Origin: a virus
Reading direction: 5' to 3' (one strand)
IMG/VR virus record: IMGVR_UViG_3300025648_000015
Location: 1-64,000 of that record
DNA length: 64,000 nucleotides
Made by a program: the position numbers and the translations under genes. Positions 1 to 64,000 of this stretch are shown one piece after another; the stretch's first letter is position 1, and every line of letters begins with the position of its first letter. Under the pieces are notes generated by a model. It had not been told where the DNA came from and did not search any database. It saw only the letters and a list, made by a program, of their open reading frames with translations.

Positions 1-2
1 AC

Positions 3-524
3 TACGATGATTCAATTAACCTAGCATTTGATGCTAAAATTGCCGGTAAGAGCCTCGTTGCTGCTAAGCACGAACTGCTCACCAAAACTGGTGATTTTCT
101 ATTCCTCGCTCACTCAGATCGTGAGCTTGCTCAGCGTATGCAAATGATAGAAGAAGACATTGAGAAGGTAGCTTATCGCAAACTATCAAGCATTAGTGAT
201 TCCAAGGCCAAACTAGTACGTGCTATTTTTGACGAATGGGAACTTCGTCACGCTAGCTGTGATATGTGCAAAGTTGCACATGAAGAAGATAAATGTGTAG
301 AGTGCAATCGCAAACTAAAAACAGGCACTGCTATCACAGGTGGAGGGCTTAACCACTGTCGTGATTGTTATGTAAAAATGACTGATAATCATGAAATCCC
401 AAAACACTGGGGCCAAATTGAAGCTTCTAAGGGTGACCAAAAGAATTGTGCAGAATGTGGTAAGCCTGCTACCCACAAGGATGTTCGCGGTTATTTGGAA
501 CTTTGCGACAATTGCGCTAAGTAA
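3..524 (+). CDS. 5'-truncated zinc-finger protein, unknown function
   Basis: The reading frame is open from the first complete codon at position 3, so this gene begins before the window. The visible 173 residues start with a helical, charged stretch and end in a Cys-rich half. Pairs are visible as CDMC, CVEC, CRDC, CAEC and CDNC, which would bind two or more zinc ions. It does not match a family I recognise. It lies 22 bases upstream of another CxxC-rich gene and belongs to a run of such genes leading to the portal. An internal ATG at 138 would give a 128-residue protein, but the frame upstream reads like real coding sequence, so I prefer a longer protein. Confidence 0.7.
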   Translation, partial: YDDSINLAFDAKIAGKSLVAAKHELLTKTGDFLFLAHSDRELAQRMQMIEEDIEKVAYRKLSSISDSKAKLVRAIFDEWELRHASCDMCKVAHEEDKCVECNRKLKTGTAITGGGLNHCRDCYVKMTDNHEIPKHWGQIEASKGDQKNCAECGKPATHKDVRGYLELCDNCAK

Positions 525-546
525 TATTAATCTAAATTAGGTTAAT

Positions 547-1887
547 ATGGCTTACAATTCTAAAAATAGTGATGCTTTTATTATAAAGCTTGCTGAGTCA
601 GAAGAAGTATCCAACCCTGATGTTATCTCGCAAGATGATATTGACACGGTATTCTCTGGCCTTGTAGACACGCCCCTACCCGAATTGCTTAAAGGTTTAA
701 TTGAAAAAGGTCATAAATCACCTAATAGTTTTCCCATTAAGATCAAAAAAGAAAAAAACGAGCATCTAGCTAATAAGTTTAATTCTAGTAAGATAGCTAG
801 TGAATCTACTTTTGATGAAGAAGATTGGGAGCAGATGCACCCTGATTGGGCTAACGAGTTTAGTCCAGGTGAAGAGTCAAGCCACGAAATTGTATCATTC
901 GGTGGTGAAGATATTGAAGGTGGACCAAGGGTAGAAACTAGTGGTGCTTCAGAAGAAGACGAAACAGAAGAATACGAAACAAAGAATAGAAACCAGATTG
1001 ATTGCCCTAATTGTTATGGCGTTTCAAAGCATAACAAAGATAAATTTGCTATTTATACTGAACCACATTGTAAGGGATGCCCAACTAAGAATTGTGGAAG
1101 CGATCAAAATAACGTATCACCACACTGTGCTGGTTGTGAACTTCTTAATCATGGTTGTAAGGGTCGTGACAGAGCATATTATGAAGGCGATAAAGACGCT
1201 GAATGTCCTGTATGCCACAACGAAGGAACTATTACTAAAAGAGATAAGCACTGCTTAACTTGTGACGATAAGAAATGTAAAGGCCCAGACCCACTGGCAA
1301 AAGGACATGGCCATTGCTATGGTTGCAAAGACCAAAAAGCACCAAATGATTATCACTTGCCTGAGGCACCTTATTCAGAAATATTTAACCCAGGTCAACA
1401 CACAGTTCCTGAAGATGATGAATTTGATGATTTTGAAAGACATGAAGAAGACGAAGACATGTCATCTGGCTTTGGTGGCGAAGGTGCTCCTGTAAGAAAA
1501 AGAGACCTAAGTAGTGCTGTTGTAGAAAAACCACGTTATGAGAAGCAAGAAGAATCTAGCCGACTTGATTCACCTGTTTCTTTATCAAAATCAATGAGAA
1601 TTAATGAAATTGCTCCTAAAGAACAAGATGCTCCTAAAGAAGATAGATACGAAGTAACTGAAAAGAACCAACCAGTACCAGTTCTCAAAGCAGAAAAGCA
1701 TAATCCATGGTGTAAGTGTGGAGGCTCAGGTATTGTTTCTAACCCGGAAGAAATCGCAAAAATTAACGTTAGCGATGAATTTAAAAATGGTATTGCTAAT
1801 ATTAAGAACACTGCAAAAAACGACGAAGAGGCATCGAACAGGAAACAGCAGTTTATCCTCGATCAATATAAGTGTAAGGAAATGTAA
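547..1887 (+). CDS. Cys-rich zinc-binding protein, unknown function
   Basis: A protein of 446 residues. The N-terminal 150 residues are acidic and look disordered. The middle, roughly residues 155-275, carries a dense array of CxxC pairs (CPNC, CKGC, CAGC, CPVC, CLTC, CYGC), so several zinc-ribbon or knuckle units are likely. A low-complexity acidic and basic linker follows, then a C-terminal CKCGGSG motif. The stop overlaps the next start by one base (TAATG), suggesting translational coupling. No enzyme motif is visible. Position in the pre-portal run suggests a virion or packaging-associated role, but that is only context. Confidence 0.75.
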   Translation: MAYNSKNSDAFIIKLAESEEVSNPDVISQDDIDTVFSGLVDTPLPELLKGLIEKGHKSPNSFPIKIKKEKNEHLANKFNSSKIASESTFDEEDWEQMHPDWANEFSPGEESSHEIVSFGGEDIEGGPRVETSGASEEDETEEYETKNRNQIDCPNCYGVSKHNKDKFAIYTEPHCKGCPTKNCGSDQNNVSPHCAGCELLNHGCKGRDRAYYEGDKDAECPVCHNEGTITKRDKHCLTCDDKKCKGPDPLAKGHGHCYGCKDQKAPNDYHLPEAPYSEIFNPGQHTVPEDDEFDDFERHEEDEDMSSGFGGEGAPVRKRDLSSAVVEKPRYEKQEESSRLDSPVSLSKSMRINEIAPKEQDAPKEDRYEVTEKNQPVPVLKAEKHNPWCKCGGSGIVSNPEEIAKINVSDEFKNGIANIKNTAKNDEEASNRKQQFILDQYKCKEM

Positions 1888-2540
1888 TGCCTAGATTTCA
1901 ACACACATCACGACAAGATCCTAGACAACCGCATGTTGGTATATGCCAAGTTCAACATGATAAAAATAAGTACGATGAAGAAGGTTTTAAAACCATCTAC
2001 AACAAAACAAAAGAACAAATGGGTAATTGCGATGCACAAGATAGAAATTACCAAGACGATGGTTACGAGAGTGACCCAGAAGAAACATTGCAGGCTAAAT
2101 TTACTAGAACTAATTTGCCGAATGCTATTACAGTGATTACTGAAGCTGGTGAAAAATACACACCATCTTGTGCCGCGCACGCATCTCATTTTAGAGATAC
2201 TCAACTAAGAAACATTGCTGATCTTCAAAACATTCGACCAGATCTAAACGAAGGTGAGTCCAATGAAGCACGTTGGCACTTTTCAGAGCGTTCCAAGAAG
2301 TTCTTAAGCAGAGCCAACCAGAATTGGAATAGTTTAGTTAAACTAAGAAGAATTAATAACTTTAATAGTGGTACTGAGAACGTTGGGCCTACACCACAGG
2401 TTATACAACCTAAAAATACAGAAAAAAGTTCAATTTCTTTACCTGCGAATGAAACTCCAGTAGCTTTACCAGTGGACTTGAAAGGTATGCTTAAATCACC
2501 TGACAAGTACAATGGTTGGTTAGACGACATAGAAGACTAG
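1887..2540 (+). CDS. Hypothetical protein
   Basis: A protein of 217 residues that starts on the last base of the preceding stop codon (TAATG). It is polar, rich in Asn, Asp, Lys and Glu, with no membrane segment and only isolated cysteines. I recognise no family. A region near residues 70-105 contains TAGEKY- and CAAHASH-like sequence, which could be a small folded segment. The C-terminus is a Pro/Lys-rich tail. It sits between two large Cys-rich genes and is probably co-translated with them. Confidence 0.65.
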   Translation: MPRFQHTSRQDPRQPHVGICQVQHDKNKYDEEGFKTIYNKTKEQMGNCDAQDRNYQDDGYESDPEETLQAKFTRTNLPNAITVITEAGEKYTPSCAAHASHFRDTQLRNIADLQNIRPDLNEGESNEARWHFSERSKKFLSRANQNWNSLVKLRRINNFNSGTENVGPTPQVIQPKNTEKSSISLPANETPVALPVDLKGMLKSPDKYNGWLDDIED

Positions 2541-2542
2541 TT

Positions 2543-5023
2543 ATGTTTAATTTTTCTTTCAATAAAAATAAAGTAAAAGTAGCAAAAGACACCAGACAAC
2601 CAATGGTGTTTAACTTATCACAGCTTCTTGCTCAACAAGAAGAAGCAGACAATAATGAATACGATAAGAAACGTCAAGAAAAGTCTAGGCAAAAGATTGA
2701 ACATCTTGATGCCCCATATGCTATCTATAGTGGCGACCCAGATTATCACGTAACTAGAAACCCTAATGTAGAGCCAGGTAAGTGGAATTTTGTTCACCAC
2801 ACAGAAATTGGGAACGATAGAACAGGCCGCTCAATTGCAAGAGATCTTAAATCAGAATTAGAAAAGATTGATTCACCATACGAAAAAACTTTTCTATCGC
2901 CAGACCAATACGCTCATGATGAAAAGATGACTAAGTTAGCACCTAAAGGTATGCTTGGCTATAGGTTGAAAAAAGAGAATCAACCAATACGTTCTGATAA
3001 CACGTCTATTAGAGAATTTCATCAAGTACTGAACAATGCAGAAATACGTGGAAAAATGCGCCAGCGGGTAGGTGAATTGCCATCAATAAATGCTCCTGAG
3101 TTCGATCCAACTCATCCTCTTAACCTTATTGCTACTCATGGTGGCCAAACTGCAATTAAAAAGATGTTCACTGACCAAGTCCCATACCTTACAGCAAATC
3201 CTGGCGAGAACATTTGTGTTTGCGGTAGAGAAGCTAGCAAGCACACTGATGAAGCAACTGCGAGTGAGCATCATGGTAAGATTGGCGAGCATTTAGAAAC
3301 ACACGAATTTACTCCACAATATGTAAACACTGGCGATGGAGAATATTCAAAAGGTTCTGAATCTAGAGCTTCACAATCACCTTTGCGTTTTGCTGCTTTA
3401 CCATCAACAGATAAAGATGGGAACCGTACTCTAAAGAGTAGAAAAGTTGATGAAGGCATGAATGCTGAATCAATGCCTATGGTTCTTGTTGGCACTTCAG
3501 CAGCTAAATTTAATCGTGTTACAACTTCTGAACCACCTGGAACAATTAATAACTTTCAAAAAGCAAATGTTTCAAGAACAAAGTGTTCACATTGCACCAA
3601 TGGTAGAGTTGACCCTTATAAGAGATCTAATAACGTTCACTGTGAAAATTGTATGCCTGGTAAAATAACCATGAAGACTATAAACGAAAACGGTAAAGAA
3701 AAAGGTATACCTTACACTGTAGGAATGGGTGGAGGAAAAGTACGTTATTTAGACCAGAAGGATGCCCCCAATTGTGAAAATTGTAAGGGTAAAGGTTACA
3801 CACTTAGTAAAGATAAAACAGCAAGTGATTTAGAAATACCATGCAGAGCTTGCAAAAGCACAGGTAAGCAAATTGAAACCGTTGAAGGTTCTGGTACTCA
3901 ATGCACAAATTGTAATTCACACAATTCATCAATAGATACAACCCCTGGAAACTCATGCAAATATTGTGATGGTAAAGGTTATTCTAAAGAAGAAACAGTA
4001 AAGATACCACAGAATATTAAATTGGATGTTAGCAAAACGCCATTCGAAGGCAACCCAATTATCATGCGACCATTCTCAAAAGAATCGAGCGAAGAATCAA
4101 CGGGAGTTGATGGATACTTGGGTCATGGTAAGAAGTCATGCACTAGATGCCATGGTAATGACGAGTACCAAACAGAAGATGGAAAACCTTGTAATTGTAG
4201 AATCGGTAGCTTTTCCAATGAAGACCATATTGTTGCTCCAAAGGGATCACGTTATATTTTCCCAGATCATATTGAGTTGCCTGCAGATCATTTTCTTAAA
4301 GCACTAGCGTCTGTTTACCCTGACCACGCTACTAACCCACATAGCATTAAGGATCTTAACAATACATCAGACCCAATAACTGGTACCTCACCAAATAACC
4401 CAACTGGTCATCGTTATGAGACTGCTGATGGTAAAAACTACGAAGCACATAAATTTACTCATCTATGGAACCCAGGCGTTAGTGTAACACCAGACATGTT
4501 AGCTGAACTTAATAAACAAAGTGCAGTGCACCACAGCAGTAAGAATGCTAAATATACTGCGGCTAGTGCTGATCTAGAGCTTGTTACTAACTTTGTTAGA
4601 GATAATTTACAAAGAATGCCAATCAATATTACTGGTAGAAAACAAAGTATCATGAGAAAGACTGAAGCATTACCAGGCGGAAGAACTAATCCTAAGTCAT
4701 TCCACCCAGCTGTTCAACCAGCTATCTCTAAAGTTGAGAGTGCTATTGATGAACTTGGCGATAGTGATCGTGAAAAGTTTAGTCCACTTCTTGATGATGT
4801 TTACCAAAAAGCTTCACATGTTGCACACGATAGAGAAGTAACTGGTAAATTGGATAGCCCACATTACGATGAATATCAGAAGAGTATACAAAAAGTATTG
4901 TCTACTGTTAGTAGATTCCACGGTGATGAAAAAGCACAAAAAGTACAAAAAGCTTTTACTAGTTTGCCAAACCAACCTGTACCTCCATTAGAGACTGTCA
5001 ATGAGGAAAATGTTAATGCTTAG
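2543..5023 (+). CDS. Large protein with DnaJ-type zinc knuckles, unknown function
   Basis: I chose the ATG at 2543, two bases after the previous stop, instead of the in-frame ATG at 2516 that would overlap the upstream gene. This gives 826 residues. The middle third (about residues 340-560) holds repeated CxxC pairs, several in the DnaJ central-domain form CxxCxGxG: CENCKGKG, CRACKSTG, CKYCDGKG and CTRCHGND. An earlier motif reads CVCGREASKH. No J-domain (HPD) is visible, so this is not a DnaJ chaperone; the zinc units may bind protein or nucleic acid. The rest is polar, with a helical C-terminus. Confidence 0.75.
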   Translation: MFNFSFNKNKVKVAKDTRQPMVFNLSQLLAQQEEADNNEYDKKRQEKSRQKIEHLDAPYAIYSGDPDYHVTRNPNVEPGKWNFVHHTEIGNDRTGRSIARDLKSELEKIDSPYEKTFLSPDQYAHDEKMTKLAPKGMLGYRLKKENQPIRSDNTSIREFHQVLNNAEIRGKMRQRVGELPSINAPEFDPTHPLNLIATHGGQTAIKKMFTDQVPYLTANPGENICVCGREASKHTDEATASEHHGKIGEHLETHEFTPQYVNTGDGEYSKGSESRASQSPLRFAALPSTDKDGNRTLKSRKVDEGMNAESMPMVLVGTSAAKFNRVTTSEPPGTINNFQKANVSRTKCSHCTNGRVDPYKRSNNVHCENCMPGKITMKTINENGKEKGIPYTVGMGGGKVRYLDQKDAPNCENCKGKGYTLSKDKTASDLEIPCRACKSTGKQIETVEGSGTQCTNCNSHNSSIDTTPGNSCKYCDGKGYSKEETVKIPQNIKLDVSKTPFEGNPIIMRPFSKESSEESTGVDGYLGHGKKSCTRCHGNDEYQTEDGKPCNCRIGSFSNEDHIVAPKGSRYIFPDHIELPADHFLKALASVYPDHATNPHSIKDLNNTSDPITGTSPNNPTGHRYETADGKNYEAHKFTHLWNPGVSVTPDMLAELNKQSAVHHSSKNAKYTAASADLELVTNFVRDNLQRMPINITGRKQSIMRKTEALPGGRTNPKSFHPAVQPAISKVESAIDELGDSDREKFSPLLDDVYQKASHVAHDREVTGKLDSPHYDEYQKSIQKVLSTVSRFHGDEKAQKVQKAFTSLPNQPVPPLETVNEENVNA

Positions 5024-6995
5024 AAAAAAATTTAATGCTAAATATGCTAATGATATGAGCTTCTTGAATGAAATGGGTATGAACATTATTGACCCTGACG
5101 CGTTATCAGATATTGAGAGTGGCGATGAGGGAACAGAAGATAGTAGAACAAGGCCAGTTTACGTATATTCAAAAGATCCTAATAGAGTTCAAAGAGAACC
5201 CAATGAAGTTATCATGGATCAAAAATCTTCTATACCAAAATTAAAAGAATTAACTAATGCTATCCGTAATCGTAAGTCTCCTAAATTAGATTACTTACAT
5301 GAACATGCAGAAAATATTTTTAATATTGGTGCACATTATGCATATATGGACATGGTTGCTCGTAATTCAGCATACGCATGTCCAACTTGTGGTGGTAAAA
5401 AAAATGGTGGTAGAAAAAAACTACCAGCATCAAGAATTAAAGAACAAGCATCAGATGTTTGCCCAACTTGTAAAAATACTGGTCATACATTAACTAACCC
5501 AGAATTAAATATTTTTGATATTAAACAACAAGCTGAGAATTACAACACTGCTCTTAGTTTTCACGATACTTATTGTACAAGTAAGCGTTGCCACAATAGA
5601 TGCCAATTTAAAGAAGATATTGATAAGCATTGCCGTACCGGTATTCCTCTTCATGAAATTAAGAAAAAGGATACTCACCTACGATCTGGAACAACTAATG
5701 AATGGTTGATTAATAACTTAAGGCCAAAAGTTGTACACGATGAATATAAAGGTTTTTCTCCATTTCTTCGTGCAGTCGGTGGCCGTGAAGATGACCCCTT
5801 GCAAGAGGGTGACTTTGTACACTTTATTAATCATGATACTATCAACCCTGGGAATACTCTTAAAAAGAAGGATGAAGGTTTCCACAGATTTAAAGAAGAA
5901 TATGACGAACAAGGCAAACCAACTGGTTCTTGTGCTGTAAAAGATTGTGGTAAAGAAAAATTTAATATCAATCACATTGAAAGACAAAAATTACCAAGCG
6001 ATGAAAATATTTACGTTAAAGGTGGTCGTGATAAGCAAAGCACCGGTATTATAGCTAATATTAATCCTGATGGTACCGGCGATGTCTTTCAATATTATCG
6101 TCCAATTAAATTTGTTCAAGAAGAAGTAAATCAACGAGAGAATGGGCATCCAGAACGTGCTATCAAATTTCACAGCGCATACGATGGTATGAATCTACGT
6201 GGTGAAGATGATAAAGAAACAAGAGATCTTCAACATCATCTTAAAAATTCATATAATGAAATCATGCCACTTATTGGTGAACGTTCACCTTTATCATCTA
6301 CTAACTACGGGAGATGGAGGATTCAGCGTAATGTTCCTCTTTCTAGAGCAGTTAGATTATCTCCAATAACTGCACCTTTAGCTGCTACATCAGGAGTAAC
6401 TACAGAAGTTGTTCCTAAAAGCAAGATTAAGGGTGTTTATCCTGGTGGATCTTGGCTACCAAAAAGAAAAAAGAATTCCGATGGGGTTACACCCCCAGAG
6501 CCTAAAACTAGAGTGGACATCATTCACCGTCAAGCAATGGGATGTAGTACAGACGAATTACGAAATATACCTTTGAAGACTAATGACCCTGATACCATTG
6601 AAGAATTTAAAAGATTCTCATCAAGATGGGATCAAAGACTAGGTATAAAGCCAGGGCACCCGCTTAGCATTAGTTCAATAGAACCTGGCACAGCGGTGAG
6701 TGAACAACATAGAGCACCTACAAAGAGTATCGAAGAAAATACTGCACCGAAGTCTTTTAATAGCGGATCCTTTAGCCAACTTGAGATACCAACAGTAGAA
6801 ATACCTGGTGCACTTAAAATGACTCATACTCCAGAACAACAGAATGATATGCTTAACGTAATTGAAGGTCATATAGGTAGAAAACTACAACCTCATGAGC
6901 GCAACCAGGCTATTGAGGGTATTAGAAAAGATAATCACATCAATGGTGGGCTTAAAGCAATTGGTCAAAAAGTTGATGAAGACGAAGAGGAATAA
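5016..6995 (+). CDS. Large zinc-knuckle protein, unknown function
   Basis: The start at 5016 follows a GAGGA ribosome binding site at about 5003-5007 with good spacing. ATGs at 5001 and 5010 are in frame but poorly placed relative to that site. The gene overlaps its upstream neighbour by 8 bases. The 659-residue product has CPTCGGKK and CPTCKNTGH motifs near residues 120-155, then CTSKRCHNRC near 190, and a later CAVKDCGKEKF. The C-terminal half is Pro/Lys-rich and resembles the previous gene in style, so the two may be distant paralogs. Function unknown. Confidence 0.75.
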   Translation: MLRKKFNAKYANDMSFLNEMGMNIIDPDALSDIESGDEGTEDSRTRPVYVYSKDPNRVQREPNEVIMDQKSSIPKLKELTNAIRNRKSPKLDYLHEHAENIFNIGAHYAYMDMVARNSAYACPTCGGKKNGGRKKLPASRIKEQASDVCPTCKNTGHTLTNPELNIFDIKQQAENYNTALSFHDTYCTSKRCHNRCQFKEDIDKHCRTGIPLHEIKKKDTHLRSGTTNEWLINNLRPKVVHDEYKGFSPFLRAVGGREDDPLQEGDFVHFINHDTINPGNTLKKKDEGFHRFKEEYDEQGKPTGSCAVKDCGKEKFNINHIERQKLPSDENIYVKGGRDKQSTGIIANINPDGTGDVFQYYRPIKFVQEEVNQRENGHPERAIKFHSAYDGMNLRGEDDKETRDLQHHLKNSYNEIMPLIGERSPLSSTNYGRWRIQRNVPLSRAVRLSPITAPLAATSGVTTEVVPKSKIKGVYPGGSWLPKRKKNSDGVTPPEPKTRVDIIHRQAMGCSTDELRNIPLKTNDPDTIEEFKRFSSRWDQRLGIKPGHPLSISSIEPGTAVSEQHRAPTKSIEENTAPKSFNSGSFSQLEIPTVEIPGALKMTHTPEQQNDMLNVIEGHIGRKLQPHERNQAIEGIRKDNHINGGLKAIGQKVDEDEEE

Positions 6996-6997
6996 TT

Positions 6998-7408
6998 ATG
7001 GAAAATAAGAGAATAAGCTATGTAGAGCCAATTGATGCACCTGCAGGAAAAGCTTGCCGTGGTTGTGACATGCCAAACACTGTGGACAATCCGGTTGTCC
7101 TTCAAGGTCATGCACCTGATGGTAGGCCGCTTTATGGCCACTCAGGATGTTCTTCTTTGATGGGATCAGAAGAAAAGACTACTGCTCTCCCAACCCCCAT
7201 TGCAGGTAACCTAGGACTTATTCCAGGCTACAAAGAAGAAACCGAAGATATTTGGGCATTTGCTACAAAGTCTGTATTCAAGATAGATCAGACACAGGAC
7301 GAAATTAGTACACAATTAGAGAAAGATACTAAGGAAGTACCAGCTACAACAGTAGATGCAACACAACCTTACAATTCCAGTGGCGCCCCAGTGATGCCAA
7401 AACACTAA
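6998..7408 (+). CDS. Small CxxC protein, unknown function
   Basis: A protein of 136 residues starting two bases after the previous stop. Near the N-terminus it has GKACRGCDMPN and, further on, HSGCSS, which could make a single zinc site. The remainder is polar with a Thr/Pro-rich tail. It ends the first co-directional block and is followed by a short spacer containing a predicted hairpin. Confidence 0.65.
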   Translation: MENKRISYVEPIDAPAGKACRGCDMPNTVDNPVVLQGHAPDGRPLYGHSGCSSLMGSEEKTTALPTPIAGNLGLIPGYKEETEDIWAFATKSVFKIDQTQDEISTQLEKDTKEVPATTVDATQPYNSSGAPVMPKH

Positions 7409-7426
7409 AACAATGTAATTTAACAA

Positions 7427-7450
7427 GATATATACCATAGTGTATGTATC
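7427..7450 (+). other. Predicted RNA hairpin in intergenic spacer
   Basis: The sequence GATATATAC (7427-7435) pairs with GTATGTATC (7442-7450) over nine pairs including one U-G, with a six-base loop. It lies between the stop at 7408 and the ribosome binding site of the next gene. There is no T-run after it, so a classic intrinsic terminator is unlikely. It may protect or process mRNA between two blocks. The stem is AT-rich and only moderately stable. Confidence 0.35.
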
Positions 7451-7467
7451 CAAGTACAGGAGAAATC

Positions 7468-8007
7468 ATGGAACCACGTTTTAATATCAGAGTTGCAGAC
7501 ATGGCAAACCCGGACAATAATTTCCAGGACCCAAACCAGCAATGGAACGGTGACTTTATCGACCAAGACAGCAACCACTTCGAAAAGAATATGGATGCTT
7601 ACATGCAACAGCGTCAAGGATTGGGCGACCAGATCCAACGTTATGTTGACGAATCACACATGCACGCTCAGGACGCTAATCCTGCTCAAGACCGTGCTTT
7701 GATGGTTATGGAGCCAGAAGTTGCTGGCACTGGTGACCTTCAGCTTGCTCCAGTTAAGGCTTCTAAGCTTGCTTCACAAGCTAATGGATTCCGTAACGAC
7801 CAGGCTCGTGTTGACTTCACACTTGGCATTGTTGCTAAGGCAGAAGCAGGAACGCTAGTTAATTCACGAGTTGTTGCTGAAACACCTACTACTAAAATAG
7901 CCGGTACGGTTATTGCTGTTGGTGACTCTGAGTTTGCCGTTATCTGGGATGACAAGACTGCTTCAGTAGAACGCAAAGGCGACTACGAACTCGTTTTCTC
8001 TAACTAA
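7468..8007 (+). CDS. Hypothetical protein with C-terminal small beta domain
   Basis: The ATG at 7468 follows AGGAG (about 7457-7462). The ATG at 7444 is in frame but lies inside the hairpin and upstream of that site, so I reject it. The product is 179 residues. The N-terminal half is acidic and Gln/Asn-rich and may be disordered. The last 65 residues contain alternating hydrophobic strands (IAGTVIAVGDSEFAVIWDD) resembling a small SH3-like or KOW-like barrel. This is a fold impression, not a family assignment. A virion-associated role is plausible from position. Confidence 0.65.
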   Translation: MEPRFNIRVADMANPDNNFQDPNQQWNGDFIDQDSNHFEKNMDAYMQQRQGLGDQIQRYVDESHMHAQDANPAQDRALMVMEPEVAGTGDLQLAPVKASKLASQANGFRNDQARVDFTLGIVAKAEAGTLVNSRVVAETPTTKIAGTVIAVGDSEFAVIWDDKTASVERKGDYELVFSN

Positions 8008-8028
8008 GGATCCGACTAACTAAAAAAT

Positions 8029-8619
8029 ATGTTTAGATCACAGAAAACTAAGATCGTTTCTACTCCAGTAGAAGAGGTCCTTGAGGTTGAAGTACCAGCT
8101 ACGCTAGTCGAACAAACAGTAGCTAACATAGAATTCTTAGCGATTATCTCACAGAATGATGAAACAGCCGAAGGCCGTTTAACTGATTATGATGGGAATG
8201 CCTATGTTTATTCATGGGATTTTAAGTCAAAAAGAATAGTTAGGTTGACTGGGGAAAGAATTGATTTTCTTACCTGGTCGTTATGTGATCAAGTACTACA
8301 AAAGTACTACAACAGAACTGAGAAGCCAATTGAAGAACCAATTGGCCCACAGATCGAACAAGCAGTAAATAAGGTATTGGCTCCTCTAACTACTTCTGTA
8401 AAGAATGTAGAGGGCAAGATTGAAAAGGCATTGACTGTAAAGGCTCCCCAGCCAGCTCCTGTACAAGCTCAGCCAGCGTCTAGACCACAATCTGTTCAGT
8501 CAGCACCTGTTGATGCACCAGCAGTAAATGTCGCTGATGATGATATCAGCGTAAATGCTTTGAGGTATTTGCAAGATTCCAATGTGAATGACCTCGGTAT
8601 AGATTATATGAGCCTCTAG
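8029..8619 (+). CDS. Hypothetical protein with beta domain and Pro/Gln linker
   Basis: A 196-residue protein. Residues 35-85 again have the small-barrel pattern, ending a strand with YVYSWDFKSKRIVRL, comparable to the C-terminus of the preceding gene, so the two may share a domain. A helical stretch follows, then a Pro/Ala/Gln-rich linker near 140-165, then a short acidic tail. The ribosome binding site is weak. No catalytic motif is seen. Confidence 0.65.
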   Translation: MFRSQKTKIVSTPVEEVLEVEVPATLVEQTVANIEFLAIISQNDETAEGRLTDYDGNAYVYSWDFKSKRIVRLTGERIDFLTWSLCDQVLQKYYNRTEKPIEEPIGPQIEQAVNKVLAPLTTSVKNVEGKIEKALTVKAPQPAPVQAQPASRPQSVQSAPVDAPAVNVADDDISVNALRYLQDSNVNDLGIDYMSL

Positions 8620-8627
8620 GAGATATT

Positions 8628-9368
8628 ATGCAGGCAGCAGAAGGCAAAGGACCCAAGCAAATTAAGAAGCCATATGTACTTGGCCAATTTACTACCGTTT
8701 ATGGCAATGATGGTACCCCAGGTACAGTTAATATAGCAAACCCTCCCTATTCACCTGTTGTAGGTGCAAATAGCACTATCAGTGGTGGATCTAGATGGAA
8801 TGGTGGAATGGTTGGATCAAACGTACCAGGGCTTAACCTAAACGTTAATGGCAACGGAGCAACCGATGTTGGTTTTGTTTGTTCTCCAGACCCTTCGATT
8901 ACTCCAACTGACCTTGAAACGCTTTATGCTGGTTTCTGGGCAGAAGCAGGTTTTAGTGGAACTTGTTTCCTACAACTGCAAGGTAGCAACAATAGAAGTT
9001 ATCAGAATGCTGATTATAACTCACCAGCATGGATTACTATTTTGACTGGTACACTTACTTCTACCAGTGGTAACGTTACATTCACGTTGAACAATACTTC
9101 AGCTACACAAGAGACTCCAAAAGTAGCTTATCGTGTCACAGCTAGTGGTGGAACAGGAATTATTGATTGGGCTATCCCAGGTCTATTTACTGACCTTAGT
9201 GCTATGTCTATCGGAATTAATGCAGCTGATGCCAATGGAAATATTGGTCAAATGAGCACTCAAGGACCACGTTATCTTGCTATTTCTGGTGGTCAAGTTA
9301 CTGCAACGGTAAATGGAACACCACCATACACAGCAACTGCTAACAACGCCGACTACATCGCATCATAA
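8628..9368 (+). CDS. Probable virion structural protein (beta-rich)
   Basis: The start is supported by AGGAG nine bases upstream. The 246-residue product is rich in Gly, Ser, Thr and Asn with alternating strands, typical of phage capsid-decoration or fibre-like proteins. It has no Lys/Arg-rich or enzymatic motif. It lies just upstream of the portal with one small gene between. Structural role is inferred from composition and position. Confidence 0.6.
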   Translation: MQAAEGKGPKQIKKPYVLGQFTTVYGNDGTPGTVNIANPPYSPVVGANSTISGGSRWNGGMVGSNVPGLNLNVNGNGATDVGFVCSPDPSITPTDLETLYAGFWAEAGFSGTCFLQLQGSNNRSYQNADYNSPAWITILTGTLTSTSGNVTFTLNNTSATQETPKVAYRVTASGGTGIIDWAIPGLFTDLSAMSIGINAADANGNIGQMSTQGPRYLAISGGQVTATVNGTPPYTATANNADYIAS

Positions 9369-9378
9369 AGGACTTGAC

Positions 9379-9567
9379 ATGGAACGACAACAGAATGTAA
9401 GATTAAGCAACATCCGTAGAGTTGGTGCAAACTTTGATTTCAACGGCAACCCAATCACTCAGAACAAATCAGGCGGTATCGTTCGATTCAGTGGAGATAT
9501 TGGAATGTATAGTTGTGGGCACCAGTCTATACCTGGTGTTGAAGTCTGTAGCTGCCAAGCTTACTAG
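9379..9567 (+). CDS. Small Cys-containing protein
   Basis: A 62-residue protein. The start at 9379 is favoured by an AAAGGA site just upstream; extending to 9313 would overlap the previous gene and give an unlikely His/Thr-rich leader. The C-terminus has SCGHQ and CSCQ, a possible metal site made from one C-x-H and one CxC. It ends 12 bases before the portal gene. Function unknown. Confidence 0.6.
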   Translation: MERQQNVRLSNIRRVGANFDFNGNPITQNKSGGIVRFSGDIGMYSCGHQSIPGVEVCSCQAY

Positions 9568-9579
9568 AAAGCCTTACTA

Positions 9580-11961
9580 ATGTCGCAAAAAGACTGGAGT
9601 GCTTCAGCGGAATTTAACCGTATGAAGTCAGCCGGTATTACACTACCTAAGAACCCTATTGCTGGGCGTGTAGCCGCACGTGACATGTTAAAGCGTGCCG
9701 CAACACCTGGATCGATGATGAATGAAGTCGGTCCTATGGCAGCCGCTATGGGTGGCACTACGCAAGGTCGTGATCGACTAAATAAACTTGGTAGCAGTGG
9801 TCACATTAATCTAGAAGGTATTGCTAACACTCCCAATCGTAGATTAGCTGCAGCAACTGGATCAGATGCTCAATGGGCATTACCAAAACTGCATGACCCA
9901 TTTGAATACTGGCGTGAACGCACCTGGTGGTTCAATATGGAGGACCCAGATGAACAAACACGTAAGATCAGAGACTGGGCCAGACTTCTCTACACGACTC
10001 ATCATTTGGTTCCTGGACTTATTGATATCTATACGAGATTCCCACTCTTAGACATTGAATTAGTTCACCCAGATAAGCGTATTAGCGATTTCTACAACGA
10101 CCTTTTCTTCGATGGTCTTAATTACAATGAATTTCTTTATGACCTTGGTCGTGAACACTGGACCGTTGGTGAAGTGTTTGCTATGGGTTCTTGGCACGAT
10201 GGTATCGGTGCTTGGGAAGAAGATGAGATTATCAACCCAAACGATGTTATTGTTGCAAAGAACAGAGCTCTAAGAACTTATCAATACCACGTTAAAGTAC
10301 CTGAAGAGATTAAGCGTCTTATTGAACGCCGTGATCCCCCTCAGGAGTATGCAATGCTTATGCAACTTTACCCAGATGTTGTTGCGTGGGCTCGCCAAGA
10401 TAAAGAAATCCCTGTTTCAGATGTAATTATGAAGCAGATCAAATTTAAGACTAACCCTTGGAGCGAGCATGGTACTCCTATTCTTTTACGTGCTTTTCGT
10501 ATGCTTATGCTGGAAGAGAGCCTCAACGCTGCTCAGGATGCTATTGCTGACAGACTCTATTCTCCTCTTATTCTTGCTACTCTTGGTCTCCCGGACGTAG
10601 ACCAAGATGGTCCATGGATCCCAGACGCTCAAGAACTTCAATCATTGCGTGATGACTTGTCTATGGCAATCAACTCAGACTTCCGTTTAATGACTTACCA
10701 CCATGGACTAACGATCCAGAATGCATTTGGTCGTGAGAGCATGCCTCGACTTGACCAAGACTTTCTCCGTGTACAAACTAATGTTATGGGTGTATTCGGA
10801 ATTGGTAGTGACCTTATCCAAGGTGGTCAAGGTGGAACATATGCATCAGGTGCACTTAACCGAGAGTTAATTACTCAGATGCTCTCTACCTACCAGCACA
10901 AGATTGAACAATTTATTCGTAGTCGCATGGAACCAGTAGCAGAAAGACAAGGTCACTATGAAATGCGCAATGTCGGTGGTCAAATGGTTCCTGTTATGGA
11001 AACTGTTCTCATGGTTGATGAGGAAACAGGTGCTGAATACGTTGAAGAACGTCCAAAGCTAGCCATTCCAGAAGTTCGTTTCCGTAGTATGAACCTACGT
11101 GACGAGACAGTAGAACGTGGATTCCTACAGCAGTTGAGTGCTTCAGGATTCCCAATTTCCCTCAGCACTCTTGCAGTCAATATTCCAATTGACTTTGATG
11201 ATGAAATTGAATCACGTAAAGAAGAAAAAATTAAGACGGTTGTTGCTGAGCAGCAGTTCAAGAAAGAACTGTTCAATCGTCTATATACGCTACAACTACC
11301 TATTCCACCGGAATATGTACAGGAATACCAGGCCTACCTTGCCATGTTGGAAGATCCATCACTAGGAGCACAATTAGCTCCTGGTGCTATGGCTGGTCTT
11401 GTTACACCCCCAAGCGCACCTAATATGACTGGCAATACTGCTGGTAATAGCGATGCTGCTGCAGGAGCACAAGTCTACCCAAGTATCAACCAAGAGGCAG
11501 CACAAGAACGTCAACGTCCTGAAGAATCATACGAACAAAGAAAGTCTCAACCTAAGCCTTCTAAAAAAGGTCCAAAGAATGGTCCTAAAAAGAAGACAGC
11601 GTCAGTCGCTGGTTGGGATGAATATGATGATGATTCATTCGAGACGGTTACTTATGGCGACCGTATGAAATTTGCTGTACCTTTTGAACAAAAAAAGCGC
11701 AAGCGTATGAAGCTTGCTAAAGGTATGAGAATTATCGCTGACGGTAGCTACGAAAAGTTTAACGAAGACGAATTTAAGCAACACCTTGCGAATGCATTGA
11801 ACGATGATGATTCAATGATACAAACACCAAGCAATCCAGCGCATTCAGGAAATCCTATTGCTGATTCAGCTGGTAAGAATTCTGCTGGCGGAGATAGTGG
11901 ATTTGATGATCCAGCTATCATACAAACTGATCCAACAAAAGAAACAGGATCAGAACAATAA
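9580..11961 (+). CDS. Portal protein
   Basis: A 793-residue protein with the features of a phage portal, the dodecameric ring through which DNA enters and leaves the head. After a 90-residue N-terminal arm come aromatic-rich segments (FEYWRERTWWF, RDWARLLYTTHHLVPGLIDIY), a helical wing, and a segment with MQADR-like pattern (AAQDAIADRLYSPLI). The FGIGSDLIQGG and TYASGALNRE motifs near residues 405-430 are typical of portal clip/stem regions. The C-terminal 150 residues are Pro/Gly/Lys-rich and probably disordered. Length and position upstream of the prohead protease, scaffold and capsid fit the assignment. Confidence 0.8.
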   Translation: MSQKDWSASAEFNRMKSAGITLPKNPIAGRVAARDMLKRAATPGSMMNEVGPMAAAMGGTTQGRDRLNKLGSSGHINLEGIANTPNRRLAAATGSDAQWALPKLHDPFEYWRERTWWFNMEDPDEQTRKIRDWARLLYTTHHLVPGLIDIYTRFPLLDIELVHPDKRISDFYNDLFFDGLNYNEFLYDLGREHWTVGEVFAMGSWHDGIGAWEEDEIINPNDVIVAKNRALRTYQYHVKVPEEIKRLIERRDPPQEYAMLMQLYPDVVAWARQDKEIPVSDVIMKQIKFKTNPWSEHGTPILLRAFRMLMLEESLNAAQDAIADRLYSPLILATLGLPDVDQDGPWIPDAQELQSLRDDLSMAINSDFRLMTYHHGLTIQNAFGRESMPRLDQDFLRVQTNVMGVFGIGSDLIQGGQGGTYASGALNRELITQMLSTYQHKIEQFIRSRMEPVAERQGHYEMRNVGGQMVPVMETVLMVDEETGAEYVEERPKLAIPEVRFRSMNLRDETVERGFLQQLSASGFPISLSTLAVNIPIDFDDEIESRKEEKIKTVVAEQQFKKELFNRLYTLQLPIPPEYVQEYQAYLAMLEDPSLGAQLAPGAMAGLVTPPSAPNMTGNTAGNSDAAAGAQVYPSINQEAAQERQRPEESYEQRKSQPKPSKKGPKNGPKKKTASVAGWDEYDDDSFETVTYGDRMKFAVPFEQKKRKRMKLAKGMRIIADGSYEKFNEDEFKQHLANALNDDDSMIQTPSNPAHSGNPIADSAGKNSAGGDSGFDDPAIIQTDPTKETGSEQ

Positions 11962-11995
11962 GAAGATTTATAATCATTCTTATAACGCACTAATT

Positions 11996-12017
11996 AATAG
12001 ATATCATATTATCTATT
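11996..12017 (+). terminator. Possible weak terminator hairpin after portal gene
   Basis: AATAGATA (11996-12003) and TATCTATT (12010-12017) are perfect complements separated by six bases, ending in TTTT. The stem is entirely AT-rich apart from one pair, so termination would be weak. The ribosome binding site of the next gene (GGAG) lies directly after it, so it may instead modulate initiation. Confidence 0.3.
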
Positions 12018-12030
12018 TTGGAGAATATAT

Positions 12031-12219
12031 ATGAGCACGCTCTTTAATAATGAAACACCACGCATTCTTCCTAAGACAGCTTTTGATAAGAAAAGTTTTC
12101 TTGAGATCGTTAGTCCACTAGTAAAGCTAGACATTATTAAAGAAGGCGAAGGCCGTAAGTGCCGCAATGCTCACAAACTTGATCTTACTAATAGTATTTA
12201 CGAAAAAATTGATGAATAA
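12031..12219 (+). CDS. Small hypothetical protein
   Basis: A 62-residue basic protein with a good GGAG site upstream. The only visible pattern is a helix-rich segment followed by EGRKCRNAHKLDLT, which does not match a family known to me. It abuts the next gene with two bases between stop and start. Confidence 0.55.
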   Translation: MSTLFNNETPRILPKTAFDKKSFLEIVSPLVKLDIIKEGEGRKCRNAHKLDLTNSIYEKIDE

Positions 12220-12221
12220 GT

Positions 12222-12560
12222 ATGTTAGCATCCTCATTCTTCAATTCTTCAAATGTATGGTTTGGCTACATAGCTAATGCTTTCTTTACCGTAGGTGCTC
12301 TTGCAGCATTAGCTAAAGTTGTTCAAAAGTATTTTACTCATCACAGTTCTAAAGAGCTAAGCCGTATTGAAGAAGAACTTGCTGTTACTAAAGCAGATAT
12401 GGACGACAAGCTAGAACAGTTACTTTCTCAGCACCGCAATAATGGTGGATCTAGTTCTAAAGATCAGTGGGACCGTGTAGAGAAAAAGGTTGACGGCATT
12501 GGCCGTGATTTGAACCGTCATCTAGGTTACCACGAAGGTTTACTAGATGCGGACGATTAA
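12222..12560 (+). CDS. Small membrane protein with coiled coil
   Basis: A 112-residue protein. Residues 12-34 form a likely single transmembrane helix (WFGYIANAFFTVGALAALAK). A long charged helix with heptad-like spacing follows (about 45-105), broken by a short Asn/Gly/Ser linker near 78. One membrane segment plus a cytoplasmic coiled coil is compatible with a holin accessory or a membrane sensor, but nothing identifies it. It overlaps the next gene, also a membrane protein, by 14 bases. Confidence 0.6.
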   Translation: MLASSFFNSSNVWFGYIANAFFTVGALAALAKVVQKYFTHHSSKELSRIEEELAVTKADMDDKLEQLLSQHRNNGGSSSKDQWDRVEKKVDGIGRDLNRHLGYHEGLLDADD

Positions 12561-12927
12561 GAAGGTAAGTCACTGGGACTTCCACCCAGAGGTAAGATCT
12601 GGCAACGAAAGAACTTTAGGTGAAAAAGCTGCCGATGTTATGCGTCACGGCATGGGATCATGGCCTTTTGTTTTTTCATTTGTAATTATTATGGCAGCAT
12701 GGATGTTTTATAACGGTATGTCAAAACATCCTTTTGATGTTTATCCGTTTATTCTTCTCAACCTTATGCTTTCAACATTGGCAGGATTGCAAGGAGCTAT
12801 CCTTTTAATTGCTGCTAAAAGAGCAGATCGTATTGCTGCAGAATTAGCTGCGTATCATTTAAAGGTAAGTGAAGATCACCAAGATATGCTACAACAATTG
12901 ACTGAACTATTAAAAAATAAAATTTAA
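12547..12927 (+). CDS. DUF1003-like membrane protein
   Basis: A 126-residue protein. The N-terminal segment ERTLGEKAADVMRHGMGSW leads into two transmembrane helices at about residues 38-56 and 68-90, followed by a charged helix. The motif FDVYPFILLNLMLSTLAGLQ is the characteristic core of the DUF1003 family of small bacterial inner-membrane proteins, whose function is unknown. In a phage it could be a holin-like or superinfection protein. It is translationally linked to the upstream membrane protein. The start at 12547 is the only ATG available. Confidence 0.7.
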   Translation: MRTIKKVSHWDFHPEVRSGNERTLGEKAADVMRHGMGSWPFVFSFVIIMAAWMFYNGMSKHPFDVYPFILLNLMLSTLAGLQGAILLIAAKRADRIAAELAAYHLKVSEDHQDMLQQLTELLKNKI

Positions 12928-12986
12928 CACAACTTTAAACATTACAACGATGTAACGCAACTGTTAGCTTATCAAAGGCTTTGAAG

Positions 12987-13646
12987 ATGATAAAATTTGG
13001 TGCACCCACTGTAACCCTAATGGGAAGAGAGACTCTTGCTGGCCATAGCCAGTCTATTGAGCTGCACAACGTTACATTAGATGATTTTGATTTTACACCA
13101 GAACCTGGTTATGTTTATGCGGTGTCTAGAGCTATTAGTTCTAGAGTAAATGCTAACTACGACGCTTGGCCTGTAGACCAGATCAAGAAAAGCTACCGCA
13201 CTTTTGTTGGAAGACCAATCTATGTAGAACACAATAACAGTGATCCAGAGCGTGCTCGAGGAGTTATCCTCGATGCTGTTTATCGTGAATCTAAGCTAGC
13301 AAGTGGTATTACTGATGCTAGTGTTTATTGCTTGATGGAAGTTGATGCGCAATCATTTCCTAAATTAGCAAACGCAATTATGGAGGGACAGCTTAATGCA
13401 GTAAGCATGGGAGCTGATGTAGAAGGCACACAATGCAGTGCCTGTGGTAAGTACGCTAGCAAGCCTGCTGAGTACTGCACCCACATCCCTCGTTTAAAAG
13501 GTCGCAATGTAACTGTTTACAAACAAGGGAAGCGTATTGACAGCCTTGTTTATGAAAGTTGCATTAAGCCAAATTTCTTCGAGCTTAGCTTTGTTTTTGA
13601 ACCAGCTGATGAGAGTGCTTGGCTACTGCAGAAGAAACGTTATTAA
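12987..13646 (+). CDS. Prohead (capsid maturation) protease
   Basis: A 219-residue protein of the serine-type prohead protease superfamily (T4 gp21-like), which cleaves scaffold and capsid proteins inside the immature head. The histidine candidate is H82 in FVGRPIYVEHN and the serine candidate is S140 in NAVSMGADV; both contexts are typical. An inserted zinc site (C150, C153, C164, H166) follows the serine, as in many proteases from large phages. I use the ATG at 12987, placed after AAAGG, rather than the in-frame TTG at 12981. Location between portal and capsid supports the call. Confidence 0.8.
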   Translation: MIKFGAPTVTLMGRETLAGHSQSIELHNVTLDDFDFTPEPGYVYAVSRAISSRVNANYDAWPVDQIKKSYRTFVGRPIYVEHNNSDPERARGVILDAVYRESKLASGITDASVYCLMEVDAQSFPKLANAIMEGQLNAVSMGADVEGTQCSACGKYASKPAEYCTHIPRLKGRNVTVYKQGKRIDSLVYESCIKPNFFELSFVFEPADESAWLLQKKRY

Positions 13647-13648
13647 CA

Positions 13649-14293
13649 ATGCCAATCCTTAAAGTTTCTGAAACTCTAAGAAAAATGGCATTGGAATTAG
13701 TTCGTGTACCTATTTCCATTCTTGGTGACTGCCCGCAGTGCCAAGGAAATGGTTACAGAGATGGTATTTGCCCGGATTGTAATTACATCGATCCTAGGGT
13801 TATGGATGCTATCAACGAGTGGCAACAGGCTCAAGGTATTCAACAAAAAGCTGCTTTTAGAAGTTTGTCTTTTGTAGATATGTTACCTGATGTTTCAAAA
13901 GCAAAGGTAAAATGCCCAAAATGTGGTGACCTTACATTTAACAATGATTCGCTTAAAAAAGGTGAATTATCAGGATCTTGCGAAAATCCTGGATGTGGTC
14001 ATGAAATTGCTGGAGCTTTAGGATTTAAAAGACCTAAGTTTCTGGGTATAGATCCTAGGATGATGAAAAAAGTTCAACGTAACTTTTTGAGTCCTGCAGG
14101 AATAAAGATCGAAAAAAATAAAAACAAGCTAAAAGAAAGTTCCAAGGATGTTTCTGATCTTGGTGCTTTACAAGATGATTCAATGAACGCTAGCATGGAT
14201 GCAACGACTCGCATGAAGAATATGCTCCAGCAAAGTGCTCAAATGGATGCACAAAATAAAAACGACGAAAACGCCGAAAGCAAGGAGCTATAA
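13649..14293 (+). CDS. Double zinc-ribbon protein in head module
   Basis: A 214-residue protein starting two bases after the protease stop; a longer frame from a TTG at 13619 would overlap the protease and is unlikely. It has two zinc ribbons: CPQC...CPDC around residues 24-41, and CPKC...CENPGCGHE around 90-120. A Lys-rich helical C-terminus follows. It could be a head-core or internal protein, given its place between protease and scaffold, but no known family is evident. It shares a one-base TAATG junction with the next gene. Confidence 0.65.
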   Translation: MPILKVSETLRKMALELVRVPISILGDCPQCQGNGYRDGICPDCNYIDPRVMDAINEWQQAQGIQQKAAFRSLSFVDMLPDVSKAKVKCPKCGDLTFNNDSLKKGELSGSCENPGCGHEIAGALGFKRPKFLGIDPRMMKKVQRNFLSPAGIKIEKNKNKLKESSKDVSDLGALQDDSMNASMDATTRMKNMLQQSAQMDAQNKNDENAESKEL

Positions 14294-15645
14294 TGAGCCG
14301 TTTCGATGATGAGCTGATCAAGCAGGCAGACAATGCCTACCAGCAACAGGTAGGAGAGGGTAAGACAACAACTCCTCGCCAAGAACCATACAACCAAGTT
14401 GACACTATCAATCTTGACAGTGGCTTTGGTGCTCCTGAAAAGGCACCAGCTCCTGTTGATGAAGTTGCTGACTGGATTGCTAACCAACCAATGATGCGTC
14501 AAATAGATGTTCGTGACCTTGACGCTGCCGACCAAGGTGAAATCATTGGTGGGCCTGGTTCAAGTGCTGTTTACGCAGAAGGAGGACCAGTGTATGCTGG
14601 AAAGAACCCAATCGATGAAAGTCTTTACAATGTTTACAAGTCTTCACGTGAAATCCGTGATGCAATTGAAGCACAAACTGATTTTGACTTCTCTAACCTA
14701 ATTACTGCTGCTAATGATGCAGCTACTGTTCTTCGTTTCGCTAGCGCCAACGATGAAGTTAATCAAGTTGTTGGTACTGTTGCTAGTATTGTTCTTGACA
14801 TTGAGAACGACCTTGCTACTACTGGTGACTACCGCCAAGCTTCATCTGATCTAACTCAGCTTGAGAGCCTTCTAGAAGACATCAACAAGTTTGCTACCGC
14901 TGATGGTGATACTGACGACAAGAAGTCTGAAGGCGATGCAGTTGCTGATTCAGACGACAATAAGACTGCTAAGAAGAAGTCTGAAGACGAAGACGAAGAC
15001 GAAGAAGAAGAATGCAAGAATTGCAAGGGCAAAGGTTGCGACAAGTGCAAGAAGTCAAAGAAGAAAGCTTCTAACGGTAACCAAGAATCACTTCAAGTTG
15101 TAGACGTTCGCGATCTAGATGATCAAGCTGGCGTTTGGGACCGTGATGAACTCATGGCTGCTGACCACAAAACTGATGTTCTTGTGCCTGAAGATGTAAA
15201 CGGTGAAGACGCCGGTTACGTACCATTCTACAATGATGGTGCTGAAACTGGTCGCACACCACAAGAAGACGAAGATCGTACCCCATGGCCTTACGATGGC
15301 ACTAACCCTGCCCTCGCTCCATACGCCGGTACAGTCGCCGCGGTACAAGCCTCACGTGAGAAGATTTTTGAAAGTCTTCAAATCGTAGAGCGTCTTGAGA
15401 AGCTTGGAATGGTCCAACACGATGACCGTGCTAAGCACATCGCAAAGTTTGAGCAAATGTCGGATGCAAAGCTTGCTGGATTCAAAGCTAGCCTCGACAT
15501 GCTCGAAGAGTCTGGGGCCCGTCAACCCCGGAGCCAGAAAGTGGCAAGTGGAAGTAATCGCTTGCCAGAAATGGGTCGGTTGACAACGGCCTCAACAGTT
15601 ACTCGTCAGGACATTCAGTCTGACGATTGGCTGATGACACTTTAA
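14293..15645 (+). CDS. Probable scaffold / head core protein
   Basis: A 450-residue, mostly helical and strongly acidic protein between the protease and capsid genes, the usual place for a scaffolding protein. Residues about 205-260 are a run of Asp, Glu and Lys, interrupted by a Cys cluster (CKNCKGKGCDKCKK) that may bind zinc. Near-duplicate phrases VDVRDLD and IDVRDLD occur around residues 73 and 272, suggesting internal duplication. Removal by the prohead protease is expected for such a protein but not shown here. Confidence 0.55.
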   Translation: MSRFDDELIKQADNAYQQQVGEGKTTTPRQEPYNQVDTINLDSGFGAPEKAPAPVDEVADWIANQPMMRQIDVRDLDAADQGEIIGGPGSSAVYAEGGPVYAGKNPIDESLYNVYKSSREIRDAIEAQTDFDFSNLITAANDAATVLRFASANDEVNQVVGTVASIVLDIENDLATTGDYRQASSDLTQLESLLEDINKFATADGDTDDKKSEGDAVADSDDNKTAKKKSEDEDEDEEEECKNCKGKGCDKCKKSKKKASNGNQESLQVVDVRDLDDQAGVWDRDELMAADHKTDVLVPEDVNGEDAGYVPFYNDGAETGRTPQEDEDRTPWPYDGTNPALAPYAGTVAAVQASREKIFESLQIVERLEKLGMVQHDDRAKHIAKFEQMSDAKLAGFKASLDMLEESGARQPRSQKVASGSNRLPEMGRLTTASTVTRQDIQSDDWLMTL

Positions 15646-15671
15646 TCATCCCTAACTAAGGAGAAAGAAAA

Positions 15672-16190
15672 ATGCTGCAACTAAATAGCGTAGCTAACGT
15701 TGGGGTTCACCGTACGTGTACTCCATTGTACGAAAAGTACGAGGCTACTCCATACAACACGTTCCTGGACCCATCAGACACAACCAATATCTACTCAGGT
15801 ATGGTTATGTACCGTACCGGACCTGACACAGTAGCCAATGCTGGTACTGCTGTTACCGTTACTGGTGCAAAGCCTTTCGGTTTGTCTGCCCTTGACCGTA
15901 ACCCAAACATTGATGACGTAACTCAGGTTGGAATTAACGCATGGGCTGTATGGCTCGGCGGTTCTAACGCCTTCTTTACGCTCACTGCTCCGGCTTTTGA
16001 CACAACTCAAGCTTACAACGTTCTTACTACTGGTGTGCGTACACTTCTGTACACTAACGCCAATGGTCAGATCACTTCAGCTTCAGGTACTGCAAGTACT
16101 CTTGGTGCTGTTCCAGTAGCTGAGTTGATTGATGTAATCAGCCCAACGCAGATCACTGTTCGTCTAATCCCATTCGGCGCTACCGCCTAA
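15672..16190 (+). CDS. Probable capsid decoration protein
   Basis: A 172-residue beta-rich protein with an AAGGAG site upstream, directly before the major capsid gene. The size, the Gly/Thr/Val-rich alternating pattern and the segment VTGAKPFGLSALDRN resemble head-decoration proteins that bind the outer capsid surface in many phages. No enzymatic motif. The assignment rests on size, composition and position. Confidence 0.55.
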   Translation: MLQLNSVANVGVHRTCTPLYEKYEATPYNTFLDPSDTTNIYSGMVMYRTGPDTVANAGTAVTVTGAKPFGLSALDRNPNIDDVTQVGINAWAVWLGGSNAFFTLTAPAFDTTQAYNVLTTGVRTLLYTNANGQITSASGTASTLGAVPVAELIDVISPTQITVRLIPFGATA

Positions 16191-16214
16191 GGGTTTTTGA
16201 AAGGAAATATAATA

Positions 16215-17228
16215 ATGAGTTCAATTACTCCTAATGGTGCTGTAGCCGATCACTTGGCTCCACGTACTGCTAAGAAGTCTGACGATTATGTTGCAAGCAT
16301 TGTAGAGGCTCAAGAGCGTCTCGCTTCAGCAACTGGTCGTAAGACAGCTACTCGTGAAGAGAAGCAACGCCGTCTTGCAGGAATCCTTGCAGACAAGGAC
16401 AACTACATGGTCCGTCTCGGACAGGGTATGATTGGTCCTATCCAGCTTAAGCTTCGTTACCAGGGTATGACCCGTAACGTTCTTCTGGAAGATCCACTAA
16501 CACCTGGTGTCCCAGTTATGTACGATGTACTTGACGAATACGGTCAGGCTTACATTCTTTCTGGTAATGAAGGTGAAGTTCGCGTCACCCCATTCGAAGG
16601 TAAGAAAGTTCCAGTCCGTTTGTTCCGTATTGCTACATTCCCTCAAATTAAGAAGGAAGACCTCTGGTACCTACGTGTTAACATCGTTGAATACGCTCAG
16701 GACATGTCAAAGCAAGCTATCATGATGCAGGAAGACGCACGTCTTATCACTGTTCTTGAAGCTGCTATTAACAACTACGCAGTTGACCCTAACCACACTG
16801 TTTCACCTAACCACATCGTTAACGAGCTTTCAGGATACATTACTCCTGACTCACTCTACGACCTCGTGGCTTTGATTGAAGTTCACCAGTTGGAGGCTTC
16901 ACGTCTATTGTTCAACCCAATTGACTACCGTGACCTCTACAAGTGGGACATCAACCAAACAGGTTGGGCATTCAAGGACCGCGTTGTTGCCGGTGAGCGT
17001 ATCGTTCAATTCGGTGGCTTCCAAGTACAACGTTCAATCGAAGTACCACAGGGTACAGTTTACATGACACCATCACCAGAATTCCTCGGTGTGTTCCCAG
17101 TTATGTACTCACTCGATGTTGAAGAGAACCACACACCTGAGAAGTTCCACAAGGGATGGGTAATGGACGAGCTCGTTTCAGAGATCGTACTCAACCCACG
17201 TGGTCTTGGTAAGATCGTTAAGGCTTAG
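16215..17228 (+). CDS. Major capsid protein
   Basis: A 337-residue protein with an AAAGGA site and ATG at 16215 (the in-frame TTG at 16197 is rejected). The N-terminal 55 residues are helical and charged, like the protease-removed arm of HK97-fold capsids. The rest shows long helix and beta-strand content, ending with a domain containing GVFPVMYSLDVEENHTPE. It resembles capsid proteins of large contractile-tailed phages of Gram-positive hosts. Gene order (protease, scaffold, decoration, capsid) supports it. It is followed by a 160-base spacer with predicted hairpins. Confidence 0.8.
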   Translation: MSSITPNGAVADHLAPRTAKKSDDYVASIVEAQERLASATGRKTATREEKQRRLAGILADKDNYMVRLGQGMIGPIQLKLRYQGMTRNVLLEDPLTPGVPVMYDVLDEYGQAYILSGNEGEVRVTPFEGKKVPVRLFRIATFPQIKKEDLWYLRVNIVEYAQDMSKQAIMMQEDARLITVLEAAINNYAVDPNHTVSPNHIVNELSGYITPDSLYDLVALIEVHQLEASRLLFNPIDYRDLYKWDINQTGWAFKDRVVAGERIVQFGGFQVQRSIEVPQGTVYMTPSPEFLGVFPVMYSLDVEENHTPEKFHKGWVMDELVSEIVLNPRGLGKIVKA

Positions 17229-17242
17229 TCTTAACACATCTA

Positions 17243-17279
17243 GGTGGGGTATAGGTTATATAATAGCTTATACCTCACC
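17243..17279 (+). terminator. Hairpin downstream of the capsid gene
   Basis: GGTGGGGTATA (17243-17253) pairs with TATACCTCACC (17269-17279) over eleven pairs with one G-U. It is 14 bases past the capsid stop. No U-run follows, so it may be a partial terminator or a 3'-end stabiliser of the abundant capsid mRNA rather than a classic intrinsic terminator. Confidence 0.5.
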
Positions 17280-17325
17280 AGGATGTAAAACTCGCATTAA
17301 AGAAATACCCTCGAAGTTGCAATAA

Positions 17326-17367
17326 CTAGGTATCGAAAATCTCTTTACCTACCTAGGGAGAAATCCC
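17326..17367 (+). promoter_or_regulatory. Structured 5' leader of the next gene
   Basis: CTAGGT (17326-17331) can pair with ACCTAG (17351-17356). An adjacent mini-hairpin GGGA-GAAA-TCCC (17356-17367) has a GNRA-type tetraloop. The two structures share base 17356, so only one of them forms fully at a time. They sit 20-60 bases upstream of the 17389 start. No convincing -35/-10 pair is visible in this spacer, so whether a promoter lies here is open. Confidence 0.3.
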
Positions 17368-17388
17368 CTTGAAGATAGGAGCATTAAA

Positions 17389-17955
17389 ATGGCAAGAACA
17401 GTATCACGTAGTGGTGACAATGGCGAATCAACTCCAGTTCCAGTAGTGGACTTGGGTGGATATGTTGAAGATCACCGTCCGGATCCTGCTGATCTAAGCA
17501 AGGCTCGTGCAGCTGCACCAGTCGCTTTCACCGGTATGCAAGAAATTAACACTGCAGACTGGATTGAGAACTTGATGGACAGTGGAACGGTGTTTTCTAA
17601 TCCTAAGGGTAGCTTTAAACTAGCTGGCCTTGGATACCACGGAAGCATCCAACCTATTCCAACTGAGATCCGCCAGGACCCATATGTACTGAGAGCCGTA
17701 CAACGTGGCCGCATTGCTTTCCTCAGCGAAGAGCAGGCTATGAATAAGATCGCTGATTTGAAGGATGAAAACAGTACTAGTGAAAGTCACATGGATCACC
17801 TCCGTGACAGTCTAGCTGCTGGTGCTAGTGACAACAATGGCATGTACAAGATTGACTTGCCAGATGAAGCTGAACCAAAGGGACCAAGCCAGTCTTGGGA
17901 ACAGGTTTGGGACAATAGCACAAGCACTCCTACTAAGCCTAAGAAGAACGCATAA
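17389..17955 (+). CDS. Hypothetical protein after capsid gene
   Basis: A 188-residue polar protein with an AGGAG site. It contains a central segment (about 55-120) with GSFKLAGLGYHGS and DPYVLRAVQRGRIAFLSEEQA, which looks folded and helical, and a Pro/Lys-rich tail. It may be a head or neck protein. No family recognised. Confidence 0.6.
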   Translation: MARTVSRSGDNGESTPVPVVDLGGYVEDHRPDPADLSKARAAAPVAFTGMQEINTADWIENLMDSGTVFSNPKGSFKLAGLGYHGSIQPIPTEIRQDPYVLRAVQRGRIAFLSEEQAMNKIADLKDENSTSESHMDHLRDSLAAGASDNNGMYKIDLPDEAEPKGPSQSWEQVWDNSTSTPTKPKKNA

Positions 17956-17997
17956 CAACCGGTGGACTGCAAAGCTCCACCCTTATAAGGAGCTTAA

Positions 17998-18264
17998 ATG
18001 AGCGACGAAATTAAGAACACAGTTAAGCCTAGTAACGTTGGTGCTGAGCCTGTTGGCGCAGTAATCCCAAGCGGTACAGTGCTCAGCGGTACAACAATCT
18101 ATAATGAACCATGGTTCAGTGTTTGGTTGCCACAGACATTCCCTGGAACTGTTACTGGTGGTGTAGCACAACCTACCTTGAGCGGTACTGGTTACCAAGG
18201 TGCAAACAATGTCGGTCTGGTATTCCAGAACGATCAATACAACACAACCGTGAGAGGATTCTAA
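17998..18264 (+). CDS. Small hypothetical protein
   Basis: An 88-residue protein rich in Gly, Thr, Val and Asn with no charged clusters after residue 20, suggesting a beta structure exposed on the virion. AAGGAG lies upstream. It ends one base before the next gene. Confidence 0.55.
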   Translation: MSDEIKNTVKPSNVGAEPVGAVIPSGTVLSGTTIYNEPWFSVWLPQTFPGTVTGGVAQPTLSGTGYQGANNVGLVFQNDQYNTTVRGF

Positions 18265-18265
18265 C

Positions 18266-18970
18266 ATGGCTATTACACCAAACACAGCAATAGAACAGGC
18301 TAATAAGCAGGCGCTACGTGGAGTAGCACGCGGTGGTTTTAATTCATACGCACCTTCTGCTATTGACCCTACTGTTTACGTAAATGCTGCTGCTACTACT
18401 AGTGGTATTCTTGAACTCGTAGTTCCTGCAACTGGTGCTACTACTTTCACAATCAGTGGCCCTAATGGAACTACTGCTACCCTTACTGGTACTGCTACTG
18501 GTACCCAGGTTAGCGGTTTGGTTTCTGCTCTTGCTGCTGGTCCACTTTCTGGTTACACATTTTATGTAAACGCCGGTGGTGCTAACTACATCAATGGTAC
18601 TACTACAACAATCATCGTTCCTTCCGGAGCTGCATTGCTTGTTGTATCTGGTACTGGTGGTGCTGTTCCTACCATTACTGCACTTGCATTCAGTGGTTCA
18701 AACGCTGAAGCTGTTACTTACCCTAACTATGTTGGTACTCCTAATTCTGCACCTACTTGGGTAGATGATGCTACTGTTCACGCTTACCAAGTTGGTATTG
18801 GTGGAGCACAGAACACACAAATCATTGAACAAAAGCAAGTTCGTCAGATTCTTACCGGTAACGGTCCTGATGGTGGTTCACAAACTGAACAATACAATGG
18901 TTACTTTGCTTCTTACAGCGGAAACCTTTACCAGACCGTACAGAAGAACACCAAGCGCCAGCAGTGCTAA
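18266..18970 (+). CDS. Probable virion protein (beta-rich)
   Basis: A 234-residue protein. The first 35 residues are helical and polar; the rest is a Thr/Gly/Ala-rich beta pattern (for example ATTFTISGPNGTTATLTGT), ending with a Gln-rich segment around residues 175-200. This composition is typical of phage structural proteins. Role unknown. Confidence 0.6.
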   Translation: MAITPNTAIEQANKQALRGVARGGFNSYAPSAIDPTVYVNAAATTSGILELVVPATGATTFTISGPNGTTATLTGTATGTQVSGLVSALAAGPLSGYTFYVNAGGANYINGTTTTIIVPSGAALLVVSGTGGAVPTITALAFSGSNAEAVTYPNYVGTPNSAPTWVDDATVHAYQVGIGGAQNTQIIEQKQVRQILTGNGPDGGSQTEQYNGYFASYSGNLYQTVQKNTKRQQC

Positions 18971-19120
18971 ATGGAACACGTACCTTTTAGAATAAAGGTA
19001 GATGCGGTTATAACTAGAGCGGATGGTGTCCAGGAAAACCTGGGCACCATTAGTTCTAATACGACAGAAAATAAAAATGATCACTCTACTGACGAACAAG
19101 ACCAGAAACAGTTTAGTTAA
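18971..19120 (+). CDS. Small overlapping ORF, 49 residues
   Basis: An ATG directly follows the previous stop (taaATG), and the frame runs 49 codons to a TAA at 19118-19120. The product starts MEHVPFRIKVDAVITRADG and has a hydrophilic tail rich in Asn, Asp, Glu and Gln. It overlaps the start of the next gene by about 44 bases. The junction pattern is the same as at other coupled genes here, so it may be real, but it has no homology support that I can give. Confidence 0.4.
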   Translation: MEHVPFRIKVDAVITRADGVQENLGTISSNTTENKNDHSTDEQDQKQFS

Positions 19121-19682
19121 TGCAATAACAGGCTCTGGGTACTCATTAGCCATTCCACAATTTATTGCATGGGGTACTGGGTCAGGAACCGTTCAAGCGA
19201 CCGATATAACCCTATTTAACCCCGTTCAGGTGCCTGTTAGTGGTACAGTAAGCACTCTTACAACGTCAACATCTGGCGACACATATCTTTGCAGTGCAAC
19301 ATTAACTGCAAGTGGACATTACAACATAACAAATATTGGTTTGTTTACCACTGGTGCAACACCTGCAATGGGTACATTAACAAGCCAAGTCAACCCTGGA
19401 GCAACCACTATACAAATAAGTGGTTACAATGCATTCCCAAACACTTTTCCATTCAACATACAGGTACTATCAGAAGTAATGACAGTAATTTCTGGAAATG
19501 GTACCAATACTTATAATGTAATTAGGGGCGTAAATGGCTCTAGTATGATGACAACGATAATTCCTTCTCTTACTACTGTAGTGGGTCAAGCTGGTTTTAT
19601 GTTTTTAAAAAGCAGTTTTCCAGGTATTGGTTTGCAGTACGGAGACAGCATCAAATTTAATATTAGCATTCAATTTATATAG
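19077..19682 (+). CDS. Probable tail-fibre or minor structural protein
   Basis: A 201-residue protein. The start could also be the ATG at 19023; I prefer 19077 because it gives the hydrophilic N-terminus MITLLTNKTRNSL. The segment FIAWGTGSGTVQATDITLFNP matches a pattern common in phage tail/baseplate structural proteins (a GTG motif followed by a T-D-T-L-like segment). The remainder is Thr/Gly-rich beta. Ribosome binding site is weak for either start. Confidence 0.6.
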   Translation: MITLLTNKTRNSLVNAITGSGYSLAIPQFIAWGTGSGTVQATDITLFNPVQVPVSGTVSTLTTSTSGDTYLCSATLTASGHYNITNIGLFTTGATPAMGTLTSQVNPGATTIQISGYNAFPNTFPFNIQVLSEVMTVISGNGTNTYNVIRGVNGSSMMTTIIPSLTTVVGQAGFMFLKSSFPGIGLQYGDSIKFNISIQFI

Positions 19683-19690
19683 GAGCAACT

Positions 19691-20230
19691 ATGGCTAGTT
19701 TTAACTCTAATTTTTATTTTCCTCAGGAAGGTCTTAACTACCTTTTGAACGCAATTCCAAGAGGAACACAGGCCGTTCCTTCTACACTTTATCTAGGTCT
19801 TACAGCCACTACTTGGTCAACCATTAGTGGATACGCTGCTGCAGGTGATGTTCCTCTTACCCTCAATGGTGGTACTTACCCAATTCTTGAAGCTAGTGGT
19901 CTCAGTGGTTATTCACGTCTAACTCTTTCTGGATCTGGTTGGCAAGCACCACAGACTAACACAATTACAATTGGTACAAGCACAGGAATTCCTGTACAAT
20001 ACTGTACTTACTCAGGAACTAACCCTCTTACATTCACAAACACTGGTGCTACATACACTACTATCAACGGTATCTTCCTTACCATCACTGGTACTGTAGG
20101 ATCAAGTAGCTCAGGCGGAAGTACAGTTCTATGGTACGCACCATTCTCTGATCTTTCAACCGTAACTCTAGCTTCAGGCGACTCACTAACTGTTACTCCT
20201 ACTTGGCAATCTGCTTCTTACCCATACTAA
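19691..20230 (+). CDS. Probable minor tail / fibre structural protein
   Basis: A 179-residue protein following a strong AGGAG. The order STLYLGL, a tract ending SGYSRLTLSG, a strand pair, then LWYAPFSDLSTVTLASGDSLTVTP follows the pattern of small phage tail-fibre structural proteins. It probably attaches to the head or the fibre. Its upstream neighbour shares the GTG-type pattern, so these two may belong together. Confidence 0.6.
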   Translation: MASFNSNFYFPQEGLNYLLNAIPRGTQAVPSTLYLGLTATTWSTISGYAAAGDVPLTLNGGTYPILEASGLSGYSRLTLSGSGWQAPQTNTITIGTSTGIPVQYCTYSGTNPLTFTNTGATYTTINGIFLTITGTVGSSSSGGSTVLWYAPFSDLSTVTLASGDSLTVTPTWQSASYPY

Positions 20231-20278
20231 TTAGTAATCAGTAACAGGTAGATAAACAATTAATAGGAGTATTATTTA

Positions 20279-23200
20279 ATGGCCCTCCCAGATTCCAGTG
20301 TAATACGATCATACCCTGGTGGTGCTGCACCTACGTATCTTTCAGCATCGCTTGACTATGCATTCGCAAGCGGACAAACAATAACTGTAGCTAATACCAC
20401 GGGATGGTATGAAGTTAGCGCAGGCGGATATAATACCACTAATCCACTAGGAACTAGTGGACCTTTTACGCTTGTTGTAGATTACGGTCTAGGCAGCGAA
20501 GAAAAGATACTGTGTGCTAGCGGTGCCATCTCACTTGGTGTTAATACCACTATTTTTGTTTATAACGTTAGTGGTACCAATGGCCGTGGCTATGACGGAA
20601 CAACTGCAACTTCGCACTCAGTAGGAACTTCTAGCGATTATAACGTATTCCCTGTTGCTACAGCTATTGAACAAGCTCAATTTAATCTTGCAGCAAGCAA
20701 ATTAGGCAATTCAACTTTAGTAGTATCAGGCACAACTGCTGGTGGAGATCTTGCTGGGACTTATCCTAATCCAACACTTAAAGCAATATACACTGGCGAC
20801 ACATTCTCTGGTGGTGGCGGAAGCTTCTTGCCAACATTTTCATGGGATAATGCTGGTCGTATAACTAATGTTTCAGGTATAAATATATTTATTCCAACAA
20901 GTGCAGTAAGTGGATTGAATACGACTATTAGTGGTTTACAGACCCAAATTAACACTAATGGTACAAACATTAGTACACAGAGTGGGCAAATAAATACATT
21001 ATTTGCAACAACTAGCGGTCAAGCTTCAAGCATAGCTACACAAAGTGGACAAATTAATTCATTGTTTATAACAACTAGTGGTAACTCTACAGACATTAAC
21101 AATCAAGCTGCAGCCATTAGCGGTTTAAATACACAAGTAAGCGATTTAAACAATTCTACTACCTCAGGATTTGCTAGTGTAAATACACAAATATCAGGAC
21201 TCAATGTAGTAGTTAGTGGTCAAGCCAATACTCTTGCTACTGAAGCAAACAACATTGCTGTCCTTAGTGGTCAATACGTAACTCTTTCAGGTAACTTAGT
21301 TACTACTAACTCTAATGTTGCCAACCTCAGTGGCCAATTCGCATCACTTTCTGGTTCATATAATACCACGTCAGGAATCGTAACTAACCAAACTGGATAC
21401 ATTGCCACACTTAGTGGTCAAATGATCACTGCTAATAACGGTATATCAACTAACGCTGCAAACCTTGCCACGTTATCTGGTCAATATACTACTACTAGTG
21501 GAATTGTTACCAACCACACTTCATACATTGCAACAATTTCTGGTAAACAAATTACTGATGAAAACAACATAGCAACACTTTCAGGAAACATTGTTACCAT
21601 TAGTGGAAAGCAAGTAACTGACGAAGCTAATATTGCTTCTCTTTCAGGGTCTCTTGTTACCCTAAGTGGTCAATTTGTAACTACTTCAGGAAGAACAATC
21701 TTCTCTGGCACTAATGCCGGTGGAGATTTAACTGGTACATACCCTAACCCAACTCTTAGAACAATTAGTGGTGTTAGTGGTACCTATGGATCTGCTACAC
21801 AAACTCCATTGCTTTCTATCGATTCAAATGGTCGTGTTACTAATGCACAACTTTACACAATCCAGATTGCTGAAAACCAAGTAAACAACCTAACAACAGA
21901 TATGACTAGCATATCTGGAAACATTGCTAGTGTATCTGGTAAACAAGCTACAGATGCTTCTAATATTGCATCGTTGTCAGGTAGTCTTGCTACTCTTTCA
22001 GGCCAGTATGTATCAACGAGTGGAATCGTCACTAATAACACTAGCTACATTGCTACCATATCGGGTAAGCAAATTACCGATGAGGCAAACATTGCATCAT
22101 TGAGTGGTTCTCTTGCAACGCTCAGTGGCCAATATGTTACCACTTCAGGTCTTGTTACAAATCAGGCTGGATACATATCTACAATATCTGGCAAACAGAT
22201 TGCTGATGAAGCTAATCTTGCCACACTATCTGGTCAATATGCTACAACTAGTGGCATTGTTACCAATAACACTGGTTATATTGCTACTATTTCAGGTAAG
22301 CAAGTCACCGACGAAGCTAATATTGCTTCATTGAGTGGCAGCCTTGCTACAGTTAGTGGAGTTGCTTATGCTGCCCTTCCTAGAACTGGTGGAACAATCA
22401 GTGGCAACCTTACAGTAACTGGAACACTAACTGCTGGTTCTTTAACTGTTAGTGGTGGTAATGTTCTAATTAGCGGTTCAACTGCCAATGGCGACCTTTC
22501 AGGCACCTATCCAGCCCCTACAGTGGCAAAGATCCAAGGAGTTGCTGTAAGCCCAACAACTCCAACTAATAACCAAGTTCTACGCTACAGCACTACATCT
22601 GGCACTTGGTATGCTGGTACGGGTAATGCTCTATTCCCAACTACTACTCAGAGTGGTAACTACACAGCAGTTCCCAATGATTATGTAGTATGTAATGCAA
22701 CTGCTGGTGCAATGACAGTCACTCTAACTAATGCTCCTGCAAACGGTTCAATAATTGCAGTTGCTAGCCAAGCTACAAGCACTTACAACGTTACTGTTGT
22801 AGCTAGCGGTAGCGACACGATTCCTGGTGGTTCTTTTGTCTTGGCAGGCAACGGAGTGTTTAACTCTGTTGAATTCTACTACGATGCTGGATTAGCTGAA
22901 TGGTTGATTGTAAGTAACCAATTCGGTGATGTTGCTGGTGGAGATCTTACCGGAACTTATCCTAACCCAACAGTTTCTTATCTTAATGGTGTCCCTGTAA
23001 GCCCTACACCTCCAAATACTGGTCAAGTTCTTGCATCAGTTGGTGGAGTGTGGACTCCAATCACGTCAAGTGGAATTGGAACACCTGGTCCTGGTGGAGC
23101 TAATGGTTACTATGGTGCCTTCTATGACACCACTAATCAAACTGCTACAAGCACTACAAGTGGAAACGTTCTAGCAATTGGTAGTACATTCTCTGCCAAT

Positions 23201-26200
23201 GGTATAACTAGATCGGCTAGTGGAACAATTACATTTGGTTATGCTGGTACTTATCTTATTGCTTATACAGTTCAACTAATTACATCTTCCAGTGCTTCTA
23301 GAAACGTAGATATTTGGTTCCGTAAAAATGGTGTTAATGTTCCAAATACGAATGCAACATTTGCAGTGCCAGCATCACCAACGCCAGGTGGCGGAAATGC
23401 TGTAACTGCTGCTGTAACACATATAATCGTTGCAAGTGGTAATGACAACTTCCAAATTATGTGGATGCCAACCAACACTGATACTACTGTTGAAACTATT
23501 GCCTCTGGCGCTAACTACCCAACTGCTCCTGGAGTATTTGTATCTGTTTCTCAAATCATGTACAACCAAACAGGTACATACACAGTTAACGCAGTCGCTG
23601 CTAGTGGTACTAATGCTACTACTGCAACTCCACTTACACTTAGTACATATGCTCCAATAACTGGTGCTACTGCTTCAGGTAACACAGCATCTGGTACAGG
23701 AGTTATTCTTCCTACGCCAACATATAACGGTCAATGGATGCAGATCCACAATGAAGACCTAACTCACTGGCTCCTTGTCTATCCACAACCAACAGCGTAT
23801 ATTGATAATGGTTCAACTGGTGCTCCTATTTGGTTACCACCAACTAGTTATTGGGAAGGTGTAGCTACAACTACCACTTCCTGGGATACTGCTATCCAAC
23901 CATTGACTAGTAACTCACTTGCTGTTAGTTACTTGGTTGTTCCTGGTCAAACAGACATTGAACTACAAACCTACGGTACTCCTGGTACATACGGTACTAC
24001 TAGTGGTATTCCAGTAATTACAACAGATACCTATGGTCGTTCGACTGTAACTGTAACTGGTGTACAAATTAACCAAAGTCAAGTAACTGGTCTTTCTGGA
24101 AACTTGTCAGCATTGAGTGGTTCAATAACTACAACCAGTAGCAACCTTGCAACGCTCAGTGGTCAATACGCCACAACATCAGGTATTGTTACAAACCAAA
24201 CTGGTTACATTGCAACCCTATCGGGTCAAATGGTTACTGCTAATAGTAACATTGCCTCTACAAGTGGATCGCTTGCAACCCTTTCTGGACAGTTTGTAGC
24301 CCTCTCAGGATCATACAGCACAACTAGTGGTAACCTAAATACTACTAATACCAATGTTGCTAATCTTAGTGGTCAATACGCCACTCTTAGTGGTCAATAT
24401 GCAGCTACTTCAGGAATTGTTACCAACCACACAAGTTACATTGCCGCTACTAGCGGTTCTCTTGCCACTCTTAGTGGTCAATTCGTAGCTCTTTCTGGTT
24501 CATATAATACCACTTCAGGAATTGTTACAAGCCAAACAAGTTATATTTCAACTTTGTCAGGACAAGTAGTAACACTTTCTGGTAGTGATGCTAACAAGCT
24601 TCCACTTAGCGGAGGAACCGTTACCGGTACTTTGAATGTTAATAGCCCATTCAATGTTAATGGAAACGTTAGCATTACTGGTACAGAAACTATTTCTGGT
24701 GCTCTAAACGTTAACTACACGATCAATGCTACAACGCCGACTAACAACCCACCAATCAACTTTGGTGGTGGACTAAGCTATTCTGATGTTAACACAATTG
24801 CTGGATTTAACACTAGCGTTAACAACTACAACCAGATTGTTCTACAAAATACTAACTCAGGTACTTCAGCTAGCACTAACTTAAACGTAAGTAACAACTT
24901 GGGAACAAGTGGTACTAACTATGGTGAGTTTGGTATGAACTCCAGTAATTTTACTGGTACTGGTGCGTTTAATACTGCAGGAGCAGTTTACCTTGCTTCA
25001 GCCTCTACAGACCTAGCTATCGGTACTTATGGTAACAATGCTATTCACTTTGTAACTAATAGTGCAACAGCTGATGCAATGACAATTACCAGTGGTGGGA
25101 ACGTCGTTGTCGGTAGTGGTTTGACTGTTAGTGGAACATTTACTCTTGCAACAGGTATCACTATATCAACTCCTATTGGTAACTATCCTATAGCAATTGG
25201 TTACCAAGCTGGTCAAACTGATAATGGTAATGGTGGTGTAGCAGTTGGTTACCAAGCTGGTCAAAGTAACAATAATTATGGTGTATCTTTAGGTTATCTT
25301 GCCGGACAAAATGGAAACAGCAAAGGTGTAGCAATTGGTGCTGCTGCTGGTCAAACAACTAACGCTTCAGGTATTGCAATTGGTTTCCAAGCTGCTGCAC
25401 TTGGTAACAACAATAGCATTGCAATTGGTTTTAATTCTCAAACTGGATCTAGTGGGTACGCAATAGCACTAGGTACTAGCAGCACAGCAAGTGCTTCAGG
25501 TTCTGTAGCAATTGGTATGAATGCAACTGCAACTGGAACAAACCAATTTGTTCTTGGTACATCAAACCATAACGTTCAAGTACCTGGTACCTTTGCTGTA
25601 AGTGGTTCTTTGACCGTAAGTGGTACTGCTGTAATGACCAGTGGTTCTGCAGTCGGTGGAGATCTTACTGGTACAATAGGTAATGCAAAAGTAACTAAGT
25701 TACAAGGTTACACAGTATCAAGCGGTGCACCTACTGCCAATGCAATGCTTGTTTACAGTGGTTCTCAATGGACCTCAGGTCCTGCTGTAAGCGGTACAAC
25801 TGGTACAGGTGGAATAATCCCTTACGCTACCAACCCATTGCTCGTAGCACCTCTAGAACAGGTTGTAGTTAGCTCTGGTGTAGTATCTTCAAGCGCTGCT
25901 GCTGTTCTCAACACCGTTTCTGGTGGAGTCTATGTCTACACTGCTGCTCCAACATCAGCATGGCAAATCCAAATAACCAATGCTCCAACTACTGTTGGTC
26001 AAGCCGTTACTGTCACTGTTGGTACAAATAATGGTTCTACAGCCTACCTCCCATCAGGGTTTACGATCAATGGTTACACTGTTAACGGTGGTACTACGCT
26101 ACCTGCCCATGGAACAGCATATACTAACACTTATACCGTGACAGCGTACTACCAAGGTGGTTCAATATGGACTGCTGCAGATGCAACAGTAAACTATGAT

Positions 26201-26272
26201 TTCTATGCTATTACATTAATATGTACAGCAGCTAATACGTATGTTATGCTACTCGGACAGACTAAGTTCTAA
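20279..26272 (+). CDS. Giant tail fibre with YadA-like and C1q-like domains
   Basis: A 1997-residue fibre protein, probably a trimer, for host recognition. (a) Residues about 220-710 and 1260-1440 repeat short units such as ATLSGQYxTTSGIVTN and KQxTDEANIASLSG, giving a long shaft. (b) Five copies of a GGDLxGTYPNPT-type linker occur near residues 157, 481, 738, 887 and 1794. (c) A C1q/TNF-like beta-sandwich (about residues 955-1090: FSANGITRSASGTITF, YLIAYTVQLITSS). (d) A YadA-head-like repeat array with IAIGYQAGQ and VAVGYQAGQ motifs near 1635-1765. A collagen-like GTPGPGGANG also occurs near residue 938. Position after the head module and composition make a fibre role very likely. Confidence 0.8.
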   Translation: MALPDSSVIRSYPGGAAPTYLSASLDYAFASGQTITVANTTGWYEVSAGGYNTTNPLGTSGPFTLVVDYGLGSEEKILCASGAISLGVNTTIFVYNVSGTNGRGYDGTTATSHSVGTSSDYNVFPVATAIEQAQFNLAASKLGNSTLVVSGTTAGGDLAGTYPNPTLKAIYTGDTFSGGGGSFLPTFSWDNAGRITNVSGINIFIPTSAVSGLNTTISGLQTQINTNGTNISTQSGQINTLFATTSGQASSIATQSGQINSLFITTSGNSTDINNQAAAISGLNTQVSDLNNSTTSGFASVNTQISGLNVVVSGQANTLATEANNIAVLSGQYVTLSGNLVTTNSNVANLSGQFASLSGSYNTTSGIVTNQTGYIATLSGQMITANNGISTNAANLATLSGQYTTTSGIVTNHTSYIATISGKQITDENNIATLSGNIVTISGKQVTDEANIASLSGSLVTLSGQFVTTSGRTIFSGTNAGGDLTGTYPNPTLRTISGVSGTYGSATQTPLLSIDSNGRVTNAQLYTIQIAENQVNNLTTDMTSISGNIASVSGKQATDASNIASLSGSLATLSGQYVSTSGIVTNNTSYIATISGKQITDEANIASLSGSLATLSGQYVTTSGLVTNQAGYISTISGKQIADEANLATLSGQYATTSGIVTNNTGYIATISGKQVTDEANIASLSGSLATVSGVAYAALPRTGGTISGNLTVTGTLTAGSLTVSGGNVLISGSTANGDLSGTYPAPTVAKIQGVAVSPTTPTNNQVLRYSTTSGTWYAGTGNALFPTTTQSGNYTAVPNDYVVCNATAGAMTVTLTNAPANGSIIAVASQATSTYNVTVVASGSDTIPGGSFVLAGNGVFNSVEFYYDAGLAEWLIVSNQFGDVAGGDLTGTYPNPTVSYLNGVPVSPTPPNTGQVLASVGGVWTPITSSGIGTPGPGGANGYYGAFYDTTNQTATSTTSGNVLAIGSTFSANGITRSASGTITFGYAGTYLIAYTVQLITSSSASRNVDIWFRKNGVNVPNTNATFAVPASPTPGGGNAVTAAVTHIIVASGNDNFQIMWMPTNTDTTVETIASGANYPTAPGVFVSVSQIMYNQTGTYTVNAVAASGTNATTATPLTLSTYAPITGATASGNTASGTGVILPTPTYNGQWMQIHNEDLTHWLLVYPQPTAYIDNGSTGAPIWLPPTSYWEGVATTTTSWDTAIQPLTSNSLAVSYLVVPGQTDIELQTYGTPGTYGTTSGIPVITTDTYGRSTVTVTGVQINQSQVTGLSGNLSALSGSITTTSSNLATLSGQYATTSGIVTNQTGYIATLSGQMVTANSNIASTSGSLATLSGQFVALSGSYSTTSGNLNTTNTNVANLSGQYATLSGQYAATSGIVTNHTSYIAATSGSLATLSGQFVALSGSYNTTSGIVTSQTSYISTLSGQVVTLSGSDANKLPLSGGTVTGTLNVNSPFNVNGNVSITGTETISGALNVNYTINATTPTNNPPINFGGGLSYSDVNTIAGFNTSVNNYNQIVLQNTNSGTSASTNLNVSNNLGTSGTNYGEFGMNSSNFTGTGAFNTAGAVYLASASTDLAIGTYGNNAIHFVTNSATADAMTITSGGNVVVGSGLTVSGTFTLATGITISTPIGNYPIAIGYQAGQTDNGNGGVAVGYQAGQSNNNYGVSLGYLAGQNGNSKGVAIGAAAGQTTNASGIAIGFQAAALGNNNSIAIGFNSQTGSSGYAIALGTSSTASASGSVAIGMNATATGTNQFVLGTSNHNVQVPGTFAVSGSLTVSGTAVMTSGSAVGGDLTGTIGNAKVTKLQGYTVSSGAPTANAMLVYSGSQWTSGPAVSGTTGTGGIIPYATNPLLVAPLEQVVVSSGVVSSSAAAVLNTVSGGVYVYTAAPTSAWQIQITNAPTTVGQAVTVTVGTNNGSTAYLPSGFTINGYTVNGGTTLPAHGTAYTNTYTVTAYYQGGSIWTAADATVNYDFYAITLICTAANTYVMLLGQTKF
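25180..25575 (+). repeat. YadA head-like AIGYQAGQ repeat array within fibre
   Basis: Translated repeats of about 14-18 residues, with a core such as IAIGYQAGQ, VAVGYQAGQ, VSLGYLAGQ, VAIGAAAGQ, IAIGFQAA, IALGTSS and VAIGMNAT. This is the pattern of YadA/Hia-type trimeric adhesin head repeats, forming left-handed beta-rolls. In the fibre it probably forms the globular head. Confidence 0.7.
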
Positions 26273-26297
26273 TGTTATTATTGGAGATTAATTTCTA

Positions 26298-27425
26298 ATG
26301 CCATTATTCTCATCGTTAAGTGACCTTGCCGCTCGTGCTTATGGACTCCTATCAGGATCTTTAGCACCTATTAGCGACCTGTTTGCAAGAACAACATCAG
26401 GATCATTAGGAACAGCAACATCAGGACAACTTTGGGTTGCACAAACTGGTGTATGGTATGCAACGAGCGGATCAGCTACCACATCAACAGCAGCTAGTTC
26501 TTACCCATTAGCTACAATACCTTACAAAGCTAGTGCAACAATGACGTTGAAGAGTGCTTCAAACGGTACTGGAATTGCTTTTTGGTGGACAAGTACTGGT
26601 AACTGGTGGGCAGTTGTTAACAATGCTTACTCACAAAATAACATAACAAGCTATACCTGTACTGGTGGATATCCTTGCACAGGTTATACATGCGCAGGCT
26701 ATGGACCAGTGTGTCAAAGCTATTACACTGTTTGTACAGGTTATGGTTACAGCAGTGCTTATGGTGATCCAAATGCTAAGGGAGCAACTACAACGTTGCC
26801 TAAGCGAAAGCGTCGTACAAAAGAAGATTCACCAAATACTCGACCCATTGATGTTCCAAAGCCGCAAAACCTTAGTTACGCACCAATTCCACCACCATTC
26901 TTCCCACCCTTCTTTCCGCCTTTCTTCCCACCCTTTTTCCCACCATTCTTTCCACCTTTCTTTCCTCCATTCTTTCCACCGTTCTTTCCTCCGTTCTTTC
27001 CACCGTATTTCCCACCGTGCATAAGTTATGGATTAGCTTGTGGAGGATACGCTACAGGATGTACATCATATTCTTGCTCTTCTTATGGTGCTTGCGCTGG
27101 ATACACAGCCAACTACACAACACAGTACTATAACCAGCTAAGCTTGCTACAATCTGTAGGTGGTACAATCACTACAATTGCAACAGGAGTTCTACAAGGG
27201 CCTTCAAATAGCACAACAGCTCAGATTAACTCTATCCAAATCGTTACCACTAATAGCAACATTACAGCAACTGCCTTTAGTGATTCTGCATTGGTAACAT
27301 CTCTGGGAACTTTGTCTAGCAATCAGACTGCTCCAACTGGTAATGTTAGTGTTGGTATTATTGATTCACCGGTTGGCGGAAGTGCCACCCAAGGTAGTAC
27401 TGTAGGACCATTTACAGCGTTATAA
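26298..27425 (+). CDS. Protein with ten (F/Y)FPP tetrapeptides between Cys/Tyr-rich blocks
   Basis: A 375-residue protein with AATGCC start after GGAG. Residues 1-120 are beta-rich and look like a virion attachment domain. Residues 121-165 form a Cys/Tyr/Gly block (CTGGYPCTGYTCAGYG). A short basic linker follows (KRKRRTKED). Residues 201-240 are nine FFPP units and one YFPP. A second Cys/Tyr block follows (CISYGLACGGYATGC, then SYSCSSYGACAGY), then a beta-rich C-terminal domain. I know no family with this architecture. Cys and Tyr spacing suggests disulfides or metal and aromatic stacking. It lies after the fibre and before the modification cassette. Confidence 0.75.
   Translation: MPLFSSLSDLAARAYGLLSGSLAPISDLFARTTSGSLGTATSGQLWVAQTGVWYATSGSATTSTAASSYPLATIPYKASATMTLKSASNGTGIAFWWTSTGNWWAVVNNAYSQNNITSYTCTGGYPCTGYTCAGYGPVCQSYYTVCTGYGYSSAYGDPNAKGATTTLPKRKRRTKEDSPNTRPIDVPKPQNLSYAPIPPPFFPPFFPPFFPPFFPPFFPPFFPPFFPPFFPPFFPPYFPPCISYGLACGGYATGCTSYSCSSYGACAGYTANYTTQYYNQLSLLQSVGGTITTIATGVLQGPSNSTTAQINSIQIVTTNSNITATAFSDSALVTSLGTLSSNQTAPTGNVSVGIIDSPVGGSATQGSTVGPFTAL
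26898..27017 (+). repeat. Tandem 12-base repeat encoding (F/Y)FPP, ten units
   Basis: Ten consecutive 12-base units encode nine FFPP and one final YFPP. Third-position bases vary among units (TTC/TTT, CCA/CCG/CCT/CCC) while the encoded peptide is almost fixed. This shows selection at protein level rather than a very recent DNA-level expansion. Confidence 0.9.
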
Positions 27426-27441
27426 TTAATAGAAAGAGACC

Positions 27442-27681
27442 ATGACAAACAAAGAAGAAAACCTAAATAATACGCCTCCTATGTATCGGATTGCTTTTAT
27501 TCTTGATGGTTTTGTACAAGAAGTAATTGAATGCTCAGAGAGATTTGCAGCTTTATTACTAAGTAAGCCAATAGCAAGAAACATAACAGGACTTGACATA
27601 CCGGTAGGATTTCAGTATGATGTAGCTACCGATACTTTCACTGATTTTGATGGTGAAAGCCTAGAAAATAATAGGAGTTAA
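27442..27681 (+). CDS. Small hypothetical protein, paralog of next gene
   Basis: A 79-residue protein. Its core RIAFILDGFVQEVIECSERFAALLLSKP and the downstream G-x-QYD-x-AT segment align with the next gene (RLAFILDGQVVHVQSC...AAIMTSQP). It looks like a small beta-plus-helix domain. The two probably arose by tandem duplication. Many phages place such short structural-accessory genes near fibre genes, but function is unknown. Confidence 0.6.
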   Translation: MTNKEENLNNTPPMYRIAFILDGFVQEVIECSERFAALLLSKPIARNITGLDIPVGFQYDVATDTFTDFDGESLENNRS

Positions 27682-27682
27682 T

Positions 27683-27916
27683 ATGGCAATTCCAATCCCA
27701 GAAGATCCAATGATAGCTATCAATACTACTAACCGTTTGGCATTTATCCTTGATGGTCAAGTAGTTCATGTTCAAAGTTGCAGTGCTAGAAATGCAGCAA
27801 TTATGACAAGCCAACCAATAGTAATTGATATTACAGATCATGAACGCGGCGCTTTTATCCAAGTTGGTCTTGGTTACGATGAAGAAGCCGGTGAATTTGC
27901 GAGTGAATACCGTTAA
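27683..27916 (+). CDS. Small hypothetical protein, paralog of previous gene
   Basis: A 77-residue protein beginning one base after the previous stop. It shares the LAFILDG...(C)...AA core and an identical order of short elements with the upstream 79-residue protein. Function unknown; likely retained together. Confidence 0.6.
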   Translation: MAIPIPEDPMIAINTTNRLAFILDGQVVHVQSCSARNAAIMTSQPIVIDITDHERGAFIQVGLGYDEEAGEFASEYR

Positions 27917-27918
27917 AA

Positions 27919-28239
27919 ATGAACGGACAACCAAAGCAAACGCCTTGGGAATTATATTTAGAAAATCTAAAGAATACTTCCGAAGAAACATCTGAACAAC
28001 GCCCAGCTAGACCATGGGATCTATTCAATAAAAAAATTGGTAGAGTAGAAGACGAATTAGCTAGTGAACGCCTTGCAATTTGCAAAGATTGTCCACGCAT
28101 TCGTAAGTCATCCATGCTATGTAAAGAATGTGGTTGCTTTATGCCTGGAAAAGTAAAATTACCTAATGCATTCTGTCCAATAGGTAAATGGCAAGCCGTT
28201 GAACAAGAACTAGAGGTTAATGAGGAAGACGAAGAGTAA
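27919..28239 (+). CDS. Small zinc-ribbon protein
   Basis: A 106-residue protein. The Cys pattern CKDC...CKECGCF...C around residues 54-90 matches a phage zinc-ribbon type in which RLAICKDCP..., CKECGCFM and a later NAFCPIGKW occur in order. The flanks are acidic. A likely role is metal binding in a complex with a neighbour. Stop overlaps the next start by one base (TAATG). Confidence 0.65.
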   Translation: MNGQPKQTPWELYLENLKNTSEETSEQRPARPWDLFNKKIGRVEDELASERLAICKDCPRIRKSSMLCKECGCFMPGKVKLPNAFCPIGKWQAVEQELEVNEEDEE

Positions 28240-28919
28240 TGTCGCGTCAAATCATAAAATACGAAAGTCGTAATGGTTTTATAGATCACATGAGGCCTAT
28301 GCTTTCCGTTGTACCTGATTGGTACAAAAAAACAAAAAGATGGGTAACTGACGAAAATGGTCAAGAATGGCCTGGAGTTAAACATTGCATCCCATTCCTT
28401 GAAAGCCTTACGCTCGGTTACACCATAGTTCTTGAAGAAAGTGTATATGTTCAAAGAACAGAAAACGGTGTAATTATACGTTATAATAATCCAAAAGAAC
28501 CTGTCGTTAACAATAGGCCAAGTGCAGTAACTGATCCATCACCAGTCCCAGAGGGATATGAAGATGAACATTTTATTTGGTTTGCTAACATAACTGTAAG
28601 ACCTCCTGATGGTTATTCATTACTTTACACACACCCATTGAATCGTTGGGATCTACCATTCTTAACAAGCAGTGCGGTGGTAGACGATTATGTAATGCCC
28701 GGTGCTAACATGTCTTTTTTTATTAAAAAAGGTTTTGAAGGTGAAATACCTAAAGGCACCCCTATAGCTCAAGTGATACCATTTAAAAGAGAAGAATGGG
28801 TAGCTAAATCTACAAAAGGTCTTTGGGACATAGCTGATACTACTGTGAAAGCTCCTATATCTGAGTTGTTGAATGGTCATTATAGAAAAAACTTCTGGAA
28901 GAAGAAGGTGTATAAATAA
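28239..28919 (+). CDS. Conserved phage protein of unknown function, copy 1
   Basis: A 226-residue protein. The motif order CIPFLESLTLGY, HPLNRWDLPFLT and IPKGTPIAQVIPFKRE belongs to a phage family of unknown function that I recall from T4-like aquatic phages. The mostly beta pattern and the His/Glu residues might suggest a cupin-like fold, but no catalytic residues are clear. It overlaps the next gene at the stop (TAATG) and shares most of its motifs with it. Confidence 0.65.
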   Translation: MSRQIIKYESRNGFIDHMRPMLSVVPDWYKKTKRWVTDENGQEWPGVKHCIPFLESLTLGYTIVLEESVYVQRTENGVIIRYNNPKEPVVNNRPSAVTDPSPVPEGYEDEHFIWFANITVRPPDGYSLLYTHPLNRWDLPFLTSSAVVDDYVMPGANMSFFIKKGFEGEIPKGTPIAQVIPFKREEWVAKSTKGLWDIADTTVKAPISELLNGHYRKNFWKKKVYK

Positions 28920-29632
28920 TGTTTAAAAAGAATAATAAAAACGTACTTCATTATGAAGGCTCCCCAACCGTAGAAAAAAAGGGTATAGGAGCTATGGTTG
29001 AAATCGTACCTGATTGGTATAAAAAAACACCAAAGTTTTTAGATAATAAAGATCCAAATAACAATATGCCTGCTATGGGTCTTAAGATGTGTATACCATT
29101 CTTAGATGCTATGACAACTGGATTTTATATGTCTTTGCCACAAGAAGTTTATGTAGAGCAAACAGAGAATGGACCATCTATCCGTTGCAAACAACAACCA
29201 ATGCCAATTAGCAATAGACCTCCAATGACTACAGACCCAATGCCATCGCCAGCTGGTCATGATGAAGAGCATTTTATTTGGCAAACTCAGTATGCTTTCC
29301 ACCTTCCTGAAGGATATAGTGCAATTCTGACACACCCATTTAATAGGTTTGAACTACCATTTATAACATTTACTGGTATTGTAGACGGTGACTTTTTTAT
29401 GCATGGCGGCAATATACCTTTTAGTATTAAAAAAGGCTTTGAAGGAGTTATCCCTAAAGGTACTCCAATACTGCAAATTATACCATTCAAAAGAGAAGAC
29501 TGGGTAGCTAAAAAGAAAAAAGGAGTATGGAAAAGAAGCATGGAAAACCATCCCGAAAGAAGCTATGATTATCAAGTTGGTTGGTATAGAAAAAATATAT
29601 GGCGTAAAAAAACTTATAAGGTAGAAAGTTAA
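28919..29632 (+). CDS. Conserved phage protein of unknown function, copy 2
   Basis: A 237-residue protein, clearly paralogous to the previous gene: VPDWYKKT, CIPFLDAMTTGFY, HPFNRFELPFIT and GFEGVIPKGTPILQIIPFKRE occur in the same order. Divergence is substantial, so the duplication is not recent. The N-terminus MFKKN is shared with the next gene. Function unknown. Confidence 0.65.
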   Translation: MFKKNNKNVLHYEGSPTVEKKGIGAMVEIVPDWYKKTPKFLDNKDPNNNMPAMGLKMCIPFLDAMTTGFYMSLPQEVYVEQTENGPSIRCKQQPMPISNRPPMTTDPMPSPAGHDEEHFIWQTQYAFHLPEGYSAILTHPFNRFELPFITFTGIVDGDFFMHGGNIPFSIKKGFEGVIPKGTPILQIIPFKREDWVAKKKKGVWKRSMENHPERSYDYQVGWYRKNIWRKKTYKVES

Positions 29633-29904
29633 TGTTTAAGAAAAACAAAATATATAATGAAAAGCGTCGTTGGAAAACAATGGTAATCCCTAAGAACGAT
29701 GAGAACCAAACAAGGTACCTTCGTTTTACGGAATCACGCACTGCAACAAGACTGTTCATAGAAAAAGACAAGAATTACAAATTTTATGTTGTCTCTAGAG
29801 GAACTAACCCAGGTAAAGTAAAAGTAGTCGGAATTGCAACAGACATAAAGAGTGCTATCACATTATCTAACCTTGAATTGGAAAAAATCAATAAAGGTGA
29901 ATAA
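29632..29904 (+). CDS. Small basic hypothetical protein
   Basis: A 90-residue basic protein with one-base TAATG coupling at both ends. Lys/Arg-rich N-terminus, then two beta-like segments. Nothing recognisable. It begins MFKKNK, as does the preceding gene's N-terminus (MFKKNN), which may be coincidence. Confidence 0.55.
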   Translation: MFKKNKIYNEKRRWKTMVIPKNDENQTRYLRFTESRTATRLFIEKDKNYKFYVVSRGTNPGKVKVVGIATDIKSAITLSNLELEKINKGE

Positions 29905-30608
29905 TGATTTATTCACCTGATAATAACTTTTTATTGTTAAAAAATTATAAAGTTGGTGGGAGCTCATTAGAAATAGCGTTGACCAATATAGTTCCAGAAA
30001 ATGCTACTTGCACAGAACTTAAACCTTCAGAGTATGGTCATATGCCAAGAAACCATATATATGATAATATTGAACTAGAAAACCATGCTTCATATTATGA
30101 TATATGTGATATATTCGGTGAAGAAAAAATAAATAATACAATTTCTGTTGTCTTTGTAAGACACCCATATGAGATTGTAGCTTCATGGTATTTTCATAAA
30201 ATGAAAGAATATTGGGGAGAAAAAACCAATGATAATGCTGACCCATTTGAATATGGTGGCGGTTATGACTGGGATGCGTTATCTCTAAAACAAAAAGATT
30301 ATTTAAATAAAATGTTTTTCTATGGAAAAGAAACAGATTTTCGTTCTATTAATAGTACAAAATGGATATATGCACCAAATGGTGAAATACTAGTTGATCA
30401 TGTTCTACGATATGAGAATGGAATAGAAAACGAAATAAATAAAATTTTACCAATGGTTGGGCTGCCAAAGATTACAATACCTTACAAAGCAAAAAGCAAA
30501 TACAAACCACAACATATTACCTATAAAAATATGTTTGGCAAACAAGAACTTGAAACTATACAAAAAGAATGGTCTTGGGAATTTGAAATCTTTGGTTATG
30601 AGCCTTAA
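29904..30608 (+). CDS. Sulfotransferase-like protein
   Basis: A 234-residue protein. Residues 10-26 (LLLKNYKVGGSSLEIAL) resemble the 5'-phosphosulfate binding loop of cytosolic and carbohydrate sulfotransferases, here with K16 and the SS pair. Residues 82-96 (VVFVRHPYEIVASWY) match the 3'-phosphate-binding element with R86 and S94. Such enzymes move sulfate from PAPS to a hydroxyl or amine. The acceptor cannot be read from the sequence. An APS-kinase-like gene lies five genes on (32482) and could supply the PAPS. Confidence 0.75.
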   Translation: MIYSPDNNFLLLKNYKVGGSSLEIALTNIVPENATCTELKPSEYGHMPRNHIYDNIELENHASYYDICDIFGEEKINNTISVVFVRHPYEIVASWYFHKMKEYWGEKTNDNADPFEYGGGYDWDALSLKQKDYLNKMFFYGKETDFRSINSTKWIYAPNGEILVDHVLRYENGIENEINKILPMVGLPKITIPYKAKSKYKPQHITYKNMFGKQELETIQKEWSWEFEIFGYEP

Positions 30609-31184
30609 ATGACACTAACTAAGGTTTGGAGCAAATACAATAATCCATTTAATTTTATTAACAAAGGCAACGTAGACGTTGGTAAAATTGCGGATTATTT
30701 GTTGAGCAAGAATGAAGATAAATACTTTGATGAACGGTTAAATATAATCCACCATCAACATGGTAAAATTCTAATAGTGCAAGATTACCCCAGGAATTGG
30801 TTCTATCCGGCACCTTTCACGCCAGAATTTGAATGTAAAGATAAAGAACTTTGGGCATTAACTAAACCAATAATCGATAAATTAGAAAAAGACTGCGATG
30901 GTAAAGCAGCTAAAATATTTTATTTCTTATTGCCAGCTGGAACCAATATCTATATTCATATGGATCTTGGACAATATTTTAGTGCTGTACATAGACATCA
31001 AATACCGATAATAACTAATCCTCAATGTGAAACATGGGTTGATGGCGAAACTATAAACATGAAGCCAGGGGAAATCTGGGAGATAAATAATGTTAAACGC
31101 CATGCAGTTGATAACAATGGAACAACACCAAGGATTAATTTAGTTGTGGACATAATGCCTATGTGGGCTATAGAATCAAAATAG
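30609..31184 (+). CDS. Aspartyl/asparaginyl beta-hydroxylase-like 2OG oxygenase
   Basis: A 191-residue protein, starting on the base after the sulfotransferase stop. The Fe(II) and 2-oxoglutarate motifs are H117 in IHMD, a following RH at 129-130, H165 in VKRHAVDN, and R175 near the C-terminus; the GEIWEINN segment before H165 is typical of the aspartyl/asparaginyl beta-hydroxylase family. It would hydroxylate an amino-acid side chain or small substrate using O2. Substrate unknown. Confidence 0.7.
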   Translation: MTLTKVWSKYNNPFNFINKGNVDVGKIADYLLSKNEDKYFDERLNIIHHQHGKILIVQDYPRNWFYPAPFTPEFECKDKELWALTKPIIDKLEKDCDGKAAKIFYFLLPAGTNIYIHMDLGQYFSAVHRHQIPIITNPQCETWVDGETINMKPGEIWEINNVKRHAVDNNGTTPRINLVVDIMPMWAIESK

Positions 31185-31194
31185 GAGACAAAAT

Positions 31195-31890
31195 ATGCTT
31201 AGAGAACAATTTGAATTGCCTTTAAATCAAAAAGCATATGATGACGGCTTTTACGAGTTTCGTGGATTGCAAATAGCCATTGGTGAGGGTGTTTATGCAG
31301 AGGCTTATGGAATTGATGTGTTTTTTGAGAACATGTTACTTTTTGTAAAAGAAAAGATTAATTCATTAGAAGGCCTTACCATAATAGACATGTGTGCTGG
31401 ATCAGGCATGCTCGGCATAGCAATGGCAATAGAATTCCCCAATTCAGTAATTTATGGTGTAGAGAAATATGAAAAGCCATTTTTTTGGACTACAAAGAAT
31501 GCAGATGGTTTTAAAGAGCAAATAAATAAAAGCAATTCTAAATTCATTCCAGTGATGTGTAGTGCTCTTGATTCAATTGATAATCTTAAACATCTTCATG
31601 GTCAGGTCGATTTTATTCTTGCAGGTTATCCATGCATACCCATCCCAGATGACCTTTCAAAAGTGGATACTCTCCCTTACGATCTAACATCAGTAGCTGG
31701 TGGCGAAGACGGGTTAGATGTTATAAAAGAAATTTTAACCGCATCATCTATTCTTCTAAAAAAAGGTGGAATTTTAGTAACAACTACTCCAGTAAGAATG
31801 TTTAAACATGTAGAACCATTGCTTGATGACTCAGTGTGGAGCGAAACATTTGAATCACCTCTTGAGTTCATGGTTACAGTTAAAAAATAA
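31195..31890 (+). CDS. PrmC/HemK-like class I methyltransferase
   Basis: A 231-residue protein. SAM-binding motif I is IIDMCAGSGMLG (residues 63-74), with an acidic residue E90 in YGVEKYE. The motif IV position reads AGYPCIP (143-149) where PrmC-type enzymes have NPPY, and a later VAGGEDGLDVIKEIL matches the conserved GG-x-DGL of that family. The change from NPPY makes the acceptor uncertain. It lies 10 bases downstream of the hydroxylase gene. Confidence 0.65.
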   Translation: MLREQFELPLNQKAYDDGFYEFRGLQIAIGEGVYAEAYGIDVFFENMLLFVKEKINSLEGLTIIDMCAGSGMLGIAMAIEFPNSVIYGVEKYEKPFFWTTKNADGFKEQINKSNSKFIPVMCSALDSIDNLKHLHGQVDFILAGYPCIPIPDDLSKVDTLPYDLTSVAGGEDGLDVIKEILTASSILLKKGGILVTTTPVRMFKHVEPLLDDSVWSETFESPLEFMVTVKK

Positions 31891-31900
31891 AAGGTAAATC

Positions 31901-32482
31901 ATGGATGAAATAAAAAGAGAAATATTAGCACCAGGCATCATAAGCTATAGCAATGTAGGAGCAAATATTTCTAATATGGTTCCTGAATGGGAAGAGCATG
32001 TTAAAAATGGTTCTTTAAATTGGGCTCCACATTCTTATGTTGGAGAAAACATAAATGTTCCAGAAGTTAGAAAAGTAAAGCTTATGGGTATTTCCAATGA
32101 TGGTATAAACGAAATAATAGATAGTATAAGAGAACATTTTGATAATGCTTATAAAGCATACGTAGACGATTATTGTGAAAGGTATCGTACCAATACTATT
32201 GGATCTGATGCATACCAAATTCTAAAGTATGAAATAGGTCATCATTATAAAGCACATACTGATTGGGATCGTGGTGAGTGGTTTGAAAAAAGAACTTTTT
32301 CTTTAACACATTATCTTAACGATGATTACGAGGGTGGAGAAATTAATTATGTTGAATTTGGTTTAAAAATTAAACCAAAGAAGGGGCAATTGATTATTTT
32401 CCCTGCACACTTCCCTTATGCACACCAAGTAGAACCAGTTATCAGTGGAGTGCGCTGGGCAATAACAAAATTCTACCACTAA
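31901..32482 (+). CDS. Prolyl-4-hydroxylase-like 2OG-Fe(II) oxygenase
   Basis: A 193-residue protein. The iron triad is H119, D121 and H175, and R185 would bind 2-oxoglutarate; the order YKAHTDW, HYLNDDYEGGEINY, KGQLIIFPAHF and AHQVEPV is standard for the prolyl 4-hydroxylase/2OG-Fe(II) superfamily. It would hydroxylate a proline or other residue, or a small molecule. It is distinct in family from the oxygenase at 30609. TAATG coupling to the kinase downstream. Confidence 0.8.
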   Translation: MDEIKREILAPGIISYSNVGANISNMVPEWEEHVKNGSLNWAPHSYVGENINVPEVRKVKLMGISNDGINEIIDSIREHFDNAYKAYVDDYCERYRTNTIGSDAYQILKYEIGHHYKAHTDWDRGEWFEKRTFSLTHYLNDDYEGGEINYVEFGLKIKPKKGQLIIFPAHFPYAHQVEPVISGVRWAITKFYH

Positions 32483-32901
32483 TGATTATCCAGATTATTG
32501 GGCTTCCTGGATCAGGTAAGACCGCCCTAGCAAATGGTTTAAAAGAAAAAATACCTGTAATTCATTTAAATGCTGATGAGGTTAGGGCAACAATCAATTC
32601 AGATCTTGGGTTCTCAAACGATGACAGGGTTGAACAAGCACGCAGGCTTGGTGAGATGGCAAGACTTTTAGAACGCCAAGGTCATAACATAATTGTGGAT
32701 TTTGTTTGCCCTACGGAAGAGGCAAGAGAGGCTTTTGGCAAACCAGACATTCTTATCTGGATGGACCGTATCAAAAAAAGCCGTTTTGAGGACACCAATA
32801 CCCTTTGGCAAGACCCAATAAATTACGTTGATTTTATAATCAAAAATGGCTTAACCGTTGAACAAGAAGTAGATTGCATCATTAGTAAATACGGCCTTTA
32901 G
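32482..32901 (+). CDS. APS kinase-like P-loop kinase
   Basis: A 139-residue protein. Walker A GLPGSGKT (residues 7-14) is followed by LNADEVRATINSDLGFSNDD (29-48), the signature region of adenylyl-sulfate kinase, which makes PAPS from APS and ATP. The usual LDGD is LNAD here, and the second conserved SPYR-type motif reads FVCPTEE, so the substrate may be altered. The shortness (about 140 against 180-200 in cellular enzymes) means a reduced lid or C-terminus. Together with the sulfotransferase it suggests a sulfation pathway. Confidence 0.65.
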   Translation: MIIQIIGLPGSGKTALANGLKEKIPVIHLNADEVRATINSDLGFSNDDRVEQARRLGEMARLLERQGHNIIVDFVCPTEEAREAFGKPDILIWMDRIKKSRFEDTNTLWQDPINYVDFIIKNGLTVEQEVDCIISKYGL

Positions 32902-32904
32902 ATC

Positions 32905-32945
32905 CTTACAATGTAAGACCCTCTATAACTCAACAGAGTATATAG
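32905..32945 (+). terminator. Two hairpins at the end of the modification cassette
   Basis: CTTAC (32905-32909) pairs with GTAAG (32913-32917). A second hairpin joins CTATAACTC (32923-32931) with GAGT-A-TATAG (32936-32945) with one bulged A. They lie directly after the kinase stop and before a promoter, so this is a likely operon boundary. No run of Ts follows, so intrinsic termination is not clear. Confidence 0.4.
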
Positions 32946-32997
32946 TAATCCCTTTCTAGCTTGCTCTTCCCCAAGAATCTAACCATCAAAGATTGCG

Positions 32998-33009
32998 TAA
33001 TATAGCATA
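32998..33009 (+). promoter_or_regulatory. -10 element and leaderless start for 33010 gene
   Basis: TAATAT at 32998-33003 is followed by six bases and then ATG at 33010. This is the same arrangement as at 60900-60912. No Shine-Dalgarno sequence is visible. I find no good -35 at 16-18 bases upstream. The layout fits leaderless transcription starting at or near the ATG. Confidence 0.45.
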
Positions 33010-35229
33010 ATGGCCAATAAAAAACCCAAGAATAATATTACTAGAGGGTACCGTTCAACCAATAATAAGGTCATTGAAGGTTGGACTGGTGGTGAGGGTG
33101 GACCACACCCGCCAGAATATAGTAGTAATTATAAGACTATTCTATTTAGTTATTTTGCCACGAACAAAAATGGTAAAGTACCAGAAGGTTGGAGAGGTGG
33201 TCAAGGTCCACATGTCCCACCACCTTATGTAGGACCTAAGAGTAGCTTTACTAGAGCATTCTATTCACCCAATACTGAAGCGTATGAGCTTGGTTGGAGA
33301 GGTGGCTATGGATTCCAAAAACACCTTGATTACTTTAAGAATGCCATCGCTTTGGCCACAATATTGGTTAATAACCAGTCAAAAATCGGTAGAATTAAAC
33401 AAGCTTCATCTACGTCTACAAATTTAGCAAAAACCTCAAAAAGTTATATCCAATTAAGATTTGCCATTGCTCTACAAACCTCAGCAATTGTTACTAGATA
33501 CATTAAGTCAAAACTTAAATCTGCAATAGTTAATTATGTTGGTGTTATAAAGAATAGCAAGCGTTTTACAGGTATTCGTCGTGCTACCGCTAATAGCATT
33601 GGTTACGCAAAAGTTACTAAAATCACAAGACATTTTAGAGTTTCTATAGTTAATCTTGTAAACTTTGCATTCGAAGGCCGCATCGATCGATTCTTTAGAA
33701 AAGCGATTGCTGCCTATACACAATCAGTAATTATTGTCAAACGATCTAGATTCACCCGTACTGCTAAGGCATTGCAAACCTATTTAGCAACTAGTTTAAA
33801 GCCATTTGATCAATATTACAGAAGTGCGATCGCTACTTCAACCAGACTAGTAAATTCTAGTAAAACTTTTAATAGGTTTAGAAAAAGCACTATAACAAGT
33901 ATAAACATAGCAAATAGCTATAAAACAATCAAACGTATAAAACAAGCATTAGCTGAATCCACGTTCTTGGTTCGTAATATAAAATCCTACAATAATTTTA
34001 AAAGAGCGTTTGCCACCAGAGTTTCGCTTATTACATCTAAAAATTCTAACATTAGAAGCAAATTAGTTACCGTTACTAGGGTATCTCTTGTAAAGAGTAG
34101 CAGGACATATAATGCCAGAGTCCGTGCTATAGCTATCAATATTGTCAAAACTATTAAAATTGGTAGGTTTATAAGAACCGGTTCAGCTAATGCTATCAAC
34201 ATAGCAAATTCTTATAGAATTAATGTTCTTTTTAAAAAAGCCATTTCTATGGTTATCAACATAGCACGAGATGGAAAGATCGATCGATTCTACCGTTATG
34301 CCATAGCTAGAACAACCAATTTGGTTACCACTACTAAACAATCTAGATTTATTAGAGTAGCTAAATCAACCCAAGTAGGCATTACCATTGCAACAAGAAT
34401 TGTCGTAGCTAGACGCCTCGCAACAGCTAACCGTGCAATGCTCGTTAAAGTCAGCAAAAACTATGGCAAGAACATAAAAGTTATATTCACAGGGTTAACC
34501 AAAAATAACAAATTATTTAGATTCACAAGAAGAGCAACGGCAGCAGTCATTAATCTTGCTACTACCAGGAAATTTTCTAGGTTCATTAGAGTTGCTAAAG
34601 TAACTGCAACTAATATTGCATTCGATGGAAAAATTGATCAATTCTATCGTTATGCGATTGCTAGAACTACAGGGCTTATTAAAACCACTAAATTATCTAG
34701 GTTCAATAGGAATGCCAACGCTAATAGAATAAACCTTGCTAGAACCAATAAACGCCGTGCTACCTATATCAAGACTCTATCCACTAATTTGAGTTTTAAT
34801 ATCAAATCCCATGCATACCGTAAAATTGCCAAGAATATTGTTATATTCATTGGTAAAGTTGTAAGTGGTGGAAAAGTTACACATAAGAATGCTTCAGTAT
34901 TGCAGAGCGTATCAGCTACTGTAACCAAGGCAAACAACCGTAAAAAATACGCCACTGCCACGGTTAGCTATGAAATTGGTACTACCAAGGGTAGAACTTA
35001 TCTTAGAAGAGCAATTGCCACAACAGTCGGATTGGTTCGCTATGGACTCAGCCTAGTAATGAATGTAAGATCTATAGAATCTGCCAAGGTTGAGCCAGTC
35101 AACGAGGTCAATTTCTATGTTACACCTAACAACCCAGACGTTGTTGGGGAGTACACATCTGAAAATGACCAGCCTGGTGACTATTCAGAGCCTGTGAATA
35201 ACCTTGGTGAAGATGTAGTACCTACTTAA
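33010..35229 (+). CDS. Basic protein of about 29 tandem 20-residue repeats
   Basis: A 739-residue protein, strongly basic. The first 100 residues contain three related Trp/Gly motifs (GWTGGEG, GWRGGQG, GWRGGYG). From residue about 108 to 685 it is a near-regular 20-residue repeat with core FRRAIAxxxNLVxTxKxxRF; conserved positions are an aromatic, one or two Arg/Lys, Ala, a hydrophobic pair and another aromatic. The C-terminal 50 residues are acidic and Pro/Asn-rich. The repeat is amphipathic and may fold as a solenoid. I know no matching family. It begins a new transcription unit with a leaderless-type start. Confidence 0.75.
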   Translation: MANKKPKNNITRGYRSTNNKVIEGWTGGEGGPHPPEYSSNYKTILFSYFATNKNGKVPEGWRGGQGPHVPPPYVGPKSSFTRAFYSPNTEAYELGWRGGYGFQKHLDYFKNAIALATILVNNQSKIGRIKQASSTSTNLAKTSKSYIQLRFAIALQTSAIVTRYIKSKLKSAIVNYVGVIKNSKRFTGIRRATANSIGYAKVTKITRHFRVSIVNLVNFAFEGRIDRFFRKAIAAYTQSVIIVKRSRFTRTAKALQTYLATSLKPFDQYYRSAIATSTRLVNSSKTFNRFRKSTITSINIANSYKTIKRIKQALAESTFLVRNIKSYNNFKRAFATRVSLITSKNSNIRSKLVTVTRVSLVKSSRTYNARVRAIAINIVKTIKIGRFIRTGSANAINIANSYRINVLFKKAISMVINIARDGKIDRFYRYAIARTTNLVTTTKQSRFIRVAKSTQVGITIATRIVVARRLATANRAMLVKVSKNYGKNIKVIFTGLTKNNKLFRFTRRATAAVINLATTRKFSRFIRVAKVTATNIAFDGKIDQFYRYAIARTTGLIKTTKLSRFNRNANANRINLARTNKRRATYIKTLSTNLSFNIKSHAYRKIAKNIVIFIGKVVSGGKVTHKNASVLQSVSATVTKANNRKKYATATVSYEIGTTKGRTYLRRAIATTVGLVRYGLSLVMNVRSIESAKVEPVNEVNFYVTPNNPDVVGEYTSENDQPGDYSEPVNNLGEDVVPT
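33331..35064 (+). repeat. Degenerate 60-base repeat array, about 29 copies
   Basis: The encoded 20-residue units are aligned by an aromatic residue, a basic pair, Ala-Ile/hydrophobic, Asn/Thr-rich turn, a Thr/Ser/Lys segment, then Arg-Phe. Examples are FRKAIAAYTQSVIIVKRSRF and YRYAIARTTNLVTTTKQSRF. Two units (near residues 417 and 537) share YRYAIARTT, the closest pair. DNA identity between most units is low, so the array is old. Confidence 0.75.
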
Positions 35230-35263
35230 AAACACCATAGATTATAGGATAATTGAGGAAAAT

Positions 35264-35443
35264 ATGTTAACTTTTGCAGTTCTTGATGCTAATAACATAG
35301 TGGAGAACATCATAGTAGCCGATTCCCTTGAGACAGCAGAATCTGTTACTAGAACAACTTGTATCCAATATGACGAAACAAACCCAGCATATATTGGCTG
35401 GCAATATAACGGAACTACTTTTGTAGATCCAAATGCACAATAA
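35264..35443 (+). CDS. Small conserved-looking protein, 59 residues
   Basis: The ATG at 35264 has GAGGA eight bases upstream and the frame runs to TAA at 35441-35443. The product begins MLTFAVLDANNIVENIIVAD and ends with a YIGWQYNGTTFVDP strand. Short proteins of this shape, a single small beta unit, occur beside tail-fibre genes in many phages. It is too short to classify. It precedes the lysin candidate by 14 bases. Confidence 0.6.
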   Translation: MLTFAVLDANNIVENIIVADSLETAESVTRTTCIQYDETNPAYIGWQYNGTTFVDPNAQ

Positions 35444-35457
35444 GATAAGGAAAAATA

Positions 35458-35949
35458 ATGACTGACGTAAGACAAACAATTGTTGACTGGGCTAAGTGGT
35501 GCGCTGCTAATCACGACAAATTCACATACTCAGAAGGACCACAACGCATGTCCAGCATTGGACACCCAGGCAAACTGCCAGTTATCGCTGACTGCTCAGC
35601 CTTTGTGACATTGATGTACAACTGGGCTGGCGCTCCTGACCCAAATGCTCAGAGCTACAACCACACCGGCTACACCGGCACACTGCTTTCACATGGGACT
35701 AAGATTGCCCTCAAGGATGTTCTGCCAGGCGATGTAATTGTCTATGGCCCAGGAACCGGTTGGCACACAGCACTTGTAGTTGACGTTACCGGCGCTAACG
35801 CAAAGAACCCCCTCACGGTGTCCCATGGACAGGCCGGAGATCCGAGTTATTGCCACGTCAATCAAGATGGTCGTTTGCCACAAACCTACCTACGCTTCAA
35901 CACTTCTGCAATTAACGCTCAGTCAATCCACACACCACCTGCAAAGTAG
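35458..35949 (+). CDS. NlpC/P60-like peptidase, lysin candidate
   Basis: A 163-residue protein. The catalytic Cys is C46 in ADCSAFVTLMY and the His is H103 in GWHTALVVD, the usual NlpC/P60 layout; H123 is a possible third residue. Such enzymes cut peptides in peptidoglycan. It is small and has no obvious cell-wall binding domain or signal peptide, so release would need a holin or host factors. It lies among fibre genes, so it may alternatively be a virion-associated lysin. AAGGA upstream. Confidence 0.7.
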   Translation: MTDVRQTIVDWAKWCAANHDKFTYSEGPQRMSSIGHPGKLPVIADCSAFVTLMYNWAGAPDPNAQSYNHTGYTGTLLSHGTKIALKDVLPGDVIVYGPGTGWHTALVVDVTGANAKNPLTVSHGQAGDPSYCHVNQDGRLPQTYLRFNTSAINAQSIHTPPAK

Positions 35950-35954
35950 GATAA

Positions 35955-36701
35955 ATGGCACGTTATCGTCAAGACTTTGTTTATGGTGTGGCATCGGGTG
36001 TTCTTGCTAGTTCTGCACAAACTACTATTACCGGTACCAACTGGCCAACCACTATCCCAAGTGGTTCATACATGCCTATTGTGCTTAACCCAGGTTACTA
36101 TGGTGCTAGTGGTTCACCAGAAATTGTTTATATAACATCTGCTACAAGCACTGTTGCTACGGTAGTTAGAAACCAAGAAGGCACATCACCTACTAGCACG
36201 CCTAGCGGTGGAGTAACTCCATGGATTGCTGGACCACTTATTACTGATTTTGGTGTTGTTAACCAAATCGCCAATGGTGATTTCCCATCGCCGACTGCAA
36301 GTGGACAATTCTTTGTTTCAAGCGCATCAGGAAGCAATTCACCTTATTGGTCAAACGTTATCCCTGCTGGTGTAATTCAATATGTATATGATAGTAATGG
36401 TGGATCAGCTACATACATTGCAAACACCACAGACATTAATAACATTGTACAAATTAGTGGTAACTGCGTAATTCAATTACCTTCTGGTGGTATTACTTAT
36501 GGTCAACAGATCACGTTCATTCAACTTACTAGTGGCACCGTAACAGCATTCTCCGGTGGTGCAACCCTTATTTCTACGGGTGCTTTGAACGGTGGCGCCA
36601 ACCCACAACTTAGAGCACAATATAGTGCTGCTACTGCTATCTACTTGGGTACCACAATGAGTGCAAGCCCAACATGGATCATCACTGGAGACGTAATCTA
36701 A
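35955..36701 (+). CDS. Fibre/tail-tip structural protein
   Basis: A 248-residue beta-rich protein with ATAGGATAA-type start context, Gly/Ser/Thr-rich throughout, with PSGSYMPIVLNPG near residue 36 and a repeated SG(T) pattern. It resembles other fibre proteins in this genome by composition. No catalytic motif. It abuts a large adhesin-like gene. Confidence 0.6.
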   Translation: MARYRQDFVYGVASGVLASSAQTTITGTNWPTTIPSGSYMPIVLNPGYYGASGSPEIVYITSATSTVATVVRNQEGTSPTSTPSGGVTPWIAGPLITDFGVVNQIANGDFPSPTASGQFFVSSASGSNSPYWSNVIPAGVIQYVYDSNGGSATYIANTTDINNIVQISGNCVIQLPSGGITYGQQITFIQLTSGTVTAFSGGATLISTGALNGGANPQLRAQYSAATAIYLGTTMSASPTWIITGDVI

Positions 36702-36703
36702 CA

Positions 36704-38959
36704 ATGCCTATCATCTTCGGTGTTATTGCTTCGGAGGAGTCTGGCCACTTACAGCCACAACCTCCATTTATCGATACCACCTCAGGTGCCGTAGTTATTT
36801 CAGGCGGAACAACTTCTGGTAGTAGTTCCACAGTCCAAGTCTATTTTACACCAAACCCTTATGGTCAAAGAGCAACTAATTATGCTATTACTGCTTTTAG
36901 TGGATCACCAATCGTTGCAGTTACCGGTACGACTGTTACCGGCACTACAAGCCCAATAACAATTACTTACCCATTTGCTCCTAATGGCCTTTATGAATTT
37001 AAAGGTTATGCACTTAATGCCAAAGGTGCTAGTTCTTATGGCAATCAGAGTAATCAAGTAGAACCTTTTGTTGCTACAGCTACGCCGTCTGGTTTATCTG
37101 TAAACACTTTATCTACATCTGGAGTACAATTCACATTCCTACCAGTATCTGGTTCTACAAGTTATTTGCTTTCTGCATATGGTTCGTACACAGACCCTAA
37201 TACACAAATAACAACTACCGATAGTGCTTCATTCACTCTTTCAGGGTCAGCAATGACATATCCAACGGTTACTGGTATTCTTAACCATGGTTATTTTGTA
37301 GGTATGACCTACGAATTTTATGTCCAATCACAAAACTTCGCTGGTACAAGTGCTAGTGGAGCAAACATACCTTTAACACCAAACCCATTTGGCTCACCAA
37401 AGGTGCCAGTATTTACTGCTACATTATCTGGATCTGTTAATGCTGGTATCAACATTGTTGTAACACCAGACACCAATACATTAGACAATTTGCCTACGGG
37501 TTACAATTATGCTGATAGCACTGGTGGTTTTAACAATAGCGTAAGTTATTCTGGAACAACATGGACATTGATCAATTCATCTAATCCAATTCTTCCAGTT
37601 AGTACAGTCAACGTTACTGCTAAAGCAAGATCACCATACCCAGATACTCCAGGTACCCCAGTGGTGTTTAAATTCCCACCACAGGCTTCTCCATCCGTTA
37701 TTTCAACAGTTACCGCATCTGGATCTGGATTTAATTCTTCAACTGCCAATGCAACAATTACAGTTAACTGGACACAACCAACTTTTAATACGCAATACAG
37801 TCAACCAACTAACTATAACGTAGTTCTTTCTGGTACAAATGGTGATGTTTATTCTGGTACAACTTCTTATGGCCTTAATAGCCTTGCTTTTAATAATAAC
37901 TATTATGTAAATACAAATTTCACTGCTACTGTTGTAGCTACTAACTCTGGTGGTAAAAGTCCTGTTGCAACTGCAGGCAGTGCTGTTCAACCTTACATAG
38001 TTGCTGTTCCAGGCGCTGTAACTGGAGTGACAGGCGGAGCAGCTGGAACCGCAGAGTTCGATTACCAATGGACTCCTCCAACCAGTGGTGGTCCATATTC
38101 AAATATACTTCTATACACTTCACCAGCAACTACTACTCAAACAGTACCTTCTGGTACAAGCCAAGCTTACTTTACTTATAATTTTGCACAAGGAACATCC
38201 TACACATTCTATGCTGCTCCATATAATGGAGCTGGTTACTCAGCACCAGTATCTTCAGTGACTGCAACACCTTATCCAGGCTTTGTACCAATAACAGTTT
38301 ACACTATTGGAGCTGGTGGTGGAGGTGGATGGTACACCGGAGGTGCTGCAGGAAACTTAGTTAATGGTGGATCAGCACAAGCAACAAAAGGACAAACTAT
38401 ATCATGCGTTATAGGAGCAGGTGGTAGTGCAACTGCTGTTTCAACTGCTACTGCTGGAACCGGTGGTAATAGTGGTGCAACTGATTACGGAGTTACTGTA
38501 TCCGTAATTGGCTTCGGTGGTAACGGTGGAGGACCTGGAACCACTAGCAATAGAGGAACTGGTGGTAGTAACAACTCATGGTCTGGTGGAACAGGTGTTG
38601 CTGGTGCTGGTGGTGGTGGTGCAGGATCTAATGGCAATGGTAGCGCAGGAGCTGGTACCACTGGTGGTAATGGTGGACCATCTACCCCTATTGGACCATT
38701 TGGAACTATGGGACCATATAACGTCGGTGGTGGTGGTGGTGGTCGAGGTACAGTTACTCAAGGTAATACTCCATCACAATATCTACCAGGAACTGGTGGT
38801 TTCTCAGAAAACGTTGGACAATCTGGTTATGTAGCCATACGATGGGCAATTGCTGATTACCCAGGCACTCCAACCATCGTAGGAAGCCACGCACAGTCTA
38901 CTGATGGAGTATACAACTATGCAGAATGGACCAGCACTGGTTCAATTACTTTTAACTAA
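36704..38959 (+). CDS. Fn3-like and polyglycine adhesin protein
   Basis: I use the ATG at 36704, two bases after the previous stop; 751 residues. Residues about 30-530 are a chain of fibronectin-III-like beta modules with short linkers. From about residue 535 there is a Gly-rich region containing GAGGGGGWYTGG, CVIGAGGSAT, GGGGAGSNGNG and YNVGGGGGGRG, similar in style to polyglycine-helix sandwich tips of phage adhesins (for example S16-type gp38). A short C-terminal beta segment ends the protein. It is a good receptor-binding candidate. Confidence 0.7.
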   Translation: MPIIFGVIASEESGHLQPQPPFIDTTSGAVVISGGTTSGSSSTVQVYFTPNPYGQRATNYAITAFSGSPIVAVTGTTVTGTTSPITITYPFAPNGLYEFKGYALNAKGASSYGNQSNQVEPFVATATPSGLSVNTLSTSGVQFTFLPVSGSTSYLLSAYGSYTDPNTQITTTDSASFTLSGSAMTYPTVTGILNHGYFVGMTYEFYVQSQNFAGTSASGANIPLTPNPFGSPKVPVFTATLSGSVNAGINIVVTPDTNTLDNLPTGYNYADSTGGFNNSVSYSGTTWTLINSSNPILPVSTVNVTAKARSPYPDTPGTPVVFKFPPQASPSVISTVTASGSGFNSSTANATITVNWTQPTFNTQYSQPTNYNVVLSGTNGDVYSGTTSYGLNSLAFNNNYYVNTNFTATVVATNSGGKSPVATAGSAVQPYIVAVPGAVTGVTGGAAGTAEFDYQWTPPTSGGPYSNILLYTSPATTTQTVPSGTSQAYFTYNFAQGTSYTFYAAPYNGAGYSAPVSSVTATPYPGFVPITVYTIGAGGGGGWYTGGAAGNLVNGGSAQATKGQTISCVIGAGGSATAVSTATAGTGGNSGATDYGVTVSVIGFGGNGGGPGTTSNRGTGGSNNSWSGGTGVAGAGGGGAGSNGNGSAGAGTTGGNGGPSTPIGPFGTMGPYNVGGGGGGRGTVTQGNTPSQYLPGTGGFSENVGQSGYVAIRWAIADYPGTPTIVGSHAQSTDGVYNYAEWTSTGSITFN

Positions 38960-38967
38960 GGAAAAAT

Positions 38968-39834
38968 ATGAGAGTACGCCCCTTTCCACAATATGCAGTA
39001 GAGCCAGTAGGCATTATGACCTACTCACAAGGTGTTCTTACTGACCCTGACAATCAAAACGTTACGCTTAGCATTGTCAATTCTGATAACGGTACGGTTA
39101 TTGTTCCTGCAGGAACTACTGCTACATACGAAAGCACAGGAACTTACCAATATACGTTGACTGCTAATCAATCATCAATCCAAGGCAATTACAATGTTAC
39201 TTGGAATTACACAATTAGTGGATCACCAAGAGTATATACAGATAGTATTGTTATTACTGATCAGATGCCATATTGGAGCAACCTTAGCTACGATGAACGT
39301 CAAATGGTTACTGGGATTGTTCATAGGTTAGACAAGAGTTTTGACTCCACTGCTGGCGGACCTTACTTACAAGAACTTAATCAAAGTGGTTTTATCATGT
39401 ATGAAGAAGTTGCAATGATCATGCAAGATGAAGCAATTGACTACATTAACTACGAGTTTCAACCTATCTTTAGCCCAGCTTATGAAATTGGTTTAAATGC
39501 TCAAGTCCCATTCCCAAGCACTTATTACGGTGTACTAGCTAGCCAGACTTATGCTCACTTCTTAAAGCACATTGCTCGTAACTATATTGAACAACCTTCA
39601 CCACAAGGTATGAACGCTGCTTGGATGGATCGTAGAGATTACTACCAGAGATGGTGGCAATTGTACTTATTTGATAAAGAAATTGCTGACAAGCAACTAC
39701 GTCAAATGAAGCGTCAGTTCATGGTTGGTTCACGCAGAAGTCTCTTGGTTGCTGGTGGTCTTATCCCACGAATGTTTGTCAACCCAGCACGTCCTCACTT
39801 CCAATACGCTGCAGCTAACATGGGTGGAGCATAA
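38968..39834 (+). CDS. Ig-like domain fused to neck/connector protein
   Basis: A 288-residue protein. The N-terminal 95 residues form a beta-sandwich-like domain ending near VYTDSIVITDQ. The C-terminal part is helical and starts YDERQMVTGIVHRLDKSF, with aromatic pairs typical of head-tail connector or neck proteins. Position at the start of the neck-tail block supports this. The combination with an Ig-like domain is unusual for a connector. Confidence 0.5.
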   Translation: MRVRPFPQYAVEPVGIMTYSQGVLTDPDNQNVTLSIVNSDNGTVIVPAGTTATYESTGTYQYTLTANQSSIQGNYNVTWNYTISGSPRVYTDSIVITDQMPYWSNLSYDERQMVTGIVHRLDKSFDSTAGGPYLQELNQSGFIMYEEVAMIMQDEAIDYINYEFQPIFSPAYEIGLNAQVPFPSTYYGVLASQTYAHFLKHIARNYIEQPSPQGMNAAWMDRRDYYQRWWQLYLFDKEIADKQLRQMKRQFMVGSRRSLLVAGGLIPRMFVNPARPHFQYAAANMGGA

Positions 39835-39837
39835 TAA

Positions 39838-40524
39838 ATGTCTGGTATTGATCCACAGCCAGGGCCGGTTGTACCCGGTGCCGGTGGACTATCCACCCAG
39901 CAAGAAAGCCCTCTTCTCGTTGTAAAACAACGTGAAATATGGGCTCAGACTGACCAGCAACGTTTCCACGATGAAGCTTTGCAATGGTATGGAGAAGAAG
40001 TTATTGTACGTCAACTTTGGCGTGCAGAAGATGCTGCTCTTGGACTTGTAGGATACTGTCAACAATGCCAAGATAGCCCAAACCCATCACAACCTAATGC
40101 TGCTGTCCAATCACGAGTTAGCAAAGTATACCGTCAAACGGGTAATAGTTACTGTGGGACTTGTTATGGAACAACATTCAGTGGTGGATTTAAACCAACT
40201 TGTTATCACTTATATATGCTAGCTGCTGACACACCTCAAATTCGTATGAATCTAAGCACTGGTCAATTTTGGAAAGATAATCCAACTGTTCAGTTCAGCT
40301 GGTATCCAGAAATTAGAACTGGTGACTTAGTTGTTCGTGTAAACGAATGGTACGAAGAAACGCCAACATCGCTTGGAGATAGATTTCAAGTTAGTGCCGT
40401 AAGCCCACAAAGCATCCGCACTGGCCCAGGAACAAGTTATAGCCCAAGTGTTTATGTTAACCAAACTTGTACTTTAGAAAACGTATTCCCAAGTGCTCCA
40501 TACTACAATGTACCGGTGATTTAA
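39838..40524 (+). CDS. Probable head-tail joining protein with Cys sites
   Basis: A 228-residue protein. Two Cys pairs, CQQC and CGTC with a later C at about 122, suggest a metal site. The second half has beta strands (TGDLVVRVNEW, GDRFQVSAVSPQS) as in head-completion or stopper proteins. Position, one gene after the connector-like gene, supports a neck role. TAATG coupling to the next gene. Confidence 0.5.
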   Translation: MSGIDPQPGPVVPGAGGLSTQQESPLLVVKQREIWAQTDQQRFHDEALQWYGEEVIVRQLWRAEDAALGLVGYCQQCQDSPNPSQPNAAVQSRVSKVYRQTGNSYCGTCYGTTFSGGFKPTCYHLYMLAADTPQIRMNLSTGQFWKDNPTVQFSWYPEIRTGDLVVRVNEWYEETPTSLGDRFQVSAVSPQSIRTGPGTSYSPSVYVNQTCTLENVFPSAPYYNVPVI

Positions 40525-41045
40525 TGTACGAAGGAATAGCAGCACCAGATGCATTGACACAACGTTTAGCTAGACGTGCAGTCGAGATTGCTCAAGTCAT
40601 TGGACCACGTAAAAGTGGTAAAGCACTAAACAGTTTGATCCCTTTTTATCAAACTGGTGTAATAGGTATTGAAGTTCCTGATGAAGTAGCTTATCTAATG
40701 GATCTAGACCAAGGTATTAAAGCTCACGCAATGGTTGATTTATCAGGAAGAGTTATACCAATTAGGAACACAGACGGAACTATTTCTTTTAGACGAGCTG
40801 GCGCTAACCAAATTGGCAATATCCCTATTATTACTAGATTAGCTAAAGATGGAAGAATTAAAGAAAGCAAGCCTGAATGGGTATATCCTAAGAAGCCTGC
40901 ATTGAAGGTATTAGAAAATTCATTAAACGCAAGCGTTGAAGAATGGAAAAGAACTGTTACTTCTAAAGAAGTATTAAATCTTTTGATGCAGACTGATGCA
41001 AAAGACGATTTAGGAGAAATCTTTTACGGAAAGAATATGATATAA
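40524..41045 (+). CDS. HK97 gp10-like tail completion protein
   Basis: Starting at the ATG at 40524 gives 173 residues; the frame extends to 40467 but that would overlap the previous gene. The start overlaps the preceding stop by one base. It has the size and the HALTQRLARRAVEIAQ-type helical start of tail-completion proteins, followed by a beta-rich section with SGRVIPIR. Function inferred from position between neck and sheath genes. Confidence 0.45.
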   Translation: MYEGIAAPDALTQRLARRAVEIAQVIGPRKSGKALNSLIPFYQTGVIGIEVPDEVAYLMDLDQGIKAHAMVDLSGRVIPIRNTDGTISFRRAGANQIGNIPIITRLAKDGRIKESKPEWVYPKKPALKVLENSLNASVEEWKRTVTSKEVLNLLMQTDAKDDLGEIFYGKNMI

Positions 41046-41046
41046 A

Positions 41047-41709
41047 ATGTTTACTACAGCCGTAAAAACCGCAATCGTTGAAGCACTTCAAGCCGGGTTC
41101 TCAGCTCTAGCATCTGCTCCAATTGATACTAGCCTCGATCTGGTTCCAAACAGCGTAACAATTGAGTATCCACTCGAACTAGTTGCATGGCCAGCAGTCT
41201 TTGTGCAGTTCAGACCAAGTAAAATTCAATGGTCAGGTCTTAACCCAGACATTTATACAGCTGCTTCAGGCGGTATAGTTATTAGTGGTACAACTTATTC
41301 TGGAACTCAAAGTTCAAGAACAGGCTACTTTGAAGGTAGCATAGATTTACAAATTATGGCTATGCACAGCGAAGAGCGAGACCGCCTATACGATAGCGTT
41401 GCTAATTTGATCCTTATGGGTCAGGGTAGCCCAGCTAGCACAGCGTTTTTTAATAGCATTGTTAACAACAATTTGCTGGGTATGACCTTACTTTTGGATA
41501 CTTTTACCCCATTAGGTGACAGCGTTAGCGTTGGGACCCCATGGAGTCCAGAAGAATTGACTTATGAGGCTAGCATAAGAGTCCAATGTATAGGTGACTT
41601 TTATGAGAATAAGTACAACTACGTACTACCTGAATTCACAATTGTTACCGCTAGCGGAACTATGGTTGCTAACCCTTATTCTACACCAAATGAAACAAAT
41701 ACCTTATAA
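41047..41709 (+). CDS. Probable tail terminator/completion protein
   Basis: A 220-residue protein with a helical start and a beta-rich remainder (SIDLQIMAMHSEERDRLYDSVANLIL). That segment has the layout of tail-terminator proteins, which cap the tail tube at the neck. It lies directly before the sheath gene, as terminators usually do. Confidence 0.5.
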   Translation: MFTTAVKTAIVEALQAGFSALASAPIDTSLDLVPNSVTIEYPLELVAWPAVFVQFRPSKIQWSGLNPDIYTAASGGIVISGTTYSGTQSSRTGYFEGSIDLQIMAMHSEERDRLYDSVANLILMGQGSPASTAFFNSIVNNNLLGMTLLLDTFTPLGDSVSVGTPWSPEELTYEASIRVQCIGDFYENKYNYVLPEFTIVTASGTMVANPYSTPNETNTL

Positions 41710-41774
41710 TAAAACTGGTAAAAGAAATACTGTAAAACAATCGCGATTATGCATAAGGCATTGAAGGAGAATGT

Positions 41775-43322
41775 ATGCCCATTTCCAACTATCAGATTCC
41801 AGGTGTTTATGTCACGCAGTCTGGCACATCGCTGACAGCTATAAACCCTACAAATCTTAATATTCTATTGCTTGCTGACCAGCCTGTCGCTGGTAGCAAT
41901 ACTGACACGTTCTATAACATCACTGCTACATCCGGTGTAACAATCGGTCAACTTACTACCCCTATGGTCAACACGACTTCAACGGGTACTTACACTTCTT
42001 TCTCTGGTTACACTGTAACTTGGGTTAGTGGTAGCACAACTGTTACTGGTACTTACGGTGTTAACTTTACTGTCAGCACCGCCAGTGGTCAGCCTTTTAG
42101 TGCTATAACTACAGTTGGAACCACAACTGGCGTTGGACTTCCAAGTGGAACTGTTTCTGTTACATACGGTCACAACTGGGCAGCATACGGAACTTATTAC
42201 GATTTTAATACACTCACCAACACAATTGGTGCTGCTATCAGTGGAACAACAATTAATAATCCAGCTGTGCTTGCTGCACAATTTGCATTCCAAAATGGTG
42301 CAAATGTTGTACAAGTTCTTCCTGTAGCTCGTATTTCATCAAGCGGACAAAGTGCTGCTACTACTACCGACTGGAACCGTGCACTTGCAACTAACGGTAC
42401 AGGTAGTGACCCAACATACCTTTCATCATTCGCTGGCGTAGACGTAATTGTCCCACTCTATGGTTTTGTTACCAATGGGCAAGTTACTGCTTACGCAAAC
42501 GGTACGGTTGCTAGCACATTGGCTGCGTACCTTACTAGCCAAAATAGCAATGGTAATTACCAGCGTGCCTTCCTTGGTTTTGATGGAACCTCTAACCAGA
42601 TCACTACTTCAGGTGTGCAATCATTTGTTGGTGGAATTGGTGCAAGCAATGCAGGTACACGAGTCAGTGTTGTATTCCCAGGTTCTATTAACTACAACCC
42701 AGGATTGAATACTAATACTGGACTTACCAACGTTAACTTCAATATCCCTGGTTACTACCTTGCTGCTGCAATCGCTGGTACTTTTGTAGGACAGACTCAA
42801 GTTAGCACCCCTATTACAAATAAGATTGTTTATGGATTTAATTACATCCCTAACCAAATTAGCCTTACGGACGCAGCTACTAACTATCTACCTTATGGTG
42901 TTACTACAGTTTACCAAAAGCGTGACGGTAACCTCTGGATTCTACAGGGTCTTACAACTAATGTAAATAACTGGTTGACACAAGAAATATCAATCAATGC
43001 TGTTGGTGACCGCTTAGCTAACAACGTTCGACGTGACTTGGTCAATAGTGCACTTATTGGTGGTCCTTTGACACAGATTACTACTGGTGCTGCGCTTTCA
43101 ACAGTGCAAGGTACTTTGATCAATGCAAAGGCATCTGGACTTATCCAAAGTTACCAGAATATTAATTACACAGTTAACCCATCTAACCCAACGACTGTAA
43201 ATATTACTTTCCAATATTCTCCGACGTATCCGATTAATTACATCCAGACTACTTTGAGCCTAAATACTCAAACTGGTACCGTAATTACGAATAATACTCA
43301 GAGCAATCTTGTAGTCTACTAG
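41775..43322 (+). CDS. Tail sheath protein
   Basis: A 515-residue protein. The N-terminus IPGVYVTQSGTS is the typical start of contractile sheath subunits, with an early mixed-beta domain and a C-terminal domain including NNVRRDLVNSALIGGP. It forms the contractile sheath that drives DNA injection. It precedes the tube gene by 12 bases, as in myoviruses. This is the main evidence for a contractile tail. Confidence 0.85.
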   Translation: MPISNYQIPGVYVTQSGTSLTAINPTNLNILLLADQPVAGSNTDTFYNITATSGVTIGQLTTPMVNTTSTGTYTSFSGYTVTWVSGSTTVTGTYGVNFTVSTASGQPFSAITTVGTTTGVGLPSGTVSVTYGHNWAAYGTYYDFNTLTNTIGAAISGTTINNPAVLAAQFAFQNGANVVQVLPVARISSSGQSAATTTDWNRALATNGTGSDPTYLSSFAGVDVIVPLYGFVTNGQVTAYANGTVASTLAAYLTSQNSNGNYQRAFLGFDGTSNQITTSGVQSFVGGIGASNAGTRVSVVFPGSINYNPGLNTNTGLTNVNFNIPGYYLAAAIAGTFVGQTQVSTPITNKIVYGFNYIPNQISLTDAATNYLPYGVTTVYQKRDGNLWILQGLTTNVNNWLTQEISINAVGDRLANNVRRDLVNSALIGGPLTQITTGAALSTVQGTLINAKASGLIQSYQNINYTVNPSNPTTVNITFQYSPTYPINYIQTTLSLNTQTGTVITNNTQSNLVVY

Positions 43323-43334
43323 GAGCAATAAAAA

Positions 43335-43811
43335 ATGGCAACTTCACTATTTCGCGTAGGTGGACACTATACTGCGTTCACCTACAATGGACAGGCACTA
43401 GCCTATGCTCAGGTTATCAATGAGCGAGGCCCACAGCCTGTAGCACAACCACAGCCTATCCAACCTTTGGATAACGCTTACCCAATTGAGATTGCTTTGC
43501 CTGCTGCTTTGAATGCAGGATATCTCGAAATCACATTCCTAGAACAATGGAATGCTGAAGTATGGGCACAATTGGGTGCAAACTTTGCTAATGCAGCTGA
43601 CCTCCTTGACGTGTTCAAGGCTCAACTTGCTCAAGGCGAAGTCCAGTGCATAAAAGTCATCAATAAGCCAGACGGTACCCAGCGTAGAATTACTTACACT
43701 GGTTGTGTCGTAGTTAACGTCACAGTTGATGAATTAATCCAAATTGGAACAATGACTATTCCCAAGACGATTACAATCATGTACCGTCAAAGAACCGAAA
43801 CTCTAAATTAA
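43335..43811 (+). CDS. Tail tube protein
   Basis: A 158-residue beta-rich protein immediately after the sheath gene, with GGAG upstream. Size, position and the pattern of a long helical insert between two beta sheets (NPANAADLLDVFKAQL-like segment) fit the inner tail tube of contractile phages. No motif would distinguish it from some minor tail proteins, so position carries the weight. Confidence 0.75.
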   Translation: MATSLFRVGGHYTAFTYNGQALAYAQVINERGPQPVAQPQPIQPLDNAYPIEIALPAALNAGYLEITFLEQWNAEVWAQLGANFANAADLLDVFKAQLAQGEVQCIKVINKPDGTQRRITYTGCVVVNVTVDELIQIGTMTIPKTITIMYRQRTETLN

Positions 43812-43828
43812 GAAAGGCATGAAATAAA

Positions 43829-44812
43829 ATGTCCGTACGTTCATATGTAATTCAATTGCAGGCAGGAGTGGGTCAAGCCATTCTTCCTGATCACCGTAAG
43901 ATGGTCCCAGGTGTACAATACGTGGTAGATGCTGATACGTTCTCAAAGATTAGCCTAGGTGCTCGTCAGAATGTTATCAAAGTTGTCACTGTTAACACTG
44001 ACCTTACCACTGCTAGTGGTGGTTTTGTACCTGCCCAAGTATCAAATGGTGTAAATACCCAGTTGTTTGGTGGAAATGGTCCACTCAGCCTCCTCGGTAC
44101 TGTAAGCAACACTCTTAGCACATTCAGCATTGCTGGTTTTGCTGCTCAAGGAGCTGCTGCTGGTGGAACCACTGGTGCTGGTGCTGGTATTGGAACACCA
44201 CAAGACACACTACTAGGATCTTTCCAACCTTACTCACTAACTGGTCCTGATGGTGCTCGTTACCAACTCGTTTATAATGGAACTGCTACTACCATTTCAG
44301 GTGGTTGGGCAACGGTATGGCAAGACGAAAGCAATGGTTACGTATCAACTGCTTCTGGTATCACATACCAAGTCAAGCAAGATGGTCAAGGCGTTTCATA
44401 TGTTATTAGCGCCAATACAACTCTTAGCGGTGTAAACGGAAACGTTACTACTGTTGGTACTAAGCAAGGTGCTTTCTCAGGTGTTGCACTTGTTAACATT
44501 CCTGCTGGTTACTTTGGTTTCACTCAAATCGAAGGTATTTGCCCATCAGTTGCTGTCGTTAGCGGTACTGCCGTTGGAACTGCAGTTGGTGTTGTAGCAA
44601 CTAGCAACGCTGGTTACCTTGGAGTTCCTGCTTCAACTACCACAGCTGTTAGCTCACTTGGTGTTGTAACTGGTAGCCCACTTGCTAATAACATTGCTGG
44701 TACAACGCTTACTACTCCTGCTTCAGGTACTAACGGTCAGTTTTTTGCTCAAGTTGAACTCCGTAGCCGCAGAAGCAAGAAGCCTTACAACCGCTTCCTT
44801 AACAAAAACTAA
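43829..44812 (+). CDS. Hypothetical structural protein after tube
   Basis: A 327-residue protein with a short structured N-terminus and a Gly/Ala/Thr-rich body. It ends SRRSKKPYNRFLNKN, a basic C-terminal tail. Composition and position make it a virion protein, perhaps a decoration of the tail or neck. Unique in style among the neighbours. Role unknown. Confidence 0.5.
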   Translation: MSVRSYVIQLQAGVGQAILPDHRKMVPGVQYVVDADTFSKISLGARQNVIKVVTVNTDLTTASGGFVPAQVSNGVNTQLFGGNGPLSLLGTVSNTLSTFSIAGFAAQGAAAGGTTGAGAGIGTPQDTLLGSFQPYSLTGPDGARYQLVYNGTATTISGGWATVWQDESNGYVSTASGITYQVKQDGQGVSYVISANTTLSGVNGNVTTVGTKQGAFSGVALVNIPAGYFGFTQIEGICPSVAVVSGTAVGTAVGVVATSNAGYLGVPASTTTAVSSLGVVTGSPLANNIAGTTLTTPASGTNGQFFAQVELRSRRSKKPYNRFLNKN

Positions 44813-44862
44813 TTAAGCTAATGTGGTAGGCTTTGAATAGAAGCCCTAGATCCAAAGGAAAC

Positions 44863-45390
44863 ATGACAACGAAGAATGGAATCGGATGGGGGAGTGAAGA
44901 CCTCCCCCAGACCGAAACAAGTAAGAACATCGATAGCTTTCCAGAAGAATGGAAAGATGATTTCGAAGGCCTGCTCTTTTTAGGTTATTTACAACGTGAA
45001 GTCACAAAAGTGCCTTTCCACAAGTTTGTGGTTAGAACATTGACTATTAACGAAAAGCTAGAAATTAGTCTATTGACAAAGCCGTACCTAGATACTGTTG
45101 GGTACGCTCGTTCTTACAAATCTGCTATCGTTGCTGCCGGATTGGTTAGTGTTGATGGTAGGGATCTAATCCCTGGTAATAAAAATATTAACGTAGTTAG
45201 ACAAAAGTATGATTACGTAGTCAATAATTGGTATGATACTATTATTGATATTCTTTACGAAGAAATTGATTCTCTTGAAAACCGTGTAATTATGGTATTG
45301 CAAGAACTCGGTATTATTGAACCAGTTGTCCCTTTTGATATCTTTGAAAAGGTAGAAGAGGAACTGGATATCCCAAAAGATGGGAAGTAG
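44863..45390 (+). CDS. Tail assembly chaperone, zero-frame part
   Basis: A 175-residue acidic protein in the position of the upstream tail assembly chaperone (gpG type). It starts after AAAGGA at ATG 44863; the in-frame TTG at 44833 is less likely. It ends at TAG 45388-45390, ten bases after a canonical slippery heptamer. Such proteins bind the tape measure while the tail is built. A ribosomal -1 shift would make a longer fusion (312 residues). Confidence 0.75.
   Translation: MTTKNGIGWGSEDLPQTETSKNIDSFPEEWKDDFEGLLFLGYLQREVTKVPFHKFVVRTLTINEKLEISLLTKPYLDTVGYARSYKSAIVAAGLVSVDGRDLIPGNKNINVVRQKYDYVVNNWYDTIIDILYEEIDSLENRVIMVLQELGIIEPVVPFDIFEKVEEELDIPKDGK
45372..45378 (+). promoter_or_regulatory. 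-1 ribosomal frameshift site CCCAAAA
   Basis: In the zero frame the ribosome reads ATC CCA AAA, so the heptamer C-CCA-AAA fits the X-XXY-YYZ rule exactly. A -1 shift continues from 45378 as AGA TGG GAA into the open frame that ends at 45800. It lies 9 bases before the zero-frame stop. The position between a tail chaperone and the tape measure is where such shifts occur in many phages. Confidence 0.8.
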
Positions 45391-45800
45391 ATCCGTATGT
45401 GATCGAGAATAGTGAGATTGCCAATCTTACTGGTGTTTTTACCAGAGGCAACCTCAATGTAGTACAACAACAAATCCTTGTAACGCATACTATCCGTAAA
45501 CGTAGACAAGAAAATGAGTTAGAAGAACTTCGTTTTGAACAGAATCTGTTTATAAACAACCCAGAGTTCCATAGCATTTACATGAAGAAAAAACAAGAAG
45601 AGGAAGAGATGGGCGATGTCGTCTGGCTTACTCCTCAAAGTATTGAAGAACAACGTGAGCTCGATAAGGTATTCGCAGAAATGGCAAAACCTCAACAAAG
45701 AACACCTGAAGAAATCGCCGCTGACGCAGCTTTTGTCGAACAAATGACTTTAAACAACCCATTTGATGGCATAGATATAGACGAGATAGGAGGTGATTAA
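45378..45800 (+). CDS. Tail assembly chaperone, -1 frame extension
   Basis: This is the second part of the frameshifted product: 140 residues in the -1 frame, RWEVDPYVIENSEIAN onward, fused to 172 residues upstream for a total of 312. Independent initiation at the GTG at 45399 would give 133 residues, but no ribosome binding site supports it. The extension is highly charged and helical (IRKRRQENELEELRFEQNL). It ends on the tape measure start. Confidence 0.75.
   Translation, partial: RWEVDPYVIENSEIANLTGVFTRGNLNVVQQQILVTHTIRKRRQENELEELRFEQNLFINNPEFHSIYMKKKQEEEEMGDVVWLTPQSIEEQRELDKVFAEMAKPQQRTPEEIAADAAFVEQMTLNNPFDGIDIDEIGGD
45411..45431 (+). other. Hairpin downstream of slippery site
   Basis: AGTGAGATT (45411-45419) pairs with AATCTTACT (45423-45431) with one G-U and a three-base loop. 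It begins 32 bases after the slippery heptamer, further than the usual 5-9 bases for a stimulator. It may help stall ribosomes or be incidental. Confidence 0.35.
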
Positions 45801-48217
45801 TGGCTACAGGTGATCCACTTGAGATACCGGTAAATTTTCAAGATAATACCGGTTCTACAGTACAAGGTTTTCAACAACTCGCTTCTGTAACAAAACAAAT
45901 ACGTGACGACGTAGAAGCCATTGATACCGCTATTTCTGGCGTTACTGATCGTGCAGACAAACTAAGAGGTTATTTCCAAGAAAACTTAGATGTTGTTACT
46001 GGAATTAAATCTATTTTAGAGATTGTATCAACACAAGCACAAGCTAACCAAGCTACATTTAGCAACCTTGTAATGCAATTGCAAGAAATGATGAATAGCG
46101 CAAGAGGCCTCGGCGGCAATGCCAATATGGGTCAAGCTATGCAGATGCTTGGTTTTGGTGGTAACACTGGTGCTGGTTACTTTGGTAACACTGGTTCTGG
46201 TGGATATAGTCAAAGCATCACTTCATCCGTAGACTTTTCTACTGACCCTAACGTACAAAGAACTTCCATTAATAACAGATTCGCTGGTAAGTCTAGAGAC
46301 TTTAGCGATCTTATGTCAGGAATATCTGGTGGCAATGGCAATAATATAGTACCACCAAACGCACCTCCATCTGGTGGATATGACGAAGAAGACGATGGTA
46401 GAAAAAGAGTCTTTGGCAATGCTCTAAGCCAAATAATTTCACCTACAGTTAATAATCAAGTGCCTAACGATTCTTTGCAAACAAGGCTTCAAGCGCAACT
46501 TAAAAATAATTATTCAAATATTGCTGATAGCATTATTGCTCAAAAAAAAGAAGGCAGAGCAGCAGAAGTTGCCTACAGACAATCTACTAATTTAATTACT
46601 AGAACACTTGGAAATAGAGCTGGTAGCTTTTACAAAAGTGTTCTTGGTAATCTTGGTATTGATAGAGAAACACTTAGACAAGCTCAAGCTGAAGCTAAAT
46701 ATGAAAATGTTCTTGATGCAAATGGTAACCCAACGTATTATCCTGGTAGTACCATACCAATTCAACAACGCACAAGCGAAATCGTTTCCGGTGGCACTGA
46801 AGATAAAATGCTTAAAATTGCTGACCACATTACAAGCATATTTGGATCTAAACTATTAACAAAATTTACTGAATTTGCTGGCTATGCAAATATTGCATCC
46901 GGAATTTACGGGGGTGCCGTTGCTATTGCTAACCAAGCACGACAAATTACTGGTTTTGCCCAAGCACAAGGACAAAACGTTGGTCAAGTAGATTATGGAC
47001 GTAGCGCTGGACAAGCCCTTAGTGCTTTTGTACAATCTGGATTTAATCTTAATCCATCTTTCAGTATGGCCGATGTTATGCAAGCTCAAAACAATGCTCA
47101 AGCTCTTGGTCTAAGAGGCGGAAACATACAACAATATGTTAATAATGCTTTGCAATTTAAGACACAATATGGTTTAAATGCACAACAAACTCAACAAATC
47201 ATTGGTGGTGGTTTAGCTGCCGGTGTAAACATGGGCGATACTGCTAACGCTTTTGCTTATGTACGTCAACTTGAAAATAATACTCAAACAAGTACAGCAT
47301 ATGGTAATCAAGCTTTTATGACTGGAATGTCTCAATATGCTGCTGGAGGAGCTACCGGCGTTGTAGCTGCGCAACTAGGTGCACAAGCTGCTCAATTTGG
47401 TGCAGGAAACTTTGTTTTGCAAGCACAAGGTGCAACTGGTACAGAGTTGTTAGGAACACAATTAGGCAATGCTTTGATGGCGCAAGCTCTTGGTACAAGT
47501 TACATGGGTCTATATGCAACAGAACGTAAATCTACTTCAGCACAATTGCAGACTGCTACATATACTTCTGATGAACAAATCCTACATTGGGCACAAATTG
47601 ATACAACAACTGATTATCAAGGTAGCCAAAAAAAGTTTGATGATAAAAACGCTGGTCAATATATGATCTTATCTGCTATCATGAGTCAACCTTCAATGGG
47701 TTCTGCTATAAATAAACAAGGTGACACACCACAACACGCAGGTAATTGGGCATGGGGCGTTGTAAAACAAGTACAAACTGCAAAAAAATATGGTGCACCT
47801 GTCGCATTCACTGATGCTACTGCTAGCGGTAATGTAAAGAAAATAGTTGATCAGACAAATCAAGCTGCTCCAGGCGGACAGCTTCGTATTAGAGGTGCTA
47901 GTTCAGAATATGTTTTTAAACAAGAACAAGAACATGCTCTAGAAGCACTTAATAAAGTAACTCAAGGTACAATCAATGTGCCAAAATCTGTTTACCAAGA
48001 AGCTTATAATGCCTATCAATCAGGAGATTATACGACTGCTACACAAGATATTTATGGATATAAAGCACCAAGCAATAACAATAATGCATCAACATCACAT
48101 GTTAGCCTTAGTTTTAATCCATCTACTGCACAAGCTCTTAGCTTTTCTATGCAAAACAATGCAGCTGGTTATACTACTGGCACTATACCACTTACTAAAA
48201 TACCAAAACATTTATGA
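45800..48217 (+). CDS. Tape measure protein
   Basis: An 805-residue protein with GGAGGTGATT upstream. Helical with coiled-coil-like N-terminus, then Gln/Asn/Gly-rich body and a hydrophobic segment around residues 355-385 (TKFTEFAGYANIASGIYGG). Position right after the chaperone pair and before hub genes fixes the assignment; it sets tail length. At the rule of about 0.15 nm per residue the tail would be close to 120 nm. No lysozyme or peptidase motif is visible inside. Confidence 0.8.
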   Translation: MATGDPLEIPVNFQDNTGSTVQGFQQLASVTKQIRDDVEAIDTAISGVTDRADKLRGYFQENLDVVTGIKSILEIVSTQAQANQATFSNLVMQLQEMMNSARGLGGNANMGQAMQMLGFGGNTGAGYFGNTGSGGYSQSITSSVDFSTDPNVQRTSINNRFAGKSRDFSDLMSGISGGNGNNIVPPNAPPSGGYDEEDDGRKRVFGNALSQIISPTVNNQVPNDSLQTRLQAQLKNNYSNIADSIIAQKKEGRAAEVAYRQSTNLITRTLGNRAGSFYKSVLGNLGIDRETLRQAQAEAKYENVLDANGNPTYYPGSTIPIQQRTSEIVSGGTEDKMLKIADHITSIFGSKLLTKFTEFAGYANIASGIYGGAVAIANQARQITGFAQAQGQNVGQVDYGRSAGQALSAFVQSGFNLNPSFSMADVMQAQNNAQALGLRGGNIQQYVNNALQFKTQYGLNAQQTQQIIGGGLAAGVNMGDTANAFAYVRQLENNTQTSTAYGNQAFMTGMSQYAAGGATGVVAAQLGAQAAQFGAGNFVLQAQGATGTELLGTQLGNALMAQALGTSYMGLYATERKSTSAQLQTATYTSDEQILHWAQIDTTTDYQGSQKKFDDKNAGQYMILSAIMSQPSMGSAINKQGDTPQHAGNWAWGVVKQVQTAKKYGAPVAFTDATASGNVKKIVDQTNQAAPGGQLRIRGASSEYVFKQEQEHALEALNKVTQGTINVPKSVYQEAYNAYQSGDYTTATQDIYGYKAPSNNNNASTSHVSLSFNPSTAQALSFSMQNNAAGYTTGTIPLTKIPKHL

Positions 48218-48223
48218 TAAATT

Positions 48224-48844
48224 ATGGCAGTTAATATCGTAGGAGGCAGTCAAAACTCATTAGACCAACCATTGTTGGTTAGTTCTGCCACGATCAAAGA
48301 CAATTATACTGGTAAAACTTATACTTTCCCTTTTAATGTTAATTCGTTAAATTGGTCGTACCAAGTAAACTCACAAAGCTACGATACTATTGGTGGCCGT
48401 GTAACTCAAATATTATCTGTAAGAATTAATACTATGCAAGTGCAAGGTGATGCTGGCAGTAGAGGCACTCTTATGGAATTATATGAAATCTTTAAAACTG
48501 TACAAGATAGCCAAAACCAGTCTAAAAAACCTATGACTTTTAGTATTCCTAGTAGAAATTTATCTTTTATGGTATTTTTACAAAACTTTCAAATGGGTTG
48601 GGATATCACTACAGTAACTTACCCATACTATCTTACTTTTGAAGTGCAACAAGATCTTACAAAAGTTGTTACGCAAAGCGCCACTTTAAAAGCTCTCAAT
48701 AGTTATTCAGCAACCGCTGGTGGCATTGGGTTTAATGAATTATGGACTGGTCTTAGCACAATTTCTCAAAGTACAAAAACCGCAAATATTCTTCAAGCAT
48801 TGGAAAACTCTAATGCTTCTCAACTTTTTACAACTGGTAGTTAA
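48224..48844 (+). CDS. Probable baseplate/tail-end protein
   Basis: A 206-residue protein. It has beta and helical content with FPFNVNSLNWSYQVNSQSY near residue 30 and a later hydrophobic segment FMVFLQNFQMGWDITT. Proteins of this type sit between the tape measure and hub in large contractile phages. A similar order is seen in the protein encoded at 49023, so they may be paralogs. Confidence 0.55.
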   Translation: MAVNIVGGSQNSLDQPLLVSSATIKDNYTGKTYTFPFNVNSLNWSYQVNSQSYDTIGGRVTQILSVRINTMQVQGDAGSRGTLMELYEIFKTVQDSQNQSKKPMTFSIPSRNLSFMVFLQNFQMGWDITTVTYPYYLTFEVQQDLTKVVTQSATLKALNSYSATAGGIGFNELWTGLSTISQSTKTANILQALENSNASQLFTTGS

Positions 48845-48846
48845 TT

Positions 48847-49044
48847 ATGGATAATAATACAAACATAAACAATGTTGAAGGTATGTATTCTGCTAATTGT
48901 AGGATATCAACACCTATTCTTTATCCACAAGCTAACGTAAAAAGTTTTAATGGATTTGCATGGAGTAATAGTATGGGGATGATACACGAAACATCTCCTA
49001 TAGTAGATGAAGGTTGGCAGCAATGGCTGGGAACGCAACAATAA
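48847..49044 (+). CDS. Small hypothetical protein
   Basis: A 65-residue protein that starts two bases after the previous stop and overlaps the next gene by 22 bases. It contains NCRISTPILYPQANVKSF and a Trp-rich tail. The compact overlap with flanking tail genes suggests a real small protein. Role unknown. Confidence 0.5.
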   Translation: MDNNTNINNVEGMYSANCRISTPILYPQANVKSFNGFAWSNSMGMIHETSPIVDEGWQQWLGTQQ

Positions 49045-49718
49045 CATTATTTGATGGTAAAAAATTAACTACATTTGAAGTATGGTTGCAAAGCATTAGT
49101 ACTAGTTCAACTAATCAATTTTTAACACAACAAACACGAGACGGGATATCTTGGCTCCCTATTAGACGTGCTGAAATGTTTGCTAATTTTACAATTGTTT
49201 GGTCATTGGTTAGTCTTAAGCCAAAAGGTACCGAACCAGATCTTGGTTTTGAAGATATTGATCCTACTGATGGTTTTTCAAAATTAAACAAATTTCAAGA
49301 TGCTATCAATGCTCATCAAATAGCTTATGTTAATGGTACGACTGCAGCAACAATGGAATTAAATTATTACAATAATTCTGATCCAACTTTACCTACATAT
49401 AATACTATTATTAGCAAGAACCCTTTACAACCGCTAAAATATAATGGTTGGATACAAATTGTAGAAAAACAATTTGTACGTTTTAAAAGTTATTTTGTTA
49501 CTAATTATACTATGAATATCTTAACAAAAAATATTGCAAACACCCCTTCATCTTCTTTGGAAGCTGGTTCTAAGATTACATATGCACCTTCTGCTTATGA
49601 TCAAGAAGCATACGGTGCTAGTTGGGTCGATCTTTATGCTACTGGCATTGTACAAGGAGCAATTAATACAAAAGCAAGTAGCATTAATAGTCAAAACGGT
49701 GGAGTGCCAAGCGCATGA
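49023..49718 (+). CDS. Probable baseplate/tail-end protein
   Basis: The ATG at 49023 gives 231 residues; an in-frame TTG at 49014 is also possible. The segment ISWLPIRRAEMFANFTIVWSLVSLK and a C-terminal YTMNILTKNIANTP suggest beta-hub or tail-end folds. It overlaps the hub gene by four bases (ATGA). Likely paralog of the 48224 product. Function inferred. Confidence 0.55.
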   Translation: MAGNATITLFDGKKLTTFEVWLQSISTSSTNQFLTQQTRDGISWLPIRRAEMFANFTIVWSLVSLKPKGTEPDLGFEDIDPTDGFSKLNKFQDAINAHQIAYVNGTTAATMELNYYNNSDPTLPTYNTIISKNPLQPLKYNGWIQIVEKQFVRFKSYFVTNYTMNILTKNIANTPSSSLEAGSKITYAPSAYDQEAYGASWVDLYATGIVQGAINTKASSINSQNGGVPSA

Positions 49719-52501
49719 GTATTGAAACTGGTCAATCCGGAACTTTCTTTTATACTCCTGATATTAGTGTTGTTGTTAATACTAGTTCAGGGCCTGTAGA
49801 TATATCAGCAGATGTTGTTGACTTTAATTTACAAAGACAAATTAATGCCGTAAGTACTTTTACTTGTACCCTTAATAACCCAGGGTTTAAATATAACTAT
49901 GATGGTGGTTCTACACCTATATCAACCATGGATCGTATTGTAGTGTTCTTAAAAAGAACTAGTTACGTACAAGTATTTACTGGTTTTGTAACATATGCAC
50001 CCCTTGTAACTTTAATTCCTACTCCAATCCAGATCCAAGCTACTTGTACGCTTAGAATATTGCAATCAACTTACTGGGATGACACGCTTATCCAATTTCA
50101 AAATCTTCTTCTTAACTATATGGACTCTGCTGCTCAAAGCAGCAACAGCACACTTAATGACGGTGGTATTGCGCAAGCAGTCGTCAATGTCCTTTATAAC
50201 GTATGCAACTGGAATCCAAATAATATCCACATCCAAGGTATTCCAAATAGCTTTATTAATTTTACAGCGCAAGTATATAGTAATTTGATTAGTTCAGCAA
50301 ATGGACTAGACCAGAACTCTGTGCAAGAATTAAGTAAAATTATTAGTGCTGCTGGTGTTTCTAGTGGGCAAAATGCAGTAACAACTAATTCTGCAGGCGT
50401 TGAAACACTTACAAACAACCAAGCACCTGATGGTGGTATTGGTACTAAAATTTCTGTTAGCCAAGCAAAACCATTTATTACAACAGGAATTGGTGGGAAT
50501 CCAGCTTATTTCCCAGGGCCTAACTCAATGAACCCAGTTAATTCTTCATTGATTACTGAAGACATTTATTATTGTTCAGCCCCATTTTCTTATTTAAATC
50601 TACAAAACCAAACTGAAATTAATAATGCCAAAACTTGGTTGGCACAAAACCACGTTACGGGTAAAAACGATGGAAGACTTTTACTATTAATCAATCAAAG
50701 ATATAATAAAGTTGTTGCTGTAAGAACAACTAGTGTTCCACAAAAAACTACAGGAAAAAACAACCAAGCAATTGTTGATAAAAGTGTTGATTATTTTCAA
50801 GTACACCCTGGTGTAATAGCATATCTTACAAATAACGCAAACGATCCTAAATCGTATGACCCTAAAAATGCTACAAGCAGTATGTACTCAGAAGTTACTT
50901 ACTTATGGGCAGATCAAACTGTAGTTAACGTTGGTCCACAGAATGGTCTTAATTCAAATCTTATTCAAACAAATGCTAGTGTTAATTCTCAAGATGTATT
51001 AAACAATACAGCAATCGTTAATTCAGTTATTAGTAATATGAGAACTCAAGTTGGTCATACTAAATATGTTTATGGTGGCAGAACTCCAGGGGTTGGTTTT
51101 GATTGTTCTGGTCTGGTTCAATGGGCATGGAATACAGAATTTAAAAAAAGAAACGTCAATGCTTCATTGAATGCTAATACAAATTCTCAATTTGGTTCTC
51201 TTGCGCCGAGTGACAAACAAATGGTCAACGGTCCAGTTCCTTTAAACAACCAAATTTTAGGAACATATTTTGGTGTGAATGCGCAACCACAAGCTGGTGA
51301 TGCTTTGTATTTTTATAATATGCCAAAAGCAGGTGGAGATAATACACCACCACCGAACCACGTGGCAACATTAAGCATTGACTTTGGTCAACCTGGACCA
51401 AATGGTGAAAAAGCTAACCCCGATCAAGGTTGGTACATTGCAGCACAAACAAGCTCAGGGCCATTAAAAGATCAAATTGTTGAACAACCAATATATTGGA
51501 GCCAAATTGTTGGCGGTTATAATAATAAAAAAGCTCAAAGCAATGGTTCTATTTATTTAGGAGCTAGACGACCTTTGTCATTGTTTGGTGGCGCTACTAC
51601 AACTTTAAATTCAAATAGTTCAAACAATGGTAGTTATTATAATGCTAATGACCCATCACAAAGGTCTGCTTTAAACCTTACCAACGCTTTTAATACTCTT
51701 TTTCAAGCTCCACAATTTGACGTAAGAGCAAGTGTTATCCAAGGTTCACCAAGAGCGTTTTTACTTGATAACCCAGTAATGCAAGACATTACACAAATTA
51801 TGGGTGCTGGTCTTCGTCTATACCAAAGTGCGCCAAATGGTGACTTTGTTGCCTGGTTCCCTGATTACTATGGTATTTATGGCACTGATCCAGTTATGGA
51901 TATTAGCCCAGTAGAAATTATGGATTTCCAAATTTATCATGATGACAACCAATTAGCTACTCACGTAGGTGTCATCGGTGATACTACCGGTATTGGTCAA
52001 CAAGTTAGTTTCCAAGATTATATTACAACAAATGGTATTGTTAGCATCCAAGATACAAGCACTATGGAAATTTTGTTTGGTACTTATTTGGTTCAAAACA
52101 ATACTAATAACAATACTACAGGAAATACTCCAACATCTACTAACTTAAAAAATGTCCTTACATTTTTGAATAGATATGGTATGCGACCAATGGTCCAAGA
52201 GCAAAGTGTTATTCACAGTCATGCTATTGAATATTTATATGCTTTACAACAATTTATGCTTCAATGGGTTAACCAATTTGTTAGCACTGTCCAACTTACA
52301 TTTATGCCTGAACTTTATCCAGGTATGAGAATAAAGATAAACATGGATCAAAATAACGTTTATCATTTTTATGTAATGGGTGTTACTCACCAGGGTAGCC
52401 GTTCTGGTGGATTTACTACACAAGTACAATTAACTGCTCCTATGAAGGGTAATAAGATTCTTCACTATGGGCTTGATCTAGTGCCGAATGTAATATCATG
52501 A
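49715..52501 (+). CDS. Baseplate hub with internal NlpC/P60 domain
   Basis: A 928-residue protein. The N-terminal 150 residues (VVNTSSGPVDISADVVDF...) and the C-terminal 250 resemble phage hub/tail-tip beta folds. In the middle, about residues 450-640, there is an NlpC/P60-type domain with C464 in GFDCSGLVQWAW and H549 in PNHVATLS. This would cut host cell-wall peptides during injection. Such a fused hub peptidase is common in phages of Gram-positive hosts. ATGA coupling to the previous gene. Confidence 0.8.
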   Translation: MSIETGQSGTFFYTPDISVVVNTSSGPVDISADVVDFNLQRQINAVSTFTCTLNNPGFKYNYDGGSTPISTMDRIVVFLKRTSYVQVFTGFVTYAPLVTLIPTPIQIQATCTLRILQSTYWDDTLIQFQNLLLNYMDSAAQSSNSTLNDGGIAQAVVNVLYNVCNWNPNNIHIQGIPNSFINFTAQVYSNLISSANGLDQNSVQELSKIISAAGVSSGQNAVTTNSAGVETLTNNQAPDGGIGTKISVSQAKPFITTGIGGNPAYFPGPNSMNPVNSSLITEDIYYCSAPFSYLNLQNQTEINNAKTWLAQNHVTGKNDGRLLLLINQRYNKVVAVRTTSVPQKTTGKNNQAIVDKSVDYFQVHPGVIAYLTNNANDPKSYDPKNATSSMYSEVTYLWADQTVVNVGPQNGLNSNLIQTNASVNSQDVLNNTAIVNSVISNMRTQVGHTKYVYGGRTPGVGFDCSGLVQWAWNTEFKKRNVNASLNANTNSQFGSLAPSDKQMVNGPVPLNNQILGTYFGVNAQPQAGDALYFYNMPKAGGDNTPPPNHVATLSIDFGQPGPNGEKANPDQGWYIAAQTSSGPLKDQIVEQPIYWSQIVGGYNNKKAQSNGSIYLGARRPLSLFGGATTTLNSNSSNNGSYYNANDPSQRSALNLTNAFNTLFQAPQFDVRASVIQGSPRAFLLDNPVMQDITQIMGAGLRLYQSAPNGDFVAWFPDYYGIYGTDPVMDISPVEIMDFQIYHDDNQLATHVGVIGDTTGIGQQVSFQDYITTNGIVSIQDTSTMEILFGTYLVQNNTNNNTTGNTPTSTNLKNVLTFLNRYGMRPMVQEQSVIHSHAIEYLYALQQFMLQWVNQFVSTVQLTFMPELYPGMRIKINMDQNNVYHFYVMGVTHQGSRSGGFTTQVQLTAPMKGNKILHYGLDLVPNVIS

Positions 52502-53766
52502 GTGTTACAGGAAATCCATATGATAAAAAAATGGGCGTTATTAAAGTACGCCTTACATCACTTCCACAACTTCATCCTTTTAGCCTAGCAAACAATGCTG
52601 CACAAAATTATTATTGTCTAGCTTTAGACACAAAAGGTTTTCAAGTTGAAATCGATCTCCAAGCTATGCCACCAGGAGTTACACTTGCTCAATTACAACC
52701 TAACCAAGTTTGGTGGGTAGAAAAAAGAACAACATTATATAGGTTATATCTATACGGTGGCATATTTGATAGCACAAAAAATCAAGTAGTTAGTACAACA
52801 CCTCTACCGAGCAGTGCAGCAACAGGAGGAGTACCTGCAGGAACGCTTCTTGATTTTGCTGGCCCTGTTGCACCATCTGGGTATCTTCTATGTGATGGAT
52901 CTAGTTATTCTACAACTACATATAGTGGTCTATTCAATGCCATTAGTTATACATGGGGTGGAACTGGATCTAGTTTTAACGTACCTGATCTTAGAGGTCG
53001 TACAACGATTGGTGCAGGCAGTGGTACAGGGCTTACCCTTAGAGCTTTAGCTACTTATAGCGGTGAAGAAACTCACGTATTGGTATCTGGAGAAACTCCT
53101 TTAGTAGCTCACTCCCATGGATTCTCAGTGCCTGCACAAACAGGCCTTACAACTAGTACAGGAACTAGCAATACTGTCAGTTTGAATACAGCCGGTGGAT
53201 CTACTGGTTCAGGATCTACAGGAACTGGTACTACCAATTCAACTACTACTGTGGCAGGTAGTGCTAGTATTAGTTCTGGTACTACAGGAACCGGTACTGC
53301 TAATATTAGTGCTAGTACAAGTGTAAGTATAACAGATCCTGGTCACACACATAGTGCTGGATCTTATGCTTTTATGGTATACAACACTACTGGTGGTGGA
53401 AACCTTTATGGTACCGGAACCCCTAGTAACCACTTTGGTACTGCTAACCCAACTCAATCTGCAACAACAGGTATTACTTCTAGTGCTACTACTTCTGGTA
53501 GTGACTCTGGTCACACTCACAGTCTATCTGGTGTTAGTGTTAGCATCCCTTCACTCACCGTTAATGGTGCTACTATACCTGCACTTTCGATTCCATCTCT
53601 TTCTATTGCTTCTCAAGCAGTTACCGGTAGCGTATCTATTCCTGGTCTTGCTTTTACAGTGCCTGCCCAAACGGGGCTTACAACCAGCGGAAACACCGCT
53701 ACAACAGCTTCTGGCCACAATAATATGCAGCCATATGCCGTAGTTACCAAGATCATCAAGTATTGA
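52498..53766 (+). CDS. Tail collar domain protein
   Basis: A 422-residue protein overlapping the hub gene by four bases. The N-terminal 100 residues look like an OB-type hub component. From about residue 114 it has GTLLDFAGPVAPSGYLLCDGS and FNVPDLRGRTTIGAGSG, the hallmark of the phage tail collar domain, followed by a Ser/Thr/Gly-rich beta region with HSHG/GHTHS motifs that can bind metal in collar tips. It is probably a baseplate tip or short fibre. Confidence 0.75.
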   Translation: MSVTGNPYDKKMGVIKVRLTSLPQLHPFSLANNAAQNYYCLALDTKGFQVEIDLQAMPPGVTLAQLQPNQVWWVEKRTTLYRLYLYGGIFDSTKNQVVSTTPLPSSAATGGVPAGTLLDFAGPVAPSGYLLCDGSSYSTTTYSGLFNAISYTWGGTGSSFNVPDLRGRTTIGAGSGTGLTLRALATYSGEETHVLVSGETPLVAHSHGFSVPAQTGLTTSTGTSNTVSLNTAGGSTGSGSTGTGTTNSTTTVAGSASISSGTTGTGTANISASTSVSITDPGHTHSAGSYAFMVYNTTGGGNLYGTGTPSNHFGTANPTQSATTGITSSATTSGSDSGHTHSLSGVSVSIPSLTVNGATIPALSIPSLSIASQAVTGSVSIPGLAFTVPAQTGLTTSGNTATTASGHNNMQPYAVVTKIIKY

Positions 53767-53798
53767 TGTATAAAAAGCCCTATTTTGCCTAAGATACT

Positions 53799-54251
53799 AT
53801 GAAGACTATAACAGTTAGCAACGGTGATATTAAACTTAGTACAGGAAAAATACAGTTTTCCACAGGTAATGCTAAGTTAGTACAAGACATATCTTTATGG
53901 CTAAAAGAACCCATTGGCACTGGATTCACCACGCCTAACTTTGGTAGCCTATTGCCACAATTGGTTGGTGGGACACAATCTGCATCAACCATTAGTACAG
54001 TAACAAACGAAATCATTCGCGTATTACAACTATACCAGGGTCAACAAGCATTATATCTACAACAAGCACAAAATACAGCACAGCTTGCCAACTGGAATAA
54101 AAGTGAAATTATACAAAACATTGTATCGGTAAATGTATCGATACAGAATACAACAATATTTGCCGCTATTGCTTTAAACACTTTGAATAACAATACGGTA
54201 AATCTTAATCTGACGATCAATAGCAACGGAGTGAATATAACTAATGGCTGA
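53799..54251 (+). CDS. gp25-like baseplate wedge protein
   Basis: A 150-residue protein. Its fold order (KTITVSNGDIKL, LVQDISLWLKEPIGTGFTTPNFGSLLPQLVGG) matches the gp25/W family that forms part of the baseplate wedge. It overlaps the J-like gene by eight bases, in the classic order W then J. No lysozyme catalytic triad is visible. Confidence 0.75.
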   Translation: MKTITVSNGDIKLSTGKIQFSTGNAKLVQDISLWLKEPIGTGFTTPNFGSLLPQLVGGTQSASTISTVTNEIIRVLQLYQGQQALYLQQAQNTAQLANWNKSEIIQNIVSVNVSIQNTTIFAAIALNTLNNNTVNLNLTINSNGVNITNG

Positions 54252-56712
54252 TACCTCAGGAGTTCTCGCTAGGCTACAAGCCGCCCTTTCAGTATACGAC
54301 CCCACCTGGGACGTCAGCGTTGGTACAGCCACGTATAAAATCCTAGAATCTGTTGCAAAAGAAATTGCTCTTGCTAACAATAACTCTGTTCTTCAAACAT
54401 ATAGTTATGATGTTAACACAAAGAATGGTATTGAATTAGATACATTTTGTAACTTGTTTGGTGTTTATCGCCAATTTGGTAAAAGAGCTTCTGGGCTTGC
54501 AACTTTTTCTGTTAATACTCCATCAACTAACATTATTGATATCCCACTAGGTACACAAATTGCTGTACCAATTGGCACTAATTATACGTCTGCAATTTAC
54601 TACGCAACTTCTGCACCAGCAATTATTGGCGTTGGTAGCACATCCGTTGACGTTCCAATCATTGCAACACTACCTGGAGCTTATGGCAATGTACCAACTG
54701 GTGCAATTACTACAAAAGTTAGTTCACTTGTTGGTATTACATCAGTAGTTAACAATAGTGCAATAACTGGTGGTCTTGACCCAGAAAGTGATGCTTCTTT
54801 ACGAGCTAGATGGCAAAGCACAGCTTTTAACAACAACATTGGTACACAAGGTAAGTATATTCTTACTGCTCTTCAAGATCCAAACGTAACTCTTGCTAAC
54901 ACAGTTAGTCAACAGACTTTCTATAGCGAACAACTACAAATTAATTCATCAATCAGTGGAACAGGCAATGCATTTACCATGCTGCTTGTAGCTTATTCTG
55001 GTATGACTAGCGTAATTAGTGGTACTACTTTTAGTGGGACCACAGTCGTTGCAAGCAGTGGATTTACCGGTTCAGTTACTGGTAGTGCGTTAGCTTCTGG
55101 AATAACTGCAATGATCAGTGGTGTTGCACCAAACTATCAAATTGTTGCATCACCTAACTCAAATACTAATACAGTCAATGGAACAGGTGTTTTAATTAAT
55201 TATAGCGCAGGTTTACCATATCGTATAATGATTGGTAGCGGTACTTCTATCCCAGGTGCAAGCGTTACTACCAGTGGCGTTACCACTGTAAGTGGTGTTA
55301 GTTACTATAGTTATATTCAAAGTGCAAACCCTGACATTGGTACTAGCGGTACATTGTCATATAATGGTACTTTTGGTGGATATGTCTACCCGCAGGGTAA
55401 TGAATTAATTGGTTCAAACCTTAATACGCCTTCACAAATAGTATACGCAAACAACACTGATTATTACTATCCTACAAACCCAACTGCCCCTCTAGTAGTA
55501 ACTATTGCAAACAATGCCAACCAAACTGCACTATTTGCTGGCAACCAAATACAATTAATTTCAGAATATTGCCCAGCATCAAGTAGGTCTATAACACTTG
55601 CTAGTGGTAATTTTATTGATATCTTTATTAATGGTACGTCAGCTTCTTCAGCAACTGAACAAGTTGTTTTTAATCCATCATTTACTTTAAGTTCAGGCAA
55701 CGCGATTGCTAGTCTAAACACTGTTAACTACACATTGGCTAGTGGTGCTGTAGCAACTACAAACTCAACAATTGCTAATGATATTTATATCCCATTAAAC
55801 CAACAACCTGTTATCAACTTCCCATCTCAGTTGTCTACATCAACTAGTGGAATAGCAGACAATATTTATCTTTACAATGTTGGCACAAGTAGTGGTACTA
55901 CTTACCCAATTGCTTTAAATAAATATCCATGGGTAACGTTTACAGGTACGGTTGTATCAGGAGCAACTACGAATGGAACAACATTTATTCCAGTAACAAA
56001 TGCCAATGGTCTATCACAGTTATACCCAGGTTTAGCACTCGCTAATAGTGCAATTGCATCAGGATCTGGTTACTATATTACACAAGTAACATCCAGTGGT
56101 GTTTATGTAAATCAAAATATTACTGCACCATCAGGTACTGCAACTACAGCAGCAATTAGCGGTAAAACTTTAGTTTACCCAATTTATGACACAACAGACA
56201 ATAAAAATAGTGTACTACAAACAACTGGCCTTGCATTTGATGTAACAACGCCACCAAGTGGTTGGCCTGCATTGCCAACACTTATGTCATGGTTGAAATA
56301 CAACCATAATTATAATAGCGATGTAGTTTCTGTAGAAACGTTGGTACAACAAAGTAGACCATTAGGAACAAACACTCTTGTTCACCAAGCAAACTATATC
56401 AACCTGGTTCTTAACCTTAGAATTGTGTTCTCATCTGGGTTTACTCCAACTTCAGTTGAAACAAATATTGCTAATAACCTTGCTACTTATTTTAGTAGTT
56501 TTTATTATCTTGGAAGTATTTCTTTCTCGACTCTTGCAGCTCAAATCCTATCAGTGCCAGGGGTATCAAACGTTAAAGTAACAAGTATTAATACTGTTGC
56601 TTTAGATGGAACAATACTCACTACACAATCTAGTGATTTTAACCTTGCAAGCAACCAATTACCATTGCTTAACGCAATTAACTTTACAGTTAAGGGAAAT
56701 AGTAATTTCTAA
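54244..56712 (+). CDS. Baseplate J-like wedge protein
   Basis: An 822-residue protein. The first 230 residues (helical ILESVAKEIALANNNSVLQ, a discordant NGIELDTFCNLFGV, then beta) with GLDPESDASLRARW is the baseplate J / gp6 signature. The middle is a long Ser/Thr/Asn-rich beta extension, and the C-terminal 200 residues return to a helix-beta domain (VETNIANNLATYFSSFYYLGSI). It makes the wedge ring. The insertion in the middle is larger than in P2 gpJ. Confidence 0.75.
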   Translation: MADTSGVLARLQAALSVYDPTWDVSVGTATYKILESVAKEIALANNNSVLQTYSYDVNTKNGIELDTFCNLFGVYRQFGKRASGLATFSVNTPSTNIIDIPLGTQIAVPIGTNYTSAIYYATSAPAIIGVGSTSVDVPIIATLPGAYGNVPTGAITTKVSSLVGITSVVNNSAITGGLDPESDASLRARWQSTAFNNNIGTQGKYILTALQDPNVTLANTVSQQTFYSEQLQINSSISGTGNAFTMLLVAYSGMTSVISGTTFSGTTVVASSGFTGSVTGSALASGITAMISGVAPNYQIVASPNSNTNTVNGTGVLINYSAGLPYRIMIGSGTSIPGASVTTSGVTTVSGVSYYSYIQSANPDIGTSGTLSYNGTFGGYVYPQGNELIGSNLNTPSQIVYANNTDYYYPTNPTAPLVVTIANNANQTALFAGNQIQLISEYCPASSRSITLASGNFIDIFINGTSASSATEQVVFNPSFTLSSGNAIASLNTVNYTLASGAVATTNSTIANDIYIPLNQQPVINFPSQLSTSTSGIADNIYLYNVGTSSGTTYPIALNKYPWVTFTGTVVSGATTNGTTFIPVTNANGLSQLYPGLALANSAIASGSGYYITQVTSSGVYVNQNITAPSGTATTAAISGKTLVYPIYDTTDNKNSVLQTTGLAFDVTTPPSGWPALPTLMSWLKYNHNYNSDVVSVETLVQQSRPLGTNTLVHQANYINLVLNLRIVFSSGFTPTSVETNIANNLATYFSSFYYLGSISFSTLAAQILSVPGVSNVKVTSINTVALDGTILTTQSSDFNLASNQLPLLNAINFTVKGNSNF

Positions 56713-57668
56713 TGGCTGGTAATCTTTTCCCCACTGCTTTGCACTCTACCTTTATACAAAAGGTAAGTAATTTTCCAGATGATATTTATGATTTTAATAG
56801 TGGTGATGACCTCACCACGTTAATGAATATTTTGCTTGGCAACAGTGGTACTGGACAACTTAACAACCTACAGCTTGCTGCAAGGCTTGGTCAGCAAAAT
56901 ATAGAATTTAATAATTTAGATACAATACTTGGATTAATTCTTAATGTAAAAAGAACTGCTCCTGAAATCTATAGTTTTGCTACAAATCCTTTTATTGATC
57001 AATTGACTGATGCTCAATGGCAAGAAATCAGTACAAAAGATGCAAGTTATCGTGAAAGACTTATGGGAGCTGCAGAAGCTTTTCAAATAGGTTCAACGCT
57101 GTGGGGCGTTCTCACTATGTGTGAAGCATTAACACAAACAAAGTTTTATGTTGTAGAAAGTTGGAGAACACCCGGTTATGGAAGATCGGGCGTTAACCCA
57201 GCCCAAGAAATAGTTCTTATTCCTTTAATGGATTCTACTAACAATAGTGGTTTCTTTACTTGGGATCAAAGCAAAGTTAATACAATTTTGAATACTATAA
57301 AGTATTTTACATTTAATAATTTTGTAATTAGCTTTGGTTCGCCTATTAATACACTTACTCAAATTTCTGGAAACTACGTAGCAACTAACGGTGGTTATTC
57401 AGAATACTTTCATTTGCAAACATCTGTGAATGCAAACGGTTTGAACTCACCTGGAAATATACAACCAGGTGCTAACACAAGATATTGGGTAAAGAATAAT
57501 ACAAGCAGCGTAGCTCCACATTTTGCTCACTTGCAAACACAAGAAATAATTATTGACTTAACAGGGAATATTAATTTTGTTAGCAGTACTGATCCAACTG
57601 GTTTCCCAGAAAACAGCGTTGCTCTTCCTTCTATCCAAGTTACATCAACAGTCTATGGTGCACAATAA
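56712..57668 (+). CDS. Baseplate/tail protein, gpI-position
   Basis: A 318-residue protein directly after the J-like gene. Helical N-terminus (LNNLQLAARLGQQNIEFNNL) then Trp-rich turns (SWRTPGYGRSG) and beta segments. Its place corresponds to phage tail protein I in myoviruses, which links baseplate to fibres, but sequence support is limited to that position. One-base overlaps with both neighbours. Confidence 0.5.
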   Translation: MAGNLFPTALHSTFIQKVSNFPDDIYDFNSGDDLTTLMNILLGNSGTGQLNNLQLAARLGQQNIEFNNLDTILGLILNVKRTAPEIYSFATNPFIDQLTDAQWQEISTKDASYRERLMGAAEAFQIGSTLWGVLTMCEALTQTKFYVVESWRTPGYGRSGVNPAQEIVLIPLMDSTNNSGFFTWDQSKVNTILNTIKYFTFNNFVISFGSPINTLTQISGNYVATNGGYSEYFHLQTSVNANGLNSPGNIQPGANTRYWVKNNTSSVAPHFAHLQTQEIIIDLTGNINFVSSTDPTGFPENSVALPSIQVTSTVYGAQ

Positions 57669-60600
57669 TGCCAATTTTACCAAACAATACAGACCCCTCA
57701 AAAGAATACGTAACGCAATCGGTTAATCCGCCTTTAACTATTGACGGTGTTGTCTATAATAAAATTTATTCACACACTGGTGTAATTGATACTTTATCAA
57801 ATATTCAAAGCACTGGATATTCAGATCCCAATGTAAACATTTTTAATCAATCAAATAGTATTATTAGTTTTGATCCACAACTACAAAAATCATGGATCTC
57901 AAGTACTGATTTTGGTGGACCTACAAGTAATCCTGTAGTAATTACTTACGATATTGTAAATACTACTTATTACAACAATATTGTTTTTGATGTGCTTAAC
58001 GTACCTTGTTTTGTTGAGATACTAGACGAGAATGATAATCCATTGCCCGGTTCCTCAACATTCTCAATTGCCGGTGGTGGAGACATTTACACAACTACTA
58101 ATTGGTTGCGTTTAGAATACAATGCACCAACTAACCCAACACCAGCTACAGTATCAGGTACAAATGGAACAAGTAATTTTACTTATCCATTAACTGGTGT
58201 AAGCGAAATATCTATTCGCATTACAAGGAATAAAACTGTTCAATCTAACTCGGGTAATGGAAATACTTTAACAAATATTGCTTATTCAGTAGGTGTACAA
58301 AACTTTAGTATCAAATTAATTGTTAAAAATAATTCTGATATTCCTGCCGCGGTTGTTAGTGGTTCTAATTCTATTATTACACAAAATCGTTTTAATTTTG
58401 TAGAAACATATTCTTATTCAGTTAATAGTGTTTCTAATATGTTTGTTAATGATTCAACATATTGGAAATGTGCTCCACAACCTGTAAAAGACTCAATCGT
58501 ATATTTTTATATGAAAGTTAGCGATCCAACGCCAAAAACAATTAATAGACTATACATTGATCCATTGTACAGTGGTTGCAAATTTAATGTCTATTACACT
58601 ATTCAATCAACAATTAGTGGTACAGTAGATCCAAGCACTTTCTCTTGGACGCCTATTCAAAGAGATTTTTCTTTAAGAAAAGGTTTATACGATTTACCAA
58701 CCGTAAGCTGCACGTATTTAAAAATTGAATTTATAAAACTTATACCAGAAGTATATGACCTGCCATTGGATTCAATTAATAAAACTATTAATGTTTTTCC
58801 TTATGATGTTGAAAATTACTTCTCTCAACTAGAAGCAAATATTATTGACGGTAATGCAGTAAAATATGCAATTACTAACCCAGGTGCTATTGGTGTTTCA
58901 ACTATCTTAAACCAACAGATTAGTAACTCAACTATCCTGGGTAATGCAACTGCAAATATTGGTAATAATTCTACTTTTCCAAGTCTTGCAAATCTTAACT
59001 CAACACAGATTAATAATCCTACTACACAATCTATAAATACAAGTTCATATATCATTGACCCAAGTATTAGTTACAAACTATTAGATTCTAATGGTAATTA
59101 TAACTATAGTTCATATAATGAATTCCTTCAAAGAAGATTTCCAGACAATCGTGTCCATGTTTATAATCAAGTAAACATTAATCAAACTTGGCACCAAGCC
59201 TACTTTACTGGTATTAGATACATTACTTCATTTTTTGAAAATAATTTTGATGATCTACGTGGAACACCACAAAATTTTATTTCAAGCAATGGATCAAACA
59301 CAGGATTCTCTAGCCAAGGTGTTGATTACATTAACCTTAATGTTGACGAAATTGCAGTAACACCATGGTTCTCTACCATTGATAGTTTTAACGCATTTAA
59401 TATTGGTGGTTTAACTACTGACTGGCAAAGTTTTTTAACTCAAGGCAATACAATTAGCAATGATAATACATTGATGAATAACATTAGTGCTGCAACTTTA
59501 AGCACCATGCTCATTAATGCTAGCGGTACAAAAATAGGTACGCTTGGTACAAGTACTATTTATGCAATATCTGGTCAACCTAATACTCAATATGGTATCC
59601 AATCAGCAGCGTATTCTTTTGGCAATAATATTCTTAATTACTACAACGCTAATTTCCTACCATACTCTGGATCAATTTTAAATTGGTCAGGTCTTGGTGG
59701 TACTACAATAACTGGTACATCTGTAAATTATTATAATCCATCAACGGGTCTTAGTGGCACTGCTAGCGGACTAAGTGTTAGCGGTGGGAACTATACAGCA
59801 GCATTTAACTTTACTATACCAAACGTCAATGCAAGTGGTATCCAAACTTGGCAATTGCAATTTGGTGCACCATCGTTTGGTGTAGTTGGTTATGCAAGCT
59901 ATACACAAGCCGGTGGGTTTAATTACTACTTTTTAACCAATGTCCAAGCTTCTGGTTCTACTAATATTAGTCTAAAAACTAGATTTATTAATCCAACAAC
60001 TAATAATGTAATCTCTGGAACTACTGTGAGTGGTAGTACAGTTGCTGTAACTTCTGGATTTAATATAGCTACTGTTACTGGAACTAATTATAGCACTTCA
60101 ATACCATCAAATACAATTCAATTAGTGATTAGTGGTAGCGCAAGCGTACCATATTCACTATATCAATTAGGTGTTTTCACTCAACCAACTAATAAATGGA
60201 TTGGGCCATCCGACCATAGCAATATGAGAGTTAGTGGAACAGTACGTGTACTATTGCCAAAAAATAATGCAGGAACTTATAGAGCAAGTCTTATTGGCAC
60301 TGATGTATTAGGTAACTTATCTGAACTAGCTTATAAAATTTATACACCAGGAACTATGCCAATAAATACTTGGTTCGATGTAGAACTAGAAGGATTTACC
60401 GGTAGCAATTACGTATCATTCGTAATGGTTATAAGGCAGATTGTACCAACAATTAACGAAATTTTTTATGTAAGTATGCTTGCACCATTCTATCACCCAG
60501 TGCGTTATGAATTTACTAATACACAAAACAACAATATTACTGGAAAAACAGGTTGGTATCCAATCACTCTTGGTGTAAATGATGCAAATAGTTTTATAAG

Positions 60601-60880
60601 TACTGCATCTGGATTACCAGCCAGTGGAATACAAATACGTATGACAGCTCTAGACCCTAATGTTTATGTAACTGGAGTAAGTATTATTCCACAATATAAA
60701 CAAAACTCATATTACTCTAATCTTGATATAAATTACATTGGAGTGAGTAAAACCAATGAAATTAGTTCACGACGTAGTATTAGTAGTAAACCTTATTTTC
60801 AGTTGAATTCTGAATATCATCCAGCTATTTTTAATATAAATAGGATCTCAAGCAATGTAAATCTTTACAACGTAGATTGA
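57668..60880 (+). CDS. Large baseplate/fibre-attachment protein
   Basis: A 1070-residue protein. Several segments resemble carbohydrate-binding beta-sandwich domains (for example YYTIQSTISGTVDPS... and SCTYLKIEFIKL, discoidin-like), with Asn/Ser/Thr-rich linkers. A Gly/Ser-rich mid part carries GLSGTASGLSVSGGNY. Ends with a domain containing SRRSISSKPYFQLNSEYH. As the last tail gene before a promoter it is likely the outer baseplate or fibre anchor. Confidence 0.6.
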   Translation: MPILPNNTDPSKEYVTQSVNPPLTIDGVVYNKIYSHTGVIDTLSNIQSTGYSDPNVNIFNQSNSIISFDPQLQKSWISSTDFGGPTSNPVVITYDIVNTTYYNNIVFDVLNVPCFVEILDENDNPLPGSSTFSIAGGGDIYTTTNWLRLEYNAPTNPTPATVSGTNGTSNFTYPLTGVSEISIRITRNKTVQSNSGNGNTLTNIAYSVGVQNFSIKLIVKNNSDIPAAVVSGSNSIITQNRFNFVETYSYSVNSVSNMFVNDSTYWKCAPQPVKDSIVYFYMKVSDPTPKTINRLYIDPLYSGCKFNVYYTIQSTISGTVDPSTFSWTPIQRDFSLRKGLYDLPTVSCTYLKIEFIKLIPEVYDLPLDSINKTINVFPYDVENYFSQLEANIIDGNAVKYAITNPGAIGVSTILNQQISNSTILGNATANIGNNSTFPSLANLNSTQINNPTTQSINTSSYIIDPSISYKLLDSNGNYNYSSYNEFLQRRFPDNRVHVYNQVNINQTWHQAYFTGIRYITSFFENNFDDLRGTPQNFISSNGSNTGFSSQGVDYINLNVDEIAVTPWFSTIDSFNAFNIGGLTTDWQSFLTQGNTISNDNTLMNNISAATLSTMLINASGTKIGTLGTSTIYAISGQPNTQYGIQSAAYSFGNNILNYYNANFLPYSGSILNWSGLGGTTITGTSVNYYNPSTGLSGTASGLSVSGGNYTAAFNFTIPNVNASGIQTWQLQFGAPSFGVVGYASYTQAGGFNYYFLTNVQASGSTNISLKTRFINPTTNNVISGTTVSGSTVAVTSGFNIATVTGTNYSTSIPSNTIQLVISGSASVPYSLYQLGVFTQPTNKWIGPSDHSNMRVSGTVRVLLPKNNAGTYRASLIGTDVLGNLSELAYKIYTPGTMPINTWFDVELEGFTGSNYVSFVMVIRQIVPTINEIFYVSMLAPFYHPVRYEFTNTQNNNITGKTGWYPITLGVNDANSFISTASGLPASGIQIRMTALDPNVYVTGVSIIPQYKQNSYYSNLDINYIGVSKTNEISSRRSISSKPYFQLNSEYHPAIFNINRISSNVNLYNVD

Positions 60881-60911
60881 TTTTCTCTGTTGTTTATGGT
60901 AATATTTACTC
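60877..60911 (+). promoter_or_regulatory. Promoter with leaderless start for helicase
   Basis: TTGATT (60877-60882), 17-base spacer, TAATAT (60900-60905), then six bases and ATG at 60912. No Shine-Dalgarno sequence precedes the ATG. Transcription would start at or next to the ATG, giving a leaderless mRNA. The same TAATAT-N6-ATG spacing is present at 32998-33010. The -35 overlaps the stop region of the previous gene. Confidence 0.6.
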
Positions 60912-62771
60912 ATGCCTTCAGAGAAGACTATATATGTTCAAAAGAGTAAATTACTCAATGGAGTACTAAGATACAGCTCCTTGGACCCTGAAGTCAAGAA
61001 AAAACTTTTGATGCTTGATAATTACGGTACTTTAAAAAACCGTGACAGGATTGATGAGTTTGCTCAGCTTGTAGAAAATAATGATTATTCTTTAATTTTT
61101 GAGGATAAAGAAGCTGAAAACGATTTTATAGATTTACAGATGTGCAGTTCTGAACCATATGAAGTTAATAGCCCTTTTTTGGTTGAGAACCATTTATTCC
61201 CTTTTCAGCATGTTGGACTTAATTATGTCTGGAAGCAAATGCTCTCAGAAAACCCACAAGTATTAGTCCAGTGGGATACAGGTGCAGGCAAAACTTTATT
61301 GAGTTGCCTCACTAGCCAGAAACTGTTTGATCATGGTGCCATTGACAAGGTGCTGGTCTTTTCAAAGAAGATCAAACAATACGACTGGGAACAGGAGTTT
61401 AAGCGGATGACACACTTAACTGTTGAACGTGTAACAGAAAAGATGACTCGCAAAGCTCGCCACGCCATGTACGAAAAAAACACTAACCAAGTATTAGTTC
61501 TTAACTACGAAAAAGTACGTGAAGGCAATATGGCTAAAGTGCCAGGCCAGAGAAAGAAAGTTAAGTCCTACGACCGTACAGATTTATTGCAAATTCTGAA
61601 CATGATCAAGGGGCAACGTGTACTTATCATTATTGATGAAGCACAAAAAATCAACAGCGGAGAAAGTCTGTTGGGAGAAGGTTTTCATACTCTTATTAAC
61701 ACACCGGATAGCGAAACAAAAGCTCTAGCATTAACGGCTACACCATATACGACTAGCCCATTGAACATCCGTAATATTTTTTCTGTAGTAGCCCCTGGTA
61801 TTCCTGACGTTAGTGACATGAAACGTGATGTTTTTAAACGTTTTTACGGTAAAGAGTTCAGCATGTATAGCAATGGTTTTGTACAAGAACTATATGTAAA
61901 AGAATGGGATCGTGCAAAACTTTCTTTATTAGGTAAGAAACACGAAAATTGGACTCACATTGCAATGAAAAGCGATCCCATTATTGCTGCACAGTTCCCT
62001 GAAAGCACTCCAAAAAAGCTTGTATATGAACTTTCTGATATTGACCGTGCTATTTATGATTGGGCTGAAGAACAAGCTCGTGAACGTTATAATCCAGATA
62101 ACCAAGTTGCTAACTGGAGCTATATTGACGTACTCCGTATGATTTGCAATACCACTGAAGGTCTTAAAAACAGTAATGGTAAGTTTGCTAAAGAAATTGT
62201 TGCAGAGTTTGGTAATGACATCAGCATCCAGAATAGTGCAAAATATCAGTTGATTATAAATAATCTTGACGTTTATTTTGAAAAAAATGAAAAAGTTGTT
62301 TTGTTTACATATTGGACAAACGGCACTCTATTTCCATATTACGAAGCGTTAAAAGCACAATACCCAGATGTTCTTATTTTGCCTATCTGGGGAGTTGGAA
62401 TGAGCACTGATCAGTCAGCAGAAAACATGAAACTATTTAATGCTGCTAAAGGTCCAGCTGTATTAATTACAAGTGATGTACTCCAAGAAGGTGCAAACCT
62501 TTATGCACCATACCTTTGGAACATTGAAGTACCACGTACATATGCAGATTACAAACAACGTAAAGATCGTATCAATCGTGCCGATTCTCGCTCAAAAGGA
62601 GTTGACAAAACATGGGTATATCGTCCAGTAGCTGTAAATACTATTGAAGAAAGAGTAGATGCAAAAGTTTTGAGACGGAGAGCGGAAGCAGAAGCAATTC
62701 GTGGTATTATAGACGAGCATGCTGACATGGAAGACACTATTGATGTAACACCGTTTGGATTTTTGTTTTAA
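60912..62771 (+). CDS. SNF2-like DEXH helicase
   Basis: A 619-residue protein. Walker A is DTGAGKT (122-128), the DEAQ box is at 242-245 in IIIDEAQKIN, and TATP is at 275-278. The C-terminal lobe has ITSDVLQEGANLYAP and YKQRKDRINRADSR, matching SNF2 motifs V and VI. This is a DNA- or RNA-dependent ATPase that probably acts in phage replication or repair. It starts a new unit after the tail block with its own promoter. Confidence 0.8.
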   Translation: MPSEKTIYVQKSKLLNGVLRYSSLDPEVKKKLLMLDNYGTLKNRDRIDEFAQLVENNDYSLIFEDKEAENDFIDLQMCSSEPYEVNSPFLVENHLFPFQHVGLNYVWKQMLSENPQVLVQWDTGAGKTLLSCLTSQKLFDHGAIDKVLVFSKKIKQYDWEQEFKRMTHLTVERVTEKMTRKARHAMYEKNTNQVLVLNYEKVREGNMAKVPGQRKKVKSYDRTDLLQILNMIKGQRVLIIIDEAQKINSGESLLGEGFHTLINTPDSETKALALTATPYTTSPLNIRNIFSVVAPGIPDVSDMKRDVFKRFYGKEFSMYSNGFVQELYVKEWDRAKLSLLGKKHENWTHIAMKSDPIIAAQFPESTPKKLVYELSDIDRAIYDWAEEQARERYNPDNQVANWSYIDVLRMICNTTEGLKNSNGKFAKEIVAEFGNDISIQNSAKYQLIINNLDVYFEKNEKVVLFTYWTNGTLFPYYEALKAQYPDVLILPIWGVGMSTDQSAENMKLFNAAKGPAVLITSDVLQEGANLYAPYLWNIEVPRTYADYKQRKDRINRADSRSKGVDKTWVYRPVAVNTIEERVDAKVLRRRAEAEAIRGIIDEHADMEDTIDVTPFGFLF

Positions 62772-62772
62772 T

Positions 62773-62801
62773 TTGACTCTGGTCCCATATCGTGATATGT
62801 T
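62773..62801 (+). promoter_or_regulatory. Promoter with operator-like palindrome
   Basis: TTGACT (62773-62778), 17-base spacer, TATGTT (62796-62801). CATATC-GT-GATATG (62786-62799), a perfect six-base inverted repeat with two central bases, overlaps the -10. This is a typical arrangement for repressor control. Transcripts would begin near 62808, about 62 bases before the Rpf-like start at 62870. Confidence 0.55.
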
Positions 62802-62869
62802 TTATAAACTTAAAGAAGGGAGATCTATTGAAAACTAACTGACCTTATTGTTAGAGAGATAGGATAATC

Positions 62870-63262
62870 TTGAGACGTTTAATTACAATCTCAGTATTAG
62901 CTGTCAGTATGGTTATTAATCATGTTGGAGCTAGCACCCCAAAAGTATTAACAAACAAAGAAACACCAAAAGTGGTTCAAAAGATTAAAAAAGTAGTATA
63001 TCCAGTGATATTGTTTTCTAGGCCAATTATGTTGGCTTGGGAAAAAGTTAACATCTGTGAAATGGGTGGTAACTGGCATTACATAGGCCCCTACTACAGT
63101 GGTGGACTAGGAATGACTAATATTAACTGGATTAAATTTGGCGGTTTAAAATTTGCCAAGAATGCAGGATTAGCAACACCAGAAGAGCAGGTAACAATTG
63201 CTCGTGAGATCGAAAAAAGTGGCTACGTTCCTGACCAATATGGTTGCGGACAAGGCTGGTAG
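62870..63262 (+). CDS. Rpf-like transglycosylase-like protein, secreted
   Basis: A 130-residue protein. Starts with TTG at 62870 with AGATAGGA just upstream. Residues 1-21 form a signal peptide (MRRLITISVLAVSMVINHVG, cut near A21). The C-terminal domain from 57 shows WEKVNICEMGGNWH, with C63 and catalytic-type E64, and a GGL, GG, AREI and final CG (C126) as in resuscitation-promoting factor lysozyme-like domains of Actinobacteria. It would cut cell-wall glycan. The domain is a host-range marker for actinobacteria. Confidence 0.75.
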   Translation: MRRLITISVLAVSMVINHVGASTPKVLTNKETPKVVQKIKKVVYPVILFSRPIMLAWEKVNICEMGGNWHYIGPYYSGGLGMTNINWIKFGGLKFAKNAGLATPEEQVTIAREIEKSGYVPDQYGCGQGW

Positions 63263-63277
63263 AGGAGAAAATAATAA

Positions 63278-63493
63278 ATGGCAATTAATAAGTATGATCA
63301 GATCCAACGAGACATGATGGACATGATCACCAGTGGTCAGATGCATAGTACCTTGATTGGTAAGACCATTGCTGTGGGCGGAAATAGCCCACGATCACTC
63401 CAAGAAATTGAAGATTTTGTAGAATATATCATAAATTTGCTTAAAAAAGCAGAGCAATTCCGAAAGGATAATGTAAAAAAGAGCAAAAGATAG
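63278..63493 (+). CDS. Small hypothetical protein
   Basis: A 71-residue helical protein with GAGGAG upstream and Lys-rich C-terminus. Its last codons lie inside the 5' strand of the structured RNA region that follows. No family recognised. Confidence 0.6.
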   Translation: MAINKYDQIQRDMMDMITSGQMHSTLIGKTIAVGGNSPRSLQEIEDFVEYIINLLKKAEQFRKDNVKKSKR

Positions 63494-63600
63494 CTAATGA
63501 AGTGAGAGAGCTTTACAGCCTCTCCAGAAGGGCCTGGTCTTCCTCGGGAGTTGCAGTCGGTGTTCATACCTTGACTCCTCCCGAGGCCCTTCCAGCTATC
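63489..63600 (+). ncRNA. Putative three-way-junction structured RNA
   Basis: Three perfect or near-perfect stems nest. P1 is GATAGCT (63489-63495) with AGCTATC (63594-63600), 7 pairs. P2 is GAGAG-A-GCT (63504-63512) with AGC-CTCTC (63517-63524). P3 begins with GAAGGG (63527-63532) and CCCTTC (63587-63592), then CCTCGGGAG (63542-63550) with CTCCCGAGG (63578-63586), then AGTC/GACT and GGT/ACC. This totals about 37 pairs in 112 bases. The GC-rich stems stand out in AT-rich DNA. No T-run follows, and there is no TTCGA T-loop, so a tRNA is unlikely. It could be a small RNA or a 5' regulator of whiB. Confidence 0.55.
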
Positions 63601-63616
63601 AATCTTTCCAATAATT

Positions 63617-64000
63617 ATGGATACTAAAATTGATTATAAATGGCAAAAAGAGTCTGCCTGTAAAGGAATGGATATTGAGTTGTTCTATCCATCGCATGGT
63701 AAAGCTCCATCAAAACAACTATCAGACAAATGCGATGGTTGTCCAGTATCCACACAATGCCTTGATCATGCACTCAAATATGAAGAATATGGGCATTGGG
63801 CTAATACAGGACCAACTGAACGTAGAGAATTACGTAATAAACTTGGCATAGAATTGGTTAATATTAATATTGCGTTTCTAAATAATCAATATATTGAAGA
63901 AGAAGAAAAAGTTGAATCTACTTCTATAAAAATTAAAGGACGTGGTCGTAGACCAGCAGATTGTGGGACACGTTCTGGTTATGGTGCACACAGGCGAAAA
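63617..64000 (+). CDS. WhiB-like iron-sulfur protein, 3'-truncated by window
   Basis: The frame from ATG 63617 is open to the end of the window (128 codons). The four cysteines in ACKG, CDGC and QCLDH, then GHWANTGPTERRELR, match the WhiB family, whose [4Fe-4S] centre controls transcription in Actinobacteria and their phages. After residue 110 is a basic segment GRGRRPADCGTRSGY, a second Cys-containing tail seen in several actinophage WhiB-type and zinc-ribbon proteins. The ribosome binding site is weak. The structured RNA ends 16 bases upstream. Confidence 0.8.
   Translation, partial: MDTKIDYKWQKESACKGMDIELFYPSHGKAPSKQLSDKCDGCPVSTQCLDHALKYEEYGHWANTGPTERRELRNKLGIELVNINIAFLNNQYIEEEEKVESTSIKIKGRGRRPADCGTRSGYGAHRRK

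Follow-up and report, generated by a model that had tools for sequence, protein, structure and literature searches.

A cassette of five genes in a phage genome encodes a sulfotransferase (ST), an aspartyl/asparaginyl-hydroxylase-like oxygenase (AspH), a PrmC/HemK-like methyltransferase, a prolyl-4-hydroxylase-like 2OG-Fe(II) oxygenase (P4H) and an APS-kinase-like P-loop protein (KIN). The cassette is real and conserved, an artefact being excluded, and it is more specific than was initially proposed. The enzyme classes, their motifs, the fold class and the recurrent linkage of the genes are established. With a confidence that stops a little short of even, the region is read as a virion-fibre modification island, in which FFPP repeats would be the substrate of P4H, and the fibre, as the presumed target, would be hydroxylated and sulfated by AspH, ST and KIN.

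The window, that is, the whole stretch of DNA analysed, covers the initial 64 kb of an IMG/VR record that is 116 kb long. Tail sheath and Baseplate_J genes in the record identify a contractile-tailed phage, and the portal protein is about 40% identical to those of Mycobacterium phages such as BananaFence and QBert. Because of the GC content of 39.5% and two WhiB-like ORFs, both weak, an actinobacterial host is likely for this freshwater phage. A search of 50,697 phage records turned up no relative of the window at the DNA level, and PADLOC gave no defence-system reading. The five ORFs of the cassette are indeed consecutive and nearly abutting, as the preliminary description had it: all lie on the + strand at 29904-32901, separated by 0–10 bases or overlapping by one. 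Their order is kept in eight further IMG/VR viral contigs. Of these, six nearly duplicate the window and do not count as independent, and two are diverged (ST identity of 78% and 75%). The bounds first assigned to the cassette proved too narrow, however, as the upstream genes for a fibre-like protein (26298-27425), a DUF6171-like protein and two phrog_7084 proteins belong to the same conserved block.

The first gene (29904-30608, + strand) encodes the 234-residue ST, which matches Sulfotransfer_2 (PF03567) with E = 5.5e-5 and 23.8 bits, just over the cut-off of 22. It also matches phrog_3347, 'Galactose-3-O-sulfotransferase'. The 5'-PSB motif (K16...S21) and the 3'-PB motif (R86...S94) are invariant in 12 homologues, the most distant of which are about 37% identical. 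Since neither phmmer nor a profile search yielded a match among PDB sequences, a fold search was chosen. With a predicted model of pLDDT 87.6, PAP(S) sulfotransferases came out on top, with E = 4e-3, a probability of 0.97 and a modest TM-score of about 0.43. The Pfam family, both PAPS-binding motifs and the predicted fold class agree with the prediction that the first protein is a sulfotransferase, and structure prediction leaves it within that fold class. Compared with the known PAPS-dependent sulfotransferases of PF03567, with which it shares the two motifs and the predicted fold, the window protein is small and has no close solved relative. A tblastn search found no ST in phage records.

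AspH (191 residues, 30609-31184, + strand) matches PF05118 with E = 1.4e-12 and 48.2 bits (cut-off 22.6), and its metal- and 2OG-binding residues H117, D119, H165 and R175 are invariant. P4H (193 residues, 31901-32482, + strand) belongs to phrog_61 and matches PF13640 with E = 3e-17 and 63.9 bits (cut-off 27); its HxD...H site is intact, with an HTD motif and a distal histidine. With a family match and an intact metal site in each case, both oxygenase assignments of the preliminary description hold. That of the methyltransferase (231 residues, 31195-31890, + strand) holds in part. The likeness to TIGR03534 is there (E = 6e-16), albeit far under the cut-off, every NCBIfam cut-off being missed. 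A PrmC-like function is not supported, as the NPPY motif is replaced by GYPC in the window and by SYPC in a relative. Close relatives of this protein were found in the window group only.

KIN (139 residues, 32482-32901, + strand) matches PF01583 over residues 2–84 with E = 7e-18, above the cut-off, and scores 66.7 bits with the NCBIfam apsK equivalog, below the cut-off of 138.7. In a fold search, with a predicted model of pLDDT 94.2, the first 48 structural matches were APS kinases or PAPS synthetases, which places the protein nearest to APS kinases and not in a nucleoside kinase family. Residues D32, R35, F44 and R49 are invariant across 22 sequences and correspond by alignment to Asp480, Arg483, Phe492 and Arg497 of Mycobacterium tuberculosis CysC. 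In that enzyme, Asp480 is the catalytic base, Arg483 and Arg497 bind the phosphosulfate, Phe492 stacks on the adenine, and a lid (residues 552–581) carries the catalytic Lys562 together with Arg559 and Phe576 (PMC4373884). KIN thus shares with CysC and the APSK domain of PAPS synthetases the fold, the P-loop, the catalytic-base aspartate, both arginines and the phenylalanine, so that the term APS-kinase-like is apt. It differs from them in the lid, a segment of about 25–30 residues that is deleted throughout the KIN family along with the equivalents of its arginine, lysine and phenylalanine, and in the LDGD motif, which reads LNAD, the first aspartate being replaced by asparagine and the second retained. 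Judged from its residues, KIN is an APS-kinase-like protein that lacks these two defining features and may still work in the manner of an APS kinase. Because the lid and the catalytic lysine are gone and LNAD stands for LDGD, the predicted synthesis of PAPS is rated plausible at most.

Of at least 580 confirmed KIN relatives, 80 were considered, and most of these have about 250 residues, with a C-terminal nucleotidyltransferase domain (HxGH...SATQKR) that is closest to NMN adenylyltransferases. Such a fusion sets these relatives apart from APS kinases and is missing from the window protein. Among the relatives listed, the window group and three other lineages, L009, L104 and L315, have the short form. 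No separate nucleotidyltransferase (PF01467) was found in the 116 kb record. Cellular relatives were found at four loci only, two of them in Pelagibacter clusters and one in a CysN/CysC-like gene, and are not decisive. The commonest neighbour of KIN is DUF2061 (37 loci among 75 distinct KINs), for which the literature offered no functional clue.

The association of a sulfotransferase with AspH and KIN extends well beyond the near relatives of the phage. KIN was present within the fetched flank in 37 of 46 loci of ST relatives, with AspH, ST and KIN abutting in about 12 of the 46. Conversely, AspH and sulfotransferases of other subfamilies are frequent neighbours of KIN. A sulfotransferase-like gene lies within six genes in 36 of 76 distinct KIN neighbourhoods, and in 25 of the 26 that have AspH, in a set partly gathered via ST. 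The association between AspH and ST in KIN-selected loci (11/12 vs 2/39) was evaluated by a naive Fisher test, which was set aside as inflated by relatedness: after collapsing KINs, p was 0.06 at 90% identity and the signal was gone at 80%. As this statistic faded, a scan was run with AspH as the sole seed and the window's own group excluded. A sulfotransferase-like gene was found within four genes in 12 of the 22 AspH clusters, and KIN in nine. In locus L274, a Sulfotransfer_3 gene (PF13469, E = 1e-16) sits directly between DUF6171 and AspH-KIN. A weak sulfotransferase-like gene was found in L315 by reading unlabelled neighbours; this protein and that of L009 have no Pfam match, and the counts for these types and for the ST3 type are softer, since they are based on motifs and weak matches to phrog_3347. 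PF03567 was detected in 18 of 50 KIN-bearing records vs 1 of 39 KIN-free comparison records, the two sets having been gathered differently. The sulfotransferase, the hydroxylase and the kinase are conserved together, the sulfotransferases being of different subfamilies, and the slot beside AspH/KIN is filled by at least two Pfam sulfotransferase families, which argues for a functional pairing. Nothing points more strongly to sulfation as the purpose of the cassette than this swap of families in one slot.

The best-supported target, which we infer from gene neighbourhoods, is the candidate substrate encoded at 26298-27425 (+ strand), 2.5 kb from the cassette. This fibre-like protein of 375 residues has no Pfam match; its N- and C-terminal parts are conserved, and its centre is variable and of low complexity. 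In the window, the centre contains a tract of FFPP repeats (residues 205–247, 26910-27038, + strand) with Tyr/Cys-rich flanks, a candidate substrate for P4H. Downstream, all on the + strand, are a Cys-rich DUF6171-like protein (27919-28239; PF19668, E = 6.9e-6, just under the cut-off; phrog_13558, E = 1.5e-16), which is a recurrent member of such islands, two proteins of the phrog_7084 family (28239-28919, E = 5e-27; 28919-29632, E = 1e-33), the second of which has homologues in haloviruses annotated as hypothetical, and a protein of 90 residues (29632-29904) with no family match that recurs in L009 and L104. The cassette had been described as standing beside tail fibre genes. This is apt for the 26298 product, given its putative fibre role, and for an fn3 protein at 36674, but directly upstream is phrog_7084.

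Homologues of the fibre-like protein are found in the ST/KIN islands of L104, directly upstream of ST, of L009, directly downstream of KIN, and of L315, after KIN-AspH and a collagen-like gene. The fibre-like protein or its homologue thus shares an island with a sulfotransferase gene, or with one resembling it, in all four lineages with a short KIN (the window, L009, L104 and L315). The centre of the protein is Tyr/Cys-rich with FFPP repeats in the window group, Tyr-rich in L104, Cys/Ser/Asn-rich in L009 and Tyr/Cys-rich in L315.

FFPP genes were located by searching other viral contigs for FFPP-coding DNA. Downstream of them on the same strand, DUF6171, phrog_7084 and as many as about ten P4H-like genes are often found, and DUF6171-like genes recur next to them. 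P4H lies within 3 kb downstream of 26 of 33 FFPP genes and upstream of 1 of 25, compared with a background in KIN-selected loci of 131 out of 1375 genes followed by P4H (9.5%). Two of the seven FFPP genes that lack a near P4H are window relatives, in which P4H lies past 3 kb. The L009, L104 and L315 records, which are fragments of 26–43 kb with a fibre protein devoid of FFPP, gave no match to PF13640; the window group has both FFPP and PF13640. The prolyl-hydroxylase-like gene tracks the FFPP repeats. As FFPP genes are tens of kb from AspH-ST-KIN in T4-sized phages, FFPP is linked to P4H and not to ST, and the evidence that ties ST to the fibre comes from the four lineages.

In the mechanism that we propose, KIN would phosphorylate host-made APS to PAPS, and ST would transfer the sulfate to hydroxyls on the Tyr/Cys/Ser/Thr-rich fibre-like protein, either those of Tyr, Ser or Thr or, possibly, hydroxyls freshly produced by AspH. 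P4H would hydroxylate the prolines of the FFPP repeats, and the methyltransferase may add an optional further decoration. The activities, the substrate and the location of the 26298 product in the virion are what we infer here. A wider version, quite improbable in our estimate, takes the two-domain KINs of about 250 residues, with a lid-less APS kinase and an NMNAT-like domain, as mini PAPS synthetases that would feed exchangeable sulfotransferases. Residues hydroxylated beforehand by AspH would then be sulfated to give hydroxylated and sulfated phage fibres, and the window KIN would be a stripped version relying on host APS.

The enzymes might act on the host surface instead, which we regard as rather unlikely. 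ST would then use PAPS from KIN to sulfate a host surface glycan or a metabolite, for example in a superinfection block, the oxygenases would hydroxylate small molecules, and the proximity of the fibre gene would reflect a hotspot of accessory genes. ST does resemble families of sulfotransferases that act on carbohydrates (PF03567, phrog_3347), T4-sized phages have AspH-ST-KIN away from the FFPP genes, and distant KIN relatives of Pelagibacter occur amid genes that, by eye and from sequence, look like surface-polysaccharide genes. The sharing of one island by the cassette and one fibre-like protein in four short-KIN lineages, however, favours modification of the fibre, and no glycosyltransferase was found within the window cassette.

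Another explanation, which we hold unlikely, concerns KIN itself. The protein would phosphorylate a nucleoside or an activated sugar, the product being adenylylated in other phages by the nucleotidyltransferase domain of KIN as in NAD salvage, and ST would draw on host PAPS, their adjacency being incidental. The loss of the lid and catalytic lysine and the change to LNAD would fit such a role. The extra domain of the relatives, nearest to NMN adenylyltransferases, points to NMN-type chemistry, and KIN has a far wider distribution than ST among the matches listed. In Campylobacter capsule synthesis, an APS-kinase homologue phosphorylates a different nucleotide. Against this, the four core side chains that contact APS are all invariant, and KIN repeatedly adjoins sulfotransferases. 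These recurrent neighbours, sulfotransferases and hydroxylases, also make it very improbable that the gene boosts host sulfate assimilation into cysteine next to unrelated enzymes, a role in assimilation being the interpretation published for cysC of freshwater phages (PMC10914622). None of the frequent neighbours of KIN was identified as a sulfate-assimilation gene, as viewed outside a dedicated family search.

Every enzyme family involved has been described before; how they are combined and tied to a fibre protein apparently has not, going by the literature searched, which covered few subscription journals and contained no earlier description of the cassette or of the FFPP-P4H linkage. The phage cysC genes published as auxiliary sulfur-assimilation genes probably overlap the KIN family, being likewise from freshwater phages; they were read as serving sulfate assimilation, whereas KIN is linked here to sulfotransferases and hydroxylases (PMC10914622). 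Viral P4H and collagen-like fibres have been discussed in a Baltic Sea study, in which the use of P4H by viruses was called 'cryptic' and collagen in viral tail fibres was noted (PMC9301287). The window P4H shares PF13640 and an intact metal site with the enzymes of aquatic viruses but is linked to fibre-like FFPP repeats and not to collagen repeats. If the proposed reading is true, some unexplained 2OG oxygenases of aquatic phages would gain a concrete substrate, and a bacteriophage structural protein would be sulfated, of which the literature searched contains no earlier report. Phage cysC would be a donor supply for sulfation and not an aid to host sulfur assimilation. Because related phages repeatedly pair the same enzymes, genes that are usually read as contributing to host sulfur uptake may serve sulfation.

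Most KIN relatives among the matches listed are fusions in which the lid-less APS-kinase-like part is joined to a small nucleotidyltransferase domain with an HxGH motif, as exemplified at positions 10001-10753 of locus L049. The nearest relatives of this additional domain are NMN adenylyltransferases. Distant KIN relatives are carried by Pelagibacter genomes (L260, 9974-10780; L262, 9983-10411), each adjoined by a pyruvate-kinase-like gene and surrounded by genes that, judged by eye, resemble surface-polysaccharide genes. A gene resembling a decayed KIN devoid of P-loop is found in L323 (7490-8008), directly 5' of that of the aspartyl/asparaginyl-hydroxylase-like oxygenase.

Collagen-like proteins with Gly-X-Y repeats adjoin the sulfotransferase/KIN cassette in two other short-KIN lineages, L009 (7264-9324) and L315 (132-2165 and 3954-8057); no PF13640 match was found within these records. 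In freshwater phage contigs, up to about ten genes of prolyl-4-hydroxylase-like 2OG oxygenases are arranged in tandem directly 3' of FFPP-repeat genes (L140, L142, L162, L165, L166, L180, L198, L206 and others), with phrog_7084 genes interspersed within the arrays.

Downstream of KIN, the window encodes a basic, repeat-rich protein of 739 residues (33010-35229), which is kept at this place across the contigs sharing the cassette gene order. Its sequence contains no cysteine and matched no family. Among 75 distinct KINs, a small DUF2061 membrane protein (PF09834) is encoded 3' of the kinase-like gene in 37 loci, directly so in L010, L012, L014, L036 and others. Fourteen loci harbor, close to KIN, the gene of a tryptophan-halogenase-like flavoenzyme (PF04820), located downstream in L074 (E=8e-101). 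This flavoenzyme is possibly a further residue- or metabolite-modifying enzyme of the KIN islands.
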